From Methylobacterium brachythecii (lineage in GTDB: Bacteria > Pseudomonadota > Alphaproteobacteria > Rhizobiales > Beijerinckiaceae), in the NCBI RefSeq assembly GCF_014196345.1, contig NZ_JACIDN010000006.1:372001-436000 (forward strand): a DNA stretch of 64,000 nucleotides. Reading direction: 5' to 3'. Below the pieces are notes generated by a model, which did no database searches, was not told the origin of the DNA, and saw nothing but the letters and a program-made list of their open reading frames with translations. The position numbers and the translations under genes were made by a program. How positions within the stretch are numbered: the stretch's first letter is position 1; each line of letters opens with the position of its first letter. Of the stretch, positions 1 through 64,000 are shown one piece after another.

Positions 1-448
1 TGAAGACGGGGAGCGGGTCACCGATAGCGCGGACATGTGCGGCAACAGCCTCGGCTTGCTCCACGCTGTCGAGAATGATGACGAGATCGACACCGCGTGA
101 ACGGAGCGCCGAGACGCGACCGAGCTTCGCCGGGGCGATCCCGACCCCGTAGATCAAGTCCGTCACACCGCCCGCGGCGAAGTACTCCGCCTCCCGCAGT
201 GTCGAGACCATTGCAGGGCCTGCCGGTCCCGACATGGCGATTCGGGCGACGTCAATGGATTTGGCCGTCTTCAGGTGCGGCCGAAAAACGGTGCCAAGTC
301 CCTCGATATGCGACCGCATGGCTTCGACATTCGATCGGAGCTTTGCCTCATCGAGCAACAAGCAAGGCGTCGGAATCTCGACGAGGCTTGTGCCATTCGA
401 CGCCGTGCGTGGCTCTGGGGAAGTGGCTGCGGACATCATCAAGACCAT
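1..448 (-). CDS. DSD1-family PLP enzyme (D-threonine aldolase / D-serine dehydratase-like), N-terminal part
   Basis: The reading frame is open from an ATG at 448 to the left edge, so only about 149 N-terminal residues are present. The translation shows an N-terminal IPTPCLLLDE segment and, about 30 residues later, RPHLKTAKS, the pattern of the alanine-racemase-fold DSD1 family where the lysine binds PLP. A following stretch (VSTLREAEYFAAGGVTDLIY) also fits. Family members cleave D-threonine or related beta-hydroxy D-amino acids, or dehydrate D-serine; the substrate cannot be told here. In-frame ATGs at 439 and 436 are alternative starts. The gene is divergent from the LysR gene at 538, its likely regulator. 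Family call is firm; exact activity is not. Confidence 0.8.
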   Translation of the reverse strand, partial: MVLMMSAATSPEPRTASNGTSLVEIPTPCLLLDEAKLRSNVEAMRSHIEGLGTVFRPHLKTAKSIDVARIAMSGPAGPAMVSTLREAEYFAAGGVTDLIYGVGIAPAKLGRVSALRSRGVDLVIILDSVEQAEAVAAHVRAIGDPLPVF

Positions 449-521
449 GATCGCGGCGGTTTTCGCCGCCTCAGAGACCACGGCCTGCGGGCGCTGCCTA
501 TTAACGCGAACTGTTTGCTCG

Positions 522-539
522 ATTAAGCTTCGACTTAAT
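522..539. promoter_or_regulatory. Inverted repeat at the LysR start, candidate LysR operator
   Basis: ATTAAG (522-527) and CTTAAT (534-539) form a perfect 6-bp inverted repeat around a 6-base spacer, in an otherwise GC-rich region. It lies in the divergent interval between the DSD1-type gene and the LysR gene and overlaps the LysR start codon. LysR proteins usually bind such dyads (T-N11-A type) to control themselves and the divergent neighbour. Binding is inferred. Confidence 0.5.
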
Positions 540-1482
540 GCTGACTACCGACGATCTCCGTTTCTTTGCCGCGATCGTGCGAGCGACGTCGCTCGCTGCC
601 GCTGCCCGGGATCTGAACGTGTCGCCGCCAGCCGTGACCCAGCGGCTCCGTGCGCTCGAAGAGCGGCTCCGGGTGCATCTGGTCGATCGGTCGGGACGAC
701 AACTCACACTGACCGACGAGGGCGAATTGCTCGCCGAACGCGGACGGCTCGTTCTCGAAGACCTGGAAGACCTCGACGACGCCATCGCGACCCGTCGTGG
801 CCAGGTCAGAGGACATCTGCGTGTCATTGCTTCGCTGGGCTTCGGGCGCCGGCACGTGGCACCTGTCGCCTCCCAATTCCAGGAGGATCATCCGGAACTG
901 AAGATCGATCTCATCCTTTCGGATCGCCTCGGCGGCATCCCGACCAGCGGCTGGGATCTGGCCGTTCACGTCGGCGAGCTCGACCACACTGCTTCGAGCC
1001 TGGTGATGCGACATCTCGCGCCGAACGAAAGGTGGGCCTGCGCAGCGCCTGACTATCTCCATCGAAACGGCACGCCCGGCGAGCCGGACGCGTTGCATGC
1101 CCACGCTTGCATCGCCCTTCGCGAAAACGACGAAGACGTGACCCTCTGGCGCTTCGGATCGATCCACGGCCTATCCGTGGGGAGCGTCCGGATCGAACCT
1201 CGCCTCTCCAGCAACGACGGAGACGTCGTTCGGGGCTGGGCGCTAGCTGGGCGCGGCATCATCGTCCGCTCCGAATGGGACGTGGCCGAGGATGTTCGCG
1301 AAGGACGTCTGGTCAGGGTGCTGCAAGAGTTCGCCCTCCCTGCCGCACCCGTCGTCGCTCTCCTGGGCTCGCGGCGACAGGCGCGCGCCGCTCGCACCGG
1401 CCGGTTCCTCGACGCGCTCCAGGCTGCCCTGGATCCGACGCCTTGGCGGCTGCCTCGCGGGACGACCGGAATGGATCGGTAA
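538..1482 (+). CDS. LysR-family transcriptional regulator
   Basis: A 314-residue protein of normal LysR length. The N-terminal winged helix-turn-helix spans about residues 1-60 (FFAAIVRATSLAAAARDLNV, then SPPAVTQRLRALEERL and a DRSGRQLTLTDEG wing). Residues about 90-300 are the periplasmic-binding-like effector domain, with the usual weak conservation. The gene diverges from the DSD1-type PLP enzyme and probably controls it in response to an amino-acid-related effector; that is inference from arrangement. It ends 7 bases before the convergent thioredoxin reductase gene. Confidence 0.9.
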   Translation: MLTTDDLRFFAAIVRATSLAAAARDLNVSPPAVTQRLRALEERLRVHLVDRSGRQLTLTDEGELLAERGRLVLEDLEDLDDAIATRRGQVRGHLRVIASLGFGRRHVAPVASQFQEDHPELKIDLILSDRLGGIPTSGWDLAVHVGELDHTASSLVMRHLAPNERWACAAPDYLHRNGTPGEPDALHAHACIALRENDEDVTLWRFGSIHGLSVGSVRIEPRLSSNDGDVVRGWALAGRGIIVRSEWDVAEDVREGRLVRVLQEFALPAAPVVALLGSRRQARAARTGRFLDALQAALDPTPWRLPRGTTGMDR

Positions 1483-1489
1483 AGGGAAA

Positions 1490-2494
1490 TCAGGCGTAGG
1501 CGCCGATCATCCCGCTCTCGCCCGCTTCCTCTCGTCGGATTGATGGATCCACCGAATGGTCGGCGAGAAACTTCTCAGCCTCAAGAGCTGCCATGCAGCC
1601 CATTCCCGCGGCAACGACCGCCTGCCGGTACACGCTTTCCGCGCAGTCGCCCGCCGCGAAGAAGCCCGGGACCGAGGTTCGTGTCGACCACGGCGATACT
1701 CGGATGTATCCGCCGGCCTCCATCTCGACCTGCTCTGCGAACAGCTTGGTCGCCGGGTCGTGGCCGATAGCGACGAAGACGCCGTCGGTGGGCAGCCCTC
1801 GGGTAGCGCCCGTTTTCGTGTCCTTCAGGCGCACGCCGGTCACGACCTTGACGGGCTCGTGCTGTCCGAGAATCTCGTCGATCACGTGGTTCCAGACGAC
1901 CTCGATCTTGGGATGGGCGAACAGCCGGTCTTGAAGGATCGGCTCGGCCCGGAATCGATCGCGCCGATGGATCACCGTGACCTTGGAGGCGAGGTTGGCG
2001 AGGTATAGGGCTTCTTCGACTGCGGTATTACCTCCACCGACGACGACGACATCCTTCCCGCGATAAAAGAAGCCGTCACAGGTCGCGCAAGCCGAGATCC
2101 CTGCGCCGTTGTATTCGAGTTCAGACGGCAGGCCGAGCCAGCGGGCCTGCGCGCCAGTCGCGGCAACGAGTGTCTCGGCGAGATAGGTGTCTCCGCTATC
2201 GCCGACCGCCTTGAACGGACGCGCTCCGAGGTCGACGGAAACGATCGTGTCGTAGACGATCCGGGTACCGACATGCTCGGCTTGTTCGCGCATCTGTTCG
2301 ACCAGATCGGGTCCCTGGATCGCTCGAGCGAAGCCGGGATAGTTCTCGACCTCGGTGGTAATCGTGAGTTGGCCGCCGGGCTGCAGACCGGTGACCAGCA
2401 TCGGCTGCAGGTTTGCCCGTGCGCCGTAGATGCCCGCCGTATAGCCGGCGGGCCCGGCGCCGATGATCAGCAGCTTGGTATGATGGGCCGTCAT
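1490..2494 (-). CDS. trxB: Thioredoxin reductase (NADPH, FAD)
   Basis: A 334-residue protein matching low-molecular-weight thioredoxin reductases end to end. It begins with an FAD-binding GAGPAGYTAGIYGARA motif, has the redox-active CATC at about residues 138-141 (SACATCDGFF), an NADPH-binding GGGNTAVEEALYL motif and the C-terminal FAD motif GFFAAGDCAE. It reduces a thioredoxin CxxC with NADPH. The start overlaps the GntR stop as ATGA (2491-2494), so the two are co-transcribed. This looks like a dedicated extra copy rather than the housekeeping gene: it sits opposite a thioredoxin-domain protein (4784-6229) behind a shared regulatory region, which suggests it reduces that protein. Confidence 0.93.
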   Translation of the reverse strand: MTAHHTKLLIIGAGPAGYTAGIYGARANLQPMLVTGLQPGGQLTITTEVENYPGFARAIQGPDLVEQMREQAEHVGTRIVYDTIVSVDLGARPFKAVGDSGDTYLAETLVAATGAQARWLGLPSELEYNGAGISACATCDGFFYRGKDVVVVGGGNTAVEEALYLANLASKVTVIHRRDRFRAEPILQDRLFAHPKIEVVWNHVIDEILGQHEPVKVVTGVRLKDTKTGATRGLPTDGVFVAIGHDPATKLFAEQVEMEAGGYIRVSPWSTRTSVPGFFAAGDCAESVYRQAVVAAGMGCMAALEAEKFLADHSVDPSIRREEAGESGMIGAYA

Positions 2495-3189
2495 GTCCGC
2501 TCCGGCGCTTGCGATCGACGGCGCGAGCGCCCTGCGACCTTGGTCTGTTGAAACAGGAAATCGGTTGCGAGCTTCTCGACGATGCGCACGTGTGTGGAGA
2601 GCTGTGCCTCCGCATCGACGAGGCGGCCCGTCACGGCGAGATCGATGATCCTGCGATGCTGCTCGACTGCGGCGCGCATCCTCGAAATCTCGCGCGGCAA
2701 CCGATGGCGGATCGCGCCGACCTGGTCGGCAATCCCGCGATAGGCCCTCGTCAGGAGTGGGTTGGCTGCTGCCCCGACCAGTGCCTCATGGAACGCAGTG
2801 TCCATCACATCGGCCCGGGCAAGATCTCCGTCTTCGAGTGCCAGAGCACCGCCTGAGAGAGGAATGGAGACGGCTGCGACCAGCGCATCCGCATCGCTTG
2901 CAGCAGCGATCCGCAAGGCTCCCAATTCGAGGACTGCCCGCATCTCGCAGATGCGGCGCAGATCGGTCGCATCGAGATCCATCACGAACGTCCCGCTCTG
3001 AGGTCGGACCACCACGAGGTCCTCCTGCGCGAGACGGGAGAGAGCCTCGCGAACGGGTGTGCGGCTGATCTCCAGTTCCTCCGCGAGCACGCGGTCCGAA
3101 AGACGTGCGCCGAAGGCGAAACGTCCGGTGATGATGGCGTCTCGAATGATCGCCTCGGCGCGGAGGCTGAGTTTGCTGTCGTCGGTCAT
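2491..3189 (-). CDS. GntR-family regulator, FCD (FadR-like) effector domain
   Basis: A 232-residue protein. The N-terminal winged helix (residues about 10-75) contains the GntR signature RLSDRVLAEELEISRTPVRE. The C-terminal helical part (about 85-210) has the FCD pattern of spaced Asp/His residues that bind a metal and often a carboxylate ligand. It heads a two-gene operon with trxB and is divergent from the symporter/UGSC operon. Two palindromes in the 99-base interval are probably its sites, one touching its own start codon. I see no Shine-Dalgarno before the ATG at 3189, so a leaderless transcript is possible. The ligand may be the carboxylate carried by the neighbouring symporter. Confidence 0.9.
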   Translation of the reverse strand: MTDDSKLSLRAEAIIRDAIITGRFAFGARLSDRVLAEELEISRTPVREALSRLAQEDLVVVRPQSGTFVMDLDATDLRRICEMRAVLELGALRIAAASDADALVAAVSIPLSGGALALEDGDLARADVMDTAFHEALVGAAANPLLTRAYRGIADQVGAIRHRLPREISRMRAAVEQHRRIIDLAVTGRLVDAEAQLSTHVRIVEKLATDFLFQQTKVAGRSRRRSQAPERT

Positions 3190-3205
3190 AACTGGAATAT
3201 CAATT
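3190..3205. promoter_or_regulatory. Candidate GntR operator, copy 1
   Basis: The 16-mer AACTGGAATATCAATT is an imperfect palindrome related to the perfect-armed copy at 3231-3246. It begins one base upstream of the GntR start codon, so a bound regulator would block its own expression. FadR/FCD-type GntR proteins commonly bind short TGG-N-CCA-like dyads. Assignment is from position and similarity between the copies. Confidence 0.6.
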
Positions 3206-3230
3206 ACCCCATCTTGCGCGTCAAGTGGCT

Positions 3231-3246
3231 AACTGGCATATCAGTT
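3231..3246. promoter_or_regulatory. Candidate GntR operator, copy 2
   Basis: AACTGGCATATCAGTT has 5-bp arms AACTG and CAGTT that pair perfectly. It lies 41 bases (close to four helical turns) from copy 1, measured start to start, which would place two dimers on one DNA face. It is 43 bases upstream of the symporter start, a position expected to overlap or neighbour that promoter. Confidence 0.65.
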
Positions 3247-3288
3247 GCACGGGACGAAACGCTCTGAATCAAAAAGCGGGGTCACCCA

Positions 3289-4671
3289 GTGCCAAACGCC
3301 ATTCGACGCAAATTCTCCAACCTGACCGTCCAGGTCATCGCTGCCCTTTGTTTAGGCGCAGCAATAGGCATTCTGCTGCCCAATTTCGCAGTCTCACTGC
3401 AAGGTTTGAGCGACGTCTTCATCAAGCTTATCAAGATGGTCATCCCCCCGATCGCCTTTCTGACGATCGTCATCGGCATCGCGGAGGTGAGCGATCTCAA
3501 GAAGGTCGGAAAAGTAGGCGGAAGCGCCCTTCTATACTTCGAGGTCGCGTCCACCCTCGCGCTCGTCATCGGGATGATCGTCGTCAACGTCGTCAGGCCC
3601 GGCGACGGCTTCGACCGCGCCCGGGTCGGCGCTCAGGCGGTCGACATCTCGAAGTACACCAGCACGCCGGCCGGCCAGTACATGACGGAGATCCTGACTC
3701 ACATCGTGCCGGACAACGCGGTCGCCGCCTTCGCCAAAGGCGATCTTCTGCAGATCGTGTTCTTCGCCATCGTGTTCGGTTGCGCGGCGGTGCTCATCGG
3801 AGAGCGTGCGAAACCGTTCGTAGCAGTGGCCCAGGCCGCCAACGACATCCTGTTTCAGCTCGTCTCGATGATCATGCGCTTGGCACCCGTCGGCGCTTTC
3901 GGCGCGATGGCCTTCACGGTCGGCAAGTACGGGATCGGTTCGATCCTCGTCCTGGGGCACATGCTCCTGTGCGTCTACATCACCTGTGTCCTGTTCGTCT
4001 GCGTCGTGCTGGGCGCGATCGCCCGCGCCTACGGGTTCAGCATCTTCAGGTTCATCCGCTACGTCGGCGAGGAAGTGCTGATCGTACTCGGCACCTGCTC
4101 TTCCGAGAGCGTGCTGCCGCGGCTCATGACGAAGCTCAACCGTCTCGGCTGTTCCAAATCCAGCGTCGGTCTCGTCCTGCCGGTCGGCTATTCGTTCAAC
4201 GCCGACGGCACCGCGATCTATCTCTCGATGGCGTCGCTGTTCATCGCTCAGGCCTACGGCATCGACATGAGCTTCAGCCAGCAGGTCGGTCTGCTGCTGC
4301 TTCTGCTCGTGACGTCGAAGGGATCGGGTTCGGTCGCCGGTTCCGGCTTCGTCGTCCTGGCGGCAACGCTCTCGGCGACGCACATCCTGCCTGTCGAGGG
4401 GCTGCTCCTGATCATCGGTATCGATCGCTTCATGTCCGAGGCGCGGTCCGTCACGAACATCATCGGCAACAGCCTCGCGACGGTCATCGTGGCGAAGATG
4501 AGCGGTGAGTTCGATCCGGCCGCTGCCGAAGCCGCCTACGCCGAACGGTTCGGTCCGAACATGCCGTTTCAGCAGAACCGTCCTCTCTGGGCCTCGAAGC
4601 CGGCCGCGTCCGCGTCAGGGCAACCTCCAATTCACGATGCCGCAGTGGTCCTGGCCGGCAAGGAGCCGTGA
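3289..4671 (+). CDS. Dicarboxylate/amino acid:cation symporter (DAACS/DctA family)
   Basis: A 460-residue inner-membrane protein starting at GTG. It shows the DAACS layout: N-terminal membrane helices, IKLIKMVIPPIAFLTIVIGI at about residues 43-62, the serine-rich reentrant loop region GTCSSESVLPRLM, the substrate-site stretch GYSFNADGTAIYLSMASLFI (about 304-323) and SKGSGSVAGSGFVVLAATL. DctA proteins import C4-dicarboxylates with protons or sodium. Here the gene is first in an operon with two UGSC-type proteins and is divergent from a GntR/trxB operon, so its substrate may be an unusual carboxylate that those proteins process. The family is certain; the substrate is not. Confidence 0.92.
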   Translation: MPNAIRRKFSNLTVQVIAALCLGAAIGILLPNFAVSLQGLSDVFIKLIKMVIPPIAFLTIVIGIAEVSDLKKVGKVGGSALLYFEVASTLALVIGMIVVNVVRPGDGFDRARVGAQAVDISKYTSTPAGQYMTEILTHIVPDNAVAAFAKGDLLQIVFFAIVFGCAAVLIGERAKPFVAVAQAANDILFQLVSMIMRLAPVGAFGAMAFTVGKYGIGSILVLGHMLLCVYITCVLFVCVVLGAIARAYGFSIFRFIRYVGEEVLIVLGTCSSESVLPRLMTKLNRLGCSKSSVGLVLPVGYSFNADGTAIYLSMASLFIAQAYGIDMSFSQQVGLLLLLLVTSKGSGSVAGSGFVVLAATLSATHILPVEGLLLIIGIDRFMSEARSVTNIIGNSLATVIVAKMSGEFDPAAAEAAYAERFGPNMPFQQNRPLWASKPAASASGQPPIHDAAVVLAGKEP

Positions 4672-4734
4672 CCAGCAGGTCGATCGAAGACAAAGCCGAC
4701 AACCGGCCTGATCTTCGACGCTCGGCACCGATCC

Positions 4735-4758
4735 GAAATCTCGATTTTTCAAGATTTC
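4735..4758 (+). promoter_or_regulatory. Intergenic hairpin between symporter and UGSC genes
   Basis: GAAATCT (4735-4741) and AGATTTC (4752-4758) can form a 7-bp stem with a 10-base loop containing a T run. It sits in the 112-base gap between the symporter stop and the next start. It may stabilise or partly terminate the message, adjusting the ratio of transporter to enzyme. Only the structure is seen. Confidence 0.4.
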
Positions 4759-4783
4759 CACGCCTTCAAACATGGAGAAAAAG

Positions 4784-6229
4784 ATGAGTACCAGCGCAGA
4801 ACCCGGCGATAGCTTCGTCGCATTCGTTAAACAGGGTTGCGAAACGTGTCAGATGCTCGACGATGTGCTCGGGCGCATCGCGGGCCAATACCCGATTACC
4901 GTCTACACTCAGGACGATCCGAGCTTCCCTACCAGCGTTTCGGCGATCGATGACACCTCTCTCGAAAAGTCCTTCTCGTTCGACGTCGAGGCCGTTCCGA
5001 CCTTGGTCCGCGTGAAGAACGGTCGCGAGGTGTCGCGGACGTTCGGTTGGCATCGCGACGACTGGCAGGCGATGACCGGCCTCGGAGACCTCGGCTCGAA
5101 CCTGCCCCTCATGCGACCGGGATGCGGCTCGAAATCTCGAGAGCCCGGCGTGTACGATGCTCTGCGGGCCAAGTACGGCAAGCTCGACTTCAAATCCCGG
5201 CCGATCGTTCTCGGTGAATGGGACGACGAGTTCGAAGCGACCTACGATCGCGGCTGGAGCGATGGCCTTCCGGTCGTGCCGCCGACCGACACCCGCATCC
5301 TTCGGATGCTCGACGGCACCTCGCGTCGTTCCGATGAAATCATCGGAAACGTGCCGCCCAATCTCGCGCCGATCACGGTCGAGAAGATCGCGATCAATGC
5401 CGTGATGGCGGGCTGCCGCCCCGAGTACATGCCGGTGATCCTGACCGCCCTCGAGGCCGCGCTCGATCCCCTGTTCACGATGCACGGTCTTCTCTGCACG
5501 ACCTGCTTCTCGGGCCCGATCATCGTGGTGAACGGACCGATCGCCCGCGAAATCGGTATGAATTCGGGTATCAACTGCCTCGGTCAGGGCAATCGCGCCA
5601 ACGCCACCATCGGCCGTGCCGTACAGCTGATCATCCGCAACGTCGGCGGCGGCCGTCCGGGTGAGCTGGATCGGGCGGTTCTCGGCGGACCCGGAAAGTA
5701 CACGTTCTGTTTCGCGGAGGACGAGTCGGATCCGACCTGGCAGACCCTCGCCTCGTCCCGCGGCATCGACCCCGGGAAGAATGCGGTGACGCTGTTCCAG
5801 GGCGACGGCATCCAGGGTTTCCTCGATCAGCGGTCTCGGACACCCGAAGAGCTGACGAAGTCGCTTGCGATGTCTCTCCTTGCGGTGGGCCACTACAAGC
5901 TCTGCGAGTTCACGAACGCGATGCTCGTCCTCGTACCTGAACACTACGGGATCTTCCGTGACGCCGGATGGGACCGCGACCGCATCACGAGCGAGCTCCA
6001 TAAGGCCATGGTCAGGCCGGGCAAGGATGTGATCCAGGGCGCTCACGGAGTCGGCGAAGGCATTGCCGTCGGTCGCCGGGACGAGATGGTCAACAAGTTC
6101 TGGCCGGAGGGTCTCCTGATCGTTCAGGCAGGAGGCAAGGCGGGATTGTTCTCCGCCATCTGCGCCGGGTGGACCGGCGGTCGTTTCCGCGAGGAATCCA
6201 AGCCCGTAACCAAGGAGATCGTGCTGTGA
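4784..6229 (+). CDS. Thioredoxin-domain / UGSC-associated protein of unknown function
   Basis: About 481 residues from the ATG at 4784, which has GGAG six bases upstream; an ATG at 4772 lacks one. Residues about 1-100 form a thioredoxin fold with active-site CETC (about 19-22) and a cis-proline region EAVPTLVRVKNG. A cysteine segment PGCGSKSREPG follows, then a large domain starting GWSDGLPVVPPTDTRILRML and containing LLCTTCFSGPIIVVNGPIA and glycine-rich GQGNRANATIG. I recall this larger domain as found with UGSC-family (seleno)proteins, but no reaction is established. The gene overlaps the next as GTGA. With trxB across the promoter, an NADPH to TrxB to thioredoxin-domain electron path is plausible. 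Family naming is from memory. Confidence 0.7.
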   Translation: MSTSAEPGDSFVAFVKQGCETCQMLDDVLGRIAGQYPITVYTQDDPSFPTSVSAIDDTSLEKSFSFDVEAVPTLVRVKNGREVSRTFGWHRDDWQAMTGLGDLGSNLPLMRPGCGSKSREPGVYDALRAKYGKLDFKSRPIVLGEWDDEFEATYDRGWSDGLPVVPPTDTRILRMLDGTSRRSDEIIGNVPPNLAPITVEKIAINAVMAGCRPEYMPVILTALEAALDPLFTMHGLLCTTCFSGPIIVVNGPIAREIGMNSGINCLGQGNRANATIGRAVQLIIRNVGGGRPGELDRAVLGGPGKYTFCFAEDESDPTWQTLASSRGIDPGKNAVTLFQGDGIQGFLDQRSRTPEELTKSLAMSLLAVGHYKLCEFTNAMLVLVPEHYGIFRDAGWDRDRITSELHKAMVRPGKDVIQGAHGVGEGIAVGRRDEMVNKFWPEGLLIVQAGGKAGLFSAICAGWTGGRFREESKPVTKEIVL

Positions 6230-6780
6230 AAGACGGAATCATGCTTCGCGACCCCACTGCCGAGACCTCGTCGGCTCTCCGTGATCGCGTCCCTCCCTTC
6301 GACACGTTGGAAGACAGGACAGTCGCCCTGATGGACATCGGCAAGATGCGCGGCGACGAGTTCATCGACCGCCTCGAACAGCTGTGCAGCGAGCGTGGCA
6401 TCTCGACCCGGCGCTACAAGAAGCCGACGAACACGCGGGTCGCCCCGCGCGAGATGATCAACGATATCGCCGACAACTGTCAGGCCGTCATCATCGCGCT
6501 GTCAGACTGCGGCTCGTGCACCTCGTGCTCGACCCACGACCTGAACGATCTGGACAAGAAGGGATTGGCCGGCGTCAGCGTTCTGACGACCGAGTTCGAA
6601 CAGGCTTTCGAATCCCAGAAGTCGTCGATCGGCCTCGACGCTGCGTCGGTCTACGTCGAGCATCCGTTGCAGAACAAGACAACGGAAGAACTTCATCGCT
6701 CGGCCGAAAGTGCCTTCGACGACATCCTTCGGGCAATCAGCATTGAAGTCCCGTCGCTGCACACCTCCAAGGCGGCGTAG
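6226..6780 (+). CDS. UGSC-family protein, cysteine form of a selenoprotein family
   Basis: About 184 residues from a GTG at 6226 that overlaps the previous stop by four bases, with AAGGAG eight bases upstream. The core reads SDCGSCTSCSTHDLNDLDKK, with the CGSC cysteines near residues 95 and 98; in selenoprotein members the first cysteine is selenocysteine (UGSC). The C-terminal part (YVEHPLQNKTTEELHRSAES) also fits the family. UGSC proteins were described among microbial selenoproteins and are presumed redox enzymes of unknown substrate. Here it is the last gene of the symporter / thioredoxin-UGSC operon, so it probably works in a complex or relay with the preceding protein. Confidence 0.8.
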   Translation: MKDGIMLRDPTAETSSALRDRVPPFDTLEDRTVALMDIGKMRGDEFIDRLEQLCSERGISTRRYKKPTNTRVAPREMINDIADNCQAVIIALSDCGSCTSCSTHDLNDLDKKGLAGVSVLTTEFEQAFESQKSSIGLDAASVYVEHPLQNKTTEELHRSAESAFDDILRAISIEVPSLHTSKAA

Positions 6781-6791
6781 CTGCTCATACC

Positions 6792-6825
6792 GCCCGGTCA
6801 GCGGATACGGATCCTCTGACCGGGC
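6792..6825 (+). terminator. Hairpin after the UGSC operon
   Basis: GCCCGGTCAG (6792-6801) pairs perfectly with CTGACCGGGC (6816-6825) around a 14-base loop, 11 bases after the UGSC stop. The T tract that follows is weak. It is well placed to end the symporter/UGSC transcript. Confidence 0.6.
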
Positions 6826-7006
6826 TTGGAATCGACGGCCGTTGGGTCGGCCGACTAAATCGAAGCCGCGATTCTGCTTTCGGCCAAAGCAGGGCGATCA
6901 CGTCGCGCCCAAACCAGCCACTTTGCTAGCCTGGCGATCTGCTCTGGAACAGGCGCTCGGCTTCAGACTCGAATGTTCGGCTTGCATGATCTAAGATTGT
7001 TTATCT

Positions 7007-7044
7007 GCGAGCCTCAGTACATCGGGCGTTGTGCTGAGGCTCGC
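7007..7044. terminator. Second hairpin in the convergent gap
   Basis: GCGAGCCTCAG (7007-7017) pairs perfectly with CTGAGGCTCGC (7034-7044) around a 16-base loop. It lies between the convergent UGSC operon and the molybdenum hydroxylase operon (which ends at 7116) and may terminate the latter. Apart from this and the hairpin at 6792-6825, the 335-base gap from 6781 to 7115 shows nothing I can support. Confidence 0.5.
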
Positions 7045-7115
7045 CAGCTTGTTCATTGGCTTGCCCGCGCGCGGACACTGCCAATCTGATAGAAGCGAGG
7101 CGCGCGAGGGAGTTT

Positions 7116-9356
7116 TCAGCCCATCAACCGATCCAGCGTGATCGGCAATTCGCGCACCCGTATGCCGGTGGCATGGAACACCGCGTTAGCAATCGCGCCA
7201 GCCGTGCCGGTGATGCTGATTTCGCCGACGCCCTTGATCCCAAGCGCGTTGACGTGCGGGTCGTGCTCCTCGACCAGAATGGCCTCGACCGAGGGCACGT
7301 CGGCGTTCACGGGCACGTGGTACTCGGCGAGGCTCGCGTTCATCGGCCGGCCGGAGCGCTTGTCCATCACCGTGTGCTCGTGGAGTGCGAAGGACAGGCC
7401 CCAGATCATCCCGCCGTAATACTGGCTGCGCACCAGCCGCGGATTGATGATGCGGCCGGCCGCGAAGGCGCCGACGAGACGGGTGACGCGGACCTGCCCG
7501 AGATCGGGATCGACCTTCGCCTCGGCGAAGACCGCGCCGTGGGCATGCATCGCGTAGGCCTCTCGCGCGGCCTTGTCGCTGCCGGCGTTGCCCTGACCTT
7601 CGATGCGCTCGCGGCCGGCCCGCTTGAGGATGTCGGAAAAGCTCTCGCCGCGGCGCTCATCGTCCCGACGCAGTAGCCAGCCGTCGCGGGCGATCGTACC
7701 GGCGTTGCCGGCCCCGAAGAGCGGCGAGCGCTCGTCCTGCGTGGCTAGCTCCGAGAGCTGCGCGATGATCGCGGAGCCGGCCTTGTGGATCGCATCGCCC
7801 GCCGTCGCGGTATGGGCCGAGCCTCCTGCGATCCCAGCGTTCGGCAGGTCGGAGGAGCCCATCCGGAACTCGACGGCGTCGAGATCGAGCCCGAGCGAAT
7901 CCGCGGCGATCTGAGCAAGCGCCGTCCAGGCGCCCTGGCCCATGTCGTGGGCGCCGATCAGCATGCTCGCGCTGCCATCCGCGCGCAGCTCCGCGCTCGC
8001 CTGCGCCTGCATCATCAAAGCGGGGAAGGTCGCGGTCCCGACGCCCCAGCCGACCAGCAGGCCGTCTTGATCGCGCATCGAGCGCGGCTCGGGCTTACGT
8101 GCGGACCAGCCGAAGGCCTCGGCGCCCTGGCGATAGCACTCGCGAAGCGCCTTCGAAGAGAATGGCTTGCCGGAAAGCGGCTCCTTCTCGGCGTAGTTCT
8201 TCAAGCGGAATTCCAGAGGATCCATGCCGCAGGCTTCCGCCATCTCGTCGATGGCGCTCTCCAGAGCCGCGCTGCCAGAGGCCTCGCCCGGCGCGCGCAT
8301 GAACATCGGCGTGCCGATGTCGAGCCGTACAGCCCGGTGCGTCGCCGAGATGTTGGGGCTCGCATAGAGCGTGTGCGAGACGCCGCCGCTCGGCTCGAAG
8401 AAATCGTCGAAGGTGCTCGAAGCGGTGAGCGTGCAATGCTCCAGCGCGGTGAGCGTCCCATCGCCTTTGGTGCCCAGGCGAAAGCTCTGGCGCGTCTGCG
8501 CCCGGTGCCCGACAGGGCCGAACATCTGCTCGCGCCGAAGCACCAGCTTAACCGGCCGGTCGACCAGCTTCGCCGCCATGACGCCGAGCACCTGCGGCCC
8601 GGCCGGCGTGCCCTTCGAGCCGAAGCCGCCGCCGAGGAATGGGCTGCGGATGTGGATCTTCTTCGGGTCGATCCCGAACAAGCCGGCGAGCCGCCCTTGA
8701 GCGATCGAGAGCCCTTGTGTCGGCATATCGATCGAGAGGCCGCCGTCCTTCCACTCGGCAACGATGGCGTGGGGCTCCATCGCGTTGTGGTACTGCGACG
8801 CCGTCTCGTAGGTCGTTGCGATGCGCGTCTCGGCCTCGCCGAGCCCGGCCTCGACATCGCCCTTGCTGGCATCTGGCGGCTCGCCGACGCCGACGGAGGG
8901 CGGCACGATCGGCTTCTCCGCATCGAGCCCGACGCGGGCGGCCTCCACGTTGTAGCGCGGCGCGAGGAGCGCGACGCCTTCGGTTGCGGCTTCCAGTGTG
9001 TCCGCGATCACCACGGCGATCGGCTGGTTGGCGTAGCGGACGGCCGAATCCTGGAGGAGATCGAGCCGAAAGGTGAAGGGGGTGTCCTTCTTGTCGGGAT
9101 GCATAGCGAGCTTGGGCGCGTTCTCCGGCGTCATGACATCGACGACGCCAGGATGCGCACGCGCCGCCGCCACATCGAGATGCGTGACGCGGCCGCGCGC
9201 GATCGTGCTCACTGCCGTCACGGCGTGCAGGAGGCCTTCGGGATGGTTGTCGGCGGCGTAGGTCGCGCCGCCTGTGACCTTGAGCAGCCCGTCGCGCCGC
9301 GTGAGCGGTTGGCCGATGCTGGAGCCGTGGCGGATGCGTGCGGCGTTCTCAGGCAT
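7116..9356 (-). CDS. Xanthine dehydrogenase-family molybdopterin subunit (PaoC-type aldehyde oxidoreductase)
   Basis: A 746-residue catalytic subunit. The N-terminal aldehyde oxidase/xanthine dehydrogenase a/b hammerhead domain covers about residues 15-130 (TRRDGLLKVTGGATYAAD). Molybdopterin-binding segments follow: FLGGGFGSKG, FMRAPGEASG, DMGQGAWTALAQIAADSLG and the C-terminal GIKGVGEIS, whose glutamate is the usual active-site base. The enzyme hydroxylates aldehydes or N-heterocycles using water. Length and three-gene order match E. coli PaoABC more than large xanthine dehydrogenases. It overlaps the FAD subunit by 8 bases. No XdhC/PaoD-type maturation gene lies beside it, so sulfuration of the cofactor must be served from elsewhere. 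Confidence 0.9.
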   Translation of the reverse strand: MPENAARIRHGSSIGQPLTRRDGLLKVTGGATYAADNHPEGLLHAVTAVSTIARGRVTHLDVAAARAHPGVVDVMTPENAPKLAMHPDKKDTPFTFRLDLLQDSAVRYANQPIAVVIADTLEAATEGVALLAPRYNVEAARVGLDAEKPIVPPSVGVGEPPDASKGDVEAGLGEAETRIATTYETASQYHNAMEPHAIVAEWKDGGLSIDMPTQGLSIAQGRLAGLFGIDPKKIHIRSPFLGGGFGSKGTPAGPQVLGVMAAKLVDRPVKLVLRREQMFGPVGHRAQTRQSFRLGTKGDGTLTALEHCTLTASSTFDDFFEPSGGVSHTLYASPNISATHRAVRLDIGTPMFMRAPGEASGSAALESAIDEMAEACGMDPLEFRLKNYAEKEPLSGKPFSSKALRECYRQGAEAFGWSARKPEPRSMRDQDGLLVGWGVGTATFPALMMQAQASAELRADGSASMLIGAHDMGQGAWTALAQIAADSLGLDLDAVEFRMGSSDLPNAGIAGGSAHTATAGDAIHKAGSAIIAQLSELATQDERSPLFGAGNAGTIARDGWLLRRDDERRGESFSDILKRAGRERIEGQGNAGSDKAAREAYAMHAHGAVFAEAKVDPDLGQVRVTRLVGAFAAGRIINPRLVRSQYYGGMIWGLSFALHEHTVMDKRSGRPMNASLAEYHVPVNADVPSVEAILVEEHDPHVNALGIKGVGEISITGTAGAIANAVFHATGIRVRELPITLDRLMG

Positions 9357-10407
9357 GGATCGCGCTCCCTTGAGCGGCCTGGAAGACGGAGGCAGGCAAG
9401 GCGGGCACGCGCTCGGGTGTGCCGGCGGCGGCGAGGGTGAGCGCGCGCACGATCAGGCGACGGGCGAGCTCGATCTTGAAGGCGTTGTCGCCCGACGGCT
9501 TGGCCGCCGCGAGCGCGGCATCGGCTGCCTTGCGGTAGCTAGCCTCGTCCGGCGCGGCGCCGTCGAGTATCGCCTCGGCTTCGCGAGCCCGCCAGGGCTT
9601 CAACGCGACGCCGCCGAGCGCGACGCGCGCCTCCGCGACGCGATCACCTTCGAGGTGAAGTGCTGCTGCGACTGAGACCAATGCGAAGGCGTAGGAGGTC
9701 CGCTCCCGGATCTTCACGTAGCGGCTCCGCGCGGCAAAGGCGGCGGCCTCGACCGGCAGGCGCACAGCGACGATCAGATCGCCCGGCTCCAGCACGGTCT
9801 CGCGCTGTGGTTCGTCGCCCGGCAGCCGATGGAAGGCTTCGAGCGGCACCTCGCGCCGGCCGGCCTTGCCATCGATCTCGACCACCGCGTCGAGCGCGAC
9901 AAGCGGCACGCACAAATCGGACGGATGCGTCGCGACGCAATGCTCGCTCCAGCCCACCACCGCGCTGGTGCGGTTGGCGCCGTGAAGTGCGTCGCAACCG
10001 GCGCCGGGTTCGCGTTTATTGCAGGCACTGGCGGGGTCGTAGAAGTACGCACAGCGCGTGCGCTGCATCAGGTTGCCAGCCGTGGTCGCCGCGTTGCGCA
10101 GTTGTGCTGAAGCACCTGCGAGCACCGCTTCCGCGACGCTCGGAAAGGTCTTCGAGAATTCTTGGTCGTAGGCGAGGTCGGTGTTGCGCACGAGCGCGCC
10201 GATCCGCACCGCGCCGCCCTCCAATCGCTCGATGCGGTCGAGGCCCGGCAGATGCGTCGTGTCGACGAGGCGGGTGGGCTTCGTGATCCCGCCCTTCATC
10301 AGGTCGAGCAGGTTCGTACCTGCGCCAAGATAAGTCGCGCCCGGCTCGGAGGCGGCCGCGACGGCCTCGGCGACGGAGGCGGGGCGGATGTACTCGAAGC
10401 GGTTCAT
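9349..10407 (-). CDS. Xanthine dehydrogenase-family FAD subunit with 4Fe-4S insertion (PaoB-type)
   Basis: About 352 residues starting at the ATG at 10407 (MNRFEYIRPASVAEAVAAAS); a longer upstream reading frame is unsupported extension into the iron-sulfur gene. The FAD-binding part includes YLGAGTNLLDLMKGGI and NAATTAGNLMQRTRCAYFYD. A cysteine-bearing insertion follows (ASACNKREPGAGCDAL, then HCVATHPSDLCVPL), the feature that in PaoB binds an extra [4Fe-4S] cluster. The CO-dehydrogenase flavoprotein C-terminal domain fills about residues 230-340. It passes electrons between the 2Fe-2S subunit and the final acceptor. Start and stop overlap the neighbours (ATGA with the upstream gene). Confidence 0.9.
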   Translation of the reverse strand: MNRFEYIRPASVAEAVAAASEPGATYLGAGTNLLDLMKGGITKPTRLVDTTHLPGLDRIERLEGGAVRIGALVRNTDLAYDQEFSKTFPSVAEAVLAGASAQLRNAATTAGNLMQRTRCAYFYDPASACNKREPGAGCDALHGANRTSAVVGWSEHCVATHPSDLCVPLVALDAVVEIDGKAGRREVPLEAFHRLPGDEPQRETVLEPGDLIVAVRLPVEAAAFAARSRYVKIRERTSYAFALVSVAAALHLEGDRVAEARVALGGVALKPWRAREAEAILDGAAPDEASYRKAADAALAAAKPSGDNAFKIELARRLIVRALTLAAAGTPERVPALPASVFQAAQGSAIHA

Positions 10408-10901
10408 GCGGCGCCCCCGTTCATGCGGGAAGGCATGTTCTTCTGCGCTTCGATCACGGCCTCGGTGATGCCGCGATAGGCGCCGCATCGACAGAGGTTG
10501 CCGCTCATCGCCTCGCGGATGCGCTCGGGATCGTCGCCGGCATCGCCCTCGTGGATCAGCCCGACCGCACTCATGATCTGGCCGGGCGTACAGAACCCGC
10601 ACTGAAAGCCGTCATGCTCGATGAAGGCGGCCTGGAGTGGATGCAGAGTGCCGTTCTCGGCGAGCCCCTCAATCGTCAACACCTCGGCCCCGTCGAGACT
10701 GACGGCGAGCGCGAGGCAGGAATTGATGCGCCGCCCGTTCACCAGCACGGTGCATGCTCCGCACTGGCCGCGGTCGCAGCCCTTCTTTGAGCCGGTGAGG
10801 TGGAGCCGCTCGCGCAGGAGGTCGAGAAGAGTGACCCGCGGATCGTCGAGATTGATCGCGCGGCGCTGTCCGTTGATGGTCAACGCGATGGGGAAGCTCA
10901 T
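10404..10901 (-). CDS. Xanthine dehydrogenase-family 2Fe-2S subunit (PaoA-type)
   Basis: About 165 residues from the ATG at 10901, which has a purine-rich GCGGGA upstream; the ATG at 10940 has no ribosome site. The plant-type 2Fe-2S domain shows KKGCDRGQCGACTVLVNG, and the C-terminal helical domain holds the second cluster motif FCTPGQIM with NLCRCGAYRGIT. It is the first gene of the three-gene operon and carries electrons from the molybdenum centre to the FAD subunit. E. coli PaoA has a Tat signal; none is seen here, so this enzyme is probably cytoplasmic. Confidence 0.92.
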   Translation of the reverse strand: MSFPIALTINGQRRAINLDDPRVTLLDLLRERLHLTGSKKGCDRGQCGACTVLVNGRRINSCLALAVSLDGAEVLTIEGLAENGTLHPLQAAFIEHDGFQCGFCTPGQIMSAVGLIHEGDAGDDPERIREAMSGNLCRCGAYRGITEAVIEAQKNMPSRMNGGAA

Positions 10902-11321
10902 GCTGGCTACGTCCCGCTTCACAGGTTGGAAGCGTTTCAAGTAGCTTCAGGCAGCCCAACGGCCAGGTGCGAAAGTGATGGCAAGGACCAGAGCGGACAT
11001 CGCAATCTGCGGAAAGTAGCGCGCTTCAATGCGTAAGTCCGGCGGATCCGACGCCGTTTCAGCAATGTGGTGAGGCCCCCGCAGGCCATCCATGGCGCGG
11101 CGGGAGTGGCCGTTACCTAGTGCCGTATCAGGGCAGCAACACGAGAGATGCCGACGTTTACGTCAGAAGCTAGAATCCTCGATCGCGCTACTCGTCCGTC
11201 GGTAGAGGCCTTAACCTGAGCCGCGCTGCGGGTTGAAGGCCTCCGCTACGAGAAACCAGGTCGATTTTTTCGCCGTGATCCTCTGGCGGGAGCAGACCTA
11301 CGCTCCACATGTGCGAGCTAG
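10902..11321. other. Intergenic region, no gene seen
   Basis: About 420 bases between the aldehyde oxidoreductase operon and the decayed reductase fragment. It presumably holds the promoter of the minus-strand operon. The right part (from about 11230) may contain scrambled remains of the reductase N-terminus, but I cannot align it convincingly. No tRNA, hairpin or repeat was recognised. Confidence 0.5.
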
Positions 11322-11831
11322 GCTGAGGACGCGCCGCTCCTTGGTCTCCTGCGCGAGATCTGCTGCGAGCGGCTGCTCTGCTGGTTCTCGTCTGAGGGCC
11401 GGCGGTTCGATCCGAGGGTGCTAGCTGGGCCGTCGGAGGGCACGCATATCTATTCCTGTTGGCCTGAGCGTCTGGTCGGATCCCTGCAGGCAGCGCTCGA
11501 CTTCGCCTGCTGGCCGCCGAAGCAGATCCATATCGAGCGCTTCGCGGCGACTCTCGACGAGAATTTCAAGCCGGAGCCGTTCGAGGCGCTGATCGAGTCG
11601 ACCTGCCAAACGCTCCATGTGCCGGCCGATCGCTCGCTGCTCGACGTCCTGCGAGAGCACGGCTTCCCACTGCCGTCGTCCTGCGAGATGGGAGTCTGCG
11701 GCTCCTGTGAATGCGGCTATCGCGACGGCGTCGCGCTTCACCGCGATTCGTCGCTGCCTCTCTCCAAGCGTCAGGATCGCATGATGCCCTGCGTCTCGCG
11801 GGCACGCGTGAGCCTCACGCTCGCACTCTGA
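11322..11831 (+). pseudogene. Remnant of a VanB-type (phthalate dioxygenase reductase family) oxidoreductase
   Basis: Only the C-terminal part of the family is present. In one frame the region reads SSEGRRFDPRVLAGPSEGTH, then IHIERFAATL, then a plant-type 2Fe-2S domain with SSCEMGVCGSCECGY ending at 11831. In intact members an FMN and NAD-binding half of about 200 residues precedes this. Here the frame is closed by a TAG at 11319-11321 and nothing upstream restores the missing half. The NAD-binding cysteine motif CGPE is also altered to CWPE. A GTG at 11418 could still start a 137-residue protein, but without its flavin domain it would not be a working reductase. Intact enzymes feed electrons to Rieske oxygenases such as vanillate demethylase; no oxygenase is nearby. 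Confidence 0.75.
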
Positions 11832-11842
11832 GTGCGCAGCCG

Positions 11843-12610
11843 TCAGGAGCGCGCGATGAAACGTTTCGTCCGCTCCGATTGCGGATTGGCGAAGAAGTCG
11901 TGCGGCGTGGCCACTTCTCGCACCCGGCCGGCATCCATGAACACGATGGTGTCGGCGACCTTGCGGGCGAAGGCCATCTCGTGGGTGACCACCACCATGG
12001 TCAGGCCGTCCTGCGCGAGCCCGCGAATGACCGCGAGCACTTCGCCGACCATTTCAGGATCGAGAGCGCTGGTCGGCTCATCGAACAGGATCACCTTCGG
12101 TTTCATCGCCAGGGCACGGCTGATGGCGACGCGCTGCTTCTGGCCGCCTGAGAGCGTGTGTGGGTAGGCATCGGCCTTCTCAGCCAGTCCGACACGAGCC
12201 AGGATCGCGCGGCCCTCCGCCTCGACCTCGTGCCTCGGACGGCCGAGCACATGGACCGGCGCTTCGGCCACGTTGCCGAGCACCGTGAGATGAGGCCACA
12301 GCGCGAAATGCTGGAACACCATGGCGATGCTCGTCCGGGCGGCGGCGAGCTCGTTCCGGGCCATGCGTTTCGCGTCTCGTCCGAGACCGGTCCGGCCAAT
12401 CGGCTTGCCCTGGATCAGGATGTCGCCGGCGCTCGGCTCTTCCAGCCAGTTGAGGCAGCGCAGGAAGGTCGACTTGCCCGATCCGCTCGGACCGAGGATG
12501 CAGGTCGTCGTACCAGTGGCGACGTCGAGATCGATGTCGCGCAGGACCTCGAAGCCGCCGAAATCCTTGCACACGCCTCTCGCCGAGATGGCGGGTTCGA
12601 GCTCAGCCAT
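11843..12610 (-). CDS. Polar amino acid-type ABC transporter, ATP-binding protein
   Basis: A 255-residue ATPase with all nucleotide-binding motifs: Walker [20 protein letters not shown]-loop [12 protein letters not shown], signature [16 protein letters not shown], Walker [15 protein letters not shown] and the H-loop VVTHEM. The sequence matches the GlnQ/HisP subgroup that energises uptake of amino acids or related amines. It is the last gene of the minus-strand operon RidA, binding protein, two permeases, ATPase, and overlaps the upstream permease by 8 bases. Confidence 0.93.
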
Positions 12611-13259
12611 AACGCACCCTCCGCATCCGCTCCATTCGACGCACGCCCGCTTCGATCGCCAGCGACATCAAGAGGTAGAGCCCGACCGCCGCCGCGAAGG
12701 GCGCGAACGGAGCGAAGGCGTTCGCACTGACGAAATTTGCGGCGAAGGTCAGCTCCTGGACCGTGATGATCATCAGGAGTGCGCTGTCGCGGATCGTCGT
12801 GATGACCTGATTGCCGATCACCGGAGCGGCCGTGATCGCGACCTGCGGCAGGATGATCCGGCGATAGAGCAGGCTGCGCGAGAGCCCGAAGGCCTGTGCC
12901 GCCTCGATGTTGTCGCGCGCGATACCGAGGAACGCGGCCCGGAAGATCTCGACCAGATAGGCCGTGTTGTAGAGCGTCAGCGAGACGAGGCCGGCCCACC
13001 AGGGGTCGAGGCGCAGGCCGAGCTCGGGCAGGCCGTAATAGACGACGTAGGCGAGCAGCAGGAACGGCACGCATCGCAACAGGTCGACGAGTTCCGCGAA
13101 CAGGCGGCGCAGGGGTGCGGGTGCCTCCGTCAGCATGATGGCGCCGAGGATGCCCAAGGGCACGCTCAGCACCAGACAGCCGAGGACGAGCGACAGGGTG
13201 TTCGCCACGCCCCACAGGAAGACGTCCCGATACTGCCAGGAGACCAGGATCCCGCTCAT
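12603..13259 (-). CDS. Amino acid ABC transporter permease (second)
   Basis: A 218-residue membrane protein of HisM/GlnP type. It has about five membrane segments and the EAA loop [20 protein letters not shown] that contacts the ATPase. The start overlaps the preceding permease as ATGA and the end overlaps the ATPase gene. With the first permease it should form a heterodimeric channel. Confidence 0.9.
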
Positions 13260-13909
13260 AGGGGCGTCAGCCCCATGCGTCGGGCGAGCCGGCGTTCGAT
13301 CACGCGCTGGCTACGGACCAGCACGGCGATCAGGACCGTGTAGATCAGCGTGGCCAGGAGGAAGGGCGGCAGCGGCTCGTAGGTCTCGGCGCCGACGCGG
13401 CTCGCCGCGCGGGTGATCTCGACAACGCCGATCACCGCCACGGCCGGGGTGCATTTCAGGAGGATGGTGACCTCGCTGACGAGCGGACCGAGGCTCGCGC
13501 GCCAGATCTGCGGGAAGACGATGCGCGTGAAGACCTTCGTGTCGGTCATGCCGAACGCAATTGCGGCCTCGCGCTGGTCACGCGGAAAGGCCTGCAGCGC
13601 CGCGCGCCAGATCTCGCTGCTGAACGCCGCGGTGTTGGCCGTCAGCGCCAGGATCGCGGCCGGGACGGGATCGAGCTCGAGCCCTATCGCCGGCATCACG
13701 AAATAAACGAACAGCACGAGCGTCACGAACGGCGTCGCGCGCACGATGGTGACGAAGGCCGCCAGCAGACCCTCGATCACCGGGATCCGGCGCCAGCGCA
13801 GGAGCGCGAGCAACAGCCCCATCGGGAGGCTGAGCAGGATGCTGATCGCCGACAACGCAGCCGTGACGAGCGCGCCGTCGAGGATCGTGCGGATGGCTGG
13901 CCAGGTCAC
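13256..13909 (-). CDS. Amino acid ABC transporter permease (first)
   Basis: A 217-residue HisMQ-type permease with several membrane segments (for example LLSLPMGLLLALLRW near the N-terminus) and the EAA loop REAAIAFGMTDTKVFTRIVF. A conserved FVTLVLFVYFVMPAIGLEL stretch lies at about residues 60-78. It follows the binding-protein gene after 33 bases and is translationally coupled to the second permease. Confidence 0.9.
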   Translation of the reverse strand: MTWPAIRTILDGALVTAALSAISILLSLPMGLLLALLRWRRIPVIEGLLAAFVTIVRATPFVTLVLFVYFVMPAIGLELDPVPAAILALTANTAAFSSEIWRAALQAFPRDQREAAIAFGMTDTKVFTRIVFPQIWRASLGPLVSEVTILLKCTPAVAVIGVVEITRAASRVGAETYEPLPPFLLATLIYTVLIAVLVRSQRVIERRLARRMGLTPL

Positions 13910-13942
13910 GGCCGTGTCCCCGTCTCTCGCAGGATTGCCGCG

Positions 13943-14773
13943 CTACTTGGTCGGCGTGGACGGCATGTCCTTGAAGGAACGGCCCAACCACTTCTCCTGC
14001 AGCGCATAGAGTTCGCCGTTCGCGCGCACCTTCGTCATGAACTCATCGAGATAGGCGAGCAGGCTGTCGTTGCCCTTGGCCACCGCCCAGGCCGCAAACG
14101 TCGGCGCGCCGACCGCCTCGCCCATCTTGAAGCGCTTGGGCTGCTCCTTGGTCAGGCTGGTGAGGTTGACCACGCCGTTGATCACGTAGTCGAGCCGGCC
14201 ATTGGCGAGATCCTGATAGGCTTCGGGCAGCGACGTGTACTGCATCACCTTGCCGAGCTTGCCGCCCGTGGCGGCGAGCTTCGGCTCCAGATCGGCAAGG
14301 GCCGCGTAGGAGGCGCCCCCGGACTGGACGCCGACCGTCTTGCCGGCGAGGTCGGCGACGCCCTTGATCCGGGTCTCGTCGGCGCGGACGACGTAATATT
14401 GCGTCGCCTCGGCGATCGGCATGGTGAAGGCGAGACTCTGGATGCGCTCGGGCGTGATCACCGCGGCCGTCAGGGCGACGTCGTACTTGCCCGTCGCGAC
14501 GCCGGCGAGGAGCCCCGTCCAGGGGATGATCTGCTGATCGATCTTGAACGGCGCGGTCTTCCGCAGCAGGGCGAGGAGTTCGTGGTCCAGGCCCATCGGA
14601 GTGCCGTTCTCGACATATTCGAACGGCTTGTAGCTGTCCTCGGTCGCGACGGTCATGGCCTTGCGGGCCTTGATCTCGTCGAGGTTCGCCGACTGCGATG
14701 CAGAGGCGCCGAGCGTCAGCACGGTGGCGACGGCGAGACCGAGATGGACCAATCTGCTGCGGATGAGAGGCAT
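13943..14773 (-). CDS. Amino acid ABC transporter substrate-binding protein (SBP family 3)
   Basis: A 276-residue periplasmic protein. A Sec signal peptide spans about residues 1-28 with cleavage after SQSA. The mature part starts the family 3 fold with KAMTVATEDSYKPFEYVENG and includes GLDHELLALL, a GKYDVALTAAVITPERIQ motif and LAGKTVGVQSGG. It captures the transported solute, probably an amino acid or a small amine. The gene lies 3 bases after ridA, so uptake and an imine-clearing enzyme are made together. Confidence 0.92.
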   Translation of the reverse strand: MPLIRSRLVHLGLAVATVLTLGASASQSANLDEIKARKAMTVATEDSYKPFEYVENGTPMGLDHELLALLRKTAPFKIDQQIIPWTGLLAGVATGKYDVALTAAVITPERIQSLAFTMPIAEATQYYVVRADETRIKGVADLAGKTVGVQSGGASYAALADLEPKLAATGGKLGKVMQYTSLPEAYQDLANGRLDYVINGVVNLTSLTKEQPKRFKMGEAVGAPTFAAWAVAKGNDSLLAYLDEFMTKVRANGELYALQEKWLGRSFKDMPSTPTK

Positions 14774-14776
14774 GGC

Positions 14777-15226
14777 TCAGCCCTCCTGCTGGGTTGACGG
14801 CTGCGATGATGCGGCGTCGCGGCGGGCGATCAGATCGATCTCGACCAGCGCGTCGTAGGCGAGCCCCGTGACCCCGACGCAGGTGCGCGCCGGCAGCCGG
14901 TTCGGGGGGAAGAAGGCGCGATAGGCGGTGTTGAACTCGGCGTAGTCGCGCTTGAACTCAGTCAGGAAGGCGCGCACCGAGACGACGTGTTCCAGACTGA
15001 GGCCGATCCCTGCCAGGACGGTCTGGAGGTTCGCCATAACGTAGCGCGTCTGCGCCTCGATCCCGTCGGGCAGCAAGCCCGGCCGCTCCGGCGTGTCGGG
15101 CATCTGACCCGTCACGAACACGAAGCCGTCGGTTTCGACCGCGTGGCTGAACGGCGCGACCGGGGTCGGGCCGCCGGTCACCATGTGAAAGAGCATCGGA
15201 GGCGATGTCGTCTCGGCGTGCTGCAC
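14777..15226 (-). CDS. RidA-family protein (reactive imine/enamine deaminase type)
   Basis: About 149 residues from a GTG at 15226, with AAGGAGA just upstream; the longer frame to 15301 has no ribosome site. The sequence shows the YjgF/RidA pattern: FVFVTGQMP, ANLQTVLAGIGLSLEHVVSVRAFLT and the end LPARTCVGVTGLAYDALVEID, which holds the arginine expected to bind the substrate carboxylate. RidA proteins hydrolyse reactive 2-aminoacrylate-like imines made by PLP enzymes. It is the first gene of the transporter operon and divergent from the MocR-type gene, so the unit probably imports and breaks down one amino acid. Confidence 0.9.
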   Translation of the reverse strand: MQHAETTSPPMLFHMVTGGPTPVAPFSHAVETDGFVFVTGQMPDTPERPGLLPDGIEAQTRYVMANLQTVLAGIGLSLEHVVSVRAFLTEFKRDYAEFNTAYRAFFPPNRLPARTCVGVTGLAYDALVEIDLIARRDAASSQPSTQQEG

Positions 15227-15286
15227 CTGATCTCCTTGCCGCGGGCCCGGTGCCCGAGCACCAGATTTGCCACGTTCGCGAACCAC

Positions 15287-15316
15287 TATTGTAACGGTCA
15301 AGTTAGGCCATATTGT
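15287..15316. promoter_or_regulatory. Direct repeat in the ridA/MocR divergent interval
   Basis: TATTGT occurs at 15287-15292 and again at 15311-15316, 24 bases apart start to start, in the interval between ridA and the MocR-type gene. MocR regulators often bind direct repeats next to their own promoter. The copies are short, so this is a modest candidate. Confidence 0.35.
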
Positions 15317-15413
15317 CCGATGACGCGCGCGGATAAACAGGGCAATACGCTCGAATTGGCGGCTGCGGCAGAGATCGACCGAGACAATGCCTCGTGCAAT
15401 CGATGGAGACAGG

Positions 15414-16817
15414 ATGCGGCCGGTCTGGACCGAGACGATCGAGCGGATCGCCGGCCCGCGTTACCTCGCCATCGTCAATGCGATCGAACTCGCGCTGCAG
15501 TCGGGCGCGCTGCGCCCCGGCGATCGGCTGCCGCCCCAACGCGATCTGGCCGGGTGGCTGTCGCTCAACACCGGGACGATCGGCAAGGCTTATGCCGAGA
15601 TGCACCGGACGGGACTCGCCCGGGGCGAGGTCGGGCGCGGGACCTTCCTCAACGAAGCCCAGGCCTCCGACGGCCCGTCATCCCTGGGCGCGCCGGCCTT
15701 GCGCCGGACTTTCATCGACCTGTCCCACAACTTCCCCCCAAACGCGATGCGCCACCCGGCCCTCGACGTGATCCGTCCAGCGTTTGCCGATGCGGTCGAT
15801 GTCGGTGGCCTGTTGGCGAGCCAGGTCGATATCGGGCTTCCCCGGCATCGCGCCGTGGCCGCGCGCTGGCTCGGCCGCTTCGGAATCGAGGCCACAGCCG
15901 ACAATATGCTGGTCACCTGCGGCGGGCAGCACGGCCTGCTGCTCGCTTTGATGGCCCTCACCCGACCGGGCGACGCCGTCCTGTCGGAGGAACTCTGCTT
16001 CTACGGCCTGAAATCCGCGGCTGCGATGCTGGGGCGCTCGCTGGTCGGCGTCCGCATGGACCGCGAAGGCATCGTGCCGGACTATCTCGACGTTGTGTGC
16101 CGCCGGACGGGCGCGAAGGTCCTGTTCTGCACGCCGACCCTTCACAATCCGACGACCGCGACGATGTCCGAGGATCGGCGGCGGGAAGTAGCAGAGATCT
16201 GCTCGCGCCACGACGTCCTGATCGTCGAGGACGACGTCTACGGCTTCCTGCCCGACCCGCAACCGCTGCCACTGGCGGCCATGGCGCCGGACAGGGTCGT
16301 TCACATTTCGAGCCTGTCGAAGCTCGTGGGCCCCGGACTGCGCATCGGTTTCATGAGGGCGCCGTCTCACCTGGCGCCCGCTTTCGGAAAGGCGCTCCGC
16401 GCCAGCACGCTGATGGCCTCACCCTTCAACGCTGAATACGCCACACGCCTGTTGTCGTCACCGCAACTGGACGAAGTCGTTGCCGGCATCCGCTCGGAGA
16501 CCGCGGCGAGACAGGCGCTCGTCGCGGACGTGCTGCCCGAGCCGGCCCTCATGACCCATCCGCAAGCCTATCATTTCTGCCTCAAGCTGAAGAACGGCTG
16601 GTCGGCGGAAGCCTATACCCAGGCTGCGGAGAAACTCGGGGTTGGGGTGACGCCCCTCAGCCTTTTCGAAGTTTCGGCACTACATCAGAGCGACAGCGTT
16701 CGCGTCTGCGTCAACGCAGCGTCGGACCGGATCTCGCTCACCGCGGCGCTGGCAAAGCTGTCGGAGCTTCTTCGGGAAGGCGCCCCCGCAGACGTGCGGT
16801 ACCGCGCGGCCGTTTGA
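15414..16817 (+). CDS. MocR-type regulator: GntR winged helix fused to an aminotransferase-like domain
   Basis: About 467 residues from the ATG at 15414, which has GGAGA just upstream; the ATG at 15387 is also in frame. Residues about 1-75 are a GntR winged helix (LRPGDRLPPQRDLAGWLSLN). The rest has the fold-type I aminotransferase fold: TCGGQHGLLLALMALTRPGD, FCTPTLHNPTTATM, VEDDVYGFL and the PLP lysine in HISSLSKLVGPGLRIGF. In this family the PLP domain usually senses an amino acid or PLP itself rather than catalysing transamination. It should control the divergent ridA-ABC transporter operon. Confidence 0.92.
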   Translation: MRPVWTETIERIAGPRYLAIVNAIELALQSGALRPGDRLPPQRDLAGWLSLNTGTIGKAYAEMHRTGLARGEVGRGTFLNEAQASDGPSSLGAPALRRTFIDLSHNFPPNAMRHPALDVIRPAFADAVDVGGLLASQVDIGLPRHRAVAARWLGRFGIEATADNMLVTCGGQHGLLLALMALTRPGDAVLSEELCFYGLKSAAAMLGRSLVGVRMDREGIVPDYLDVVCRRTGAKVLFCTPTLHNPTTATMSEDRRREVAEICSRHDVLIVEDDVYGFLPDPQPLPLAAMAPDRVVHISSLSKLVGPGLRIGFMRAPSHLAPAFGKALRASTLMASPFNAEYATRLLSSPQLDEVVAGIRSETAARQALVADVLPEPALMTHPQAYHFCLKLKNGWSAEAYTQAAEKLGVGVTPLSLFEVSALHQSDSVRVCVNAASDRISLTAALAKLSELLREGAPADVRYRAAV

Positions 16818-17084
16818 TCGGATCACCGACAGCCTTATGCGCCCTGCACAAGAATACGCATGACCTTGCCTTGGGCAGACTTTATCCGATCTGGCCGGAC
16901 CGCGTTCGGTCCGAAAGCTTACGCCTCGGCGCACGCCGGAAAGGAAGACCAGTATGGGGCCGCCGCCAAGGGTCGTCAGCATGACGAAGCCTTCACGGAT
17001 CTCGCCTGCATACCACCAAGAGCCAGGGGACCGACCGAGGCTCTCGCGCGGTGATCGTGAGACCGTCGGACCTTTTCTTCGCGT

Positions 17085-17942
17085 TCAAATGAAGGGTCGC
17101 CCACCGGTGACCGCGATCGTCGCCCCGGAGGTATAGCTTGCTTCATCGGAGGCCAACATCACGTAGGCGGCCGCAAGCTCCCGCGGCTGTCCGGCCCGGC
17201 CCATAGGCGTGTTGCCGCCGAAGTTCTGCACCTTTTCCGGCGGCATGGTCGAGGGGATCAATGGCGTCCAGATTGGACCCGGCGCGACGCAGTTCACTCG
17301 GATGCCTCTCTTCGCCAGGATCTGGGCGAGGCCTGCCGTGTAGTTGTGAATCGCGCCCTTCGTGGTGGCGTAGGCGAGCAATTGAGGGCTCGGCTGGTCG
17401 GCATTGATCGAGGTCGTGTTGATGATCGAAGCGCCTTCGCGCATGTGCGGGAGAGCAGCTTTCGTCAAATAAAACATCGCGTGGATGTTCGTCGCGAAGG
17501 TCAACTCCCACTCCTCGTCGCTGATTTCCTCTGGGCTGGAGAACGTGGCCTGATGAGCGGCATTGTTGACGAGCACATCGACGTGGCCGAATTCGCCCAC
17601 GGCCCTGTCGACGATTGTGCGGCAATGCGCGGCGCTTTTGATATCGCCCGACACCAGCACCGCCTTACGCCCTGCCTCCTCGATGAGACGACCTGTCGCC
17701 TGAGCATCCTCCTCCTCGTCGAGATAAGAGACGAGAACGTCCGCGCCTTCCCGTGCGAAGGCGATGGCGACAGCGCGTCCAATCCCGGAGTCAGCGCCGG
17801 TGATAATAGCTTTCTTGCCGTCCAGGCGACCTGAGCCCCGGTAGCTGGTCTCACCATGGTCGGGCTGCGGACGCATCGCCGCGGTCGAGCCGGGCATGGG
17901 TTGCTGCTGTTTTGGAAAGAGCGGAGGTCCGCTATCGGCCAT
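17085..17942 (-). CDS. SDR-family oxidoreductase (general stress protein 39 / YghA-like)
   Basis: A 285-residue short-chain dehydrogenase with an N-terminal tail rich in Pro and Gln. The cofactor site reads KKAIITGADSGIGRAVAIAF, the catalytic tyrosine-lysine pair is in LLAYATTKGA, with INTTSIN upstream and NCVAPGPIWTPLIP after it. This subgroup (YhdF/YghA/GSP39) is usually induced by general stress and acts on unknown aldehydes or ketones. It stands alone, with a 267-base gap to the right end of the MocR-type gene. Confidence 0.9.
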   Translation of the reverse strand: MADSGPPLFPKQQQPMPGSTAAMRPQPDHGETSYRGSGRLDGKKAIITGADSGIGRAVAIAFAREGADVLVSYLDEEEDAQATGRLIEEAGRKAVLVSGDIKSAAHCRTIVDRAVGEFGHVDVLVNNAAHQATFSSPEEISDEEWELTFATNIHAMFYLTKAALPHMREGASIINTTSINADQPSPQLLAYATTKGAIHNYTAGLAQILAKRGIRVNCVAPGPIWTPLIPSTMPPEKVQNFGGNTPMGRAGQPRELAAAYVMLASDEASYTSGATIAVTGGRPFI

Positions 17943-18188
17943 GTCGCTGTCCTCTTGGCTGCCGAAATCCGCAGCGTCCTGCGGTCAACCTTACGACCCG
18001 CCAAAAGATCACGATGTCGTTCGACAGGATGCGCGGATGGAGTTCACGCAGGACGAAGTTCGGACCGGTCTAAGCTTGGACGCGTGCGCACCCGTCGGAT
18101 CTCAAACTCCCGGCCACCAGCTCACCGAGACGCACGGTGGTTTCCAAGCCCTTCGGCTTAATATGAAGCCTAGAGCGACGCTGCGTGC

Positions 18189-19487
18189 TCAACCCTCCTC
18201 GGGCAGCGCTGGCCCCCGGAACGCGTCGAGCGAGTCCGGCACCTTCAATTTCACCGGCGCACCGGACCTGGCGCTCTCGTAGATCGCCTCCATTAGCATC
18301 TGGTCCTGCACACCCTCCTCGCCCGGGGTGCGCGGCTTGCGGTCCTGCAGGATGCAATCGGCCATGTGGTCGAGCTCGGCCGCGAACTGGTTCTTCGGCT
18401 TCAGGACGATTTCGTCCTGGCTCGTGGCATCCCCATTGCGCGACGTCACGATGAGGCGCTGACCCTCGTAGAGGTAGGCGTTGGGCATGTCGACGACGGC
18501 CTTCTCGAAGTTCAGGCGGTGATGCTTGTCGTCGCGGCCGCCGTAGCTGGTGAAGCAGTTCGCAATAAATCCGGAGGGGAAGATCAACTGGAACGAGACC
18601 GTCTCCTCCACATCGGCGAAACGCGGATCATTCGGCGGCGTGACAGTGTGGGCGAAGACTTGGATAGGCTCCTCGCCGGTGAGGAACCGCGCCGTGTTCA
18701 GGCAGTAGAGGCCGATGTCGGGCAGCGAGCCGCCCCCAGACATGATCCGCTTGTGCCGCCACTGCTCGGCACCGTTCTCCGCCACCGTCTGGACGTTGGT
18801 CGCGCTCATGCCGAGCAACCGGCCGAAGGTCTTCTCGCGGACGAACTTGGCAAGCCGCCGATTGTAGACCTCGTACTGGATCCGGTAGGCGATCATAAGC
18901 TTCACGGCTGCCTTCTCGCAGGCGGCCACCATGGCGCGGGCGTCGGCCGACGAGGTCGCCATCGGCTTCTCGCAGAGGACGTGCTTACCGGCCGCCGCGG
19001 CCCGCTCGACGAACTCCCGGTGCATCGCGTTCGGCAGCACGATGTAGACCGCCTTGATCTCCGGATTGTCGCGGATGCGGTCGAAGCCGGCGTAGTCGAA
19101 GCAGGCGCTTTCGGCGATGCCATATTGCCGGGCCACGGCCGTGAGCTTTTCCGGTGTGCCTGAGACCAGGGCCACTGGCTTGGCCTTCTTGCTCTCGCCA
19201 AAGGCTGGGAGGATCTCTTCGAGCGCGAGGCGTCCGAGGCCGACGATAGCGAACCCGACGCGCTCGGAAGGCGGCATCGGCGCCGGCGTTGGACCCGAGG
19301 GTGTGTCGGCCGGCGCGCGCCAGTTCGGGAACTTCACCTTGCCGCCTTCGACGCTGCCGGTGTCGACCTTGGTCGGAGCCGGATAGCTCGGGGCCGCCTG
19401 GGCGGCACTACCCAACACGATGCCCGAGGCACCGATGCCCGTGATCTTCAACAGGTTGCGGCGGTGAAGGTCGACGCGTTTCGACAA
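18189..19487 (-). CDS. Gfo/Idh/MocA-family oxidoreductase with Tat-type signal
   Basis: A 432-residue protein. The N-terminus has HRRNLLKITGIGASGIVLGS, a twin-arginine signal, followed by AAQA where cleavage would occur. The NAD(P)-binding half begins at about residue 76 (VGFAIVGLGRLALEEILPAF), and the family motif EKPMA occurs in HVLCEKPMATSSADARAMV. The arrangement recalls Zymomonas glucose-fructose oxidoreductase, a periplasmic enzyme that exports with tightly bound NADP. A periplasmic sugar or polyol oxidoreductase is the likeliest role; the substrate is unknown. Confidence 0.88.
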   Translation of the reverse strand: MSKRVDLHRRNLLKITGIGASGIVLGSAAQAAPSYPAPTKVDTGSVEGGKVKFPNWRAPADTPSGPTPAPMPPSERVGFAIVGLGRLALEEILPAFGESKKAKPVALVSGTPEKLTAVARQYGIAESACFDYAGFDRIRDNPEIKAVYIVLPNAMHREFVERAAAAGKHVLCEKPMATSSADARAMVAACEKAAVKLMIAYRIQYEVYNRRLAKFVREKTFGRLLGMSATNVQTVAENGAEQWRHKRIMSGGGSLPDIGLYCLNTARFLTGEEPIQVFAHTVTPPNDPRFADVEETVSFQLIFPSGFIANCFTSYGGRDDKHHRLNFEKAVVDMPNAYLYEGQRLIVTSRNGDATSQDEIVLKPKNQFAAELDHMADCILQDRKPRTPGEEGVQDQMLMEAIYESARSGAPVKLKVPDSLDAFRGPALPEEG

Positions 19488-19555
19488 GCAACGGCTCCAT
19501 AGATGCGGAAGGATCTCGGGTCGGCGATCCGAATGTTGGCGGGCGTCGCTCCGGT

Positions 19556-20191
19556 TCAGGCGGCGAGCACCACAGCCTTTCGGATGTAGACGGGGCTCTT
19601 GATCTGCCGGGCAATGAAGTCGGCGACGTCGGCACGGGGGATCATGCCGTTGTGCCAGGAGGCTGCCGATTCCAGGACTTGGTATTTTCCGGTCCTCGAC
19701 CCCGATGTCAGCACACCGGGCCGCACGAACGTCCAGTCCAAGGAGCTGCGCCGGATACGCATCTCCTGAGCGTCCTTGTCGTCGTAGGCACGGCCGAACA
19801 CGAGGCGAAACGGCAGGCGCTGCAGCGGACCTATCGCCTCGCGGCTGTCGCCCGTGCCGAAGCCAGTAACAGAGATGATGCGGCGAATGCTTGCCTTCTC
19901 CATCGCCGGCACCAGGACGTTGGTGGCCGCGCTGAACAGCGTCACCGGCTTGAACATGGCGCGGAAGGGAACGCCCAAAGCCTGAACGACGACATCGATC
20001 CCATCGAGCGCCGCCTCGATGTCGGCCGCCAGCAGGGCGTCGCCTGGAAACCGTTCGAGATTTGAATCTTCAATGTCGATGGTCGAGGCCGAGCGGGCGA
20101 AGGCGCGCACGCCGTGCCCAGCCCCCAGCACCGCTTTCACTGTCTCCAGTCCGACGCCGTTGCTGGCGCCGATCACGAGCACATGCGCCAT
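19556..20191 (-). CDS. NAD(P)-binding oxidoreductase (atypical SDR, NmrA/YwnB-like)
   Basis: About 211 residues from the ATG at 20191; upstream in-frame codons overlap the previous gene and look non-coding. The Rossmann start is HVLVIGASNGVGLETVKAVL, then a GDALLAADIEAALDGIDVVVQ segment and late SSLDWTFVRPGVL, typical of NAD(P)H-binding proteins of YwnB or NmrA type. It begins 7 bases after the NTF2-like gene and is probably co-transcribed with it. Function is likely redox or sensory; no substrate can be named. Confidence 0.85.
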   Translation of the reverse strand: MAHVLVIGASNGVGLETVKAVLGAGHGVRAFARSASTIDIEDSNLERFPGDALLAADIEAALDGIDVVVQALGVPFRAMFKPVTLFSAATNVLVPAMEKASIRRIISVTGFGTGDSREAIGPLQRLPFRLVFGRAYDDKDAQEMRIRRSSLDWTFVRPGVLTSGSRTGKYQVLESAASWHNGMIPRADVADFIARQIKSPVYIRKAVVLAA

Positions 20192-20198
20192 GGCTGGA

Positions 20199-20570
20199 TC
20201 AGCCCTCGCTCGTGCCGGGTATGGCGACCGGGGTCGTCTGCTGATGCTGCACCACTCGCCATTCCTCGTGAGAGAGACGTCGTAGGGTCGAGGTGCAATG
20301 CGCCTCGTAGGTCTCGTCCTCGCGAGAGGCCCGGGCATGGTAGGCGATGACGATCAGCCCCTCCTCGGGACGTGCGACCTGGCGGTTCGAAAGTTCGACG
20401 TCGATCCAGCGCGGCGTGTTCGCGACGGCTTCGATGGCCTGCTTCCCGCTCAGCACGAAAGGCGGCTGCGGCAGGACCATGAGGCACTCCTCGTCGATGA
20501 GCTTGCGATAGTTTTCCGCATCGCCGAGCCAGAGGCTCTTTTCGAACGACCAGACACGATCATCATCCAT
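20199..20570 (-). CDS. NTF2-like (SnoaL/DUF4440-type) protein
   Basis: A 123-residue protein preceded by GGAGA. The sequence WSFEKSLWLGDAENYRKLID followed by a beta-rich half (HEEWRVVQHQQTTPVA) fits the NTF2-like cone fold of about 120 residues. Members act as small-molecule isomerases, cyclases or ligand binders and many have no known role. It heads a two-gene operon with the NAD(P)-binding protein. Confidence 0.75.
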   Translation of the reverse strand: MDDDRVWSFEKSLWLGDAENYRKLIDEECLMVLPQPPFVLSGKQAIEAVANTPRWIDVELSNRQVARPEEGLIVIAYHARASREDETYEAHCTSTLRRLSHEEWRVVQHQQTTPVAIPGTSEG

Positions 20571-20607
20571 GATGTTCTCCTTGCTTCAGATGGAGGTGGA
20601 AGGGTCG

Positions 20608-20811
20608 TCAGACTGTGTCGACGGTGCCCTTGTCGATCTCGGCAGTGTTGCCGCCCTGATCGTCGGTGCCGGCCTCGTCCCAGGCCTGGAGCCAAGCGGT
20701 GCGGTCTTCGGAGCCTTCCGGATAAGGACAGCTCTCACGAGTTTTGCCGTAGACCCGGGCATTGCGCCCCTTGATGAATGGACTGTCGCTGGCGGTTGCG
20801 CCTTCGGTCAT
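20608..20811 (-). CDS. Small RMF/CrpP-like protein
   Basis: A 67-residue protein from the ATG at 20811, with a strong GGAGG upstream. The core GRNARVYGKTRESCPY followed by RTAWLQAWDEA matches the Rmf/CrpP superfamily pattern (G-N-A in a basic helix, a CPY turn and a WL-x-GW helix). Ribosome modulation factor dimerises ribosomes in stationary phase; CrpP-like relatives are poorly understood. The assignment rests on this short motif. It sits in a run of stress-type genes. Confidence 0.7.
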   Translation of the reverse strand: MTEGATASDSPFIKGRNARVYGKTRESCPYPEGSEDRTAWLQAWDEAGTDDQGGNTAEIDKGTVDTV

Positions 20812-21016
20812 GGGAGCCTCCAAAATTGATTGTGTCGCCCGGGAGCGTGGTCTCGATCCGAGCCGGCATGCTGGCAAAAGAAATCCCGCCTGGCATGGCC
20901 AAGCGGGATGGAGGTTTGAACGCTCGGGGCTGAATGCGTTCCGTGATGGGCAATGGGCCGGAGCGCCGTTGGTTGCACCAGGCAAACGTCTAAGTGGATA
21001 GGGGTCGTTGGCCGGG

Positions 21017-21145
21017 TCATTCTTGTGTGGCTCCGAGCGATCCGCCAGCCGCAGTTGAAGCTTCGGCTAGATGCCAGAGATGCCGCCCATGGTTCTCGCA
21101 GCCGGCCTCCACGGTCACCGCAACCGGCTTGGGATCATCATCCAT
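21017..21145 (-). CDS. Small hypothetical protein (42 residues)
   Basis: The frame starts MDDDPKPVAVTVEAG three bases after the stop of the DUF3140 gene, so it could be translated by reinitiation. It contains CENHGRHLWHLAEAS. There is no recognisable domain. Coding is suggested by position and by a non-repetitive, balanced composition, but the length leaves real doubt. Confidence 0.4.
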   Translation of the reverse strand: MDDDPKPVAVTVEAGCENHGRHLWHLAEASTAAGGSLGATQE

Positions 21146-21148
21146 CGG

Positions 21149-21499
21149 TCAGGCCGCCTTCGAGGGGTCGTGGCCCCAATTCATCAGTGACAGGCGCCAC
21201 GGCGAGTGCTCGATCTCGGCCTGATCCTTTGGGCCACCCTGTTTGAGGTGACGTCGCACGTACCCGATGACCTTGCGCATGTGGCCGTAATCGTCGTCCG
21301 ACAGGTCGGACTTCTTCTTGTGCAGCATGTCGACGATACGCCGGCCTTCTGCATGGCCGGTGGCTTCGCCGCCGTCCTTCTTCTGGCCGACCGAGCGACT
21401 CTTCTCGGTCTTGAGATGCTTTTCCAGCACGGACGCTGTCATATTGACGACCTCTTTGAACTCTCGATAGGTCGCTTCGTGATCGTGCTCTTCTGCCAT
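21149..21499 (-). CDS. DUF3140 family protein
   Basis: A 116-residue protein from the ATG at 21499, with GGAGG upstream. It matches DUF3140 along its length: YREFKEVVNMTASVLEKHLK, EKSRSVGQKKDGGEATGH, KKKSDLSDDDYGHMRKVIGY and the C-terminal WRLSLMNWGHDP. It is charged and soluble with no signal peptide. The family has no known function; a DNA- or stress-related role is sometimes guessed. Its neighbours (RMF/CrpP-like, SDR stress protein) agree with stress but prove nothing. Confidence 0.85.
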   Translation of the reverse strand: MAEEHDHEATYREFKEVVNMTASVLEKHLKTEKSRSVGQKKDGGEATGHAEGRRIVDMLHKKKSDLSDDDYGHMRKVIGYVRRHLKQGGPKDQAEIEHSPWRLSLMNWGHDPSKAA

Positions 21500-21682
21500 C
21501 GCTAACCTCCGATCTGTGGAGGGCAGTTGTGTTGGCCGGCAAACCCGAACCGGACGCTCGCGTTCCAGATCGCCCCTGCGGCGCAAGCGCCCCGCCAAGC
21601 CTGGGGGCGCCTTTCGGCCTCATGCGCCTCGATGCAACCGAGGGACGGCTATGCTGTTCTTTTGCGCGCGAGGAGATCTCCG

Positions 21683-22885
21683 ATGGCACGCAGAATCTTG
21701 ATCACGGGGGCGAGCGTGGCCGGACCGGCTCTCGCCTTCTGGCTCGCGCGAGCCGGCGAGGACGTCACGGTGCTGGAGCGGGCGCCGACTTTCCGGGACG
21801 GCGGGCAGAACATCGACATCCGAGGCGCAGGGCGCACGGTTCTCGCGCGCATGGGCCTGGAGCCGATCGTCAAGGAGCAGGGGACGGGCGAGACGGGTAT
21901 CCGTTTCGTCGACGAGCGCGACAAGACCTGCGCGGCATTCGGCCAAGCCGAGTTCGGCGCGGACGGACCGACCGCTGAGTTGGAGATCCTTCGCGGTGAC
22001 CTTGCCCGCATCCTGGTCGAAGCCAGCCGCCGCGAAGGCGCAACCTACCGCTTTGGCGACTACATCACCAGAATCGGACAGCACTGCCTAGAGGTCGACG
22101 TGACCCTTTTCGGGGGCTCCCGCGAGCGCTTCGACGCGGTCATTGCTGCAGAGGGGATCGGATCCTCCACCCGCAAGCTCTTACTCGGCAAGGATCACGA
22201 CCGCGAGCCTGTCGGCCTATCCATGGGCTACTTCACCATCCCTCGGGGTCACGGCGATGGCGACATGGCACGCTGGTATGCCGCGCCCGGTGGCCGCAGC
22301 GTTCTCCTGCGCCCGGACCGATACGGGACCACTCGGGTTGTACTGACCTTACGTGAGGCGCCCTGCGGCTATGAGGATCTGCCGCTCGAAGAGCAGCGAG
22401 CAGCCTTGGTTGAACGCTTCGCAGATGCGGGTTGGGAAGCACCTCGGGTGCTGGAGGGTCTGCGCGCGGCGGAAGATTTCTATTTCGAGACGGTCGGACA
22501 GATTGACGTCGACCGCTGGTCGGAAGGCCGGATCGCACTGACGGGAGACGCGGCCTGGGCGACCGGTCCGATCACGGGGATGGGGACCAGTCTCGGATTG
22601 ATCGGCGCCTATGTGCTGGCGGGCGAGATGTCCCGCACCCAGGATATCCCGACCGCCTTCGCTGCTTACGAGCGGGTGATGCGGCCTATTGCGGAGAAAG
22701 GGCAGAACTATCCGAGGTTCGGGCCGAGACTGCTCCAGCCGAGCACGCGCTTCGGGATCGCATTCCAGCACGCCGTCCTCGCCGTCGCGGCCGCGCCGTC
22801 GGTGCGAAGCGTGGCGGGCAGGCTGTTCGCCGGGAAAGAGAATGGGCCCGATCTGCCGGATTACGGCTTGGACACAAGGACCTGA
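21683..22885 (+). CDS. FAD-dependent monooxygenase (UbiH / PHBH-like)
   Basis: A 400-residue protein from the ATG at 21683, with GAGGAG upstream. The N-terminal FAD site is ITGASVAGPALAFWLARAGE followed by VTVLERA. The DG-type motif falls near RFDAVIAAEGIGSSTRK and the second FAD motif in ALTGDAAWATGPITGMGTSL, where the protein gates the active site. Such class A flavin monooxygenases hydroxylate aromatic rings or, in TetX-like members, inactivate antibiotics. Nothing adjacent identifies the substrate. Confidence 0.88.
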   Translation: MARRILITGASVAGPALAFWLARAGEDVTVLERAPTFRDGGQNIDIRGAGRTVLARMGLEPIVKEQGTGETGIRFVDERDKTCAAFGQAEFGADGPTAELEILRGDLARILVEASRREGATYRFGDYITRIGQHCLEVDVTLFGGSRERFDAVIAAEGIGSSTRKLLLGKDHDREPVGLSMGYFTIPRGHGDGDMARWYAAPGGRSVLLRPDRYGTTRVVLTLREAPCGYEDLPLEEQRAALVERFADAGWEAPRVLEGLRAAEDFYFETVGQIDVDRWSEGRIALTGDAAWATGPITGMGTSLGLIGAYVLAGEMSRTQDIPTAFAAYERVMRPIAEKGQNYPRFGPRLLQPSTRFGIAFQHAVLAVAAAPSVRSVAGRLFAGKENGPDLPDYGLDTRT

Positions 22886-23173
22886 CAGTCCAGGCCTGTC
22901 GCAACGGCCATGGCAAAATGCCCATCTCAGAGGTGGAGGGTCCGAAACCTTCGAGCAGGCGTTCGAACCTGTCGCAGTCGCGACCGGCGGCTTACCGACT
23001 CGCAACGAGGCAAGCCCCAGCAACGCTGCACTCGACGCCGTGCTGGACCTGTTGGAGCCGCGATTCGGCTTGCGAGCATTAGATAGAGCGCGCGCAGCCG
23101 CCTGAACCATCGCTTCGAAAGGGCGGATCGTTCTCCGAAAGCGGGCTCCATAAGGAGCAATTTGGAGCGCGCT

Positions 23174-23365
23174 CTAGGTCCGTTCGAGGTGCCGCCGTAC
23201 CGTGATCGTGATTTCGCTGTCGAAGCGGGAGGGATCGAAGCCGTTGAGCTTGAGCTCCTGAAGCAGCTCTTCGATGAGAATTCGGGCAGCACGAGCGGCG
23301 ACCTTCGGTTCCTCAGCCTTGACGATCGCGGAGCGGGTGAAGGTTGGTCGTCCGGTGCTCGTCAT
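23174..23365 (-). CDS. Small hypothetical protein (63 residues)
   Basis: The protein is charged and mostly helical (VAARAARILIEELLQELKLN) with a C-terminal ITITVRRHLERT strand. It has no recognisable domain. It lies alone between the monooxygenase and the histidine kinase; gaps of about 290 bases on the right-hand side of the monooxygenase and 113 bases before the kinase hold nothing else I can support. Coding status rests on composition. Confidence 0.5.
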   Translation of the reverse strand: MTSTGRPTFTRSAIVKAEEPKVAARAARILIEELLQELKLNGFDPSRFDSEITITVRRHLERT

Positions 23366-23478
23366 CGCCCGCTCTCATGCCGCCGTGACGGTCGTGTCCG
23401 CTGTCGGCACATGTCACTCGCCCGGCAATCGGGCCGAACGGCGACGATGCCGTCCGACCGCACGTTGCAAATCCGGGG

Positions 23479-26232
23479 TCAGTGGTCGGCGATGAGATCC
23501 TTGATGCGCGAGGCCAACGTCTCCAGGACGAACGGCTTGGTCAGGACCTGCATTCCGGGTCGAAGGTACCCGTTCCCGAGAACCGCATTCTCGGCGTAGC
23601 CGGTGATGAACAGAACCTTCAGATCGGGCCGGCGCTCGCGCCCGGCATCCGCCATCTGGCGCCCGTTCATGCCTCCTGGGAGCCCCACGTCTGTTACCAG
23701 CAGATCGATGCGGACATCGGACTGCAACACCTTCATTCCGGCGACGCTGTCGGCAGCCTCGATCGCGGTGTAGCCAAGATCCTCCAGCACTTCGGTGACC
23801 AACATGCGCACCGAAGGCTCGTCGTCGACGATGAGCACAGTCTCACCCTGACCCGCGCGTCCGACCTCGGCGAGCTTCCGCGTCACGTCGTCCTCGTCGG
23901 CCTCGCCGTAGTGGCGCGGCAGGTAGAGGCAGACCGTCGTACCCTCTCCGACCTCCGTATAGATCCGGACCTGACCGCCGGACTGCCGCGCGAAGCCGTA
24001 GACCATCGACAAGCCCAGCCCGGTGCCCTCGCCCATGGGTTTCGTGGTGAAGAATGGCTCGAACACCTTGTCGACGAGGTCGGGCGCCATGCCGGTGCCC
24101 GTGTCGGTCACGCAGACGCTGAGGTACTGGCCAGGAGGCATGTCGTGTCGACGCCCCCCGCTCTCGTCGATCCATTTGTTCGCGGTCTCGATCGTGATGC
24201 GTCCACCGTCCGGCATCGCGTCGCGGGCGTTGATGCAGAGATTCAGCAGCGCATTCTCCAACTGGCCCGGATCTATCAACGACGGCCAAAGGCCGGCGAG
24301 GCCGACGACCTCCAGATGGACCGCAGGCCCGACCGTACGCCGGACAAGCTCCTCCATGTCCTTGACGAGGCGGTTCACGTTGGTGGGCTTGGGATCAAGC
24401 GTCTGTCGGCGTGAGAAAGCGAGCAGGCGGTGAGTCAGCGAAGCGGCTCGCTTCGCCGCACCCTGGGCCACCGTCATGTAGCGGTCGAGATCGCCGATCC
24501 GACCCTGGGACATCCGGGTCTGCATCAGCTCGAGTGAACCGGAGATGCCTGCGAGGAGATTGTTGAAGTCGTGCGCGAGGCCGCCGGTCAATTGCCCGAC
24601 GGCCTCCATCTTCTGGGACTGCCGCAGGGCCTCTTCGGCCTTGGCCAGCGCCTCTGCCTGTCGCTTGACCTCGGTGACGTCGCGCACGGACGAATAGATC
24701 AGGCCGTCGCGAGGCACGCCGTTCCAGGACAGCCAGACGTAGCTGCCGTTCTTGTGGCGATAGCGGTTCTCGAAGGTGAGCTGAGGCTCTCCACGCGCCA
24801 GTCCACCCGCGGCCGCCATCGTTGGCGCAATGTCGTCGGGATGCACGAAGTCGAGAAAGGGCCGTGCCTTCAGCTCGGCTTCCGTCCACCCCAAGGTCAG
24901 TGGCCACGCTGGATTGAGGCTCACGAAGTAGCCGTCGAAGTTGGCGACGCAAAGCAGGTCCGAGGAGGCCTGCCAGATCTGGTCGCGTTCGGCCGTTCGG
25001 ATCGAGACTTGGCGGGCGAGGTCGGCTTCGGTTTGCTTGCGCGCGGTCACGTCCTGCACGAACACGTGATACCCGTCGACGCGACCGCTCGCGTTCCGTC
25101 GCGGGAGGTAGCGGATCTCGGCGATGCGGGGTTGGCCGTCGCGACGCGGCCAATCCAGTTCGAAGGTGACGTTCTCTCCCGCGAGGGCGCGTTCCATGAA
25201 CGGCCTGCGCGCGGCATAGCCCTCCGGATCGAGAAGTTTCCTGACATCCCGGCCGACGACCTCCGCGGCGGGGATAGAAAACCAGTCCTCGTAGGCCTTG
25301 TTGGCGAAGCGATAGACATGGTCGTCGCCGATGAAGGCGATCAGAACCGGCAGGGCGTCCGTGATCAGGCGGAGATCGCGCTCTCCGGCTTCGGCGCGCT
25401 TCTCGACCGTACGCCGCTCGGTGATGTCCGAAAAGAAGATGGCGACCCGGTGCGCAGCCGGATCACCGGTCCGCAAAGCCCGCACGTCGAACCAGCGCCC
25501 GAATACGTCTGCGTAGTGCTCGAAATGGGCCGGTTCGCCCGTCAATGCGACGCGACCGTAGGTGTCGAACCAATGTCTTTCGAGATTTGGCGCGAACTCG
25601 CTGACCCATTTTCCGGCGACGTCGGCACCGGTCTGTTGGACGAAGGCGGGATTTGCCTCGACGATGAGGTAGTCGACGGGACGCTCGCCCTCGAACTTCA
25701 TCTCGACGATGCAGAAGCCGACCTCGATGCTCTCGAACAGGGTCCTATAGCGCGCCTCGTTCTCGCGAAGGGCGACCTCCGCCAAGGTGCGCTCGGTGAC
25801 GTCGTGCCCCTCGACGAAGATCCCGCTGACCGAACCGTGCGCGTCCGTAATAGGCTGGTAGACGAAGTCGAGATAGCGCTCGTTGACCCGGCCACCGGGC
25901 ACCGCCTGGACGGCGTATCTGGCACCCGACGCTCTGTGGATCCGTCCGGATCGAAACACGTCGTCGAGCAGATCGACATAGCCTTGGGCCGCCGCATCCG
26001 GCAGCGCCTCGGATACGGTGCTTCCGATCACGTCTCGATGGTCGATCGCCCGTTGGTAGGCGGCGTTCGTCAGAGTGAAGCGATGTTCGGGCCCACTCAA
26101 CAAGGCGATGAAGCTCGGGGCCTGGTCGAACATCTGCGCGAGCGAGACCGACTCGGCTCGGAGACGGCGCACTTCGGCTTCCAGCTGCTCGCGCGAAAGG
26201 CTTGCCAGGTCGTGTGTGAGGGCAGGGGGCAT
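23479..26232 (-). CDS. Hybrid histidine kinase with four PAS domains and a receiver domain
   Basis: A 917-residue soluble sensor with no membrane segment. A short coiled coil (residues 10-30) is followed by four PAS-type units at about 30-150, 155-285, 290-405 and 415-530. The kinase core has the H-box LTGGLAHDFNNLLAGISG, the N-box LENALLNLCINARDAMPDG, G1 VTDTGTGM and G2 GEGTGLGLSMVYGFARQSGG. The C-terminal receiver (about 800-917) has VLIVDDEPSV, the phospho-acceptor in LLVTDVGLPGG and lysine in LTKPF. The HDFNN H-box is typical of alphaproteobacterial PAS kinases sensing light, redox or general stress. No partner regulator is adjacent, so output is probably through a distant phosphotransfer protein. 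Confidence 0.93.
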   Translation of the reverse strand: MPPALTHDLASLSREQLEAEVRRLRAESVSLAQMFDQAPSFIALLSGPEHRFTLTNAAYQRAIDHRDVIGSTVSEALPDAAAQGYVDLLDDVFRSGRIHRASGARYAVQAVPGGRVNERYLDFVYQPITDAHGSVSGIFVEGHDVTERTLAEVALRENEARYRTLFESIEVGFCIVEMKFEGERPVDYLIVEANPAFVQQTGADVAGKWVSEFAPNLERHWFDTYGRVALTGEPAHFEHYADVFGRWFDVRALRTGDPAAHRVAIFFSDITERRTVEKRAEAGERDLRLITDALPVLIAFIGDDHVYRFANKAYEDWFSIPAAEVVGRDVRKLLDPEGYAARRPFMERALAGENVTFELDWPRRDGQPRIAEIRYLPRRNASGRVDGYHVFVQDVTARKQTEADLARQVSIRTAERDQIWQASSDLLCVANFDGYFVSLNPAWPLTLGWTEAELKARPFLDFVHPDDIAPTMAAAGGLARGEPQLTFENRYRHKNGSYVWLSWNGVPRDGLIYSSVRDVTEVKRQAEALAKAEEALRQSQKMEAVGQLTGGLAHDFNNLLAGISGSLELMQTRMSQGRIGDLDRYMTVAQGAAKRAASLTHRLLAFSRRQTLDPKPTNVNRLVKDMEELVRRTVGPAVHLEVVGLAGLWPSLIDPGQLENALLNLCINARDAMPDGGRITIETANKWIDESGGRRHDMPPGQYLSVCVTDTGTGMAPDLVDKVFEPFFTTKPMGEGTGLGLSMVYGFARQSGGQVRIYTEVGEGTTVCLYLPRHYGEADEDDVTRKLAEVGRAGQGETVLIVDDEPSVRMLVTEVLEDLGYTAIEAADSVAGMKVLQSDVRIDLLVTDVGLPGGMNGRQMADAGRERRPDLKVLFITGYAENAVLGNGYLRPGMQVLTKPFVLETLASRIKDLIADH

Positions 26233-26378
26233 TCGAAGCAGCTAATCCGGGATTGTGTTGAACTTGGCTCCGGCCTGCCGTGTCGGGAGCCTTCTCGGGT
26301 TGTCTCCAGTATGCGCGGTAGGGAATCGAGACACAGGGAGCGATGCTCGCCTTCGGAGCCGTGTTCCACCGGAGGACG

Positions 26379-26963
26379 CTATTCGGTGCGCTCTTTGAAA
26401 GGTGCTTCGCTATCGCCGCTCAGGAGTATCGGAGACAGCTGCCGGAACGACCATGGCGCGGACGGCAAAGCCCGATCGAAGCGAAAGGCTACATCGAAGC
26501 GATTGCCGTCCCATTCTTTCGGAACTCCGGGAATCTTCTGCGAGCCGCACAGCAAAGGCATGATGCTGCCCGCAATCGCCTTATGCTCCCAGAATATCAG
26601 AACCACTCCGGTCAAATCGAGAACTTCCGCCACCAAGTCTTTCTCATTGCCGACCCCAAACTTGGTAATTGGCTCGAGGCCAAGACGTTGGGCAGTAGGA
26701 ATAGCTGTCTCATACGGCCTATGACTGAACTTGGCTTTCTTCGCGATCGGCTCAGGCTTAGCCGCGTAGACGATGCCGGGACGCGGATAGCCCTCGCTGC
26801 CAAGCCCCGAACCGAACAATGCCGCCCAGGCACCCGCTCGCTGCCAACCACGGACGACGAGCGACTTGTCATCGTCGTTGCCATCCACATCGGTGCCCGG
26901 GCCCGGGTATCCGCTCTGCGGCTTCTCGGCGTGCCGAGCGAGAATGATGGTGAGTGCAGACAT
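26379..26963 (-). CDS. Histidine phosphatase superfamily protein
   Basis: A 194-residue protein beginning SALTIILARHAEKP, the catalytic RHG-type motif of the phosphoglycerate mutase/acid phosphatase superfamily (here RHAEKP at about 9-14). A second basic site in SHRPYETAIPTAQRLG and a later WEHKAI, which supplies the second histidine, complete the pattern. Many such stand-alone proteins are phosphatases of unknown substrate. It lies alone between the kinase and a LysR gene. Confidence 0.82.
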   Translation of the reverse strand: MSALTIILARHAEKPQSGYPGPGTDVDGNDDDKSLVVRGWQRAGAWAALFGSGLGSEGYPRPGIVYAAKPEPIAKKAKFSHRPYETAIPTAQRLGLEPITKFGVGNEKDLVAEVLDLTGVVLIFWEHKAIAGSIMPLLCGSQKIPGVPKEWDGNRFDVAFRFDRALPSAPWSFRQLSPILLSGDSEAPFKERTE

Positions 26964-27087
26964 GCAGACTCAAACATCGACGTGACGCCAAAGGATCCGG
27001 ACGCCTGAGAGCGGGACGCTTTCGGAGCGAGTGCCCGATCGTGCGGCAACTGATCCGATCCGCCGTTGGCGCTCGCCGGCGGGCGAC

Positions 27088-27984
27088 TCACCCACCGACA
27101 TAGGCCGCGAGCTCGTCCGGTGTGCCTTGCGGAAAGGCCATCTTCAGATGGTCCAGAAACGCGGAGACGCGAGCGCTGAGAAGTCGGCGGGTCGGATAGA
27201 GAGCCCAGAGTTCGATCTCGGGGCCCTCGACGTCGCCCCAGGAGACCAGCGTGCCCGCGGCGATGTCGTGGCTCACCAGCGAGATCGGCAGGCATCCAGC
27301 CCCGATGCCGGCCCGGACCGCATCGCGGACCATCATGACCGACGATAGGCGCAGTACCGGCTCGAAGGGGATGCGCGACTCTCCGGATGCGCGCACCTTC
27401 CATGCATCGCCGCCGCCAGGTCCACGCGTCACGGCCGCTACGGCTCGATTGCCCGAAGGGCGACCTAGGGACGGGCATGCGACGACGACCATACGGTCCC
27501 GCAGAAAGATGCGCCCGACAAGGCTCTCGTCCCTCTCCGGATTGACCCGTATCACGAGGTCGTAGCCCTCTTCGACCATGTCGACGGCACGGTCCTCCGT
27601 CGTGATCTCGAGCCGTACTTCGGGGTGCCGGGCCGCGAATTCGGCAGCCAGCTTCCCCATCGCGACCTGCGAGATCAGGAGTGGCGCGCTGACCCGGAGC
27701 CTGCCTCTCGGCTTCGTGCCGCCGGAGGCGATGGCCGCCGCGGTCTCGTCGAGCTCGGTCAGGAGCATCCCCGTACGTTCGTGGAGTGCCCGTCCTTCCT
27801 CGGTGAGCTTCAGCGTGCGCGCCCCGCGCTCGAACAGGCGCAACGAAAGTGCGCCCTCCAGTTCGGCCACCCGACGGGACAACGTCGCCTTCGGACGGCC
27901 AGCGGCACGGGCCGCCCGCCCGAACCCTCCGTGTCGAGCGACGAGATTGAAGTCGGCGAGCGCAAGCAGATCCATGTGTTCCAT
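27088..27984 (-). CDS. LysR-family transcriptional regulator
   Basis: A 298-residue LysR protein. The helix-turn-helix lies in ALADFNLVARHGGFGRAARA, followed by GRPKATLSRRVAELEGALSL and the wing RTLKLTEEGRALHER. The effector domain includes RLRVSAPLLISQVAMGKLAA. It belongs to the DsdC/PtxR/AaeR-like group by general appearance. It diverges from the NmrA-like gene at 28079 with a 94-base interval and is likely to regulate it. An ATG at 27975 is an alternative start. Confidence 0.9.
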   Translation of the reverse strand: MEHMDLLALADFNLVARHGGFGRAARAAGRPKATLSRRVAELEGALSLRLFERGARTLKLTEEGRALHERTGMLLTELDETAAAIASGGTKPRGRLRVSAPLLISQVAMGKLAAEFAARHPEVRLEITTEDRAVDMVEEGYDLVIRVNPERDESLVGRIFLRDRMVVVACPSLGRPSGNRAVAAVTRGPGGGDAWKVRASGESRIPFEPVLRLSSVMMVRDAVRAGIGAGCLPISLVSHDIAAGTLVSWGDVEGPEIELWALYPTRRLLSARVSAFLDHLKMAFPQGTPDELAAYVGG

Positions 27985-28078
27985 CCACGAGACGGCTTGT
28001 CCAAATATGACGACTTTTAGCGCGATGCTGGATCACTCATTTCCGGCCTGTCACCAACGACAACCCCGGAGATTTCCC

Positions 28079-28948
28079 ATGACCATCCTCGTAACCGGCG
28101 CCACCGGCAGCATCGGCCGTCAGGTCGTCGAACAGCTCGAGAAACGCGGCGCCGACGTTCGCGCGCTCGTTCGCGATCCCGCCAGGGCCGACCTGCCCGT
28201 GAACGTATCCGTCGTCCAGGGCGACATGCTCGAGATCGAATCCCTGCGGAACGCCTTCACGGGCGTCTCCACCCTGTTCCTGCTCAACGGCGTGCTGGCG
28301 GACGAATTCACCCAGGCACTGATCGCTCTCAACGTCGCCCGGGAGGTCGGGATCAAGCGGGTCGTCTATCTCTCGGTGATCCACAGCGACGTCTACGTGA
28401 ACGTGCCGCATTTCGCGGGAAAGTTCGGCGTGGAGCGCATGATCGAGGGGATGGGCTTCCAGGCCACCATCCTGCGTCCCGCCTACTTCATGAGCAACGA
28501 ATGGACGATCAAGGATGTCGTCCTGCAGCACGGGGTGTACCCCATGCCCATCGGCTCCAAAGGGCTGGCCATGGTCGACGCGCGCGACCTCGGCGAGATC
28601 GCTGCCATCGAGCTCGTACGCCGCGAGCAGGCTACCGGGCCGCTTCCTATCGAGCGGATCAACGTCGTCGGGCCGGAGACGCTAACCGGTGAGGGCGTGG
28701 CCGCAATCTGGTCGGAGGTGCTGGGCCGCCCGGTCGTCTACGGCGGGGACGATACTGCCGCTTTCGAGCAGAATCTGCGGAACTTCATGCCGGGCTGGAT
28801 GGCCTACGACATGCGCATGATGGCGGAGCGCTTCCTGACCGACGGCATGGTCCCGGAGGCCGGCGACGTCGAGCGCCTCACCCGGCTCCTGGGCCGCCCG
28901 CTGCGCTCCTATCGCGGTCTCGCCACCGAGATTGCCACGACGGCCTGA
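28079..28948 (+). CDS. NmrA-like NAD(P)-binding protein (SDR family)
   Basis: About 289 residues from the ATG at 28079 with GGAG upstream. It begins TILVTGATGSIGRQVVEQLE, the Rossmann motif, with VRALVRDP binding the NADP phosphate, and continues FQATILRPAYFMSNEW, typical of NmrA/HSCARG and related quinone oxidoreductases such as QorB. It is followed after 39 bases by an SRPBCC gene, forming a two-gene unit controlled by the divergent LysR gene. A role in sensing or reducing electrophiles or quinones is plausible but inferred. Confidence 0.88.
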   Translation: MTILVTGATGSIGRQVVEQLEKRGADVRALVRDPARADLPVNVSVVQGDMLEIESLRNAFTGVSTLFLLNGVLADEFTQALIALNVAREVGIKRVVYLSVIHSDVYVNVPHFAGKFGVERMIEGMGFQATILRPAYFMSNEWTIKDVVLQHGVYPMPIGSKGLAMVDARDLGEIAAIELVRREQATGPLPIERINVVGPETLTGEGVAAIWSEVLGRPVVYGGDDTAAFEQNLRNFMPGWMAYDMRMMAERFLTDGMVPEAGDVERLTRLLGRPLRSYRGLATEIATTA

Positions 28949-28987
28949 CCGCCGAGTGTCTCGCAATCCCATCGGAAGGACATCGTC

Positions 28988-29461
28988 ATGATCTATTCGA
29001 CCGCGACCGTCCCGGTGAATCCGGACGGGGAAACCAGGATGACCCGCGCCCAGGCGTGGCAGGGCCTGGTCCTCAAGGCACGCGACGCCCGCCTTTTCCT
29101 ACCGCCCAACCTCTGCACCCGCTGCGAGGTCGTGGAGGAGAGTGCGACGCACATCGTGCGCGAGGCCACCATCGCAGGCAGCGACCTACGCGAGGTCATC
29201 GCCTTCGAGCCCGAGCGCAAGGTGACCTTCTTTCAGGCCACCGGCCCCAGGGAGGGTGCCATCGTGAACGAGCTGTTCGAGGACGACGCCGGCACGCTCA
29301 AGCTGCGGTTCTACTGCTATCTCGGCCTGCGCGGTAAGGCGCCGGGTGGACCCGAGGAGCAGGCCGAGCAGGTCCAGTTCGACAGCGACGATGGCTACAG
29401 GGCCGCCCTGCTGTCGACACTCCGGCGCACGCGCGAGTTGCTTGCCGAGGGCAAAGTCTAG
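28988..29461 (+). CDS. SRPBCC-family protein (DUF1857 / AtaL-like)
   Basis: A 157-residue protein with GGAAGGA upstream. TATVPVNPDGETRMTRAQAW and VVEESATHIVREATI fit the AtaL-like START/SRPBCC fold, in which a beta sheet wraps a hydrophobic pocket. It follows the NmrA-like gene and ends the operon. It probably binds a hydrophobic small molecule; no enzymatic role can be assigned. Confidence 0.8.
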   Translation: MIYSTATVPVNPDGETRMTRAQAWQGLVLKARDARLFLPPNLCTRCEVVEESATHIVREATIAGSDLREVIAFEPERKVTFFQATGPREGAIVNELFEDDAGTLKLRFYCYLGLRGKAPGGPEEQAEQVQFDSDDGYRAALLSTLRRTRELLAEGKV

Positions 29462-29605
29462 AAGCGCACTAGCAGGGTTGCTCGATGAGGCAGCCCTGCC
29501 AACGGCAAAGCGGCCTCGTCGAAGGCGGACATCCCGTCCTCGTGGATCTGTTGCGACGCAGGACGATCGAGGTCCGTCGGCCTGCGGAAACCGGTGCTCC
29601 GATCA

Positions 29606-32916
<3,311 letters not shown>

Positions 32917-32920
<4 letters not shown>

Positions 32921-34434
32921 CCGAACACCCCGTGCAGCCACCAGCGCGGGCCGGCCTCCATCGGACCATCGCGAAAAAGCCAGTAGCGGCCGCCGCCTTC
33001 GACCTCGACACGGTAGTAGTCGCGCAGCGATGCCATTTCGCCGTCGGCCCGCCACCACTCGCCGCGGACCCGTTCAGGCCCGTCGGCACGAACGACCCGG
33101 TAGCGCCGGCCGCGCCAGGTGAAGGCCGCGGGCGGCGCATCCGGCATCATCGCGATGGCGGAGACCGGCTCGGGCGGATCGACGAGGAGTGGCGGCCGGG
33201 CGAGCCCTTCCGGCCAGGACGAAGCGTCGTCCGGAGCCAGGGCAGCGACGCGGCGCACGGAGCGTTCGGGCACCCGGCTCTCGACAGGTACGGCCCGATA
33301 GAGCCGGCCGGCGCCCATGCGGGCCGCATGGCGGTCGACGAGTACCGACAGGTCGGGCCGCGAGCCCGGGTCGGTGCTTCCCGGCATTCCCTCGACCTGT
33401 ACGGCAGCGAGAGGTTCGACTTCGGCGGCCGTCAGCATCGCCTCCTCGATGCCATAGCCTGGATCGACCGCCGGTAGACGCGCCTTCAGAAGGCGTGACA
33501 GATGGCTGGGCTCGCGGGTGGCTGCCGCGGTTCCGATGCATATCGCCCTGACGCCGCCGTCGATTCTGGAGAAGGCGAGATCGAGCCGGCGGACTCCGAG
33601 ACCGCGGCGGGCGAGCTCGGGGATGAGAGCGTCGACAAGGTCGTCCGTCACGCGTTCGAGCGTCTCGGCAGCCGAGATCGGTTCGGCGAATGCCCTGCGC
33701 ACAACGACGGCATCCGGAGGTGCGATCCAGGCGATCGGCTCGTGCGCGTGACCCAACGCCTGGTCGAGGCGACGCAGGACGGCGTTCCCGAGGCGGCCGG
33801 CCAGCGGCCCCCGTGGCACCGCCGCAACCTGCGCGATCCGCTCCAAGCCGAGTTCGCGCAGTCCGGCGGCGGCATCCGAGGTCAGCCGCAGGGCCTCGAC
33901 CGGAAGCCCGGCGAGAGCCGCCGTCATCCCGCCCGGTGGCACGATCGGCACCGAGCCTCTCGGCGCATGGCGCGCGACGGCCCAGGCCGCTCCGGGCGTA
34001 TCGGCCACCGCGAGGCGGACGGCGCAGCCGCCGCCGCGGAGGCGGGCTGCGAGGGACTTCAGGAGCGCAGACTCGCCGCCGAACAGATGGGACGAGCCTG
34101 CGACGTCGACCCAGATCCCGGTCGGCGGATCGGCCGCGACCAGTGGACCGCACCAGAGGCTCCAGAGTGCGAGCCGCACGAGCGCGGCCTCGTCCTCCTC
34201 GGGCCTGCCGTCGACGACGACGAGGTCGGGTACGAGTGCCTGCGCATGGGCAATCGTCATGCCCGGCTCCAGACCTGCGGCCCGGGCCGCACGGCAGACG
34301 GCCGCCACGATCCGCGAGGGACCGTCTCGGGCAGCCGTGACCAGAGGCCTATCCCGCGGCGGCGCCGTACGATCGTGCTTGCGGATGCGGTCGGTCGGCC
34401 AGGTCGGCAGGAAGAGCGAGACGACCCGCCTCAT
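32917..34434 (-). CDS. imuB: ImuB, Y-family-like polymerase subunit
   Basis: A 505-residue protein starting [20 protein letters not shown], the usual ImuB opening. The Y-family polymerase fold is recognisable ([20 protein letters not shown]) but the acidic catalytic residues of active Pol IV are not in place, as expected: ImuB is an inactive adaptor that binds the clamp and recruits DnaE2. The start lies 86 bases inside imuA, an unusually long overlap, supported by the good match at the start. It overlaps dnaE2 by four bases. Confidence 0.93.
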
Positions 34435-35122
34435 CGCAGGCCTCGAGCACCCAGGAGGAGGCAGCCGTACCAGCGGGAGCGCCCCGGCACCGTTCCAGGT
34501 CTACGCACCATCGGGCACGGCCGAAACCGGGGTGCGAACCCGGCACCGACGGCCGCGCGCCTACCTTCCAGCGAGATGCCGCGGCACTCGCGGCGAACAC
34601 CGCCGTCGGTCGCCGGCCGAGGCGACGGAGAAGAAATACCGTCGCTCCTGATCCCTCGGCCGCGAGCTGAAGGCGTCGCGTCGCGACGAGCCCGATCTTC
34701 GCCACCTCCGCCACGACGGCGACCAGTCCGCCGAATCGCGCGCCCTCCTCGACCAGCGGTAGCAGCGCCGCATCCCGGGAAGGTTCCGCGTAGAGGACCC
34801 GCTCGGCTCGAAGACCGGCTCCCGCAAGGGCAGGGGGGAACGGCGCCTTGGAAGGCATGCACCACAGAACCTGTCCGTCCAGCCGTGCCAGGATGCCTGC
34901 AACGAAGAGGGTGCATGCCGCAGCGTCCGAGAGATCGGAGCTGTTCGGGACGACCTCGTGGACCGCTCCGAGTCTCAGCCCGCGTCCGGGCAAGGCGGAG
35001 TCGATCGGATCGAGGCCGAATGGGAGAGTGGCGCGGCCGCTCTCCCCGCCCGGGCAAGCGTGCTCCAGCCGCTCGATGCGGTCGCGGAGGCAGGCAATAT
35101 CTCGCGCCCGATCGAACGACAT
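34349..35122 (-). CDS. imuA: ImuA, RecA-like SOS mutagenesis protein
   Basis: A 257-residue protein starting SFDRARDIACLRDRIERLEH. Residues about 30-170 resemble the RecA/SulA-like core (LPFGLDPIDSALPGRGLRLG, then AVHEVV), with later VFLLRRLGRRPTAVFAASAA. ImuA is required with ImuB and DnaE2 for mutagenesis and interacts with RecA and ImuB in studied species. It is the first gene of the cassette. A near-perfect SOS box lies 97 bases upstream. Confidence 0.92.
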   Translation of the reverse strand: MSFDRARDIACLRDRIERLEHACPGGESGRATLPFGLDPIDSALPGRGLRLGAVHEVVPNSSDLSDAAACTLFVAGILARLDGQVLWCMPSKAPFPPALAGAGLRAERVLYAEPSRDAALLPLVEEGARFGGLVAVVAEVAKIGLVATRRLQLAAEGSGATVFLLRRLGRRPTAVFAASAAASRWKVGARPSVPGSHPGFGRARWCVDLERCRGAPAGTAASSWVLEACDEAGRLALPADLADRPHPQARSYGAAAG

Positions 35123-35218
35123 TCACAGAACACCGGCTCCGGAGATCGGCGGATGGGGCGCGTCGTCAACGCGCATGCACAGCGCCGTCGAGGCACTTGC
35201 ACCGGCATCCGAATTTGA

Positions 35219-35233
35219 GAACACAACGTGAAC
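35219..35233 (-). promoter_or_regulatory. LexA (SOS) box upstream of imuA
   Basis: On the minus strand the site reads GTTCACGTTGTGTTC, that is GTTC-N7-GTTC, the direct-repeat SOS box of alphaproteobacteria. It lies 97 bases upstream of the imuA start and is oriented to control imuA-imuB-dnaE2. The match to the consensus is exact. Confidence 0.85.
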
Positions 35234-35323
35234 AGACAGCCGGTTCCGGCGCGGGTCAATCGATTCGAGACCCGGAGGCCGAAATCCGATGTGAGGCGAT
35301 GTTGAAAGTTCGGGAAACGACGA

Positions 35324-35572
35324 GTGCCGGCAAGGCGTTACCGCTTCCATTCGACGGATGGTCGGGATGCCGTCTTCGATCTGACCGGCCGACTGGTCGA
35401 GCGGCAGCGCGAACTCAGGTCGCATGCCGTCGACGTGGCGCGCCGACTGATGGAGCGACGTGCCTCTGGCGTAGACTGGTCGTGCTGGACCGTCGAAGTC
35501 TATGACGCTACCGGGCGCTGCGCGATGTACGTGCCGTTCGTCGAAGCTTGCCGCGGGCCGAGGCCTCGATAG
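35324..35572 (+). CDS. DUF6894-like small protein
   Basis: An 82-residue protein, probably starting at GTG. The pattern RYRFHSTDGRDAVFDLTGRL, then a helical AVDVARRLMERRA and a final strand CWTVEVYDATGRCAMYVPF, matches the DUF6894 fold common in Methylobacterium and rhizobia. It diverges from imuA and shares the interval with the SOS box, so it could be damage-induced too; that is a guess. A clearer family member is at 57298-57534. Confidence 0.65.
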   Translation: MPARRYRFHSTDGRDAVFDLTGRLVERQRELRSHAVDVARRLMERRASGVDWSCWTVEVYDATGRCAMYVPFVEACRGPRPR

Positions 35573-35925
35573 CCCCCGTCGCGAGCGTATCCCCTTGTCG
35601 ACGACGTGGTTTCGAAACCCGACATCTTCGAATGGTGCAGATGAAGCACGATGGGAGGAAAACCTTGTCGGTTTGGGTCGATGAGCTGGCATTCCTGAAG
35701 CCGAACCGATAAATGGGCGCTCTCTCCTAAGATTTCTTCGGAATCGCGGTATCTATATGATGACTAGCCGAAACTCGGCAATCTTATAGAGTAATTCTTG
35801 ATCTCCTTCCTCCAGTCAAAATAAGTAAGCATCAGAATTAACTTGTTACCAGGATGGAAATCGATACTTTGCCATCGAGTATTTCGAATATACCATCCCG
35901 ACGTCGGCGGGGCTGAAGCTGAACT
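35573..35925. other. AT-rich intergenic region at the left side of the defence island
   Basis: About 350 bases without a supported gene. From about 35700 to 35900 the AT content is much higher than anywhere else near it, with A/T tracts and short palindromic pieces. This is a common mark of foreign DNA or of a promoter for a defence operon. No tRNA end, integrase site or terminal repeat was recognised. Confidence 0.55.
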
Positions 35926-36723
35926 ATGGCTGTCGCCGTCGGAACCCACGCCTACTCGCTAGGGACCTCGCCATGCACCGGGCTGGGGCTCTCCTGGACG
36001 GCGAACGAACTGGATGAAGCGATCGAGGGCTCGGTCGCCGCCGTGATCTTCGACGATGCAGGAAACGCCAACATCGCGACGTTGCTCGCGGGGCTCGCGG
36101 AGACGCAGTTCGAGCAGGCCGGTATCGCGGAGATCCTCCGGACGCCAGGAGGCTTCGAAAGCTGGCGGGTCGGCGAGGCGATCGCGGAGACGTATCTGAC
36201 GGATCATCGCGATTGCACGTTCCCGTGGCCCGACGGCCGGGACGAGCGGAAAAGCGGTTCGTCGCTGCCGGGAGCGGACCTCGTCGGCTTCACGACCGAC
36301 GCGCAAGGGACCTGCTTCGCGTTCGGCGAGGTCAAGACCTCGAGCGAGGACAAGCATCCCCCGGGAGCGACCTATGGCCGGACGGGCTTGAAGCAGCAGC
36401 TGGAGGACCTTCGGGACAGCGCGAGAATCCGCACGGATCTCATCCGCTACCTCGGGCATCGCGCATCCGGGGCGGACTGGTTACCCCGGTTCAGGGACGC
36501 AGCTCGGCGCTATGTGAGGAACGGCGCCGACTTTCGGGTCTACGGCATCCTGATCCGCGACGTCGGTCCCCACGAGGACGACCTGCGCGTTCGCGTCGCC
36601 GCCTTGAACGAGGGTTGTCCCGCCGGAACGGGCATCGAACTCCTATCCGTTTACCTTCCAGGTGGTAGCATCGACGAGCTCGTCGCGAAGACGCAGGCTG
36701 CGAAGCCGGAGGGGAGCGCATGA
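35926..36723 (+). CDS. Putative PD-(D/E)xK nuclease partner of a defence helicase (HamA-like)
   Basis: A 265-residue protein. The central part reads LPGADLVGFTTDAQGT and FAFGEVKTSSEDK, a D-x(n)-E-x-K arrangement (Asp near 116, Glu and Lys near 135 and 137) of PD-(D/E)xK nucleases, with an upstream glutamate in GEAIAETYL. After it, GLKQQLEDLRDS and IRYLGHRA resemble the helical part of Hachiman HamA. The stop overlaps the helicase start as ATGA. In Hachiman a HamA nuclease is held by the HamB helicase and released on sensing DNA damage or phage. I do not see a clear full-length DUF1837 match, so this may be a divergent branch or another two-gene system. Confidence 0.65.
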   Translation: MAVAVGTHAYSLGTSPCTGLGLSWTANELDEAIEGSVAAVIFDDAGNANIATLLAGLAETQFEQAGIAEILRTPGGFESWRVGEAIAETYLTDHRDCTFPWPDGRDERKSGSSLPGADLVGFTTDAQGTCFAFGEVKTSSEDKHPPGATYGRTGLKQQLEDLRDSARIRTDLIRYLGHRASGADWLPRFRDAARRYVRNGADFRVYGILIRDVGPHEDDLRVRVAALNEGCPAGTGIELLSVYLPGGSIDELVAKTQAAKPEGSA

Positions 36724-39700
36724 CCGTTTCCCTGGCGGCTCTCGAGAGCCTGTCGGCCCACTGGGCCGTGGGCGCAATCGATCAGGCCGATCGAAACAGA
36801 GCTGCAGCGCTGGTCAACGAGCGGCTGGCCGTGCGTGCGGTCGGCCATCAGATCGCTTTCGACTTCACCGAGCAGGCGGGAGACGACGAGCTTCTCGACC
36901 GCCTCGCTCTCGCCTACGAGATGGCGGCCATCGAGGGCCTCGATGCGTTGAGCCGTGCGTCAGGCGGAAGCGAAGTCTTGCGCTCCCAGTGTGTCGCATC
37001 CGCCTATCGCGCGTACGACATCCGCCGTCTGCTGCCGGCCCCCGATACGACGCTCGAGCGCATCCACCACGTTCTGCAGATTTCGGCACTCGCCTATTGC
37101 GGAGAACGCTGGTCCGACCTGAGACGTTGGTACCAGGAGAGCCCCGCAGCCTTGGTGTCGCCTTCGATCGCCGATGTCGCGTGGGACGAGCGCCTGCTCT
37201 TCCGGATCTTCGAATGTTGGGTACGGCTGTTCCGCAAGGATGGCTGGAACGACCTGCACGCCATCCACGAAATCATCGCCGGCCTTCGCAAGGACCAGAA
37301 GGAACACGAAGCCGCAAGCCTGAAGACGGGATCCGACGCGGCCGATCGGGCGACCGCCTTTCGGCTCATCGCCCTGTACAACTGGGCCAAGGCCACCGAG
37401 GTCGTGGCGGAGTACATCCTGCAGGGCGGTGCGCAGACGGTCTTCGGCCAGATCGACAAGAACTTCGAGGCAGCGATCGCCGCAGCGGCAGCCGCCGGCG
37501 ATCCGCAGCACGAGGTCATGATGCGCTGGCTGCATGCAGCCGCCCGCATCATGATCACGAGTTCTCTCTGGTGGGGAACCCGCACCGTAAACTCGCGCGT
37601 GACCGATTTCGTGCGAGCCCTGACGCGGCGCGAACACCAGGCGATGTTCGAATTTCTGCCACCGCAACGGGCGGCTCTTCTGGAGGAGGGGCTTCTCGAC
37701 CAGGCGAAGACCGCGATCGTCGTCGACATGCCGACATCGGGCGGAAAGACGCTGCTCGCCCAGTTCCGCATTCTGCAGGCGCTCAACCAGTTCGACGTAC
37801 AGAAGGGCTGGGTCGTCTACGTCGCGCCGACCCGCGCGCTCTCGGCGCAGATCACCCGGCGGCTCAGGCGGGATTTCGAGCCGATCAACATACGGGTGGA
37901 GCAGCTCACGGGCGCCATCGAGGTGGACGCCTTCGAGGAGGAGCTCCTGTCCGACCTGGAACGCCCCTTCAGCGTTCTGGTCGCAACACCCGAGAAGCTG
38001 TCGCTCGTCATCCGCAACAAGAAGGTTTCGCGACCTCTTGCACTCGCAGTCATCGACGAAGCGCAGAACATCGAAAACGAATCGCGCGGCCTTCGCATCG
38101 AGCTGCTTCTAGCGACCATCAAGCGGGACTGTCCGCACGCGAACTTCCTGCTCCTCATGCCGTACGTCGAGAGCGCCGGGACCCTGGCAAGATGGCTTGC
38201 GCAGGACGTGAGCGCAGGGAAATCGATCAGCCTGAGCACGTCCGCCTGGAAGCCCAACGAACGCATCATCGGTCTCTATCGGGCGGCTCCCGACAACTCG
38301 GTGACTGCCGGCTGGAGGCTCGAGTTCGAGACATTGACGGTTACGGAGAAGGCCATGCCCCTCCGCGGCACGCATCGCGCCGGCGGCGTGAAGCCGATCA
38401 ACGTGCCGAAAAGCAAGGTGCTCAACGGAACGCGACAGATCGGACTCGGTCTCCAGACGGCGGCAATGGCCACCGTGATGTCGGGGCGTGGCACGAGCAT
38501 CGGCGTTGCAAACCGGATCGACACCGTCTGGAAGATGGCTCGGCATTCCGCGGCGGCTCTGCCCGAGGTCGAGGACCTGCCAAGCGAGGTACGCCTCGTG
38601 CAGGATTTCCTACGCACGGAGGTCAGTCCGGAATTCGAACTGATCTCGATGCTCGCCCATGGCGTCGGCGTCCATCACGCCGGCCTGTCCGACGAGATCA
38701 AGACACTCATGGAGTGGCTCGCGGAAACCGGCCATCTGCGTATCCTCTGCGCCACTTCGACCATCGCTCAAGGCATCAACTTCCCGGTCAAATCGATCTT
38801 TCTCGCGTCGCGGTTCGTTCCGCAGAGCGGACGTTCAGTCGAGATGTCACCGCGCGAGTTCTGGAACCTCGTCGGCAGGGCAGGGCGCATCGGCCAGGAC
38901 AGCGTCGGCGTCGTCGGCCTTGCCGAAGGCGAGGGGCGACGCGACCTCATCGAGTACGTCGGTCGGAGCACGGGCGCGCTCGCTTCCCGTCTCGTCTCCT
39001 TGCTCGACGAGCTGGAAGCAAGCGGGCGGCTGCACGAGCTTCAGAGACACATCTACCACCCGCAGTGGGTGGATTTCCGCTGCTACGTCGCCCACCTTTG
39101 GGCCGAGAAGAAGAACCTCGATGCCGTGCTCGCCGAGTCCGAGCAGCTCCTCCGGCAGACGTATGGCTACACGACGTTGAGGAACGATCCGGTCGCGCGC
39201 TCGAAGGCCGATACGCTTCTCGAGGCCACCCGGAGCTACGCTCGCAACCTCGCCGAAAACCCGGGCTTCGCCGATTTGGCGGACTCGACCGGCTTCTCTC
39301 CCGAAGGTGTCCGCGAGGCCATGAAGGGGCTCCGCAATCTCGAGGACAAGCTGACCCCCAGCGATTGGACGCCGGAGAGCCTGTTCGGGGCAGGGGGTAA
39401 GATGGCCGAGCTGTTCGGCGTGATGCTGCAGGTTCCACAGCTGAAGGAGGGCCTTTCAAGCGTGAGCGGCGAAGGCTTCGACAACACCCATCTTTCGAAC
39501 ATCACAAGGGATTGGGTGAACGGGCAACCGCTCGAGGAGATCGCGCGGAGATATTTCGCCACTGGGGAGGGGGGATCGGACACCGATGCCCTGACCAACG
39601 CGTGCAAGGCGCTATATCGGGCCATCGTCAACAATGGCACCTGGGGGCTTTCGGCCTTGAGCCGGGTATCCGGCCTGGACTTCGACTCTCTGCCCGAAGC

Positions 39701-39992
39701 GGAACGGCGGCGCCTCAACGCGCTACCTGCCATGATCTACCACGGGGTCCGGACGGAGGAGGCCGTGCTGATGCGGATGAACTCCACTCCACGAAGCGCG
39801 GCGGAGACACTCGCCGGCATGTATCGCTCGGCCGTGAAGGGCGACAGGGCCCGGTACTCGGTCGGACGGGCGCGGGCCTTCTTGAACGGCATGACCACTG
39901 CCGATTGGAACAGGAGCCGTCCCGACGGGGCGGCCCTGACCGGCGAGGACTACCGTAGCGTCTGGCGGGTACTGTCGGGCGAGGCCAGCTAG
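36720..39992 (+). CDS. Large SF2 (Ski2/HelQ-like) DNA/RNA helicase, HamB-like
   Basis: A 1090-residue protein. An N-terminal helical region of about 330 residues precedes the helicase core: Walker A VVDMPTSGGKTLLAQF (about 335-350), Ia VAPTRALSAQ, ATPEKL, DEAQ box AVIDEAQNI (about residue 445), motif V CATSTIAQGINFPV and motif VI NLVGRAGRIGQ (about 715). The remaining 370 residues are helical with no named domain. The ATGA overlap with the preceding nuclease gene shows co-translation. The pairing and core type resemble Hachiman HamB, a helicase that holds its nuclease partner inactive. The N- and C-terminal extensions make it worth comparing directly. Confidence 0.8.
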   Translation: MTVSLAALESLSAHWAVGAIDQADRNRAAALVNERLAVRAVGHQIAFDFTEQAGDDELLDRLALAYEMAAIEGLDALSRASGGSEVLRSQCVASAYRAYDIRRLLPAPDTTLERIHHVLQISALAYCGERWSDLRRWYQESPAALVSPSIADVAWDERLLFRIFECWVRLFRKDGWNDLHAIHEIIAGLRKDQKEHEAASLKTGSDAADRATAFRLIALYNWAKATEVVAEYILQGGAQTVFGQIDKNFEAAIAAAAAAGDPQHEVMMRWLHAAARIMITSSLWWGTRTVNSRVTDFVRALTRREHQAMFEFLPPQRAALLEEGLLDQAKTAIVVDMPTSGGKTLLAQFRILQALNQFDVQKGWVVYVAPTRALSAQITRRLRRDFEPINIRVEQLTGAIEVDAFEEELLSDLERPFSVLVATPEKLSLVIRNKKVSRPLALAVIDEAQNIENESRGLRIELLLATIKRDCPHANFLLLMPYVESAGTLARWLAQDVSAGKSISLSTSAWKPNERIIGLYRAAPDNSVTAGWRLEFETLTVTEKAMPLRGTHRAGGVKPINVPKSKVLNGTRQIGLGLQTAAMATVMSGRGTSIGVANRIDTVWKMARHSAAALPEVEDLPSEVRLVQDFLRTEVSPEFELISMLAHGVGVHHAGLSDEIKTLMEWLAETGHLRILCATSTIAQGINFPVKSIFLASRFVPQSGRSVEMSPREFWNLVGRAGRIGQDSVGVVGLAEGEGRRDLIEYVGRSTGALASRLVSLLDELEASGRLHELQRHIYHPQWVDFRCYVAHLWAEKKNLDAVLAESEQLLRQTYGYTTLRNDPVARSKADTLLEATRSYARNLAENPGFADLADSTGFSPEGVREAMKGLRNLEDKLTPSDWTPESLFGAGGKMAELFGVMLQVPQLKEGLSSVSGEGFDNTHLSNITRDWVNGQPLEEIARRYFATGEGGSDTDALTNACKALYRAIVNNGTWGLSALSRVSGLDFDSLPEAERRRLNALPAMIYHGVRTEEAVLMRMNSTPRSAAETLAGMYRSAVKGDRARYSVGRARAFLNGMTTADWNRSRPDGAALTGEDYRSVWRVLSGEAS

Positions 39993-40281
39993 AAGCGCCG
40001 AACCCAGGTGCCGGGCCGCCACGGCTGGAGCCGACCACACCGGGACGCCAGGTGCCCGGTCAGGGCGAACCGGCTCCGGAGCCGCTGCGATCTCCGAAAG
40101 CGTCGCTTCCACCGGTCCGAGGCGGACTTTCCGGATCCGAGCCGCGCCCTTGCTGCCCCTCGATGGACGACGTCGGGCCGATGGGAACGGCATGAGGGTG
40201 ACGGCGCTGGAAGGTCCGAACGGCATCCATCCCGTAGGCTGACGTATTGACGTTGTAGATACGCCGGATACATTTGGCGGC

Positions 40282-40620
40282 ATGCGGAAGGGATCGATAT
40301 CAGGCTCGGATAGCGCGGAGGCTGCGGTAGCGGTCGCCGAGCGACCGCCTGCCACCGACCCGAAGGGCAGCATCAACATGCGCATCGATGCAGGCACGCG
40401 TCGCCTGATCGACGATGCCGCCGAGGTGATGGGCAAGACCCGAACGGAGTTCATGATCGAGACCGCCCGAAGGGAGGCCATCGACGTGCTGCTCGACCAG
40501 CGGCTCTTCACGCTCGAGCCCGCGCGCTACGATGCCTTCGTCAGATCGCTCGACGAGCCGCCCGCACCGGGACCGAAGCTTCGCGCGCTCCTTCGTCGGA
40601 CGCCGGTGTGGGGCAGCTAG
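40282..40620 (+). CDS. DUF1778 antitoxin (TacA/AtaR type, ribbon-helix-helix)
   Basis: A 112-residue protein. After a flexible N-terminus the ribbon-helix-helix reads SINMRIDAGTRRLIDDAAEV followed by MGKTRTEFMIETARREAIDV, as in DUF1778 antitoxins. The C-terminal tail (LEPARYDAFVRSLDEPP) is the segment that wraps the GNAT toxin. The stop is 13 bases inside the toxin gene. A short TGTA/TACA dyad at about 40254-40272 upstream may be its operator. The 289-base gap before it shows nothing else. Confidence 0.9.
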   Translation: MRKGSISGSDSAEAAVAVAERPPATDPKGSINMRIDAGTRRLIDDAAEVMGKTRTEFMIETARREAIDVLLDQRLFTLEPARYDAFVRSLDEPPAPGPKLRALLRRTPVWGS

Positions 40621-41138
40621 ACGGCGATCGGGACATACCCGAGCCACCCCTTTCACCACCCGTTCCGCTGAACGCTGCGCACGACACCTCCGGGTTCGAG
40701 TGCGGCGAGCCCGTCCTCGATGCGTGGCTCCGGACCAAGGCGCTGAAGAACGAGGGTCGCTTCTCGCGCACGTACGTCGTGTGCCGGGCCGATCGCGTCG
40801 TCGCCTACGTATGCATTCTTGCAGGTGCCGTCGATCGTGCCGAAGCCCCGGGAGCGATGAGGCGGAACGCGCCGTCGGCCATACCCGTCTCGATAATCGG
40901 TCGGCTGGCGGTGGACCGGCGAGAGGCGGGCAGGGGGCTCGGCGCCGACCTCCTGTCGGACGCCCTGCGCCGGATAGCCATCGCCTCGCAGAGCATCGGC
41001 ATCGGAGCCGTCCTGGTCCACGCCAAAAGCGAGGAGGCCAAGACCTTCTACCAGCGCAGGGCCGAGTTCCTCGAATATCCGGCATCCAGCCGGGCCCTCT
41101 TCCTGCCGATCGATACGTTGATCGCGGCGTTCAGCTGA
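40608..41138 (+). CDS. GNAT-family acetyltransferase toxin (TacT/AtaT type)
   Basis: A 176-residue GNAT protein starting at GTG inside the antitoxin gene. FECGEPVLDAWLRTKALKNE and SRTYVVCRADRVVAYVCIL are typical of tRNA-acetylating toxins, and IGRLAVDRREAGRGLGADLL is the acetyl-CoA loop (R-x-x-G-x-G/A). These toxins acetylate the amino group of aminoacyl-tRNA to stop translation. The first few residues before PLNAAHDTSGFECG may not be translated. With the upstream DUF1778 gene it forms a type II toxin-antitoxin module that could stabilise the island or act against phage. Confidence 0.9.
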   Translation: MGQLDGDRDIPEPPLSPPVPLNAAHDTSGFECGEPVLDAWLRTKALKNEGRFSRTYVVCRADRVVAYVCILAGAVDRAEAPGAMRRNAPSAIPVSIIGRLAVDRREAGRGLGADLLSDALRRIAIASQSIGIGAVLVHAKSEEAKTFYQRRAEFLEYPASSRALFLPIDTLIAAFS

Positions 41139-41157
41139 GAGTCGGAGAAACAAGCCT

Positions 41158-42129
41158 TTGGGTGATGCGAAGCGGCGCAGGCAGCAATGCTCCGAATGGC
41201 CTCGTTCGGAGAGCCATCGGGACGTCGTCGACCTGCACATCCTGCCTCCGGTCGCGGAGATCGATGGCGAGTTCATCCGCCGCCTGACCGGCAACGACGA
41301 CATTCCGTCCGCGCAAGAGGTGATCCTGCGCGCCTTTCGCGCGGTGGCCGGCGAGCGCACCTTCCATGCCGGCTTCTGCCTCGGAGACGGGCAGGTCTTC
41401 AGCCCCATCGGCATCGCCGTCATCGAGCGGCTGATGATGGAGACCCCGGGGGCGGCGCTTCATGTCGTCCCGATCGTCGACGAGGACATCGCGTGGGACA
41501 TCGTGCTGCGGCATCTGCGAACCTTCGCCGGCAAGGTCCTGCTGTTCGCATTCCCCGATTCCGACATCTACGATGCCGGGACCGCCGAGATCTCGTACTC
41601 GCCGGACATCCGCCAGTTCGATGACGAAGGGCGCTTGCTGCGCCGATCGACGGCCGCCCAGCGTCACAGGATCCGCGAGCGGAAGGCCGCCATGCTCGGC
41701 CGCCCGTCACCGCCGAGGTTCCTCCCGGTACCGGGCCAGCCTCCGGAGGATGCGCCCTGGATCTTCCGCATCGGTACGCCGGCGGGGAAGGTGATACGGG
41801 CGGCGGTCTGGAACGGCCGCCGAAACTATGCGCACGAGATGCCGGACCGAATTCTCCACTTCGTGGGAGGCGACAGGATCGCGGTCGTGCAGGTCGACAG
41901 CCCCGTGGGGGTCGACCGACGGTCCTCGCTCGATCTGACGCACCATCTCGCCGCCGACTTCGACGGCGTGATCCACTGGGCGCGCGACACGGCGACCTTC
42001 CGGTCGATCCTTGGATCGTTCATCCGGCTCGATCTCGAATCCGTTCCGCCGCCGGAGCTGCCCGAGGATTGGGATCCGGAGGTCACGTTCTTTCCGGCGA
42101 ACCCGAGCGGCGAGAAGGACCTGCGATGA
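41158..42129 (+). CDS. Hypothetical protein (323 residues)
   Basis: I do not recognise this protein. The frame starts at TTG with the sequence GDAKRRRQQ, an opening shared by many unrelated hypothetical proteins, with GGAG upstream. The middle (AFPDSDIYDAGTAEISYSPD) and the C-terminal SILGSFIRLDLESVPPPELP look folded; the latter resembles the end of SMI1/KNR4-type or immunity-like proteins, a weak impression. No signal peptide or membrane segment is visible. It follows the toxin by 19 bases on the same strand and could be co-transcribed with it. Confidence 0.6.
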   Translation: MGDAKRRRQQCSEWPRSESHRDVVDLHILPPVAEIDGEFIRRLTGNDDIPSAQEVILRAFRAVAGERTFHAGFCLGDGQVFSPIGIAVIERLMMETPGAALHVVPIVDEDIAWDIVLRHLRTFAGKVLLFAFPDSDIYDAGTAEISYSPDIRQFDDEGRLLRRSTAAQRHRIRERKAAMLGRPSPPRFLPVPGQPPEDAPWIFRIGTPAGKVIRAAVWNGRRNYAHEMPDRILHFVGGDRIAVVQVDSPVGVDRRSSLDLTHHLAADFDGVIHWARDTATFRSILGSFIRLDLESVPPPELPEDWDPEVTFFPANPSGEKDLR

Positions 42130-42322
42130 GGCCGCGCGGGAATCCGGCCGTTGCCTCCGACCGCCCTATCGAGATCTCGGGCGCTTCTCGATCGAACCTT
42201 GGTATCGTGGAAAGCGGCCAGGCCACCGTTCGGTCGTGTCGTCGTCGATCCGGAAGCCCAGAGGCCGCAGGCTCCGTCTCGAGGCGCTGCAGCGATTCGA
42301 CCACCGCCGCGTCCTGACCGCG

Positions 42323-43318
42323 ATGATTTCAACCGCCAACATTGCAGATATTACGGCACGCAACTCGATGAGCTTATATAACAACGCCATTGATTCGATA
42401 AATATCGGAGTCCAGGATTTCGAATCCTTGGATCCTCGAAGACTTGTGTCAGCGATTAGAAATATCCAAGCTGGCACTATTCTACTGTGCAAGGAAAAAC
42501 TTCGACGACTCTCACCGGATGGCGAGGTGCTTCTGAAGCAGAAGATCGAGCCGGTCGTCGCGGCAAACGGCGTGATGGTCTTCAAGGGGATAGGCAACAA
42601 GACCGTGGACGTCCACGGCATCAAGGAGAGGTTCAGGACGTTCCGGATCCCCCTCGAATGGAAGCCGATCGAGAAGATGACGGCGATTCGGAACGAGATG
42701 GAACACGCGTACTACCAAGGTCGGCCCGAACTCGCCCGCGAAGCCGTCTCCGGTGCCTTTCTGGCGATCCGCGAGATCCTGGTCCGCATCCTCGAAGTGG
42801 ATCCCGGCACGGCGCTCGGCAAGGAATGTTGGGCTGCCCTTCTGGAAAACCACGAGCTGTTCGAGCAGGAGGCTCAGGCCTGCCGCTCGTCGGTGGAAGC
42901 GGTGCGGTGGAGAACGGAGAGCGCGCTCGCTGCCTCCAATGAATTCGCCTGCGTCGAATGCGGCTCGATGCTGGTCAGGCAGCGCGACCCCGAAAACGAG
43001 AAGCAGGAGAGCGCCGCGTTCTCCTGCGCCGCCTGCGGCACATCTCTCGAAACCGAAGCTCTGATCGCCGGCGGCCTCGAGAAGGCCCTCTACGCCGACT
43101 GGTATATCGCCATGACCGACGGTGGGCCGCCTCCGGTCGCATGCTGCCCGGAATGCGATCACGAGACCTTCGTCGTCGACGACGACACGTGCGCCGCCTG
43201 CGGGTTTACTCCGGGGGACAACCGCACCTGCGAAGTATGCGGGAATCCGTTGAGCTTGGACGATCTCCGGGAAGGCAACGGGCTCTGCAGCTATCACCGC
43301 CGCTACGTGGCCGATTGA
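42323..43318 (+). CDS. HEPN-motif protein with C-terminal zinc ribbons
   Basis: About 331 residues from the ATG at 42323 (alternative 42368); the longer upstream frame looks non-coding. The first 200 bases are clearly more AT-rich than the neighbours. The N-terminal part includes DPRRLVSAIRNIQAGTILLC, and at about residues 123-128 AIRNEMEHAYY gives an R-x4-H motif, the signature of HEPN ribonucleases. The C-terminus has repeated CxxC pairs (CVECG, CAACG, CCPEC, CEVCG), at least two zinc ribbons. HEPN proteins cleave RNA in toxin and abortive-infection systems. The gene is convergent with the next and has no clear partner. Confidence 0.65.
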   Translation: MISTANIADITARNSMSLYNNAIDSINIGVQDFESLDPRRLVSAIRNIQAGTILLCKEKLRRLSPDGEVLLKQKIEPVVAANGVMVFKGIGNKTVDVHGIKERFRTFRIPLEWKPIEKMTAIRNEMEHAYYQGRPELAREAVSGAFLAIREILVRILEVDPGTALGKECWAALLENHELFEQEAQACRSSVEAVRWRTESALAASNEFACVECGSMLVRQRDPENEKQESAAFSCAACGTSLETEALIAGGLEKALYADWYIAMTDGGPPPVACCPECDHETFVVDDDTCAACGFTPGDNRTCEVCGNPLSLDDLREGNGLCSYHRRYVAD

Positions 43319-43445
43319 CCGCGTCGGTCTTGCTGGAAGTCCGGGTTCCGCCGCTCGACGGCGTCCGATCGAGCCGCTCGATACCTCGGCCGGCGAGCTT
43401 GGCACCGAGAGCGCCATGGCTCCGGCCATGGTTTTCACCGGACCG

Positions 43446-44375
43446 TTAAAAATCGTGGCCGGCGATCTCGGCGTAGTAGCGGCTGTCGCGTTCCGCCTGC
43501 AGCTCTTCGAGCGATACGGGAACGAGCCCGAACTCGAGATTGTACATCGGCATCTGCCATGCATCGAAGAGCAGATGGGCGTGCTTCTCCTCCGCTATGT
43601 CGGTGAAGAGCTTTTCCCGATCCAGGCGTTCGAGAAGCGTCCGTGTGAGACGCCGACAGTCGTCGAAGCACTGCCGGTCGACGAATTCCAGCTGCCCCCA
43701 GATCTCGGCAACGGCGAGCAGGCCGGCCGGCGCGAAGATCCCCAGCGCCGAAAGGGCCTCCGCCGTCCGCAGCGCCGGCGCGCTGCCGAACATGCCCTGG
43801 GTCGCAAGGCCCCTCGGTACGCTCCACCCTCGAACGCCGTCCTCCTGGGCTTCGACATCCACGTAGAGGCGGCTCTCCCGGCTGTAGATCTCCCAGTTCG
43901 GCAGGATGAATTCGCCGTACTCGCCCTCCACGAAGTGCGCCTGGCGATGGCTGTCGACGTAGTCTCGGAGTTGGTCGACGTCGACCGGTTTCCATGAGAC
44001 CGCGTTCGCATAGATCAACCGGGCCAGGTGATCGTAGAACCATCGCACCATGGGTCCGACGCGCGACCCGATGGATTTGCGGGGACAGCGTACGATGTCC
44101 AGAAGGATCAGGATCTTGGCCGCCTCCTCCTCGGCGTGCCCTTCGAGGATGTTCGCTTCCCGGGGGCAGTCCTGGAGCTTGCGCGATGCCGCCCACAGTC
44201 CCTGGGCGCTCCCGAGGATCAGCGGCAGACCTTCCGCAATGAAGTCCAGGCGATCCGCGAACGGCATGCCGCAGAGAAGCTTCGCCTGATGCAGACCGAT
44301 CTCGAGCTTGCCCAAGGACGCTTCCTTCCAGAAGCTCGGCTCGCCGCGACCTCGACGCGGGACCGAGGCCTGCAT
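43446..44375 (-). CDS. AbiV-like hypothetical protein (309 residues)
   Basis: The N-terminal part reads FIAEGLPLILGSAQGLWAAS and, after about 20 residues, EGHAEEEAAKILILLDIVR, resembling the helical HEPN-type repeat of AbiV abortive-infection proteins (paired helices ending in an A-x-EE-x-x-K motif). The rest (WFYDHLARLIYANAVSWKPV, NWEIYSRESRLYVDVEA) is unfamiliar. AbiV is a lactococcal phage-resistance protein that blocks phage late translation. The likeness is short and I hold it as a hint. It diverges from the HTH regulator at 44513, which may control it. Confidence 0.5.
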   Translation of the reverse strand: MQASVPRRGRGEPSFWKEASLGKLEIGLHQAKLLCGMPFADRLDFIAEGLPLILGSAQGLWAASRKLQDCPREANILEGHAEEEAAKILILLDIVRCPRKSIGSRVGPMVRWFYDHLARLIYANAVSWKPVDVDQLRDYVDSHRQAHFVEGEYGEFILPNWEIYSRESRLYVDVEAQEDGVRGWSVPRGLATQGMFGSAPALRTAEALSALGIFAPAGLLAVAEIWGQLEFVDRQCFDDCRRLTRTLLERLDREKLFTDIAEEKHAHLLFDAWQMPMYNLEFGLVPVSLEELQAERDSRYYAEIAGHDF

Positions 44376-44512
44376 CCTAGGATTTCGGCGTCCGAACGGA
44401 AGTGGACAGTCTGCCGATCCGCCCAGGGAGGAGTCGCCACTCCGATTGCCCGGCCCTCGGCGGACTGCTGTCGGGACGCTGTCGTGGCGCGCCTGGTCCC
44501 GACGGCCCTAGC

Positions 44513-45241
44513 ATGCCACCTCTTTCGGAAGTCGCGGAGGCTGCCTTGATACCGGATGCAACGACGCTCCGTCCCGAGATCCTGGCCATTTGGGTCAGGT
44601 CGATCCGGACGACGATGAACTGGTCGCAGGAAGCCTTGGCGGCGGCGGCCGGCGTGAATGTCAGGACGGTGCAGCGCGTCGAGAAGGGCGAACCTTCGAC
44701 CATCAACACCCGTCGGGCTCTTGCGCGGGGTCTGGGCTACGACGACTTCGGCGTCTTCGACGATCCGAGCTTCGTGCAGACCGTCGAGGGGATGCTCGAT
44801 ACGATCGGCACGGCGAGCAGGGAGGCCTCCGGACGGCAGCATCCCGACCACGTTCCGGTCGAGATCAGGCCGGTCCAAGGAGGGGCCGATCTGGAACAGC
44901 TCGTCGATCGTGCGCAGGCCATCGTCTTCCACTGCGAGGACCAGGCGCCCCGACCGGCTCGGGAGAGCGTGGCCGCGATGTTCGACCTGATGGGCGACCT
45001 GAAGGACCTATGGGTCGAGATGTCCTTCGGGCAGCGGCTCGGATACCGGGACGATCTCGCAAGACTGAAGGACGAGATCGAGGGCCACGGCATGGATCTA
45101 TACTGGGCCCTGAGGCCGACGAGATTGGTCGGCGAAAGCTGGACCGACAAGACACCCGTGTCGACGACCATCGGCTATCTGACGATCGTGTCGAACGAGA
45201 AGAAGCTCACTTCGATCATGGTCCCGCGAAAAATCATGTAG
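44513..45241 (+). CDS. XRE-type helix-turn-helix regulator
   Basis: About 242 residues from the ATG at 44513; upstream in-frame residues overlap the divergent promoter. Residues about 22-75 are a Cro/CI helix-turn-helix (MNWSQEALAAAAGVNVRTVQ, then RVEKGEPSTINTRRALARGL). The remaining 160 residues form an acidic domain of unknown fold, perhaps the sensor or partner-binding part. It lies 9 bases before the Shedu gene and so is probably its regulator; stand-alone defence nucleases often carry such a gene. It is also divergent from the AbiV-like gene. Confidence 0.82.
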   Translation: MPPLSEVAEAALIPDATTLRPEILAIWVRSIRTTMNWSQEALAAAAGVNVRTVQRVEKGEPSTINTRRALARGLGYDDFGVFDDPSFVQTVEGMLDTIGTASREASGRQHPDHVPVEIRPVQGGADLEQLVDRAQAIVFHCEDQAPRPARESVAAMFDLMGDLKDLWVEMSFGQRLGYRDDLARLKDEIEGHGMDLYWALRPTRLVGESWTDKTPVSTTIGYLTIVSNEKKLTSIMVPRKIM

Positions 45242-45250
45242 CTTCGACGC

Positions 45251-46330
45251 ATGACGACCGACGCCGAGTACATCGCGCACTACCAGCCGGATAAGCTCTA
45301 TACGCACCCGGCACCTGCCGGGGCCTACGCGACGATCGTGGGAGAGAGCGAGGAGATCCGGATCGGCGAAGTCGCGGTGACCGCCCGCTGCAGGATCGCG
45401 GTGACGGCTTTCCATGTGAAGGATCGGGGCGACTACGGGCAGTTCAAGATCAGGAAGCTTCTGTTCCACAAGACGCATGGCTGGCGCGAGGACGGCGCCG
45501 TCCAGGTCAATCAATTCCAACTCGCGCAGATGAGGGAATTCCTGGCGATCCTGTCGAGTCTCGATCTCGGCGAGGCGCAGAAGACGCGCGTTTCCTTGGA
45601 GAACCTTCACGTCGGGGCGCTTGGAGCGTTGCTGTCGAGCGCGAAGGGAGCCGAGCTGATCGACGCGTTGGCCGCGAGCCCCGACCTGCATGTCGATATC
45701 TACGCCGTCGGCACGAAGCGCAGCGCACTCCGGGAGTTCGAGGATCTGCTTCGGGATCCGGAAATTCCGGAGGCGACGTGGCAGGCGTTCTTCGAGCGCA
45801 ATCCCTGGATCTTCGGCCACGGGCTCAACTACGTGTTTCTCGACAAGGTTGCCCCGAAGCTCGAGGCATCGACGACGGGTAGTTCGTTCGATCGGTCCGG
45901 CAAGCGGGCCGATGGGCTGATGATGACGAGGGCGGAGGTCAGCCAGTACGTCCTCGTGGAGATCAAGAGGAACGCGACCCGTCTTCTACAGGGCAGGCCC
46001 TACAGGTCCGGATGCTGGAGCATCTCGGACGAACTCGCGGGAGCCGTCGCGCAGGTCCAGAAGACCGTCTTCGAATTCGTGCGCCATCGCTTTCGCGACG
46101 AAGGCAGGAACGCCGACGGTTCTTTCACCGGCAACTTCGTCCACGCCGTCGAGCCGCGGAGCTATCTCGTCGTCGGAACGCTCGATCAGGTTCGGGACGA
46201 CCCCGACCAGATCGCGAGCTTCGAACTCTTCAGGCGAAACGTGCGAGCGCCGGAGATCCTGACGTTCGGCGAGCTGTTCCATCGCGCCCGCTGCATCGTC
46301 GAGAACGTCTCCCGGCAGCCGGCCCGCTGA
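45251..46330 (+). CDS. sduA: Shedu defence nuclease SduA (DUF4263)
   Basis: A 359-residue protein. The N-terminal half (residues 1-160) is beta-rich and unassigned (YATIVGESEEIRIGEVAVT). The C-terminal half matches SduA/DUF4263: TWQAFFERNPWIFGHGLNYV, then KRADGLMMTRAEVSQYVLVE and IKRNATRLLQ, where Asp, the Glu before IK and the Lys form the PD-(D/E)xK site. It ends with YRSGCWSISDELAGAVAQVQ, also typical. Shedu is a single-protein anti-phage system whose nuclease cuts DNA, with the N-terminal region differing between branches and setting specificity. The preceding HTH gene is 9 bases away. Confidence 0.87.
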   Translation: MTTDAEYIAHYQPDKLYTHPAPAGAYATIVGESEEIRIGEVAVTARCRIAVTAFHVKDRGDYGQFKIRKLLFHKTHGWREDGAVQVNQFQLAQMREFLAILSSLDLGEAQKTRVSLENLHVGALGALLSSAKGAELIDALAASPDLHVDIYAVGTKRSALREFEDLLRDPEIPEATWQAFFERNPWIFGHGLNYVFLDKVAPKLEASTTGSSFDRSGKRADGLMMTRAEVSQYVLVEIKRNATRLLQGRPYRSGCWSISDELAGAVAQVQKTVFEFVRHRFRDEGRNADGSFTGNFVHAVEPRSYLVVGTLDQVRDDPDQIASFELFRRNVRAPEILTFGELFHRARCIVENVSRQPAR

Positions 46331-46779
46331 CGGCGACAGGTCTCGGACGATCCTCCGGCACCGGCCACGTTCGATCGACGACGCATCGATCGGCGAGGTC
46401 GTCGCAGATGACCGACTTCATCGTTGCTCCGAGCGGGCAGTCCCCCGGCCTCGTCAGTCCGAACGCCGACGAAACAAACGAGACCTGAGACGGAATCGCG
46501 AAAACGCGACGGGCGCCCCGCCGCCATGGGGAGAGGCACCCGGGTCGAAGCTTAGTCATTCGTGTTGCCTGGGCCCTACAGCCAAGCTCAGCCGTTAGGC
46601 GCATCCTGTCGGTCGGAAATGCGTCGCCAACGGTGCAAATTCGGCCTTGCGGTGTGGCATTGTGCGCACAAGCAAGTGAATTTCCACCGAAAGGGCATAT
46701 TTCCCGCAGAGCAGCGAAGTGTAAGGTCGCAGCTTCGAGTCGGGTCGCCTCGTCCGGGCTGCGTTTCGAGGAGTGTCGC
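46331..46779. other. Intergenic region, no gene seen
   Basis: About 450 bases after the Shedu gene. The short frames on either strand look like non-coding shadows. It holds the ribosome site GAGGAG for the next gene and probably its promoter. No repeat, tRNA or clear terminator was recognised. Confidence 0.5.
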
Positions 46780-47061
46780 ATGGGTCGCCCGCCCGACGGC
46801 GTGATGGCTTACAGCACGTCTTCCCCGGCTTCGGGACGCTCCCGCACGCCTCATGAGGGCAAGGAACCGGCGTCCAAAGCCTCGGAAAAGGCCGCCGCCA
46901 ACCCGATGATCTCGCCTCAGGAGCTTGCGAAGCTCGCCGAGGACGACTTCAAATCGCCCGAAGACATCAGGCTCCTCATCGAGCGCCGGAAGGCGGAATT
47001 CGATAAAGAGTGGGTGATCGACCCGAAAAGCGAAGATGACTTCGACCCCCTGACCCGGTAA
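46780..47061 (+). CDS. Small hypothetical protein, possible antitoxin (93 residues)
   Basis: The protein starts GRPPDGVMAYSTSS and is charged and disordered in its first 40 residues. The second half (ISPQELAKLAEDDFKSPEDI, then IERRKAEFDKEW) is a helical acidic tail. It lies 46 bases before the ADP-ribosyltransferase-like gene. A small acidic protein in that place suggests an antitoxin or specificity partner. No named domain is visible. Confidence 0.6.
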   Translation: MGRPPDGVMAYSTSSPASGRSRTPHEGKEPASKASEKAAANPMISPQELAKLAEDDFKSPEDIRLLIERRKAEFDKEWVIDPKSEDDFDPLTR

Positions 47062-47107
47062 GCATCCTGCCCGCATTTCAGCGGACGGAAACGACCGGGG
47101 GTTACTG

Positions 47108-47695
47108 GTGGCGGGGCTGGGAGTCGTACGCGGCTTTCACGGGACGACTGTGAAAGCGGCACAAGCCATAATCGACGGAAGCCTCAATCTCAGTACTCGC
47201 CCGGCTTCCTGGCTCGGTTATGGCCGGTACTTCTTTCAGGACGCACCCGACTACGCACGGAAGTGGGCCGAGATGACCGCGGGTCGGGCCAGCCGCGGCA
47301 ACGAGGGCGGCCCCGCGGTCCTCGCCGTCGATATCGACCTCAGCCGGTGCCTGGATCTCGCCAGCGGAGCCTATTGGAGCTTCGTCAAGCAGGCCGCGAA
47401 CCAGTACAGAGCGCCCAAACGGCAGCTCGGCCCTCTATCGATCTATCTCGATGCCGGCATCTCGAACAAGGTCGCGCTCGGACGGAACTTCGAGGATTGC
47501 GACATCATGAACGCGGTCGTCGAGAGCCTGAAGAGGCGCATGCAGTCTCTCGGCGGCGACATCACGACGGTGCGCTCGGCCTTCATCGAAGGCACGCCGA
47601 TGCACGAGACGTCCTGGCTGTTCTCGAATTCGTGCATCATGCTCTCGGTACTGGAGAAGAAGGCCTTCGTCTCCGCCTTCGAGCAGGTGATGTAG
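47108..47695 (+). CDS. Putative ADP-ribosyltransferase-like toxin
   Basis: A 195-residue protein starting at GTG. The N-terminus reads RGFHGTTVKAAQAIIDGSLN, followed by SWLGYGRYFFQDAPDYARKW, the H-G-T and Y-F-F pattern of ADP-ribosyltransferases of diphtheria-toxin/PARP type, in which His and Tyr grip NAD. Later AVDIDLSRCLDLASGAYW fits the same group. The third catalytic residue is not obvious. I recall similar stand-alone proteins in toxin-antitoxin settings, but this is by resemblance. The 93-residue gene just upstream is a candidate antitoxin. The stop lies 7 bases before the convergent integrase gene end. Confidence 0.6.
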   Translation: MAGLGVVRGFHGTTVKAAQAIIDGSLNLSTRPASWLGYGRYFFQDAPDYARKWAEMTAGRASRGNEGGPAVLAVDIDLSRCLDLASGAYWSFVKQAANQYRAPKRQLGPLSIYLDAGISNKVALGRNFEDCDIMNAVVESLKRRMQSLGGDITTVRSAFIEGTPMHETSWLFSNSCIMLSVLEKKAFVSAFEQVM

Positions 47696-47702
47696 CTGGG
47701 CT

Positions 47703-48998
47703 TCACCCCGGTCCGGCATCCTGCCGTTCCTTCGCGAGATCGTATCGGGGCATCCGGGCCACCGCCGGCATCATGACGTCGACGGGAAATCGCCCGTACC
47801 GTTCGCCTTCCGTGCGCGGGGCATGCCCCTGGATGGCATCCAGCAATGCGCCGTCGATCCCAGCGCGGCGGCCGACGGTCTTGAAGCGGTGCCGCCAGCC
47901 GTGGTTCGGATCGACGCCCGGATCGTCGACGCCGATAGAGCGGACCCAGGCAGCGAGGCGCTCGCCCACTTTCTTGTAGATCGGGTGCGCGGCCTGCCCG
48001 TTCCGTCCGCGGGCCGGGTCGTAGAACAGCGGCCCCGGCCCCCGTTCCTTCGCGAATGCGAGGAAGCCCTGCTCGACGAGGTGGGGATGGACCGGGACGT
48101 CGCGCCATTTCCTGTTCTTCACGCTGCCGGCCTCCGGGGTGATGCGAAGGAACGGGATGCCGTTCTCCACGCGCACGTCGCTGCCGCGCAGCTGCGTCAT
48201 CTCGTTGACGCGCGCGCCGCCGTAGGCGCACAGCCACGGGATCCAGCGGCGCGCCGCGGCATGCTCGCGGGAGAGCCTCGTATCCTGGGGAGCCAGGGAG
48301 GCGCGAAGGATCGCGTAGGCCTCTCCGTCGGTGAAGTCGCGGTCGCGCGTCGTCGGCTTGTCCGGCACAGCGACGACGATGTCGGCGGCCGGGTTCGCGG
48401 TCATGCAGCCCTCGGCGACCGCCCAGTTCATCAATGCCTTCACGGCGGCGACGTATGCGTCGCGCACGGTCCGCGGATCGCGACCCGAGGCGAGGAGGTC
48501 GCGCTTCCACCCGATCAGGTCGTCGCGGGTCACGAGCTCCAGATCGTCGGTGCCGCAGGCCTCCTCGAGGGCCACGAAGACCCCCGTCCAGCGCTTGACC
48601 GTCGAAGGAGCGAGTGCGGCATCCTTGGCGTAGGCTTCGAAGGTGCCTCGCCAGGGGGCGGACTTCCGGCTCGAAGGAGCGGTCGGCGGCGGTTCGGGCG
48701 GCCCTGGTAAGGAACGGGCGATGCCGGCGGGTGTCTCGTCCGATGCCGCAGAGGCGAGGGCGCCCGCGGCACGACGAAGGAGCGACCAGCGCTCTTCGAC
48801 CTCGATGGCCGTGAGCAGATACTGCGTGCGCGCGACCGTCGGTTCCTTCGTCCGAAGGCTCTTTCGTTCCTCCGTCCGGCCGACGAGGAAGAGCAATTCC
48901 TTCGGAACGCGACGGCGGAACCAGTACGTATGGGTCTTGGGGTGACGCCAGGGGCGGGAGATGCCGAGCACCATCTGTGTACCACGCGCGTGTACCAC
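47703..48998 (-). CDS. Tyrosine-type site-specific integrase
   Basis: A 431-residue protein. It has an N-terminal basic region (HTYWFRRRVPKELLFLVGRT), a SAM-like core-binding domain (about 130-230) and a catalytic domain with the first arginine in YGGARVNEMTQLRGSDV, HGWRHRFKTVGRRAGI and a late QGHAPRTEGERYGRFP, where Y is the nucleophile. This is the phage/island P4-like type. The start is 66 bases from a tRNA-Ser gene, so the integrase probably inserts the island at that tRNA. A start at MVLGIS, 8 residues in, is equally likely. Confidence 0.9.
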   Translation of the reverse strand: MVHARGTQMVLGISRPWRHPKTHTYWFRRRVPKELLFLVGRTEERKSLRTKEPTVARTQYLLTAIEVEERWSLLRRAAGALASAASDETPAGIARSLPGPPEPPPTAPSSRKSAPWRGTFEAYAKDAALAPSTVKRWTGVFVALEEACGTDDLELVTRDDLIGWKRDLLASGRDPRTVRDAYVAAVKALMNWAVAEGCMTANPAADIVVAVPDKPTTRDRDFTDGEAYAILRASLAPQDTRLSREHAAARRWIPWLCAYGGARVNEMTQLRGSDVRVENGIPFLRITPEAGSVKNRKWRDVPVHPHLVEQGFLAFAKERGPGPLFYDPARGRNGQAAHPIYKKVGERLAAWVRSIGVDDPGVDPNHGWRHRFKTVGRRAGIDGALLDAIQGHAPRTEGERYGRFPVDVMMPAVARMPRYDLAKERQDAGPG

Positions 48999-49063
48999 AA
49001 AGGCGCCGAAACAGCCCCATGTGGGGCCGATTTGTCTTTAAAATCAATGACTTAGGTTTTTAA

Positions 49064-49153
49064 TGGCGGAGAGGGAGGGATTCGAACCCCCGATGGGCTT
49101 GCACCCATGCCGCATTTCGAGTGCGGTGCATTCAACCGCTCTGCCACCTCTCC
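49064..49153 (-). tRNA. tRNA-Ser (anticodon CGA)
   Basis: On the minus strand the 90 bases start GGAGAGGTGGCAGAG and end CTCTCCGCCA, a 7-bp acceptor stem with encoded CCA. The anticodon arm CCGCACTCGAAATGCGG gives loop CTCGAAA and anticodon CGA. A long variable arm (CATGGGTGCAAGCCCATC) marks it as serine. The T-arm reads GGGTTCGAATCCC. It lies beside the integrase and is the likely attachment site. Confidence 0.95.
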
Positions 49154-49366
49154 AATCCTGGCCGCCGAGCGGGCACGCTGGGCTGTCGAAGGCCCATGCC
49201 GGGATCGCGCCGGCCCCATGGGGCGCGGCGAGGGCCGGGTGATAGCGGAGGGGACTGGGTCTGGCAAGGCGAACCTGGGCCACACGCGCTCGGCTTTTCA
49301 CCAGCCCCCGCCATGAACAGGATTCGGAGGGCGCACGGCGCCATCCACAGCCTTTGAGGGGTCGGA

Positions 49367-49381
49367 TTAACCCCTCGTTAA
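49367..49381 (+). promoter_or_regulatory. CtrA-type box upstream of the 70-residue gene
   Basis: TTAACCCCTCGTTAA fits TTAA-N7-TTAA, the CtrA binding sequence of alphaproteobacteria, and is followed by CC. It is 51 bases upstream of the ATG at 49432. Overlapping it, GAGGGGT (49356-49362) and ACCCCTC (49370-49376) form a perfect 7-bp inverted repeat. Control by the cell-cycle regulator CtrA is inferred. Confidence 0.55.
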
Positions 49382-49431
49382 CCGCGCTGGACTGTTCTGG
49401 ATCCGTTCTCAACGCGAGTCGGAGAGGGACC

Positions 49432-49644
49432 ATGACCGAAGCCATGATGCGCAGCAGCGCCGTCGCCACCGCGAGCCCGGTGGAGGAGATCGCCCAGGCC
49501 TATCTCAGTACCGCCGAAGGCGATGCCGCCGTGGCCCTGCGCCGCGCGATCACCGATGCGTTGTCCGACCTCCTGGAGGCCGAGCGGCGCTCCCGCGAGA
49601 CCGGCCGGATGATCTCCCGCGGCTACGTGCGCCGGCCGGGATAG
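49432..49644 (+). CDS. Small hypothetical protein (70 residues)
   Basis: The protein starts TEAMMRSSAVATASPVEEI, has a helical middle (DAAVALRRAITDALSDLLEA) and ends RRPG. It has no signal peptide or membrane segment. The start fits GGAG at 49422-49427. The exact match of a CtrA box 51 bases upstream suggests cell-cycle or motility-type control. Function unknown. Confidence 0.65.
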   Translation: MTEAMMRSSAVATASPVEEIAQAYLSTAEGDAAVALRRAITDALSDLLEAERRSRETGRMISRGYVRRPG

Positions 49645-49740
49645 AGCGGCCCGGCCGCCCTGAAGACGCGGCCCACGAAACGGGCGCCGCCTCGGCACGT
49701 TGACCTCCCGGCCGCGCCACACGCTCGATCAGGAGACGCC

Positions 49741-50112
49741 ATGAGACGGATGCTTTTGGCCATTGCCGCGCAGCCGCTGCTGGCCGCACCGGCCCTCGCG
49801 CAGAGCGTGCCCTCTGATCCGACCACGATCAGCCTCGGCGGATTGCAGACGAACCCGCCGGGCGCGGCGAACACGCTCACCAATCCCGGGCAATTGTCGC
49901 TCGGCGGCCAGACGAGCGCGGCCGGCGGCGGTGGATCGGGCGGGGCTGGGATTGCCAGCTCGGCCGCCAATCCCGGCCAGCTCGATTTCAGTCGGACCAA
50001 CGGCACCGGCGGGGCGCCGTCGGGCGGCGGCGCCGGCATCGCGTCGAGCTCGGCCGCGACGTCGCAGACGGACGACGCGTACCTGTATCCGCTCTACGGC
50101 AAGCACTTCTGA
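49741..50112 (+). CDS. Small secreted glycine-rich protein
   Basis: A 123-residue protein with GGAGA upstream and a Sec signal peptide (RRMLLAIAAQPLLAAPALAQ) cleaved after ALAQ. The mature part is Gly, Ser and Asn rich with imperfect repeats of the types NPGQLSLGGQ / NPGQLDFSRT and GAGIASSAA / GAGIASSSA. It is probably a periplasmic or surface protein of unknown function. It ends YLYPLYGKHF, an aromatic C-terminus as in some outer-membrane-associated proteins. Confidence 0.75.
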   Translation: MRRMLLAIAAQPLLAAPALAQSVPSDPTTISLGGLQTNPPGAANTLTNPGQLSLGGQTSAAGGGGSGGAGIASSAANPGQLDFSRTNGTGGAPSGGGAGIASSSAATSQTDDAYLYPLYGKHF

Positions 50113-50122
50113 CACGTAGCGG

Positions 50123-50797
50123 TCAGGTCTTGGGGGTGAAGGTGCCCGCCGCGCGCAACGCCTCGGTGACGCCGCTCATCGTGATCTGCACCCCGACGCA
50201 GAGCAGGATGAAGGCCGCAAGCCGGGCGATGACGCGAATGCGCGATTTGCCGAGCAGGTCGGTGATCCAGTCGGCCCAGCTATAGGTGAAGCCGATCGCT
50301 GCCGCGATGGCGAGCGCCGCGACTGAGGTGCCCGTGGCAAAGGCCGCGAATTCGGCACCGCCCGATGGCCGGTTCGAGCCGAGAGCGATCGCCACCGCGA
50401 TGGAGCCCGGCCCCGTCGTCAGCGGCAGGGTCAGCGGGAAGAACGCGATGTCGTCCTGGCCCCGCGCATCCTCGGCCTGGGCCTGCTTCTTGTCCTCGTT
50501 CCGTTCCGGCGCGTTCAGGAGGTGCCAGCCGCTCGCCGCCACCACCAGGCCGCCGGCCACGCGGAGCGCCGGGATCGAGACCCCGAAGAAGTCGACGACA
50601 TAGGCACCGATCCAGAGCGAGGCGAGCAGCACGATCGCCGAGTAGACCATGACGCGCCTGGCGAGCAGCGTCCGGTCGGCATGCGTCCGGTCGCCGGTGA
50701 TCTGCGCGAAGATTAGCGCGCCCCCGAGCGGATTCACGATGGAGAACAGCGCCGAGGCCGCCGCCAGAAAGCTTTTCGCGGCTTCGATCCACCACAT
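50123..50797 (-). CDS. MarC-family integral membrane protein
   Basis: About 224 residues from the ATG at 50797 (MWWIEAAKSFLAAASALFSI); upstream residues are a non-membrane extension without a ribosome site. The family motif SIVNPLGGALIFAQITGD is followed by about five more membrane segments, and FFPLTLPLTTGPGSIAVAIA is a conserved MarC stretch. MarC proteins are six-helix inner-membrane proteins of unknown transport substrate. It is a single gene near the palindromic repeats. Confidence 0.9.
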   Translation of the reverse strand: MWWIEAAKSFLAAASALFSIVNPLGGALIFAQITGDRTHADRTLLARRVMVYSAIVLLASLWIGAYVVDFFGVSIPALRVAGGLVVAASGWHLLNAPERNEDKKQAQAEDARGQDDIAFFPLTLPLTTGPGSIAVAIALGSNRPSGGAEFAAFATGTSVAALAIAAAIGFTYSWADWITDLLGKSRIRVIARLAAFILLCVGVQITMSGVTEALRAAGTFTPKT

Positions 50798-50885
50798 GGC
50801 GACGGTCCGGTTGGTTGGGTGGGATGAGGTAGAGGAGAGCGTGGGTGAGGCGCAAGGACGGGGGTGCGGTCGCACGGCAGATCCC

Positions 50886-51000
50886 CGTCATTCCGGGGCG
50901 CCGGAGGCGAACCCGGAATCCACCCGTGATGCGGGGCGGGGGCAACTGTGGCGGCCAGTCGTGGATTCCGGGTTCCGCTGCGCGGCCCCGGAATGACGGG
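50886..51000. repeat. Palindromic intergenic repeat, copy 1
   Basis: About 115 bases with inverted ends: CGTCATTCCGGGGCGCCGG at the left and GCGGCCCCGGAATGACGGG at the right, and an inner pair CCCGGAATCCA / TGGATTCCGGG. It can fold into a long cruciform or RNA hairpin. It lies between marC and the GIY-YIG remnant. This looks like a small dispersed (REP- or MITE-like) element of Methylobacteriaceae, though I cannot check the genome copy number. Confidence 0.8.
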
Positions 51001-51010
51001 GGAGGACAGA

Positions 51011-51313
51011 TTACGCGTTCAGCTGTTCGTAGAGGTCGGCCCAATCCGGGTTAATCGCCTCAATGAGAGCGAGTTTCCAAGCGCGCCGCCACTTCTTGAT
51101 CTACTTCTCCCGAGCGATGGCCTCGTCTATGCGCTCGTGGACCTCGTACCAGACCAATCGATCGATATCGTATCGAGACGAGAAGCCGGGCGTCGCCTTC
51201 GTTCGGTGCTCCCAGATGCGTCGAGCTAGGTGGCTCGTCACTCCGAGGTAGAGAGTGCCGTCCCGCTTATTAGCAAGCAGATAAACGGCCCCCCAATACG
51301 TCACCACTGTCAT
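51011..51313 (-). pseudogene. GIY-YIG endonuclease gene with an in-frame amber codon
   Basis: From the ATG at 51313 (alternatives just inside) the frame reads WGAVYLLANKRDGTLYLGVT, the GIY-YIG start, and runs 70 residues to AIAREK before a TAG at 51101-51103. The same frame then continues IKKWRRAWKLALIEAINPDW and ends at a TAA (51011-51013), which is the normal C-terminus of this small family. The expected codon after REK is CAG (Gln), so one C-to-T change produced the stop. The 70-residue piece lacks the final helix. The start codon falls inside the left arm of the second palindromic repeat. Confidence 0.8.
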
Positions 51314-51411
51314 TCCGGACCCGGGCAGCGGGATCCGGAATCCACGCGTGATTCAAAAAGTTTCGAGCTCAGTCATGGATTCCGGGTGCCGCTGCGCGGC
51401 CCCGAAATGAC
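51309..51411. repeat. Palindromic intergenic repeat, copy 2
   Basis: About 103 bases with the same layout as copy 1: left end GTCATTCCGGACCCGGG, inner GGAATCCACG / CATGGATTCCGGGT and right end GCGCGGCCCCGAAATGAC. The middle differs, so the copies share ends rather than the whole length. It separates the GIY-YIG remnant from the sugar dehydrogenase gene. Confidence 0.8.
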
Positions 51412-51430
51412 TAACAAGGAGAGCCGTGCC

Positions 51431-52774
51431 TTACGATCCCTGCGCGCCCGTTACCCGCCACACCGCCTTCCCCACATCATCCGTCACCAGCAGTGCGCCG
51501 CTTTTGTCGAGCGTCACGCCCACCGGGCGGCCTTGGGCCTTTTCGTCGGCGTCGAGGAAGCCGGTCAGCACGTCGAGCGGCTTGCCGGAGGGCTTTCCGT
51601 TCTCGAAGGGGACGTAGATCACCTTGTAGCCGCTCTTCGGCCGGCGGTTCCACGAGCCGTGCTGGGCGACGAAGATGCCGCTCTTCCAAGTCTCGGGGAG
51701 GGAGGATCCCATCGAGAAGGCGATGCCGAGGGACGCCGTGTGGGTGCCCACCGCATAATCCGGCGCGATCGACTTCGAGACCCGTTCGGGGTTCGGCGGC
51801 TGCACGCGGGCATCGGCAGTGTTGCCCCAATAGGCCCAGGGCCAGCCGTAGAAGGCGCCCTCCTGCACATGGGTGATGTAGTCGGGCACGAGATCGCTGC
51901 CGATCTCGTCGCGCTCGTTGACAACCGTCCAGAGGGCGCCGGACTGCGGTTCGAGGGCGAGGCCGTTCGGGTTGCGCAGGCCGCCGGCGAACTCGCGAAA
52001 ATCCTTCGAGGCGATGTCGTAGACCCAGATCGCCGCGCGGCCTTTCTCCTTGTCGAGACCGTTCTCGCCGACATTCGAGTTCGAGCCCACGGTGACGTAG
52101 AGCTTCTTACCATCGGCACTAGCGATGACGTTCTTGGTCCAGTGGTGGTTGATGCCCGAGGGCAGGTCGACGAGCTTTTCCGGCGTCGCCGTGATCTCGG
52201 TCTGCCCCTCCTGGTAGGGCACCTTCACCAGCGCGTCGGCATTGGCGACGTAGAGGTCGCCGCCGACCAACGCCATACCGAAGGGCGAAGCCAAGCCCTT
52301 GAGGAAGTCGTGGCGCTCCTCCGCGACGCCGTCGCCATCCTTGTCGCGCAGCAGGGTGATCTTGTTGGGGCTCGGCACGCCGGCACCCGCCAGCGTCTTG
52401 ACCTTGTCGGCGACCCAATCGGCGATGCCCGTGGAGGGATCGTCGGTCTTCGGCTTGTTCGTCTCGGCGACGAGTACGTCGCCATTCGGCAGCGTGACGA
52501 CCCAGCGCGGATGGGTGAGGCCGGTGGCGAAGGCCTGGACCGCCAAGCCCTGAGCCGGCGTCGGCTTGGCGCCGTTCTGCCAACCGACGACGCGGGCGAT
52601 GTTCACCGTCGGCATCACGGTGCCGTTGGGCGGCGGCAGCGTCGGGCTCGCGCCAATGCCGGCCGAGTAATCGAGCGTGGCCTGCTCGGGGAACAGGATG
52701 AACTTGTAAACGGCGGCACCGCCCAGGAGTACCACGGCAAGGGCCGCAAGGCCGGCTTTCGATCCTGTCCGCAT
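51431..52774 (-). CDS. PQQ-type soluble sugar (sorbosone) dehydrogenase, membrane-anchored
   Basis: A 447-residue protein with an N-terminal anchor ([20 protein letters not shown]). The rest is the six-bladed propeller of soluble glucose/L-sorbosone dehydrogenases: [80 protein letters not shown] and [12 protein letters not shown], holding PQQ and calcium sites. It probably oxidises sugars or aldehydes in the periplasm and passes electrons to the respiratory chain. It is a single gene flanked by repeats. Confidence 0.88.
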
Positions 52775-52889
52775 CGGGATGTGCGCTCTGCTGCTAGGCG
52801 ACGCGAGAGGCGCCGCCGACGGCCTTCAACGCCGGGAGCGTGGATCAGTTCGGGGGGCAGGGGATTTTGGGACGGGCGAAACGCTCGCC

Positions 52890-53005
52890 CGTCATTCCGA
52901 GGCTCGCGTCGAGAGAAGCCGGAATGCACTCGTAGTGCCCGCGTACAGCGCGGAAGGAGTATCTAGTCGTGGATTACAGTTTCTCCTTCGGCGCCCTGCA
53001 ATGAC
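52890..53005. repeat. Palindromic intergenic repeat, degenerate third copy
   Basis: CGTCATTCC at the left, GCCGGAATGCA and TCGTGGATTACAG inside and CAATGACCG at the right keep the order and spacing of copies 1 and 2 with many changes. It looks like an older, eroded copy. It fills much of the gap between the sugar dehydrogenase and the 67-residue gene. Confidence 0.55.
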
Positions 53006-53019
53006 CGTCGTCAACGGTC

Positions 53020-53223
53020 TCAGGCCGCGACGGCCTCGGCTTCCGTTCCCTTCGCCTCCTCAGCTCCGGGATGACGGCGGGTGGAGTAATAGAGGCCGAT
53101 GGCGTTCCAGAAGGCGTCGCGGACGTCTGGCGCGAATTTGTCGAGGCAGGCTTCCAGCGCAGCGCGGCCGAGTTCGGAGGCCTCATTCAGTGCATCGTCG
53201 ATCGGCGTGGCAAGATCGGACAT
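53020..53223 (-). CDS. Small hypothetical protein (67 residues)
   Basis: A 67-residue protein from the ATG at 53223, with GAAAGG upstream. It begins SDLATPIDDALNEASELGRA and is helical and acidic (LDKFAPDVRDAFWNAIGLYY) with an alanine- and glutamate-rich tail. No domain is recognised. It is on the opposite strand to the genes on its right. Confidence 0.6.
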   Translation of the reverse strand: MSDLATPIDDALNEASELGRAALEACLDKFAPDVRDAFWNAIGLYYSTRRHPGAEEAKGTEAEAVAA

Positions 53224-53685
53224 GGTGGCCTTTCGCGGTGCAATAACGCGAAGGTCAACGCCCAAGCTGAAACTTCGATCCCGGCTATCGATCCCGAGGG
53301 AGGCCCTGGCCAGCCGCCCAAGGCGCAGCCGCGCGGCCAAGCTAGATGGAACGGCCTCAAGAAAGCGGTGCGCTACGGCACTCGCGGCGCAGCCAGCGGA
53401 GGCAGATTCCGCCTCGGCCGGCCGGCAGCGAGGATGGCGCTAGGGGCCTCCCCATGAGTGACCACCCCCGCCCGGCGCAAGCGTGGCACCGAAGTCACAG
53501 GGTGGGAAGAAGCGTGGCCATTCCCGCGATAGGGTTTCCGAAACCCTTTACGCCTAAGCTTCGGCTAACGATCCTGGGGCAGACGGCAGAGTCGTTCCCT
53601 GAAGCATCCTTCGGTGACGTGGACCCGGTCCCTCGTCGAAGCCTGCGGCCCCAGCGAACGCCGAAGCAGAAGCGATGGAGCTCGC
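53224..53685. other. Intergenic region, no gene seen
   Basis: About 460 bases. The frames in it are shadows of no consistent coding character. GGGTTTC (53532-53538) and GAAACCC (53540-53546) form a near-continuous palindrome upstream of the hydrolase gene and could be a regulator site. Promoters for the genes at 53223 and 53686 must lie here. Nothing else was recognised. Confidence 0.5.
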
Positions 53686-54420
53686 ATGAACCGGAACCAG
53701 AGCAGCCTGATCGGCAGTCTCCTCCTGGTCGGCCTTACGGGCTCTGGCCTCGGCGGCTGCGGAGTGCTCCCCACCGGTGGCGAGATGACGACGGGTTCGA
53801 TCCCGGCCAAGAACGCCAAGGTCGTACAGACCCCGACCCGCGCGGACCGCGAGTGCCTCGCCCGCGCCATGTACTTCGAGTCGAACCGAACGGACGAGGA
53901 CGGCATGCTCGCCGTCGGCACCGTGGTGATGAACCGCCTCGACAACCCGAAATATCCCGGCAGCGTCTGCGAGGTGGTCGGCCAGAAGCGCCAGTTCGCC
54001 AACGGCGTGCTCTCCAAGCCGGTACGCGACCAGGACCGTGCGCGCATCGAGAAGGTCGCCGACCTGATCCTCTCGGGCGAGCGCCACAAGGAAGTCGGCG
54101 CAGCGATGCACTTCCACACCGCCGGCTACCACTTCTCGTACACGAACATGCACTACGTCGCGCTCGCTGGCGGCAACCAGTTCTACGAGAAGACCGATCG
54201 CGAGGGCTACCTGCCGGCGATCCTGCCGCATGCCGTCGTCCAGACCGCCTCGGGCAAGCTCGTCCCGATCCAGATGGCGTCCCTCGCCGACGCGCCCGAC
54301 GCATTCACCACCGGTGCGCCGCGGCCGCGCATGCCGTCGATCCAGGCGACGCAGGTCGCCTATGGCCTGACCCTGCCGCAGGGCGTTCCGACCCGGTACA
54401 GCTCCGCTCCGGCCCAGTAG
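53686..54420 (+). CDS. Cell wall hydrolase (SleB-type) with N-terminal signal
   Basis: About 244 residues from the ATG at 53686. The N-terminus [20 protein letters not shown] is a signal peptide, possibly a lipoprotein signal with LGGC. The hydrolase domain covers about residues 55-170: [45 protein letters not shown] and [20 protein letters not shown]. The glutamate in FES is the expected catalytic residue. SleB-like enzymes cleave peptidoglycan as lytic transglycosylases or amidases. It precedes lipA on the same strand after a 140-base gap. Confidence 0.88.
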
Positions 54421-54560
54421 GAACCCAGGACTGCCCAGCGACGAGCCCAGAATCAGACCCGGGAATTCCCGGTGTCGGCAAGACGGTTTGCGACGAGAGC
54501 CTTCACGTCCTAGATCAGAGCTCGGGTGACAGGCGCCCGCGCTCTCCCATTCGGACCATC

Positions 54561-55556
54561 ATGGCCGTCGTCCTCGACCTCCTGAACAACGATCACCGGC
54601 CCAGGGCGGAACGCCCGCGCCATCCCGAGAAGGCGCATCGGCCGGACAATCCGATCCAGAAGAAGCCCGACTGGATCCGCGTCCGCGCGCCCGGCTCGAA
54701 GGCCTGGGCCGAGACCAACAAGATCGTCCGCGAGAACGGCCTCGTCACCGTCTGCGAGGAGGCGGGCTGCCCAAATATCGGCGAATGCTGGGAAAAACGG
54801 CACGCCACCTTCATGATCATGGGCGACACCTGCACGCGGGCCTGCTCGTTCTGCAACGTGCGCACCGGCCTGCCGCAGGGCCTTGACCAGGCCGAGCCCG
54901 ACAAGGTCGCCGACGCGGTGGCCAAGCTCGGCCTGCACCACGTCGTCGTCACCTCAGTGGACCGCGACGACCTCGCCGACGGGGGCGCCGAGCATTTCGC
55001 CCGCACCATCGCGGCCATCCGCAAAGCGAGCCCCGGCACTACGATCGAGATCCTCACGCCCGATTTCCTGAGGAAACCCGGGGCTTTGGAGCGCGTGGTG
55101 GAAGCGCGGCCCGACGTCTTCAACCACAATCTCGAGACGGTGCCCGGCAAATACGTCACCGTGCGCCCCGGTGCGCGCTACTTCCACTCGGTGCACCTGC
55201 TGCAGCGGGTGAAGGAACTCGATCCGACCATCTTCACCAAGTCGGGCATCATGGTCGGCCTCGGCGAAGAGCGGAACGAGATCGTGCAATTGATGGACGA
55301 CCTGCGTTCGGCCGACGTCGATTTCCTGACGGTCGGCCAATACCTTCAGCCGACCTCGAAGCATCACGCGGTGATCCGCTTCGTTCCTCCGGACGAGTTC
55401 AAGAGCCTGGAAAGCACGGCTTATTCCAAGGGCTTCCTGCTGGTCTCGGCGACGCCCCTGACGCGTTCATCGCACCATGCCGGCGAGGATTTTGCCCGGC
55501 TCAAGGCGGCCCGTCTGGCCAAGCTCGGCCTCACTCGCGAGGCGGCGATCGCCTGA
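54561..55556 (+). CDS. lipA: Lipoyl synthase
   Basis: About 331 residues from the ATG at 54561; a much longer frame to the left is open by chance. The auxiliary cluster motif C-x4-C-x5-C is in [18 protein letters not shown] and the radical-SAM cluster motif C-x3-C-x2-C in [23 protein letters not shown]-like [19 protein letters not shown] and [14 protein letters not shown] follow, with [10 protein letters not shown] near the C-terminus. LipA inserts two sulfur atoms into octanoyl groups on lipoyl domains of pyruvate dehydrogenase and related complexes. The stop overlaps the next start by one base, forming the familiar lipA-START pair of alphaproteobacteria. Confidence 0.98.
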
Positions 55557-56017
55557 TGCCGTCCTTCCGCATCACCCGCCACGTGCGGCACACGCCGCAG
55601 CAGATGTACGATCTCGTGGCCGACATCGAGCGCTACCCGGAATTCCTGCCGCTCTGCGAGTCTCTGCGCGTGCTGCGCAGGCAAGAGGGCGCAAACGGCA
55701 ATCCGGTGCTGATCGCGGAGATGGGAGTCGGCTACAAGGCGATTCGCGAGCGCTTCACCACCCGCGTCGGTCTCGATCCGCAGAACCTCAAGATCACCGC
55801 CGAGTACATCGACGGGCCGTTCAGGCACCTCGAGAACCGCTGGGCGTTCAAAGACAGCGCCAAGGGCGGCTGCGACGTCGAATTCTTCATCACCTATGAG
55901 TTCAAGAGCTTCGCCCTCGGGCTGCTCATGGGCAAGATGTTCGACAAGGCCTTCCGCAAGTTCACGGATGCCTTCGAGAGCCGCGCAAACCACGTCTATG
56001 GCGAAGCAGCTGCCTGA
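55556..56017 (+). CDS. RatA / COQ10-type START-domain protein
   Basis: A 153-residue protein overlapping the lipA stop by one base. HTPQQMYDLVADIERYPEFL followed by PLCESLRVL is the usual opening, and EFFITYEFKSFALGLLMGKM the usual end, of the coenzyme Q-binding COQ10/RatA branch of the START superfamily. COQ10-type proteins assist ubiquinone use in respiration; RatA was reported as a ribosome-binding toxin in E. coli. The link to lipA suggests a housekeeping role in respiratory metabolism. Confidence 0.88.
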   Translation: MPSFRITRHVRHTPQQMYDLVADIERYPEFLPLCESLRVLRRQEGANGNPVLIAEMGVGYKAIRERFTTRVGLDPQNLKITAEYIDGPFRHLENRWAFKDSAKGGCDVEFFITYEFKSFALGLLMGKMFDKAFRKFTDAFESRANHVYGEAAA

Positions 56018-56156
56018 CCGTCGGCAAGTCGCCAGCGCAGATCCGAGTAACATCATCCTGACGAGCGGCGCTCGGCCCCGTTGCCGAAAGCGTTTTGCGC
56101 AGGCTAGTCAGAACCGAACACGATCCAGTCCGGATCACTGGAACGAGCCCCGTCCG

Positions 56157-56453
56157 ATGCGTGCTGCAGTTTCGATTATCTGTCTCGCTCTTTCCGCGGC
56201 GACGGCGGTCGCGCAGCCACGGCCTTTTACGCCTGCGCTGACCTGTGCCGCGGTGAAGGGCATCGTCGCGCGTCAAGGCGCGGTCGTTCTCGCGACGAGT
56301 GCTCACGCCTATGAGCTGGTCTTCCTCGACAGCGGCGCCTGCCGGGGCGAGGTCACGGCCGTCCCGGCCTTCGAGCCGGCGCTCGACGATCCGAACTGCT
56401 TCGCCGGATACCGCTGCCAGCAGCGCAACAACGGCAATACCAGCGGGAAATAA
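56157..56453 (+). CDS. Small secreted protein with conserved cysteines
   Basis: A 98-residue protein from the ATG at 56157. The Sec signal peptide is RAAVSIICLALSAATAVA with cleavage before QPRP. The mature part has four cysteines (ALTCAAV, SGACRGE, NCFAGYRCQQ), so two disulfides are likely in the periplasm. The sequence between is beta-rich. It has no named domain that I recognise, but similar short secreted proteins are common in Methylobacteriaceae. Confidence 0.75.
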   Translation: MRAAVSIICLALSAATAVAQPRPFTPALTCAAVKGIVARQGAVVLATSAHAYELVFLDSGACRGEVTAVPAFEPALDDPNCFAGYRCQQRNNGNTSGK

Positions 56454-56644
56454 GCCAGGGGCGCCTGCATTCCCGTTCCGGGACGCTCCACCTGGGCGCC
56501 GATTGAATGGCGGCTAAGAGCTTGCTGCCAGAGTGTGCGAGAGCCGCGTTGCGTATCGGCTCCGTCGTGCAGCCACGACACGCCCCGCCGCTCTGGGTTT
56601 CGGTCCGAGCGGCGGGGCCGCCTACGCCGTCGCTCCCGTTCCCA

Positions 56645-56890
56645 TCAATGCTTGATCAGGCTCTCGACGCTCTCGTTCGGGCCGATCTTTCCGGCAAAGC
56701 GTGCGAGCTTGGTCAGGCTCGACTCAGCCAGTCCGCCAGCGTTGGCGAAGGTGGCGAGCGCCATGCTGACGAGGAACTCGGACTCCTCCTGCGTCATCGC
56801 GCGACCGCTCAAGGTGCTGGCCGCGCCCTTCACCGCGAGGACCGCTTGACGAAACGCAGGATCGCTCTTGAGCTCTTCGAGACGCTTCAT
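56645..56890 (-). CDS. Small hypothetical helical protein (81 residues)
   Basis: An 81-residue protein with GGAAGG upstream. It starts MKRLEELKSDPAFRQAVLAV and is all-helical (TQEESEFLVSMALATFANAG). No signal peptide or membrane segment is visible, and no domain is recognised. The well-placed ribosome site and even composition support coding. Confidence 0.65.
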   Translation of the reverse strand: MKRLEELKSDPAFRQAVLAVKGAASTLSGRAMTQEESEFLVSMALATFANAGGLAESSLTKLARFAGKIGPNESVESLIKH

Positions 56891-57138
56891 CGTACCTTCC
56901 GCCTTCGCTGATCCGCCGCCGGCTGCCGTGGCTCACCGCTGCGCAATGCGCAACCGTTCAACGGTGTTCCCGTAAAGCAACGCTTTGGGCGATTTGCGGT
57001 GCAGGGGAGTTTCGGCGCTCTCAGCGCCATGTCTCGCCACGGGTTCGACGCAAAGCACCCGTACCCGCCGAAGACTGCTCGAATGTTTCGAGACTCTGCA
57101 AAACTGGGCCGGCGAGAGCGGCCCGAGGTGTCGTGGTC

Positions 57139-57279
57139 ATGTATCCTGTGGTCGCCGTATTGCTGCTCGCCGTGATGATCGCGATCATCGGCAGCCTCCC
57201 GACGACGGGCCCCTGGGGCTTCGCCGCGATCGCGATCATCGTGGCCGCCCTGCTCGTGCCGTGGACCCAGGCTGAGTGA
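57139..57279 (+). CDS. Small two-helix membrane protein (46 residues)
   Basis: The frame begins MYPVVAVLLLAVMIAIIGSL and continues through PTTGPWGFAAIAIIVAALL to VPWTQAE. It contains two hydrophobic segments around a PTTGPWG turn, a layout like DUF3309-type small membrane proteins. The gene lies between the hypothetical gene at 56645-56890 and the DUF6894 gene. It is shorter than usual gene-finding cut-offs; coding is supported by the coherent membrane pattern. Confidence 0.55.
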   Translation: MYPVVAVLLLAVMIAIIGSLPTTGPWGFAAIAIIVAALLVPWTQAE

Positions 57280-57297
57280 GGCTGCGGCGCGGTCGCG

Positions 57298-57534
57298 TCA
57301 TTCGATCGCTTCCATCGCGAGCGACAGGCGTGAGCGCAAGATAAACGCGCCGGTCTCGTCGCGGACCGCGGCGACGAAATCCTCGCGTTCCAGGTCAGGT
57401 GAGAGATCGCGTAGGATCGTCGTCATGATGCGTAGGAGCTTGTGACGGACCGCGGCGACGTCCGGCAGGTCGAAACCCTCGGTGTCGCGCACGTGCTCGG
57501 TGCCGGTATGCAGGTCGATGAAGAAGCGAGGCAC
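57298..57534 (-). CDS. DUF6894 family protein
   Basis: A 78-residue protein that opens MPRFFIDLHTGTEHVRDTEG, the typical DUF6894 start (M-P-R-Y/F-F-I/F-D), with a helical middle VAAVRHKLLRIMTTILRDLS and a C-terminal strand FVAAVRDETGAFILRSRLSL. It is small, soluble and without known function, often present in many copies in Methylobacterium genomes. Confidence 0.82.
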   Translation of the reverse strand: MPRFFIDLHTGTEHVRDTEGFDLPDVAAVRHKLLRIMTTILRDLSPDLEREDFVAAVRDETGAFILRSRLSLAMEAIE

Positions 57535-57972
57535 GGGTATCCGGTTCTACGTGGGAATTTTACCCACGATCCTAGTGCTTACGTAATCGAAGCGGAAGCA
57601 GCAAGATCGCGCATCTCGCGAAAAATTGCGAGTACGCGATTGAAGTTCTCGGCAGTCGAACTCGCGCAAGCGACTGTCCCGTGTCTTTCAATGGACAATA
57701 TACGACTTGCACGTGACAGCCGAGACCGAATGCTCGGCTGAGTTGCGACAGTAAAAAGCCAGCCTTTGCCTGCGCCGTCAGGGCATGCGCCGTGCCCTCT
57801 CCGACATCACGGACCGTGCTCACCCGCGTCATGACGGCGGTGATGATCCGCAGCAGCGGGCGACCCGAAAGGCCGGTTCTCGAAAGCTTGCGGTGCGCAG
57901 CTTACCGAAACGGCTTTCGAAACGATCGGGAAAACGTCAAGCTATCGCCCCCGTAGAACAGCCGGAAGCCTC
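57535..57972. other. Intergenic region, no gene seen
   Basis: About 440 bases. The part from 57560 to 57730 is more AT-rich than its surroundings. The short frames present have no consistent coding character. The right end should contain the promoter of the collagen-like gene. No repeat or RNA gene was recognised. Confidence 0.5.
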
Positions 57973-58863
57973 ATGTCGATCGGCCGATCACCCTGGCGCG
58001 TCATTCCAGGCTTGGTCCTGGCGCTCGCCGCCGTGCCGGCCCGAGCCGAGATCCAGGTCCAGGCGGCGAAGATCACGGCGGGCGAACTCTGGGTGCTCGG
58101 CTCGGCAGGCGAGCCCGACGCGGAGATCACGCTGGACGGCGCGTTCCCGCGCCGCACCGATGCCAAGGGCAATTTCGAGTTCCGGGTTGTCCATCATCCG
58201 GCAACCTGCATCGTCACCCTCCGCACGGAACGCCAGGAGCGGCAGGCCGTGGTCGCCGAATGCGGCCAGCAGGGTCCACCGGGGCCGCAGGGGCCGATCG
58301 GTGCGACGGTGACCTCCGTCATCCCGGGGCCGCCCGGCCTGCCCGGAGAGCCGGGTCCGCCCGGCGATGCAGGTCCCCCCGGTCCGCAGGGCGAACACGG
58401 CGAGGCTGGCCCGGCCGGGCCGTCGGGCGCCGACGGACGGAACGGAGCCGATGGTGCGCGCGGGGAGAAGGGCGAGCCCGGTCCAGTCGGGCCGCCGGGC
58501 GCCGAGGGGCGGAACGGCGCCGATGGTGCGCCCGGCGCGGCCGGGGAGAAAGGTGAGCCCGGTCCAGCCGGTCCGGCAGGCGACACGGGCCGGCCGGGAA
58601 GCGCCGGCCCATCAGGTCCACCGGGACCGGCGGGCGACCGCGGGCAGCCCGGACCTCCAGGGCCTGCTGGTCCTGCAGGGTCTCCCGGCAAGGCCGGCCC
58701 AGCCGGGCCGCGCGGCCCTGCCGGACAGGCTGGCGCCGCGGCGGCGCCTGCCAGGCCGCCGGCCCGCGCGCCGAGGGCCGAGCCGGAGACCACCACTACG
58801 GCTCCGCGTGGGTCGCGGCGCGCGCCGGCCGAGGAGGATCCCGATCCCGACGTCGTCCGGTAG
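57973..58863 (+). CDS. Secreted collagen-like protein
   Basis: A 296-residue protein with a Sec signal peptide (residues 1-26, [20 protein letters not shown]). Residues about 27-97 are a small N-terminal domain ([20 protein letters not shown]), with cysteines in ATCIVTL and VAECGQ that could form a disulfide. From about residue 98 to 255 the protein is nearly all Gly-X-Y, rich in GPP, GPAG, GEPGP and GADG units, so it should form a triple helix. The tail after 255 is Ala/Pro/Arg rich and charged. Bacterial collagen-like proteins are surface or adhesion proteins. Codon-level repetition makes this segment prone to length change between strains. Confidence 0.88.
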
Positions 58864-58962
58864 GACGGCCTCAGGCCATCTCGTCGACAGATGCCCGTGC
58901 ACGTCGACCGACGCGCAGTCGGGCAACGCCTCGATGAAAGGCGCGTCCGGCCCGACCTCAGA

Positions 58963-59187
58963 TCAGCCTGTCCGGCGGTCCGTGGCGCGCATGCGCGGCG
59001 AATCGGTGGAGGCTGCCAGACCGCGGCCGCCGACGGTCCGCGCAGTGCTCGACGATGGTGAGCTGGCGGAGAGATGCGCGATGACGAGGTCCGCAGTCTC
59101 GTCCGAGAGATCGGAGATGATCAGGCCGGCTCCAGCGAAGACCGTGCAACGGCCGTCGAACGCGCGATGCTTGCGAATGTCAGACAT
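58963..59187 (-). CDS. Small hypothetical protein (74 residues)
   Basis: The start at 59187 has a strong GGAGG upstream, which decides it over the longer frame. It begins [20 protein letters not shown], continues [18 protein letters not shown] and ends in a disordered Ser/Arg/Thr tail. No domain is recognised. Coding is supported by the ribosome site. Confidence 0.6.
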
Positions 59188-59286
59188 GACGCCTCCTGCG
59201 ATCCGTCCATGACAGCACAACTCTCGGCGGGCGCCAATGCCGACGCAGGCCAATGCTGTCCGGGCAACGCCGGGAGGCCGCGCCGC

Positions 59287-59406
59287 TCACCGCACCAGAG
59301 CGAGCAGCCCGATGGTCACCGCGAAGGCGATTGAGAGCGCACCTGACCCCAGCAAAGTCATGTCGATCACCCAATCGCCTTTGCCCTCGATCCATTTCCA
59401 GGACAT
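59287..59406 (-). CDS. Small single-helix membrane protein (39 residues)
   Basis: The frame begins MSWKWIEGKGDWVIDMTLLG and continues SGALSIAFAVTIGLLALVR. It has one membrane helix and an N-terminus rich in Trp and Lys. GAGGGAG lies 8 to 14 bases upstream of the ATG at 59406. It is too short for routine gene calling. Function unknown. Confidence 0.5.
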   Translation of the reverse strand: MSWKWIEGKGDWVIDMTLLGSGALSIAFAVTIGLLALVR

Positions 59407-59575
59407 GGCTGCGCTCCCTCTCTGCGCAAGAGTGATGACTCCGCTCTATTGCTCGGCTGTGTCTATCTGCCGCCGCCGCACGGACTTCTCGTTTCCGGGC
59501 GGCCATCGCCATGCACCGCCGGGGAGCAGGCGCGCAGGACGCGGCGTTGTTCTCCCGTGAGCTGCAGGAGTGCCC

Positions 59576-60004
59576 ATGGCCGATCCCTATGATCTCGAGC
59601 GTTTCGTCGAGGCTCAAGCGACAAGCTTCGACCAGGCACTGCGGGAGCTCGTCGCGGGCCGCAAGCGCAGCCACTGGATGTGGTTCGTCTTCCCGCAATG
59701 CTCCGGCCTCGGATCGAGCGACATGGCACGACGCTATGCGATCAGCGGCCTCGACGAAGCACGCGCCTTCCTGCGGCACCCCATCCTCGGCACGCGCCTG
59801 CGGACCTGCACCGCGGCCGTGAACGCCGTGAGCGGCCGCACTGCACACGACATCTTCGGATCGCCTGATGACATGAAGTTCCGCTCCAGCATGACCCTAT
59901 TCTCGCGCGCAGACCCGAGCGTTGCGGAGTTCGGCGAAGCACTCACGGCCTATTTCGGGGGCGACGAAGACATGCGTACGCTGGAGAGCCTTTCGCACGG
60001 CTGA
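59576..60004 (+). CDS. DUF1810 family protein
   Basis: A 142-residue protein. It reads YDLERFVEAQATSFDQALRE and KRSHWMWFVFPQCSGLGSS, the hallmark HWMWFVFPQ of DUF1810, followed by YAISGLDEARAFLRHPILG and a C-terminal FGDEALTAYFGG-like end. It is soluble and helical. The family has no established role. A GTG at 59570 is an alternative start. Confidence 0.88.
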   Translation: MADPYDLERFVEAQATSFDQALRELVAGRKRSHWMWFVFPQCSGLGSSDMARRYAISGLDEARAFLRHPILGTRLRTCTAAVNAVSGRTAHDIFGSPDDMKFRSSMTLFSRADPSVAEFGEALTAYFGGDEDMRTLESLSHG

Positions 60005-60505
60005 CCGCCCGGTCCCATACGAGAACGGAAGCCTCCTTTCAGTGCGAAGTTAGTGGTCGCGATCCTCGACGACGCGGCGAAGGCCGATTGGTCCACTGGC
60101 GTCTGAAGGACGCGCGGTCCGAACGATCGTCTTCCCACGACTGCGAACATCCTTTTGCGAACAGAGCCCGGGCTCAGATCGGGGGAGCTTTTTCCGCGCC
60201 ATGCATGACGAGCCCCGACTAGTCCCAGGCCGCTGAATCCAGCGCCTTTCACATAACCAGCGACTAAATTCGCTGCCGGCTCGTTCGTTCTCCCTATGAC
60301 CGCAACGGACGGCAGGCACTGAAACGAGCAGTCGCTCCAAAGGGCAGACGCACGTTTCGATGTCACGCGTTCGAAGCGGTCTTGCGTGGCACGTGCCTGA
60401 TCGCGGGCAAGCGTGTCGCAACGCCGGCCGCTGGTGACGAACCGCAGTCCGATGGGACGACGCGGCGTCGCTACGGAGCCGCGAAGCGGGACAGGAGAGA
60501 CAACC
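60005..60505. other. Intergenic region upstream of the NRPS cluster
   Basis: About 500 bases with no supported gene. It separates housekeeping genes from the peptide cluster and should carry the cluster promoter. The last bases hold the ribosome site GGAGA for mbtH. I see no clear iron (Fur/RirA/Irr) box, but short regulator sites could be missed by eye. Confidence 0.5.
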
Positions 60506-60748
60506 GTGATCTTCGATCGGGACGACATCACGTTCATCGTCGTGGTCAACCACGAGGAGCAGTATTCGATCTGGCCGGAATACAAGGAGATCCCGGCTGG
60601 CTGGCGCGCCGTCGGCAAGAGCGGGCCGAAGAAGGACTGCCTCGCCTATATCGAGGAGGTCTGGACCGACATGCGGCCGCTCAGCCTGCGCAAGCACATG
60701 GAGGAGCAGGCCGCTGCCGGGGGCGGAGCCAGTCCGTCGGTCCACTGA
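60506..60748 (+). CDS. MbtH-like NRPS accessory protein
   Basis: An 80-residue protein starting at GTG with GGAGA eight bases upstream. It has the family signature [20 protein letters not shown] followed by [20 protein letters not shown] and [12 protein letters not shown], with the conserved tryptophans. MbtH proteins bind and activate adenylation domains of nonribosomal peptide synthetases. It is the first gene of the cluster and almost touches the thioesterase gene. Confidence 0.95.
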
Positions 60749-60753
60749 TCGCG

Positions 60754-61500
60754 GTGGCGCGGGAGAGCGACAACGCGGCGGTTCGGCTGTTCTGCCTGCC
60801 CTATGCGGGCGGCAGTGCGATGGCCTATGCGCGCTGGCGGCGGCTTCTGCCGTCCTGGATCGCGGCGGAACTCGTCGAGTTTCCCGGCCGCGGCGCGCGC
60901 ATGGACGAGCCGCTCGGCACCGATCCGCACGACCTCGCCTGGCGGCTGGCGGACGAGATCGGCGAGCGGCTCGACCAGCCCTATGCCCTGTTCGGCCACA
61001 GCCTCGGGGCGGTCGTCGCCTACGAGCTGGCCCATGTGCTGGTCGCGCGCGGCGCGCCGCTGCCGCTGGTGCTGTTCGCCTCGGGCACCGAGGCACCCTC
61101 CGTGCGGGACGACAGCGACTGGCGCCGCCCGCGAAGCGATGCCGAGCTGATCGCCGAGCTGCGCGCCATGCGCGGAACGCCCGAGGAAGCGATCGCCAGC
61201 TCCGAGCTGATGGAGACGATCCTCCCGATCCTGCGCGCCGACTTCCTGATGTGCGGTGCCTTCGCCTACCGCCCCCGCCGCAAACTGCCATGCCCGATCC
61301 ACACGCTCGGCGGCACCGAGGACGATTGCGCCGTGGCGGCGCTCGAAGCCTGGGGCCGCGAGACCGAGGCCGGCTTCCGGCTCGATCTCGTGCCGGGCAG
61401 CCACTTTTTCATCCATGAGCGGCAGGCCGAGGTGCTCGGCCTGATCGAGAAAGACCTGGCCGAGCGGCTGCCGAAAGCCGCGCTCGCAGCCACCGCCTGA
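60754..61500 (+). CDS. Type II thioesterase of the NRPS cluster
   Basis: About 248 residues from a GTG at 60754, five bases after the mbtH stop, so probably translated by coupling. The alpha/beta hydrolase shows the oxyanion segment VRLFCLPYAGGSAMAYARWR, nucleophile motif FGHSLGAVVAYELA (Ser), and the late histidine in PGSHFFIHERQ. Such editing thioesterases remove wrong or stalled acyl groups from carrier domains. Its place next to mbtH supports this over fatty acid metabolism. Confidence 0.92.
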   Translation: MARESDNAAVRLFCLPYAGGSAMAYARWRRLLPSWIAAELVEFPGRGARMDEPLGTDPHDLAWRLADEIGERLDQPYALFGHSLGAVVAYELAHVLVARGAPLPLVLFASGTEAPSVRDDSDWRRPRSDAELIAELRAMRGTPEEAIASSELMETILPILRADFLMCGAFAYRPRRKLPCPIHTLGGTEDDCAVAALEAWGRETEAGFRLDLVPGSHFFIHERQAEVLGLIEKDLAERLPKAALAATA

Positions 61501-61552
61501 TCGACGCCGACGCCGAGACGACACGAAACCCGCAGACGGAGCCACCCGCGAC

Positions 61553-62521
61553 ATGAGCGCCTTCACCGTCCGTCCCCTCCTCGAGGGCACCAGCCTGCCG
61601 ATGCTGTTCGAGGCATCCGGCTCGTCGATCCTGCTCTCGGACGCGCTGCCCGAGATGCGCCCCGAGATCGACAAGCACCTGCGCACCGGCGGCGGCGTGA
61701 TGTTCCGCGGCTTCGACCTCGACGGGGCGGATGCCTTCCGCGCCTTCGCCGGCGATTTCGGCCATCCGCTGCTGACCTACGAGTTCGGCTCGACGCCGCG
61801 CAGCCAGGTCACCAAGGGCGTCTACACCTCCACCGAATACCCGCCGCACCAGCACATCCCGCTGCACAACGAGCAGGCCTACACCCGCGATTGGCCGATG
61901 AAGATCTGGTTCTACTGCATGCAGGCGGCGCCCGAGGGCGGCGAGACCCCGATCGCCGACAGCCGCGCCATCTTCAACGACGTGCCGGAGGCGATCCGCC
62001 AGGCCTTCGTCGACAAGGGTCTGATGTACGTGCGCAATTACGGCAACGGGCTCGACGTGCCGTGGCAACAGGTCTTCGGCACCGAAGACAAGGCCGAGGT
62101 CGAGGCCTATTGCGCCAAGCACGGCATCACCTGCGACTGGAAGGATGACGGCGAGCTGCGCACCCGCCAGGTCTGCCAGGGCGCCGCGCGCCATCCCGTC
62201 ACCGGCGAGTGGGTCTGGTTCAACCAGGCCCATCTGTTCCACGTCTCGAACCTCGAGCCCGAGGTACGCGAGAGCCTGCTCGACATAGTCGAGGACGAGG
62301 AAGAGCTGCCGCGCAACGTCCTCTACGGTGACGGCAGCCCGATCGACGACGCGACCCTCGAGACCGTGCGCGACGTGCTGAAGCAGCACACGGTGATCTT
62401 CCCCTGGCAGAGCGGGGACGTGGTCATGCTCGACAACATGCTCACGGCGCATGCCCGCACGCCCTTCAAGGGCCCGCGGAAGGTCATCGTGGCGATGGCC
62501 GAGGCCCACGGCCAGCACTGA
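61553..62521 (+). CDS. TauD/TfdA (SyrP-like) Fe(II)/2-oxoglutarate dioxygenase
   Basis: A 322-residue protein with GGAG upstream. The iron-binding facial triad is in HIPLHNEQAYTRDWP (H-x-E/D) and MLDNMLTAHARTPF (distal His), and the arginine in KGPRKVIVAMAE binds 2-oxoglutarate. It resembles SyrP-type enzymes that beta-hydroxylate aspartate on NRPS carrier proteins, a step in many siderophores. It may instead act on another residue or on a free amino acid. The cluster setting supports hydroxylation of a peptide building block. Confidence 0.88.
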   Translation: MSAFTVRPLLEGTSLPMLFEASGSSILLSDALPEMRPEIDKHLRTGGGVMFRGFDLDGADAFRAFAGDFGHPLLTYEFGSTPRSQVTKGVYTSTEYPPHQHIPLHNEQAYTRDWPMKIWFYCMQAAPEGGETPIADSRAIFNDVPEAIRQAFVDKGLMYVRNYGNGLDVPWQQVFGTEDKAEVEAYCAKHGITCDWKDDGELRTRQVCQGAARHPVTGEWVWFNQAHLFHVSNLEPEVRESLLDIVEDEEELPRNVLYGDGSPIDDATLETVRDVLKQHTVIFPWQSGDVVMLDNMLTAHARTPFKGPRKVIVAMAEAHGQH

Positions 62522-62582
62522 TTTTCCCGGCGGCCCATGGCCCGCCTTTTCGCCGCGGCATCACACCCAGTCAGCGATCAGC

Positions 62583-64000
62583 ATGCGAAACGACTCTCTC
62601 GTCGACCGACTGCGGAGCCACGCCGCGCTTAAGCCCGAGGCCCGCGCCCTGCGCTTCCTCGACGGCGACACGCTGGGCGCCGACCTGACCTATGCCGAGC
62701 TCGACACGCGCATTCGCGCGGTGGCGGCGCATCTGCAGCAGGGCGTGGCGCGGGGCGAGCGTGCGCTGCTGCTCTTCCCGAACAGCGTCGATTACGTCGT
62801 CGCCTTCTATGCCTGCCTCTATGCCGGGGTGATCGCGGTGCCGGCCTACCCGCCGGTCCGCGGACGCTCGCAGCACGCCACGCGCCTGCGCGGCATCATG
62901 ATCGATGCGCAGCCGCGCTTCATCCTGACGACCGAGGCACTGAGCGCGCTCGTCGCCGCCGAGCTGCCGCCGGATGCCGAGACCCGGATCATCGCGGTCG
63001 ACGGCGTGCCGGTCTCTGCGGCCTCCGACTGGCGGGAAGCCTCGCCGGTGCCGGATGACATCGCCTTCCTGCAATACACCTCCGGCTCGACCGCCCAGCC
63101 GAAGGGGGTCTGCGTCTCGCATGCCAATCTCGCAGCCAACGAGCGCGCGATCACCGATGCCTTCCGCATGAGCCAGGACGACATCGTCGTGAGCTGGCTG
63201 CCGCTGTTCCACGACATGGGCCTGATCGGCGGCCTGCTGCAGCCGCTCTACCTCGGTATTCCCGCGGTTCTCATGGACCCGAAGAGCTTCACCGAGCGCC
63301 CGCGCCGATGGCTGGAGACGATCCAGCGCTTCGGCGCCACCTTCAGCGGCGGTCCCGACTTCGCCTACGCGCTGTGCGCCGACCGGATCAGCGACGCCGT
63401 CGCCGAGACGCTCGACCTCAGCACCTGGCGCATCGCGTTCAGTGGGTCGGAATTCGTCCGCGCCGGCACCCTCAACCGCTTCACCCGGCGCTTCGCGGCG
63501 AGCCGGTTTTCGCCCAAGGCGTTGTGCCCCGGCTACGGGCTAGCCGAGGCGACCCTGTTCGTCACCGGCAGCCCGCCCGGCGAGAGCGCGAGCATCGTCA
63601 ATTACGACCGCACGGCACTCGGGCAGGGCCGGGTCGTCGAGGCGGAGGACGGCTCGCCGCTGGTGGCGGCCGGTCATACCCGGCCCGACCATACCATCCA
63701 CATCATGCGCACCGATGGCAGCCGCATGGCCGATCAGGACACGATCGGCGAGATCTGGGTGCGCGGCCCGAGTGTCGCCCGCGGCTACTGGCGCAACGAG
63801 GCGGCGACGCAAGCCGCCTTCGTCGAGACGGAGAGCGGCCATTGGCTGCGCACGGGCGATCTCGGCTTCGTGCGCCGGGACGGAGGCGTCGTCGTCACTG
63901 GGCGCATCAAGGACATGCTGATCGTCCGCGGCCAGAACCTCTTCGCCCTCGATATCGAAACGGCGGTGGAGGCCGAGATCGAGGCGGTGCGACCGGGCCG
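62583..64000 (+). CDS. NRPS loading module with fatty-acyl-AMP ligase-type domain, partial
   Basis: The frame starts at the ATG at 62583 and is open at the right edge, so 472 residues are visible. They form an adenylate-forming domain of fatty-acyl-AMP ligase (FAAL) type: GVIAVPAYPPVRGRSQHATR, LQYTSGSTAQPKGVCVSHAN, SWLPLFHDMGLIGGLLQPLY and GYGLAEATLFVTG, followed by the C-terminal hinge GHWLRTGDLG. FAALs load a fatty acid on a carrier protein to start a lipopeptide. The reading frame very likely continues into carrier and condensation domains. With MbtH, thioesterase and a hydroxylase, an acylated peptide, possibly a siderophore, is the likely product. Confidence 0.88.
   Translation, partial: MRNDSLVDRLRSHAALKPEARALRFLDGDTLGADLTYAELDTRIRAVAAHLQQGVARGERALLLFPNSVDYVVAFYACLYAGVIAVPAYPPVRGRSQHATRLRGIMIDAQPRFILTTEALSALVAAELPPDAETRIIAVDGVPVSAASDWREASPVPDDIAFLQYTSGSTAQPKGVCVSHANLAANERAITDAFRMSQDDIVVSWLPLFHDMGLIGGLLQPLYLGIPAVLMDPKSFTERPRRWLETIQRFGATFSGGPDFAYALCADRISDAVAETLDLSTWRIAFSGSEFVRAGTLNRFTRRFAASRFSPKALCPGYGLAEATLFVTGSPPGESASIVNYDRTALGQGRVVEAEDGSPLVAAGHTRPDHTIHIMRTDGSRMADQDTIGEIWVRGPSVARGYWRNEAATQAAFVETESGHWLRTGDLGFVRRDGGVVVTGRIKDMLIVRGQNLFALDIETAVEAEIEAVRPG

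Follow-up and report, generated by a model that had tools for sequence, protein, structure and literature searches.

A divergent five-gene locus

The window, by which is meant the whole stretch of 64,000 nucleotides of Methylobacterium brachythecii DNA that was analysed, contains a five-gene cluster in which a gntR/FCD regulator gene and trxB lie on one strand, while genes for a symporter, a thioredoxin (Trx)-fused protein and a Cys-form UGSC protein diverge on the other. The regulator (2491..3189, minus strand) scored 69.9 bits against PF00392 and 66 bits against PF07729, both over the cut-off, and its stop overlaps by 4 nt the start of trxB (1490..2494, minus strand; TIGR01292 403 bits, cut-off 343; active site CATC). 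An earlier note on this DNA had the regulator facing a symporter and these gene families were borne out, the symporter (3289..4671, plus strand) matching PF00375 over its cut-off at 360 bits. The trxB, Trx-domain protein and Cys-form UGSC gene that it named are also present, as judged by profile matches and CxxC/CGSC motifs; trxB lies mostly outside the span of 2491-6780 that it gave. The symporter belongs to the SDF family and is placed in the DctA subfamily by NF002461 (564 bits, cut-off 513), its score against NF009587 being 483 bits, below the 570 cut-off of that profile; C4-dicarboxylate transport is predicted from family membership. The cluster was probably acquired horizontally.

A pattern scan of the DNA revealed two operator-like palindromes, AACTG-N6-CAATT with one mismatch at 3190..3205 and the perfect AACTG-N6-CAGTT at 3231..3246, with a spacing of 41 bp. 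With both strands covered, AACTG-N6-CARTT has only these two matches in the window and both are between the divergent genes. The two operators of the earlier note thus stand as palindromes, one of them imperfect, with a putative operator function.

The Trx-fused protein, here termed Trx-U1 (4772..6229, plus strand; 485 aa), consists of a Trx domain at about aa 8-118 and a domain U1 at about aa 120-485. The Trx domain scored 16.3 bits against PF00085, below the 23.5 cut-off, and most of the 50 PDB matches listed for Trx-U1 are thioredoxins or Trx-fold proteins. The cysteines of its redox motif CETC (aa 23-26; 4838..4849, plus strand) are invariant in the 21 rows of one alignment (A3) and conserved at 90% or more in another (A5), and the predicted structure of Trx-U1 has a pLDDT of 92.6. 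The N-terminal domain is a thioredoxin fold with a CxxC motif. Searches of Pfam, NCBIfam and the PDB found no relatives of U1, which is an undescribed domain fused here to thioredoxin. Trx-U1 itself gives no match to UGSC, and a comparison of the U1 profile with that of UGSC showed no resemblance, so that of the two UGSC-type proteins claimed previously there is only one. The motifs 'LLCTTCFSG' and 'GINC' were suggestive of a GrdE- or PrdA-like pyruvoyl subunit. The GrdE identity was rejected for U1: comparison with a GrdE profile (13 PF09338 members) gave a probability of 0.1 and a score of 12.7, below those of shuffles (up to 25), and the cysteines of the two motifs lack conservation. Nor are C215 and C313 present in every U1.

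The UGSC protein and its kinship with GrdB

The UGSC-family protein (6226..6780, plus strand) scored 109.3 bits against PF24696 (cut-off 25) and 119.7 bits against NF041046, just short of the 125 cut-off, a related protein at locus L196 reaching 134. Its start is most likely GTG 6226 rather than 6169, because this gives a 4-nt overlap with the Trx-U1 stop, as in many relatives. The active-site codons for CGSC, within DCGSCTSC, are at 6508..6519 (plus strand) with TGC at the catalytic codon, which among 78 typed relatives is TGA in 75, TAG in one and TGC in two. This typing combines a profile-based count from 77 of 80 loci with one locus (L102) read by eye, and leaves out one locus that ends before the codon (L054) and one lacking UGSC (L090); a strict UGSC pattern typed 67 of the 80. 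A hairpin after the codon was assessed against mononucleotide shuffles and gave a z of -0.74 in the cluster gene versus a mean of -2.37 in the 65 TGA relatives found with the strict pattern. The cluster gene is therefore without Sec features, having a TGC codon and no clear downstream hairpin. No match to SelA was found in this genome, and the cluster Cys form belongs to a single clade of Cys sequences that is embedded among those with Sec and whose genomes are without full-length SelA.

UGSC proteins account for 8.2% of selenoprotein genes and are among the commonest in aquatic metagenomes according to passages of PMC9402790, and the literature passages on the family state no function for them. 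A sequence search of the PDB gave a single chance match (E 0.75). The predicted model has a flavodoxin-like alternating beta/alpha fold and is not thioredoxin- or peroxiredoxin-like, and so does not support the thioredoxin fold suggested in a passage of PMC2398784.

The closest profile relation was to GrdB. Since the Pfam GRDB model stops before the Sec codon, GrdB sequences were read through UGA, and the C-terminal set was built from 46 of the 49 loci that PF07355 had retrieved, the others (L134, L139 and L168) being excluded as the match end was not near the Sec codon or lay at a contig end. Alignment of UGSC with this set by hhalign had a probability of 89.5, a P of 1.9e-6 and a score of 45.6, with C95 falling on Sec; the reversed control scored 12.5 and 30 column shuffles at most 18.1. 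The UGSC protein of a relative also matches TIGR01917 (GrdB) with an E of 1.7e-6, in a span (positions 333-407) that surrounds the Sec site. An earlier profile test, with one GrdB that ended before the Sec codon, found no relation to UGSC. As judged from these profiles, UGSC and the selenocysteine domain of GrdB are remotely homologous, their catalytic residues coinciding in the alignment. Full-length GrdB (PF07355) had no match in this genome.

Linkage in other genomes

Homologues of Trx-U1 were found in 38 of 385 genomes of the class, and 80 named loci were kept. UGSC accompanies Trx-U1 in 79 of these 80, within 600 bp in 77, which is more than chance would give, and the pair often has a 4-nt gene overlap. 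Neighbouring genes were called with a codon-usage caller, only 30 of the 80 loci having a complete 10-kb flank on each side. Near Trx-U1 there was no DctA and no genuine TrxB, and GntR occurred once; weak TrxB matches (~33-34%) were present at 4 of the 80. The tally upheld the U1-UGSC pair and did not extend to the other partners. No further locus among those examined had the exact layout, the outcome that the earlier note had named as counting against it, and the five genes were rejected as a conserved unit. Genuine TrxB, DctA and, bar one case, GntR are absent near other Trx-U1 genes and may therefore be local recruits.

A different picture came from searching for TrxB itself. Of 30 TIGR01292 homologues below the cut-off in 42 alphaproteobacterial genomes, 18 are within ~5 kb of UGSC/U1, a figure that is the share of TrxB homologues beside UGSC/U1 and not the reverse, because the regions (L201-L217, L219 and L220) were picked around TrxB-like matches. 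The other 12 comprise two at ~6 kb from Trx-U1, five in regions opened without U1 or UGSC being found (L208, L209, L210, L219 and L220) and five in regions left unopened. CAxCD is kept in all 19 linked TrxB-like genes seen, and genes retaining the CxxC adjoin UGSC/U1 in Trx-less branches. TrxB relatives also stand beside UGSC/U1 in three of eight opened plasmid loci. Among these, a plasmid of Arthrobacter ERGS1:01 carries the row trxB-trxA-U1-UGSC, which is the unfused form of TrxB plus Trx-U1. Plasmids of Roseovarius and Variovorax carry U1 and Cys-UGSC with TRAP or tricarboxylate-transporter genes and a trxB whose identity to the cluster copy is 57% in Roseovarius and 56% in Variovorax. PF00085 had no match at the TrxB-like/UGSC/U1 operons in 19 genomes, while the Arthrobacter trxA, as positive control, was found; the reductant route therefore differs between branches.

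Transport genes of the TRAP/TTT type were found at 6/20 alphaproteobacterial U1 loci, 4/8 plasmid loci and 0/11 control loci (4/18 and 2/6 once the loci from which the queries came are set aside), and are rare in the Trx-fused branch (4/80). Among the other U1/UGSC loci tested (80, 20 and 8), none had a DctA-type gene. Uptake systems and CoA-transferases are neighbours at several loci. Phosphosulfolactate-synthase-like genes near two plasmid loci raised the possibility of a sulfonate substrate, which was rejected as 0/80 and 0/20 other loci have one. Gene neighbours vary widely between clades and so indicate no single substrate.

Proposed function and known systems

We see an even chance that the cluster is a glycine-reductase-like NADPH-TrxB-Trx-(U1)-UGSC system acting on an imported carboxylate, probably as a substrate-induced catabolic unit. 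The electron path is fairly likely in itself; for glycine reductase, passages of PMC3091704 give the feed NADPH-TrxB-Trx-GrdA-GrdB. We infer repression, substrate, direction of the electrons and chemistry as follows. The GntR/FCD repressor would bind the two palindromes and sense an organic acid, which the symporter would bring in and U1 would bind and position. UGSC, as a stand-alone relative of the GrdB Sec domain with Sec swapped for Cys, would attack the substrate through C95 and be left either with a thio-adduct or with a Cys95/Cys98 disulfide; C23/C26 of the fused thioredoxin would restore the dithiol and the co-regulated TrxB would recharge the thioredoxin with NADPH as source. The net reaction, by analogy, may be the NADPH-dependent reductive loss of an alpha-substituent (N, S or halogen) from a small carboxylate, or its reduction. 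The idea of a TrxB/Trx-fed UGSC, already put forward in the earlier note, gains from the TrxB-like and trxA partners elsewhere and from the GrdB match, and loses from the want of exact linkage. An imported organic acid is likewise suggested by the transporter genes at the Roseovarius and Variovorax loci and by the TRAP/TTT genes at other U1 loci, and the place of one of the two genuine trxB genes of this genome in the cluster also speaks for the reading. Counting against it are the rarity of TRAP/TTT genes in the Trx-fused branch, the lack of any relation between U1 and GrdE, the variable C215 and C313 of U1, the differing reductant routes of the branches and the diversity of gene neighbours.

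Other readings were weighed. That the locus is a redox-stress or thiol-repair module, with UGSC as a peroxidase-like enzyme or a disulfide/selenylsulfide reductase that protects the cell, U1 as scaffold and the symporter incidental, is unlikely. The fusion of thioredoxin to U1 would suit it, as would the statement in passages of PMC2398784 that the known selenoprotein families of the ocean survey are mostly thiol oxidoreductases or of Trx-like fold, but the fold of the UGSC model, the substrate reductase GrdB as its best profile relation and the uptake and CoA-transferase neighbours argue otherwise. TrxB could instead be a bystander, a spare reductase drawn into the GntR regulon while Trx-U1/UGSC uses the housekeeping thioredoxin system; the genome has two canonical trxB genes over the TIGR01292 cut-off, the second (G000:C3) 65% identical to that of the cluster, and genuine TrxB is missing from the 80 loci. 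The trxB-trxA-U1-UGSC and U1-UGSC-trxB arrays of other genomes, and the 18 of 30 TrxB-like genes near UGSC/U1, make this quite unlikely. Non-redox chemistry, in which UGSC/U1 would be a thiol-dependent lyase, isomerase or dehalogenase that Trx merely keeps reduced, is very unlikely: GrdB-type chemistry starts by nucleophilic attack (in passages of PMC10838667) and some plasmid loci have lyase-like neighbours (aconitase X, CoA ester lyase, PEP-mutase family), yet dedicated TrxB/Trx partners in several branches suggest stoichiometric use of electrons.

Beyond the cluster, it is possible, and we propose it only tentatively as a joint claim, that UGSC and U1 constitute an undescribed class of NADPH/thioredoxin-driven reductive enzymes, the counterpart of glycine and proline reductases. 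Such a class would span bacteria and haloarchaea, probably including many aerobes, with the Sec (or Cys) domain as a separate protein and U1 in place of the GrdE subunit. Electrons would be supplied by a TrxB-like enzyme dedicated to the task, by TrxA as a protein of its own or by a U1-fused thioredoxin, and would serve to cleave C-N, C-S or C-halogen bonds reductively in a variety of organic acids taken up by the cell. Through the ties to the GrdB active site, U1 and TrxB/TrxA partners, a 'hypothetical selenoprotein' becomes something that can be reconstituted and assayed. The Cys form of the cluster requires no selenium machinery and can therefore be produced in ordinary E. coli, which makes it a practical starting point for work on the family.

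With the UGSC family (PF24696/NF041046) the cluster protein shares the PF24696 match, the [U/C]GSC-x2-C motif and the partner U1, which is possibly the 'Unknown_1' fusion noted in PMC2398784; it differs in having Cys for Sec, no clear hairpin, a Trx-fused partner and a sub-cut-off NF041046 score. With GrdB, GrdH and PrdB of the glycine, betaine and D-proline reductases it shares the remote Sec-domain homology with an aligned catalytic residue; thioredoxin and TrxB genes, which might provide a feed like that described for glycine reductase (PMC3091704, passages), occur in the cluster and some relatives. Unlike GrdB, UGSC has ~184 aa and is without the N-terminal GrdB part, and U1 is not GrdE-like. 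For the C4-dicarboxylate transporter DctA and GntR/FCD regulators, the likeness is the family membership of both proteins. The farACEB fluoroacetate reductase of Cloacibacillus, for which passages of PMC10838667 propose reductive C-F cleavage, differs in its anaerobic host, Sec, GrdE homologue, radical SAM partner and MFS antiporter, but it too combines a GrdB-like protein with a second subunit, a carboxylate transporter and lateral spread.

Organization, conservation and probable acquisition of the cluster

The genome carrying the window (5.40 Mb; window at G000:C6:372001-436000) has trxB (1490-2494) and a gntR/FCD gene (2491-3189) on the minus strand, facing plus-strand genes for a symporter of the SDF/DctA subfamily (3289-4671), the 485-aa protein Trx-U1 (4772-6229) and a UGSC protein (6226-6780). 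A LysR gene (538-1482, plus strand) lies to the left of trxB and a molybdenum hydroxylase subunit gene (7116-9356, minus strand), PaoC/xanthine dehydrogenase-like and with an overlapping upstream frame (together 7116-10602), flanks the other side. Since gntR overlaps trxB by 4 nt and the Trx-U1 gene overlaps the UGSC gene by 4 nt, both pairs are very probably transcribed together and coupled in translation. The pattern AACTG-N6-CARTT has two matches in the whole 64 kb, the operator-like sites AACTGGAATATCAATT (3190) and AACTGGCATATCAGTT (3231), both between the divergent units. Trx-U1, whose predicted model is confident (pLDDT 92.6), starts with a thioredoxin domain with a CETC motif, followed by the domain U1, for which no Pfam, NCBIfam or PDB match was found (the PDB fold search used the whole chain, and the matches listed were to the thioredoxin part). 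The earlier note counted two UGSC-type proteins, but profile comparison of U1 with UGSC showed the 485-aa protein not to be UGSC-like, leaving a single one.

Neighbours were sought by running the window's proteins in BLAST against every ORF in 80 loci, the best of at least 570 confirmed Trx-U1 relatives; the full 10 kb on both flanks was present in just 30 of the 80 and some neighbours could go undetected. UGSC was found in 79 of these best 80, in 77 within 600 bp of Trx-U1 (at 4.9 kb in L053 and 3.7 kb in L095; divergent in L103 and L106), and the one locus without it, L090, stops at a contig edge. DctA was found in none of the 80, GntR in one (L043, where it is divergent from Trx-U1 and a Cys-form UGSC, followed by a MaoC-like gene) and a TrxB-like protein in four, all 33-34% identical. 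The conserved five-gene linkage that had been supposed thus did not hold, and the exact arrangement has so far been seen in the window's genome only. Among the same best 80 no other neighbour was general: a thiolase at +1 occurred in nine loci, selA at +1 in seven and an alpha/beta hydrolase at -1 in seven. The thiolase, acetyl-CoA acetyltransferase-like, directly follows Trx-U1/UGSC on the same strand in a gammaproteobacterial clade (L062, L066, L079, L089, L094, L105, L107, L108 and L109).

The Trx-U1 gene was found in none of the nine other listed genomes of the genus, and a U1 homologue in five of 199 sampled genomes of the family, the window's own included; a sixth match spans the thioredoxin part only. 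In six genus mates the PaoC-like neighbour is kept (74-76% identical), and the adjoining 6-10 kb that were opened contain none of the five cluster genes; this comparison covers the molybdenum hydroxylase side, no counterpart of the LysR side was found in these genomes and so the junction itself was not seen. Relatives of Trx-U1, among the best 80 of at least 570, are spread over several classes and phyla and are no more than 65% identical, apart from one fragment at 76%. The cluster was probably acquired horizontally, which is the simple reading. GC content (60-66% at 1-7 kb, 68-70% at 7-10 kb) alone is little proof of it, because it drops again to 64-66% at 10-12 kb.

Selenocysteine and cysteine forms of UGSC

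Among the 79 UGSC-bearing loci of the best 80 of at least 570 the codon at the active site was TGA in 75, TGC in two (L032 and L043, Elioraea rosea) and TAG in one (L102), while L054, in which the contig ends ahead of the codon, was left untyped. TGA was found in 28 of 29 class-level loci, the sole TGC being the window's. A hairpin 3' of the UGA had a mean z of -2.37 in 65 loci versus -0.39 in 134 control stretches (Mann-Whitney P 1.8e-19; z-scores against mononucleotide shuffles); the TGC loci gave -0.74 (window) and -1.3 and -1.8 (the other two). A midpoint-rooted tree of 72 Trx-U1 proteins placed the window, L032 and L043 in one clade (support 99/96) nested in Sec sequences, consistent with Sec having been replaced by Cys once. 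SelA had no match in the genomes of the window and L032 and weak partial matches only (at most 33.7 bits) in that of L043; it was full-length in all nine tested genomes with TGA loci (L033, L036, L038, L045, L052, L056, L067, L077 and L104). Further branches have Cys forms as well (L196, L198-L200, L221, L223, L224, L227, L228), in some cases in SelA-bearing genomes (G474, G500, G549).

The TAG of L102 (11656-11658; Candidatus Blastococcus massiliensis) replaces TGA between intact flanks (ALAD-TAG-GSCTSC), has a hairpin of the same kind downstream and looks like UAG-encoded selenocysteine; such recoding has reportedly been seen in this actinobacterial group. A selA-like gene directly follows Trx-U1/UGSC in seven loci (L046, L060, L069, L073, L076, L077, L078), with a selB-like gene next in several (spotted by eye), and on a Paracoccus plasmid (L222) annotated selA and selB flank the U1/UGSC pair, one each side, within 9 kb. 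In such selA-bearing loci the pair would seem to move together with the genes for Sec.

Thioredoxin reductase homologues beside U1 and UGSC in other branches

Within the window's family, L196 has U1, UGSC and a TrxB-like gene, L197 a UGSC-U1 fusion with a TrxB-like gene (Sec form, selA adjoining), L198 and L199 the same fusion and TrxB-like gene in a Cys form (CSTC motif), and L200 the fusion by itself. TIGR01292 was searched in 42 genomes, 38 of them taken from the class-level search and four being family mates, and gave 30 homologues below the cut-off. Of these 18 lay within about 5 kb of U1/UGSC, where by a rough estimate chance would place fewer than one of the 30; of the others two were about 6 kb from Trx-U1, five were opened and had no U1/UGSC and five were unopened. 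The usual alphaproteobacterial set is UGSC (separate or fused to U1a), U1a, U1b and a TrxB-like gene, recurring in 15 loci (L201-L207, L211-L218), with the TrxB-like gene after (L202-L207, L214, L217, and L215 without the UGSC end), before (L211-L213, L218), divergent (L216) or 4 kb away (L201). A luciferase-like monooxygenase cluster occurs in five of the 15 and TRAP or tricarboxylate-transporter genes in six, with ABC permeases or amidohydrolases in others. CAxCD was kept, in the aligned stretch, by all 19 linked TrxB-like proteins seen; of the unlinked, three long ones (L210, L219, L220) lack it and two short ones have CPxCD. A PF00085 search of 19 of these genomes found thioredoxins, none of them at the operons, while it did detect the positive control, Arthrobacter trxA; a thioredoxin that has diverged as far as that of the window (16.3 bits) could be missed.

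Of 72,556 plasmids, 24 records had a protein match, none spanning more than 80% of the query. UGSC adjoins U1 in seven of the eight opened (the exception being Vibrio L225), and three carry a homologue of trxB that shares 46-57% identity with the window's copy. The Arthrobacter ERGS1:01 plasmid has trxB, trxA, U1 and UGSC (TGC) in a single row, by gene content the unfused counterpart of the window's TrxB, Trx-U1 and UGSC; by the Rosetta-stone argument thioredoxin would act with U1, because the two are fused in the window and separate here. The Roseovarius THAF8 plasmid has TRAP genes, a CoA-transferase, LysR, U1, UGSC (TGT) and trxB (57%), and Variovorax SRS16 has trxB (56%), tricarboxylate-transporter receptor genes, an SDR, U1 and UGSC (TGC). 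Cys-form UGSC extends to haloarchaea (Natrinema and Halorientalis plasmid loci). Phosphosulfolactate-synthase-like genes lie near U1-UGSC on the Natrinema (L221) and Arthrobacter (L224) plasmids; none was found among the 80 loci (best of at least 570) and 20 other U1 loci.

Kinship with GrdB and possible chemistry

NCBIfam gave weak GrdH/GrdF/GrdB matches around the motif of the window's UGSC (E 0.002-0.03), and the UGSC of L196 matched TIGR01917 at E 1.7e-6. Because the Pfam GrdB model ends at the Sec codon, C-terminal parts of GrdB and short GrdB-like proteins, 46 in all, were translated through UGA to form a comparison set. By hhalign 64 UGSC proteins matched this set with probability 89.5 (P 1.9e-6, score 45.6, against 12.5 for the reversed set and no more than 18.1 in 30 column shuffles), C95 of the window falling on the GrdB Sec; the motifs are UGSCTSC in UGSC and UGSCNRC in a full-length GrdB found here. 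U1 showed no relation to 13 GrdE-family proteins by profile comparison. The UGSC model (pLDDT 91.7) has an alternating beta/alpha fold of five strands, and C95 sits where a helix begins. Its nearest PDB neighbours are weak matches (E about 2e-4, TM about 0.44), for the most part flavodoxin-like, and a thioredoxin fold is not supported by the model. Many short GrdB-like proteins (L127-L174) from Alphaproteobacteria and other groups, the majority having an in-frame UGA (PVUPxC motifs), match the last part of PF07355 only, a model that stops directly ahead of the Sec codon, and appear to form a second family of stand-alone GrdB domains. In the parts consulted of PMC2398784, PMC13188914, PMC9312934, PMC9402790, PMC7539508, PMC5029168, PMC10838667 and PMC3091704, on UGSC, Grd/betaine/proline reductase and GrdB (subscription papers lay outside the scope), neither a UGSC function nor kinship with GrdB is stated; a fusion of UGSC with 'Unknown_1', which may be U1, is noted in PMC2398784.

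U1 residues D164, N264, R282 and E316 have no exception and one gap in 35 aligned sequences, and N290 is kept in 34; N264 varies in more distant rows of the U1 alignment (A2). TRAP/TTT genes were near U1/UGSC in 6/20 alphaproteobacterial, 4/8 plasmid and 0/11 control loci, with queries from four of the tested loci (without these, 4/18 and 2/6), and in 4/80 Trx-fused loci (best of at least 570). They fit organic-acid substrates and name no particular one; a C4-type substrate is doubtful.

In glycine reductase electrons pass from NADPH through thioredoxin reductase, thioredoxin and GrdA to GrdB (PMC3091704, seen in part), and a path from NADPH through TrxB and thioredoxin to UGSC is, by this analogy, probable. 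The symporter would import a carboxylate, U1 would hold it, C95 of UGSC would attack, C98 or the fused thioredoxin would resolve and TrxB would recharge the system. Reductive bond cleavage is put forward tentatively as the chemistry, with somewhat less than even confidence; the part seen of PMC10838667 proposes cleavage of the C-F bond of fluoroacetate by a GrdB/GrdE pair with a transporter.
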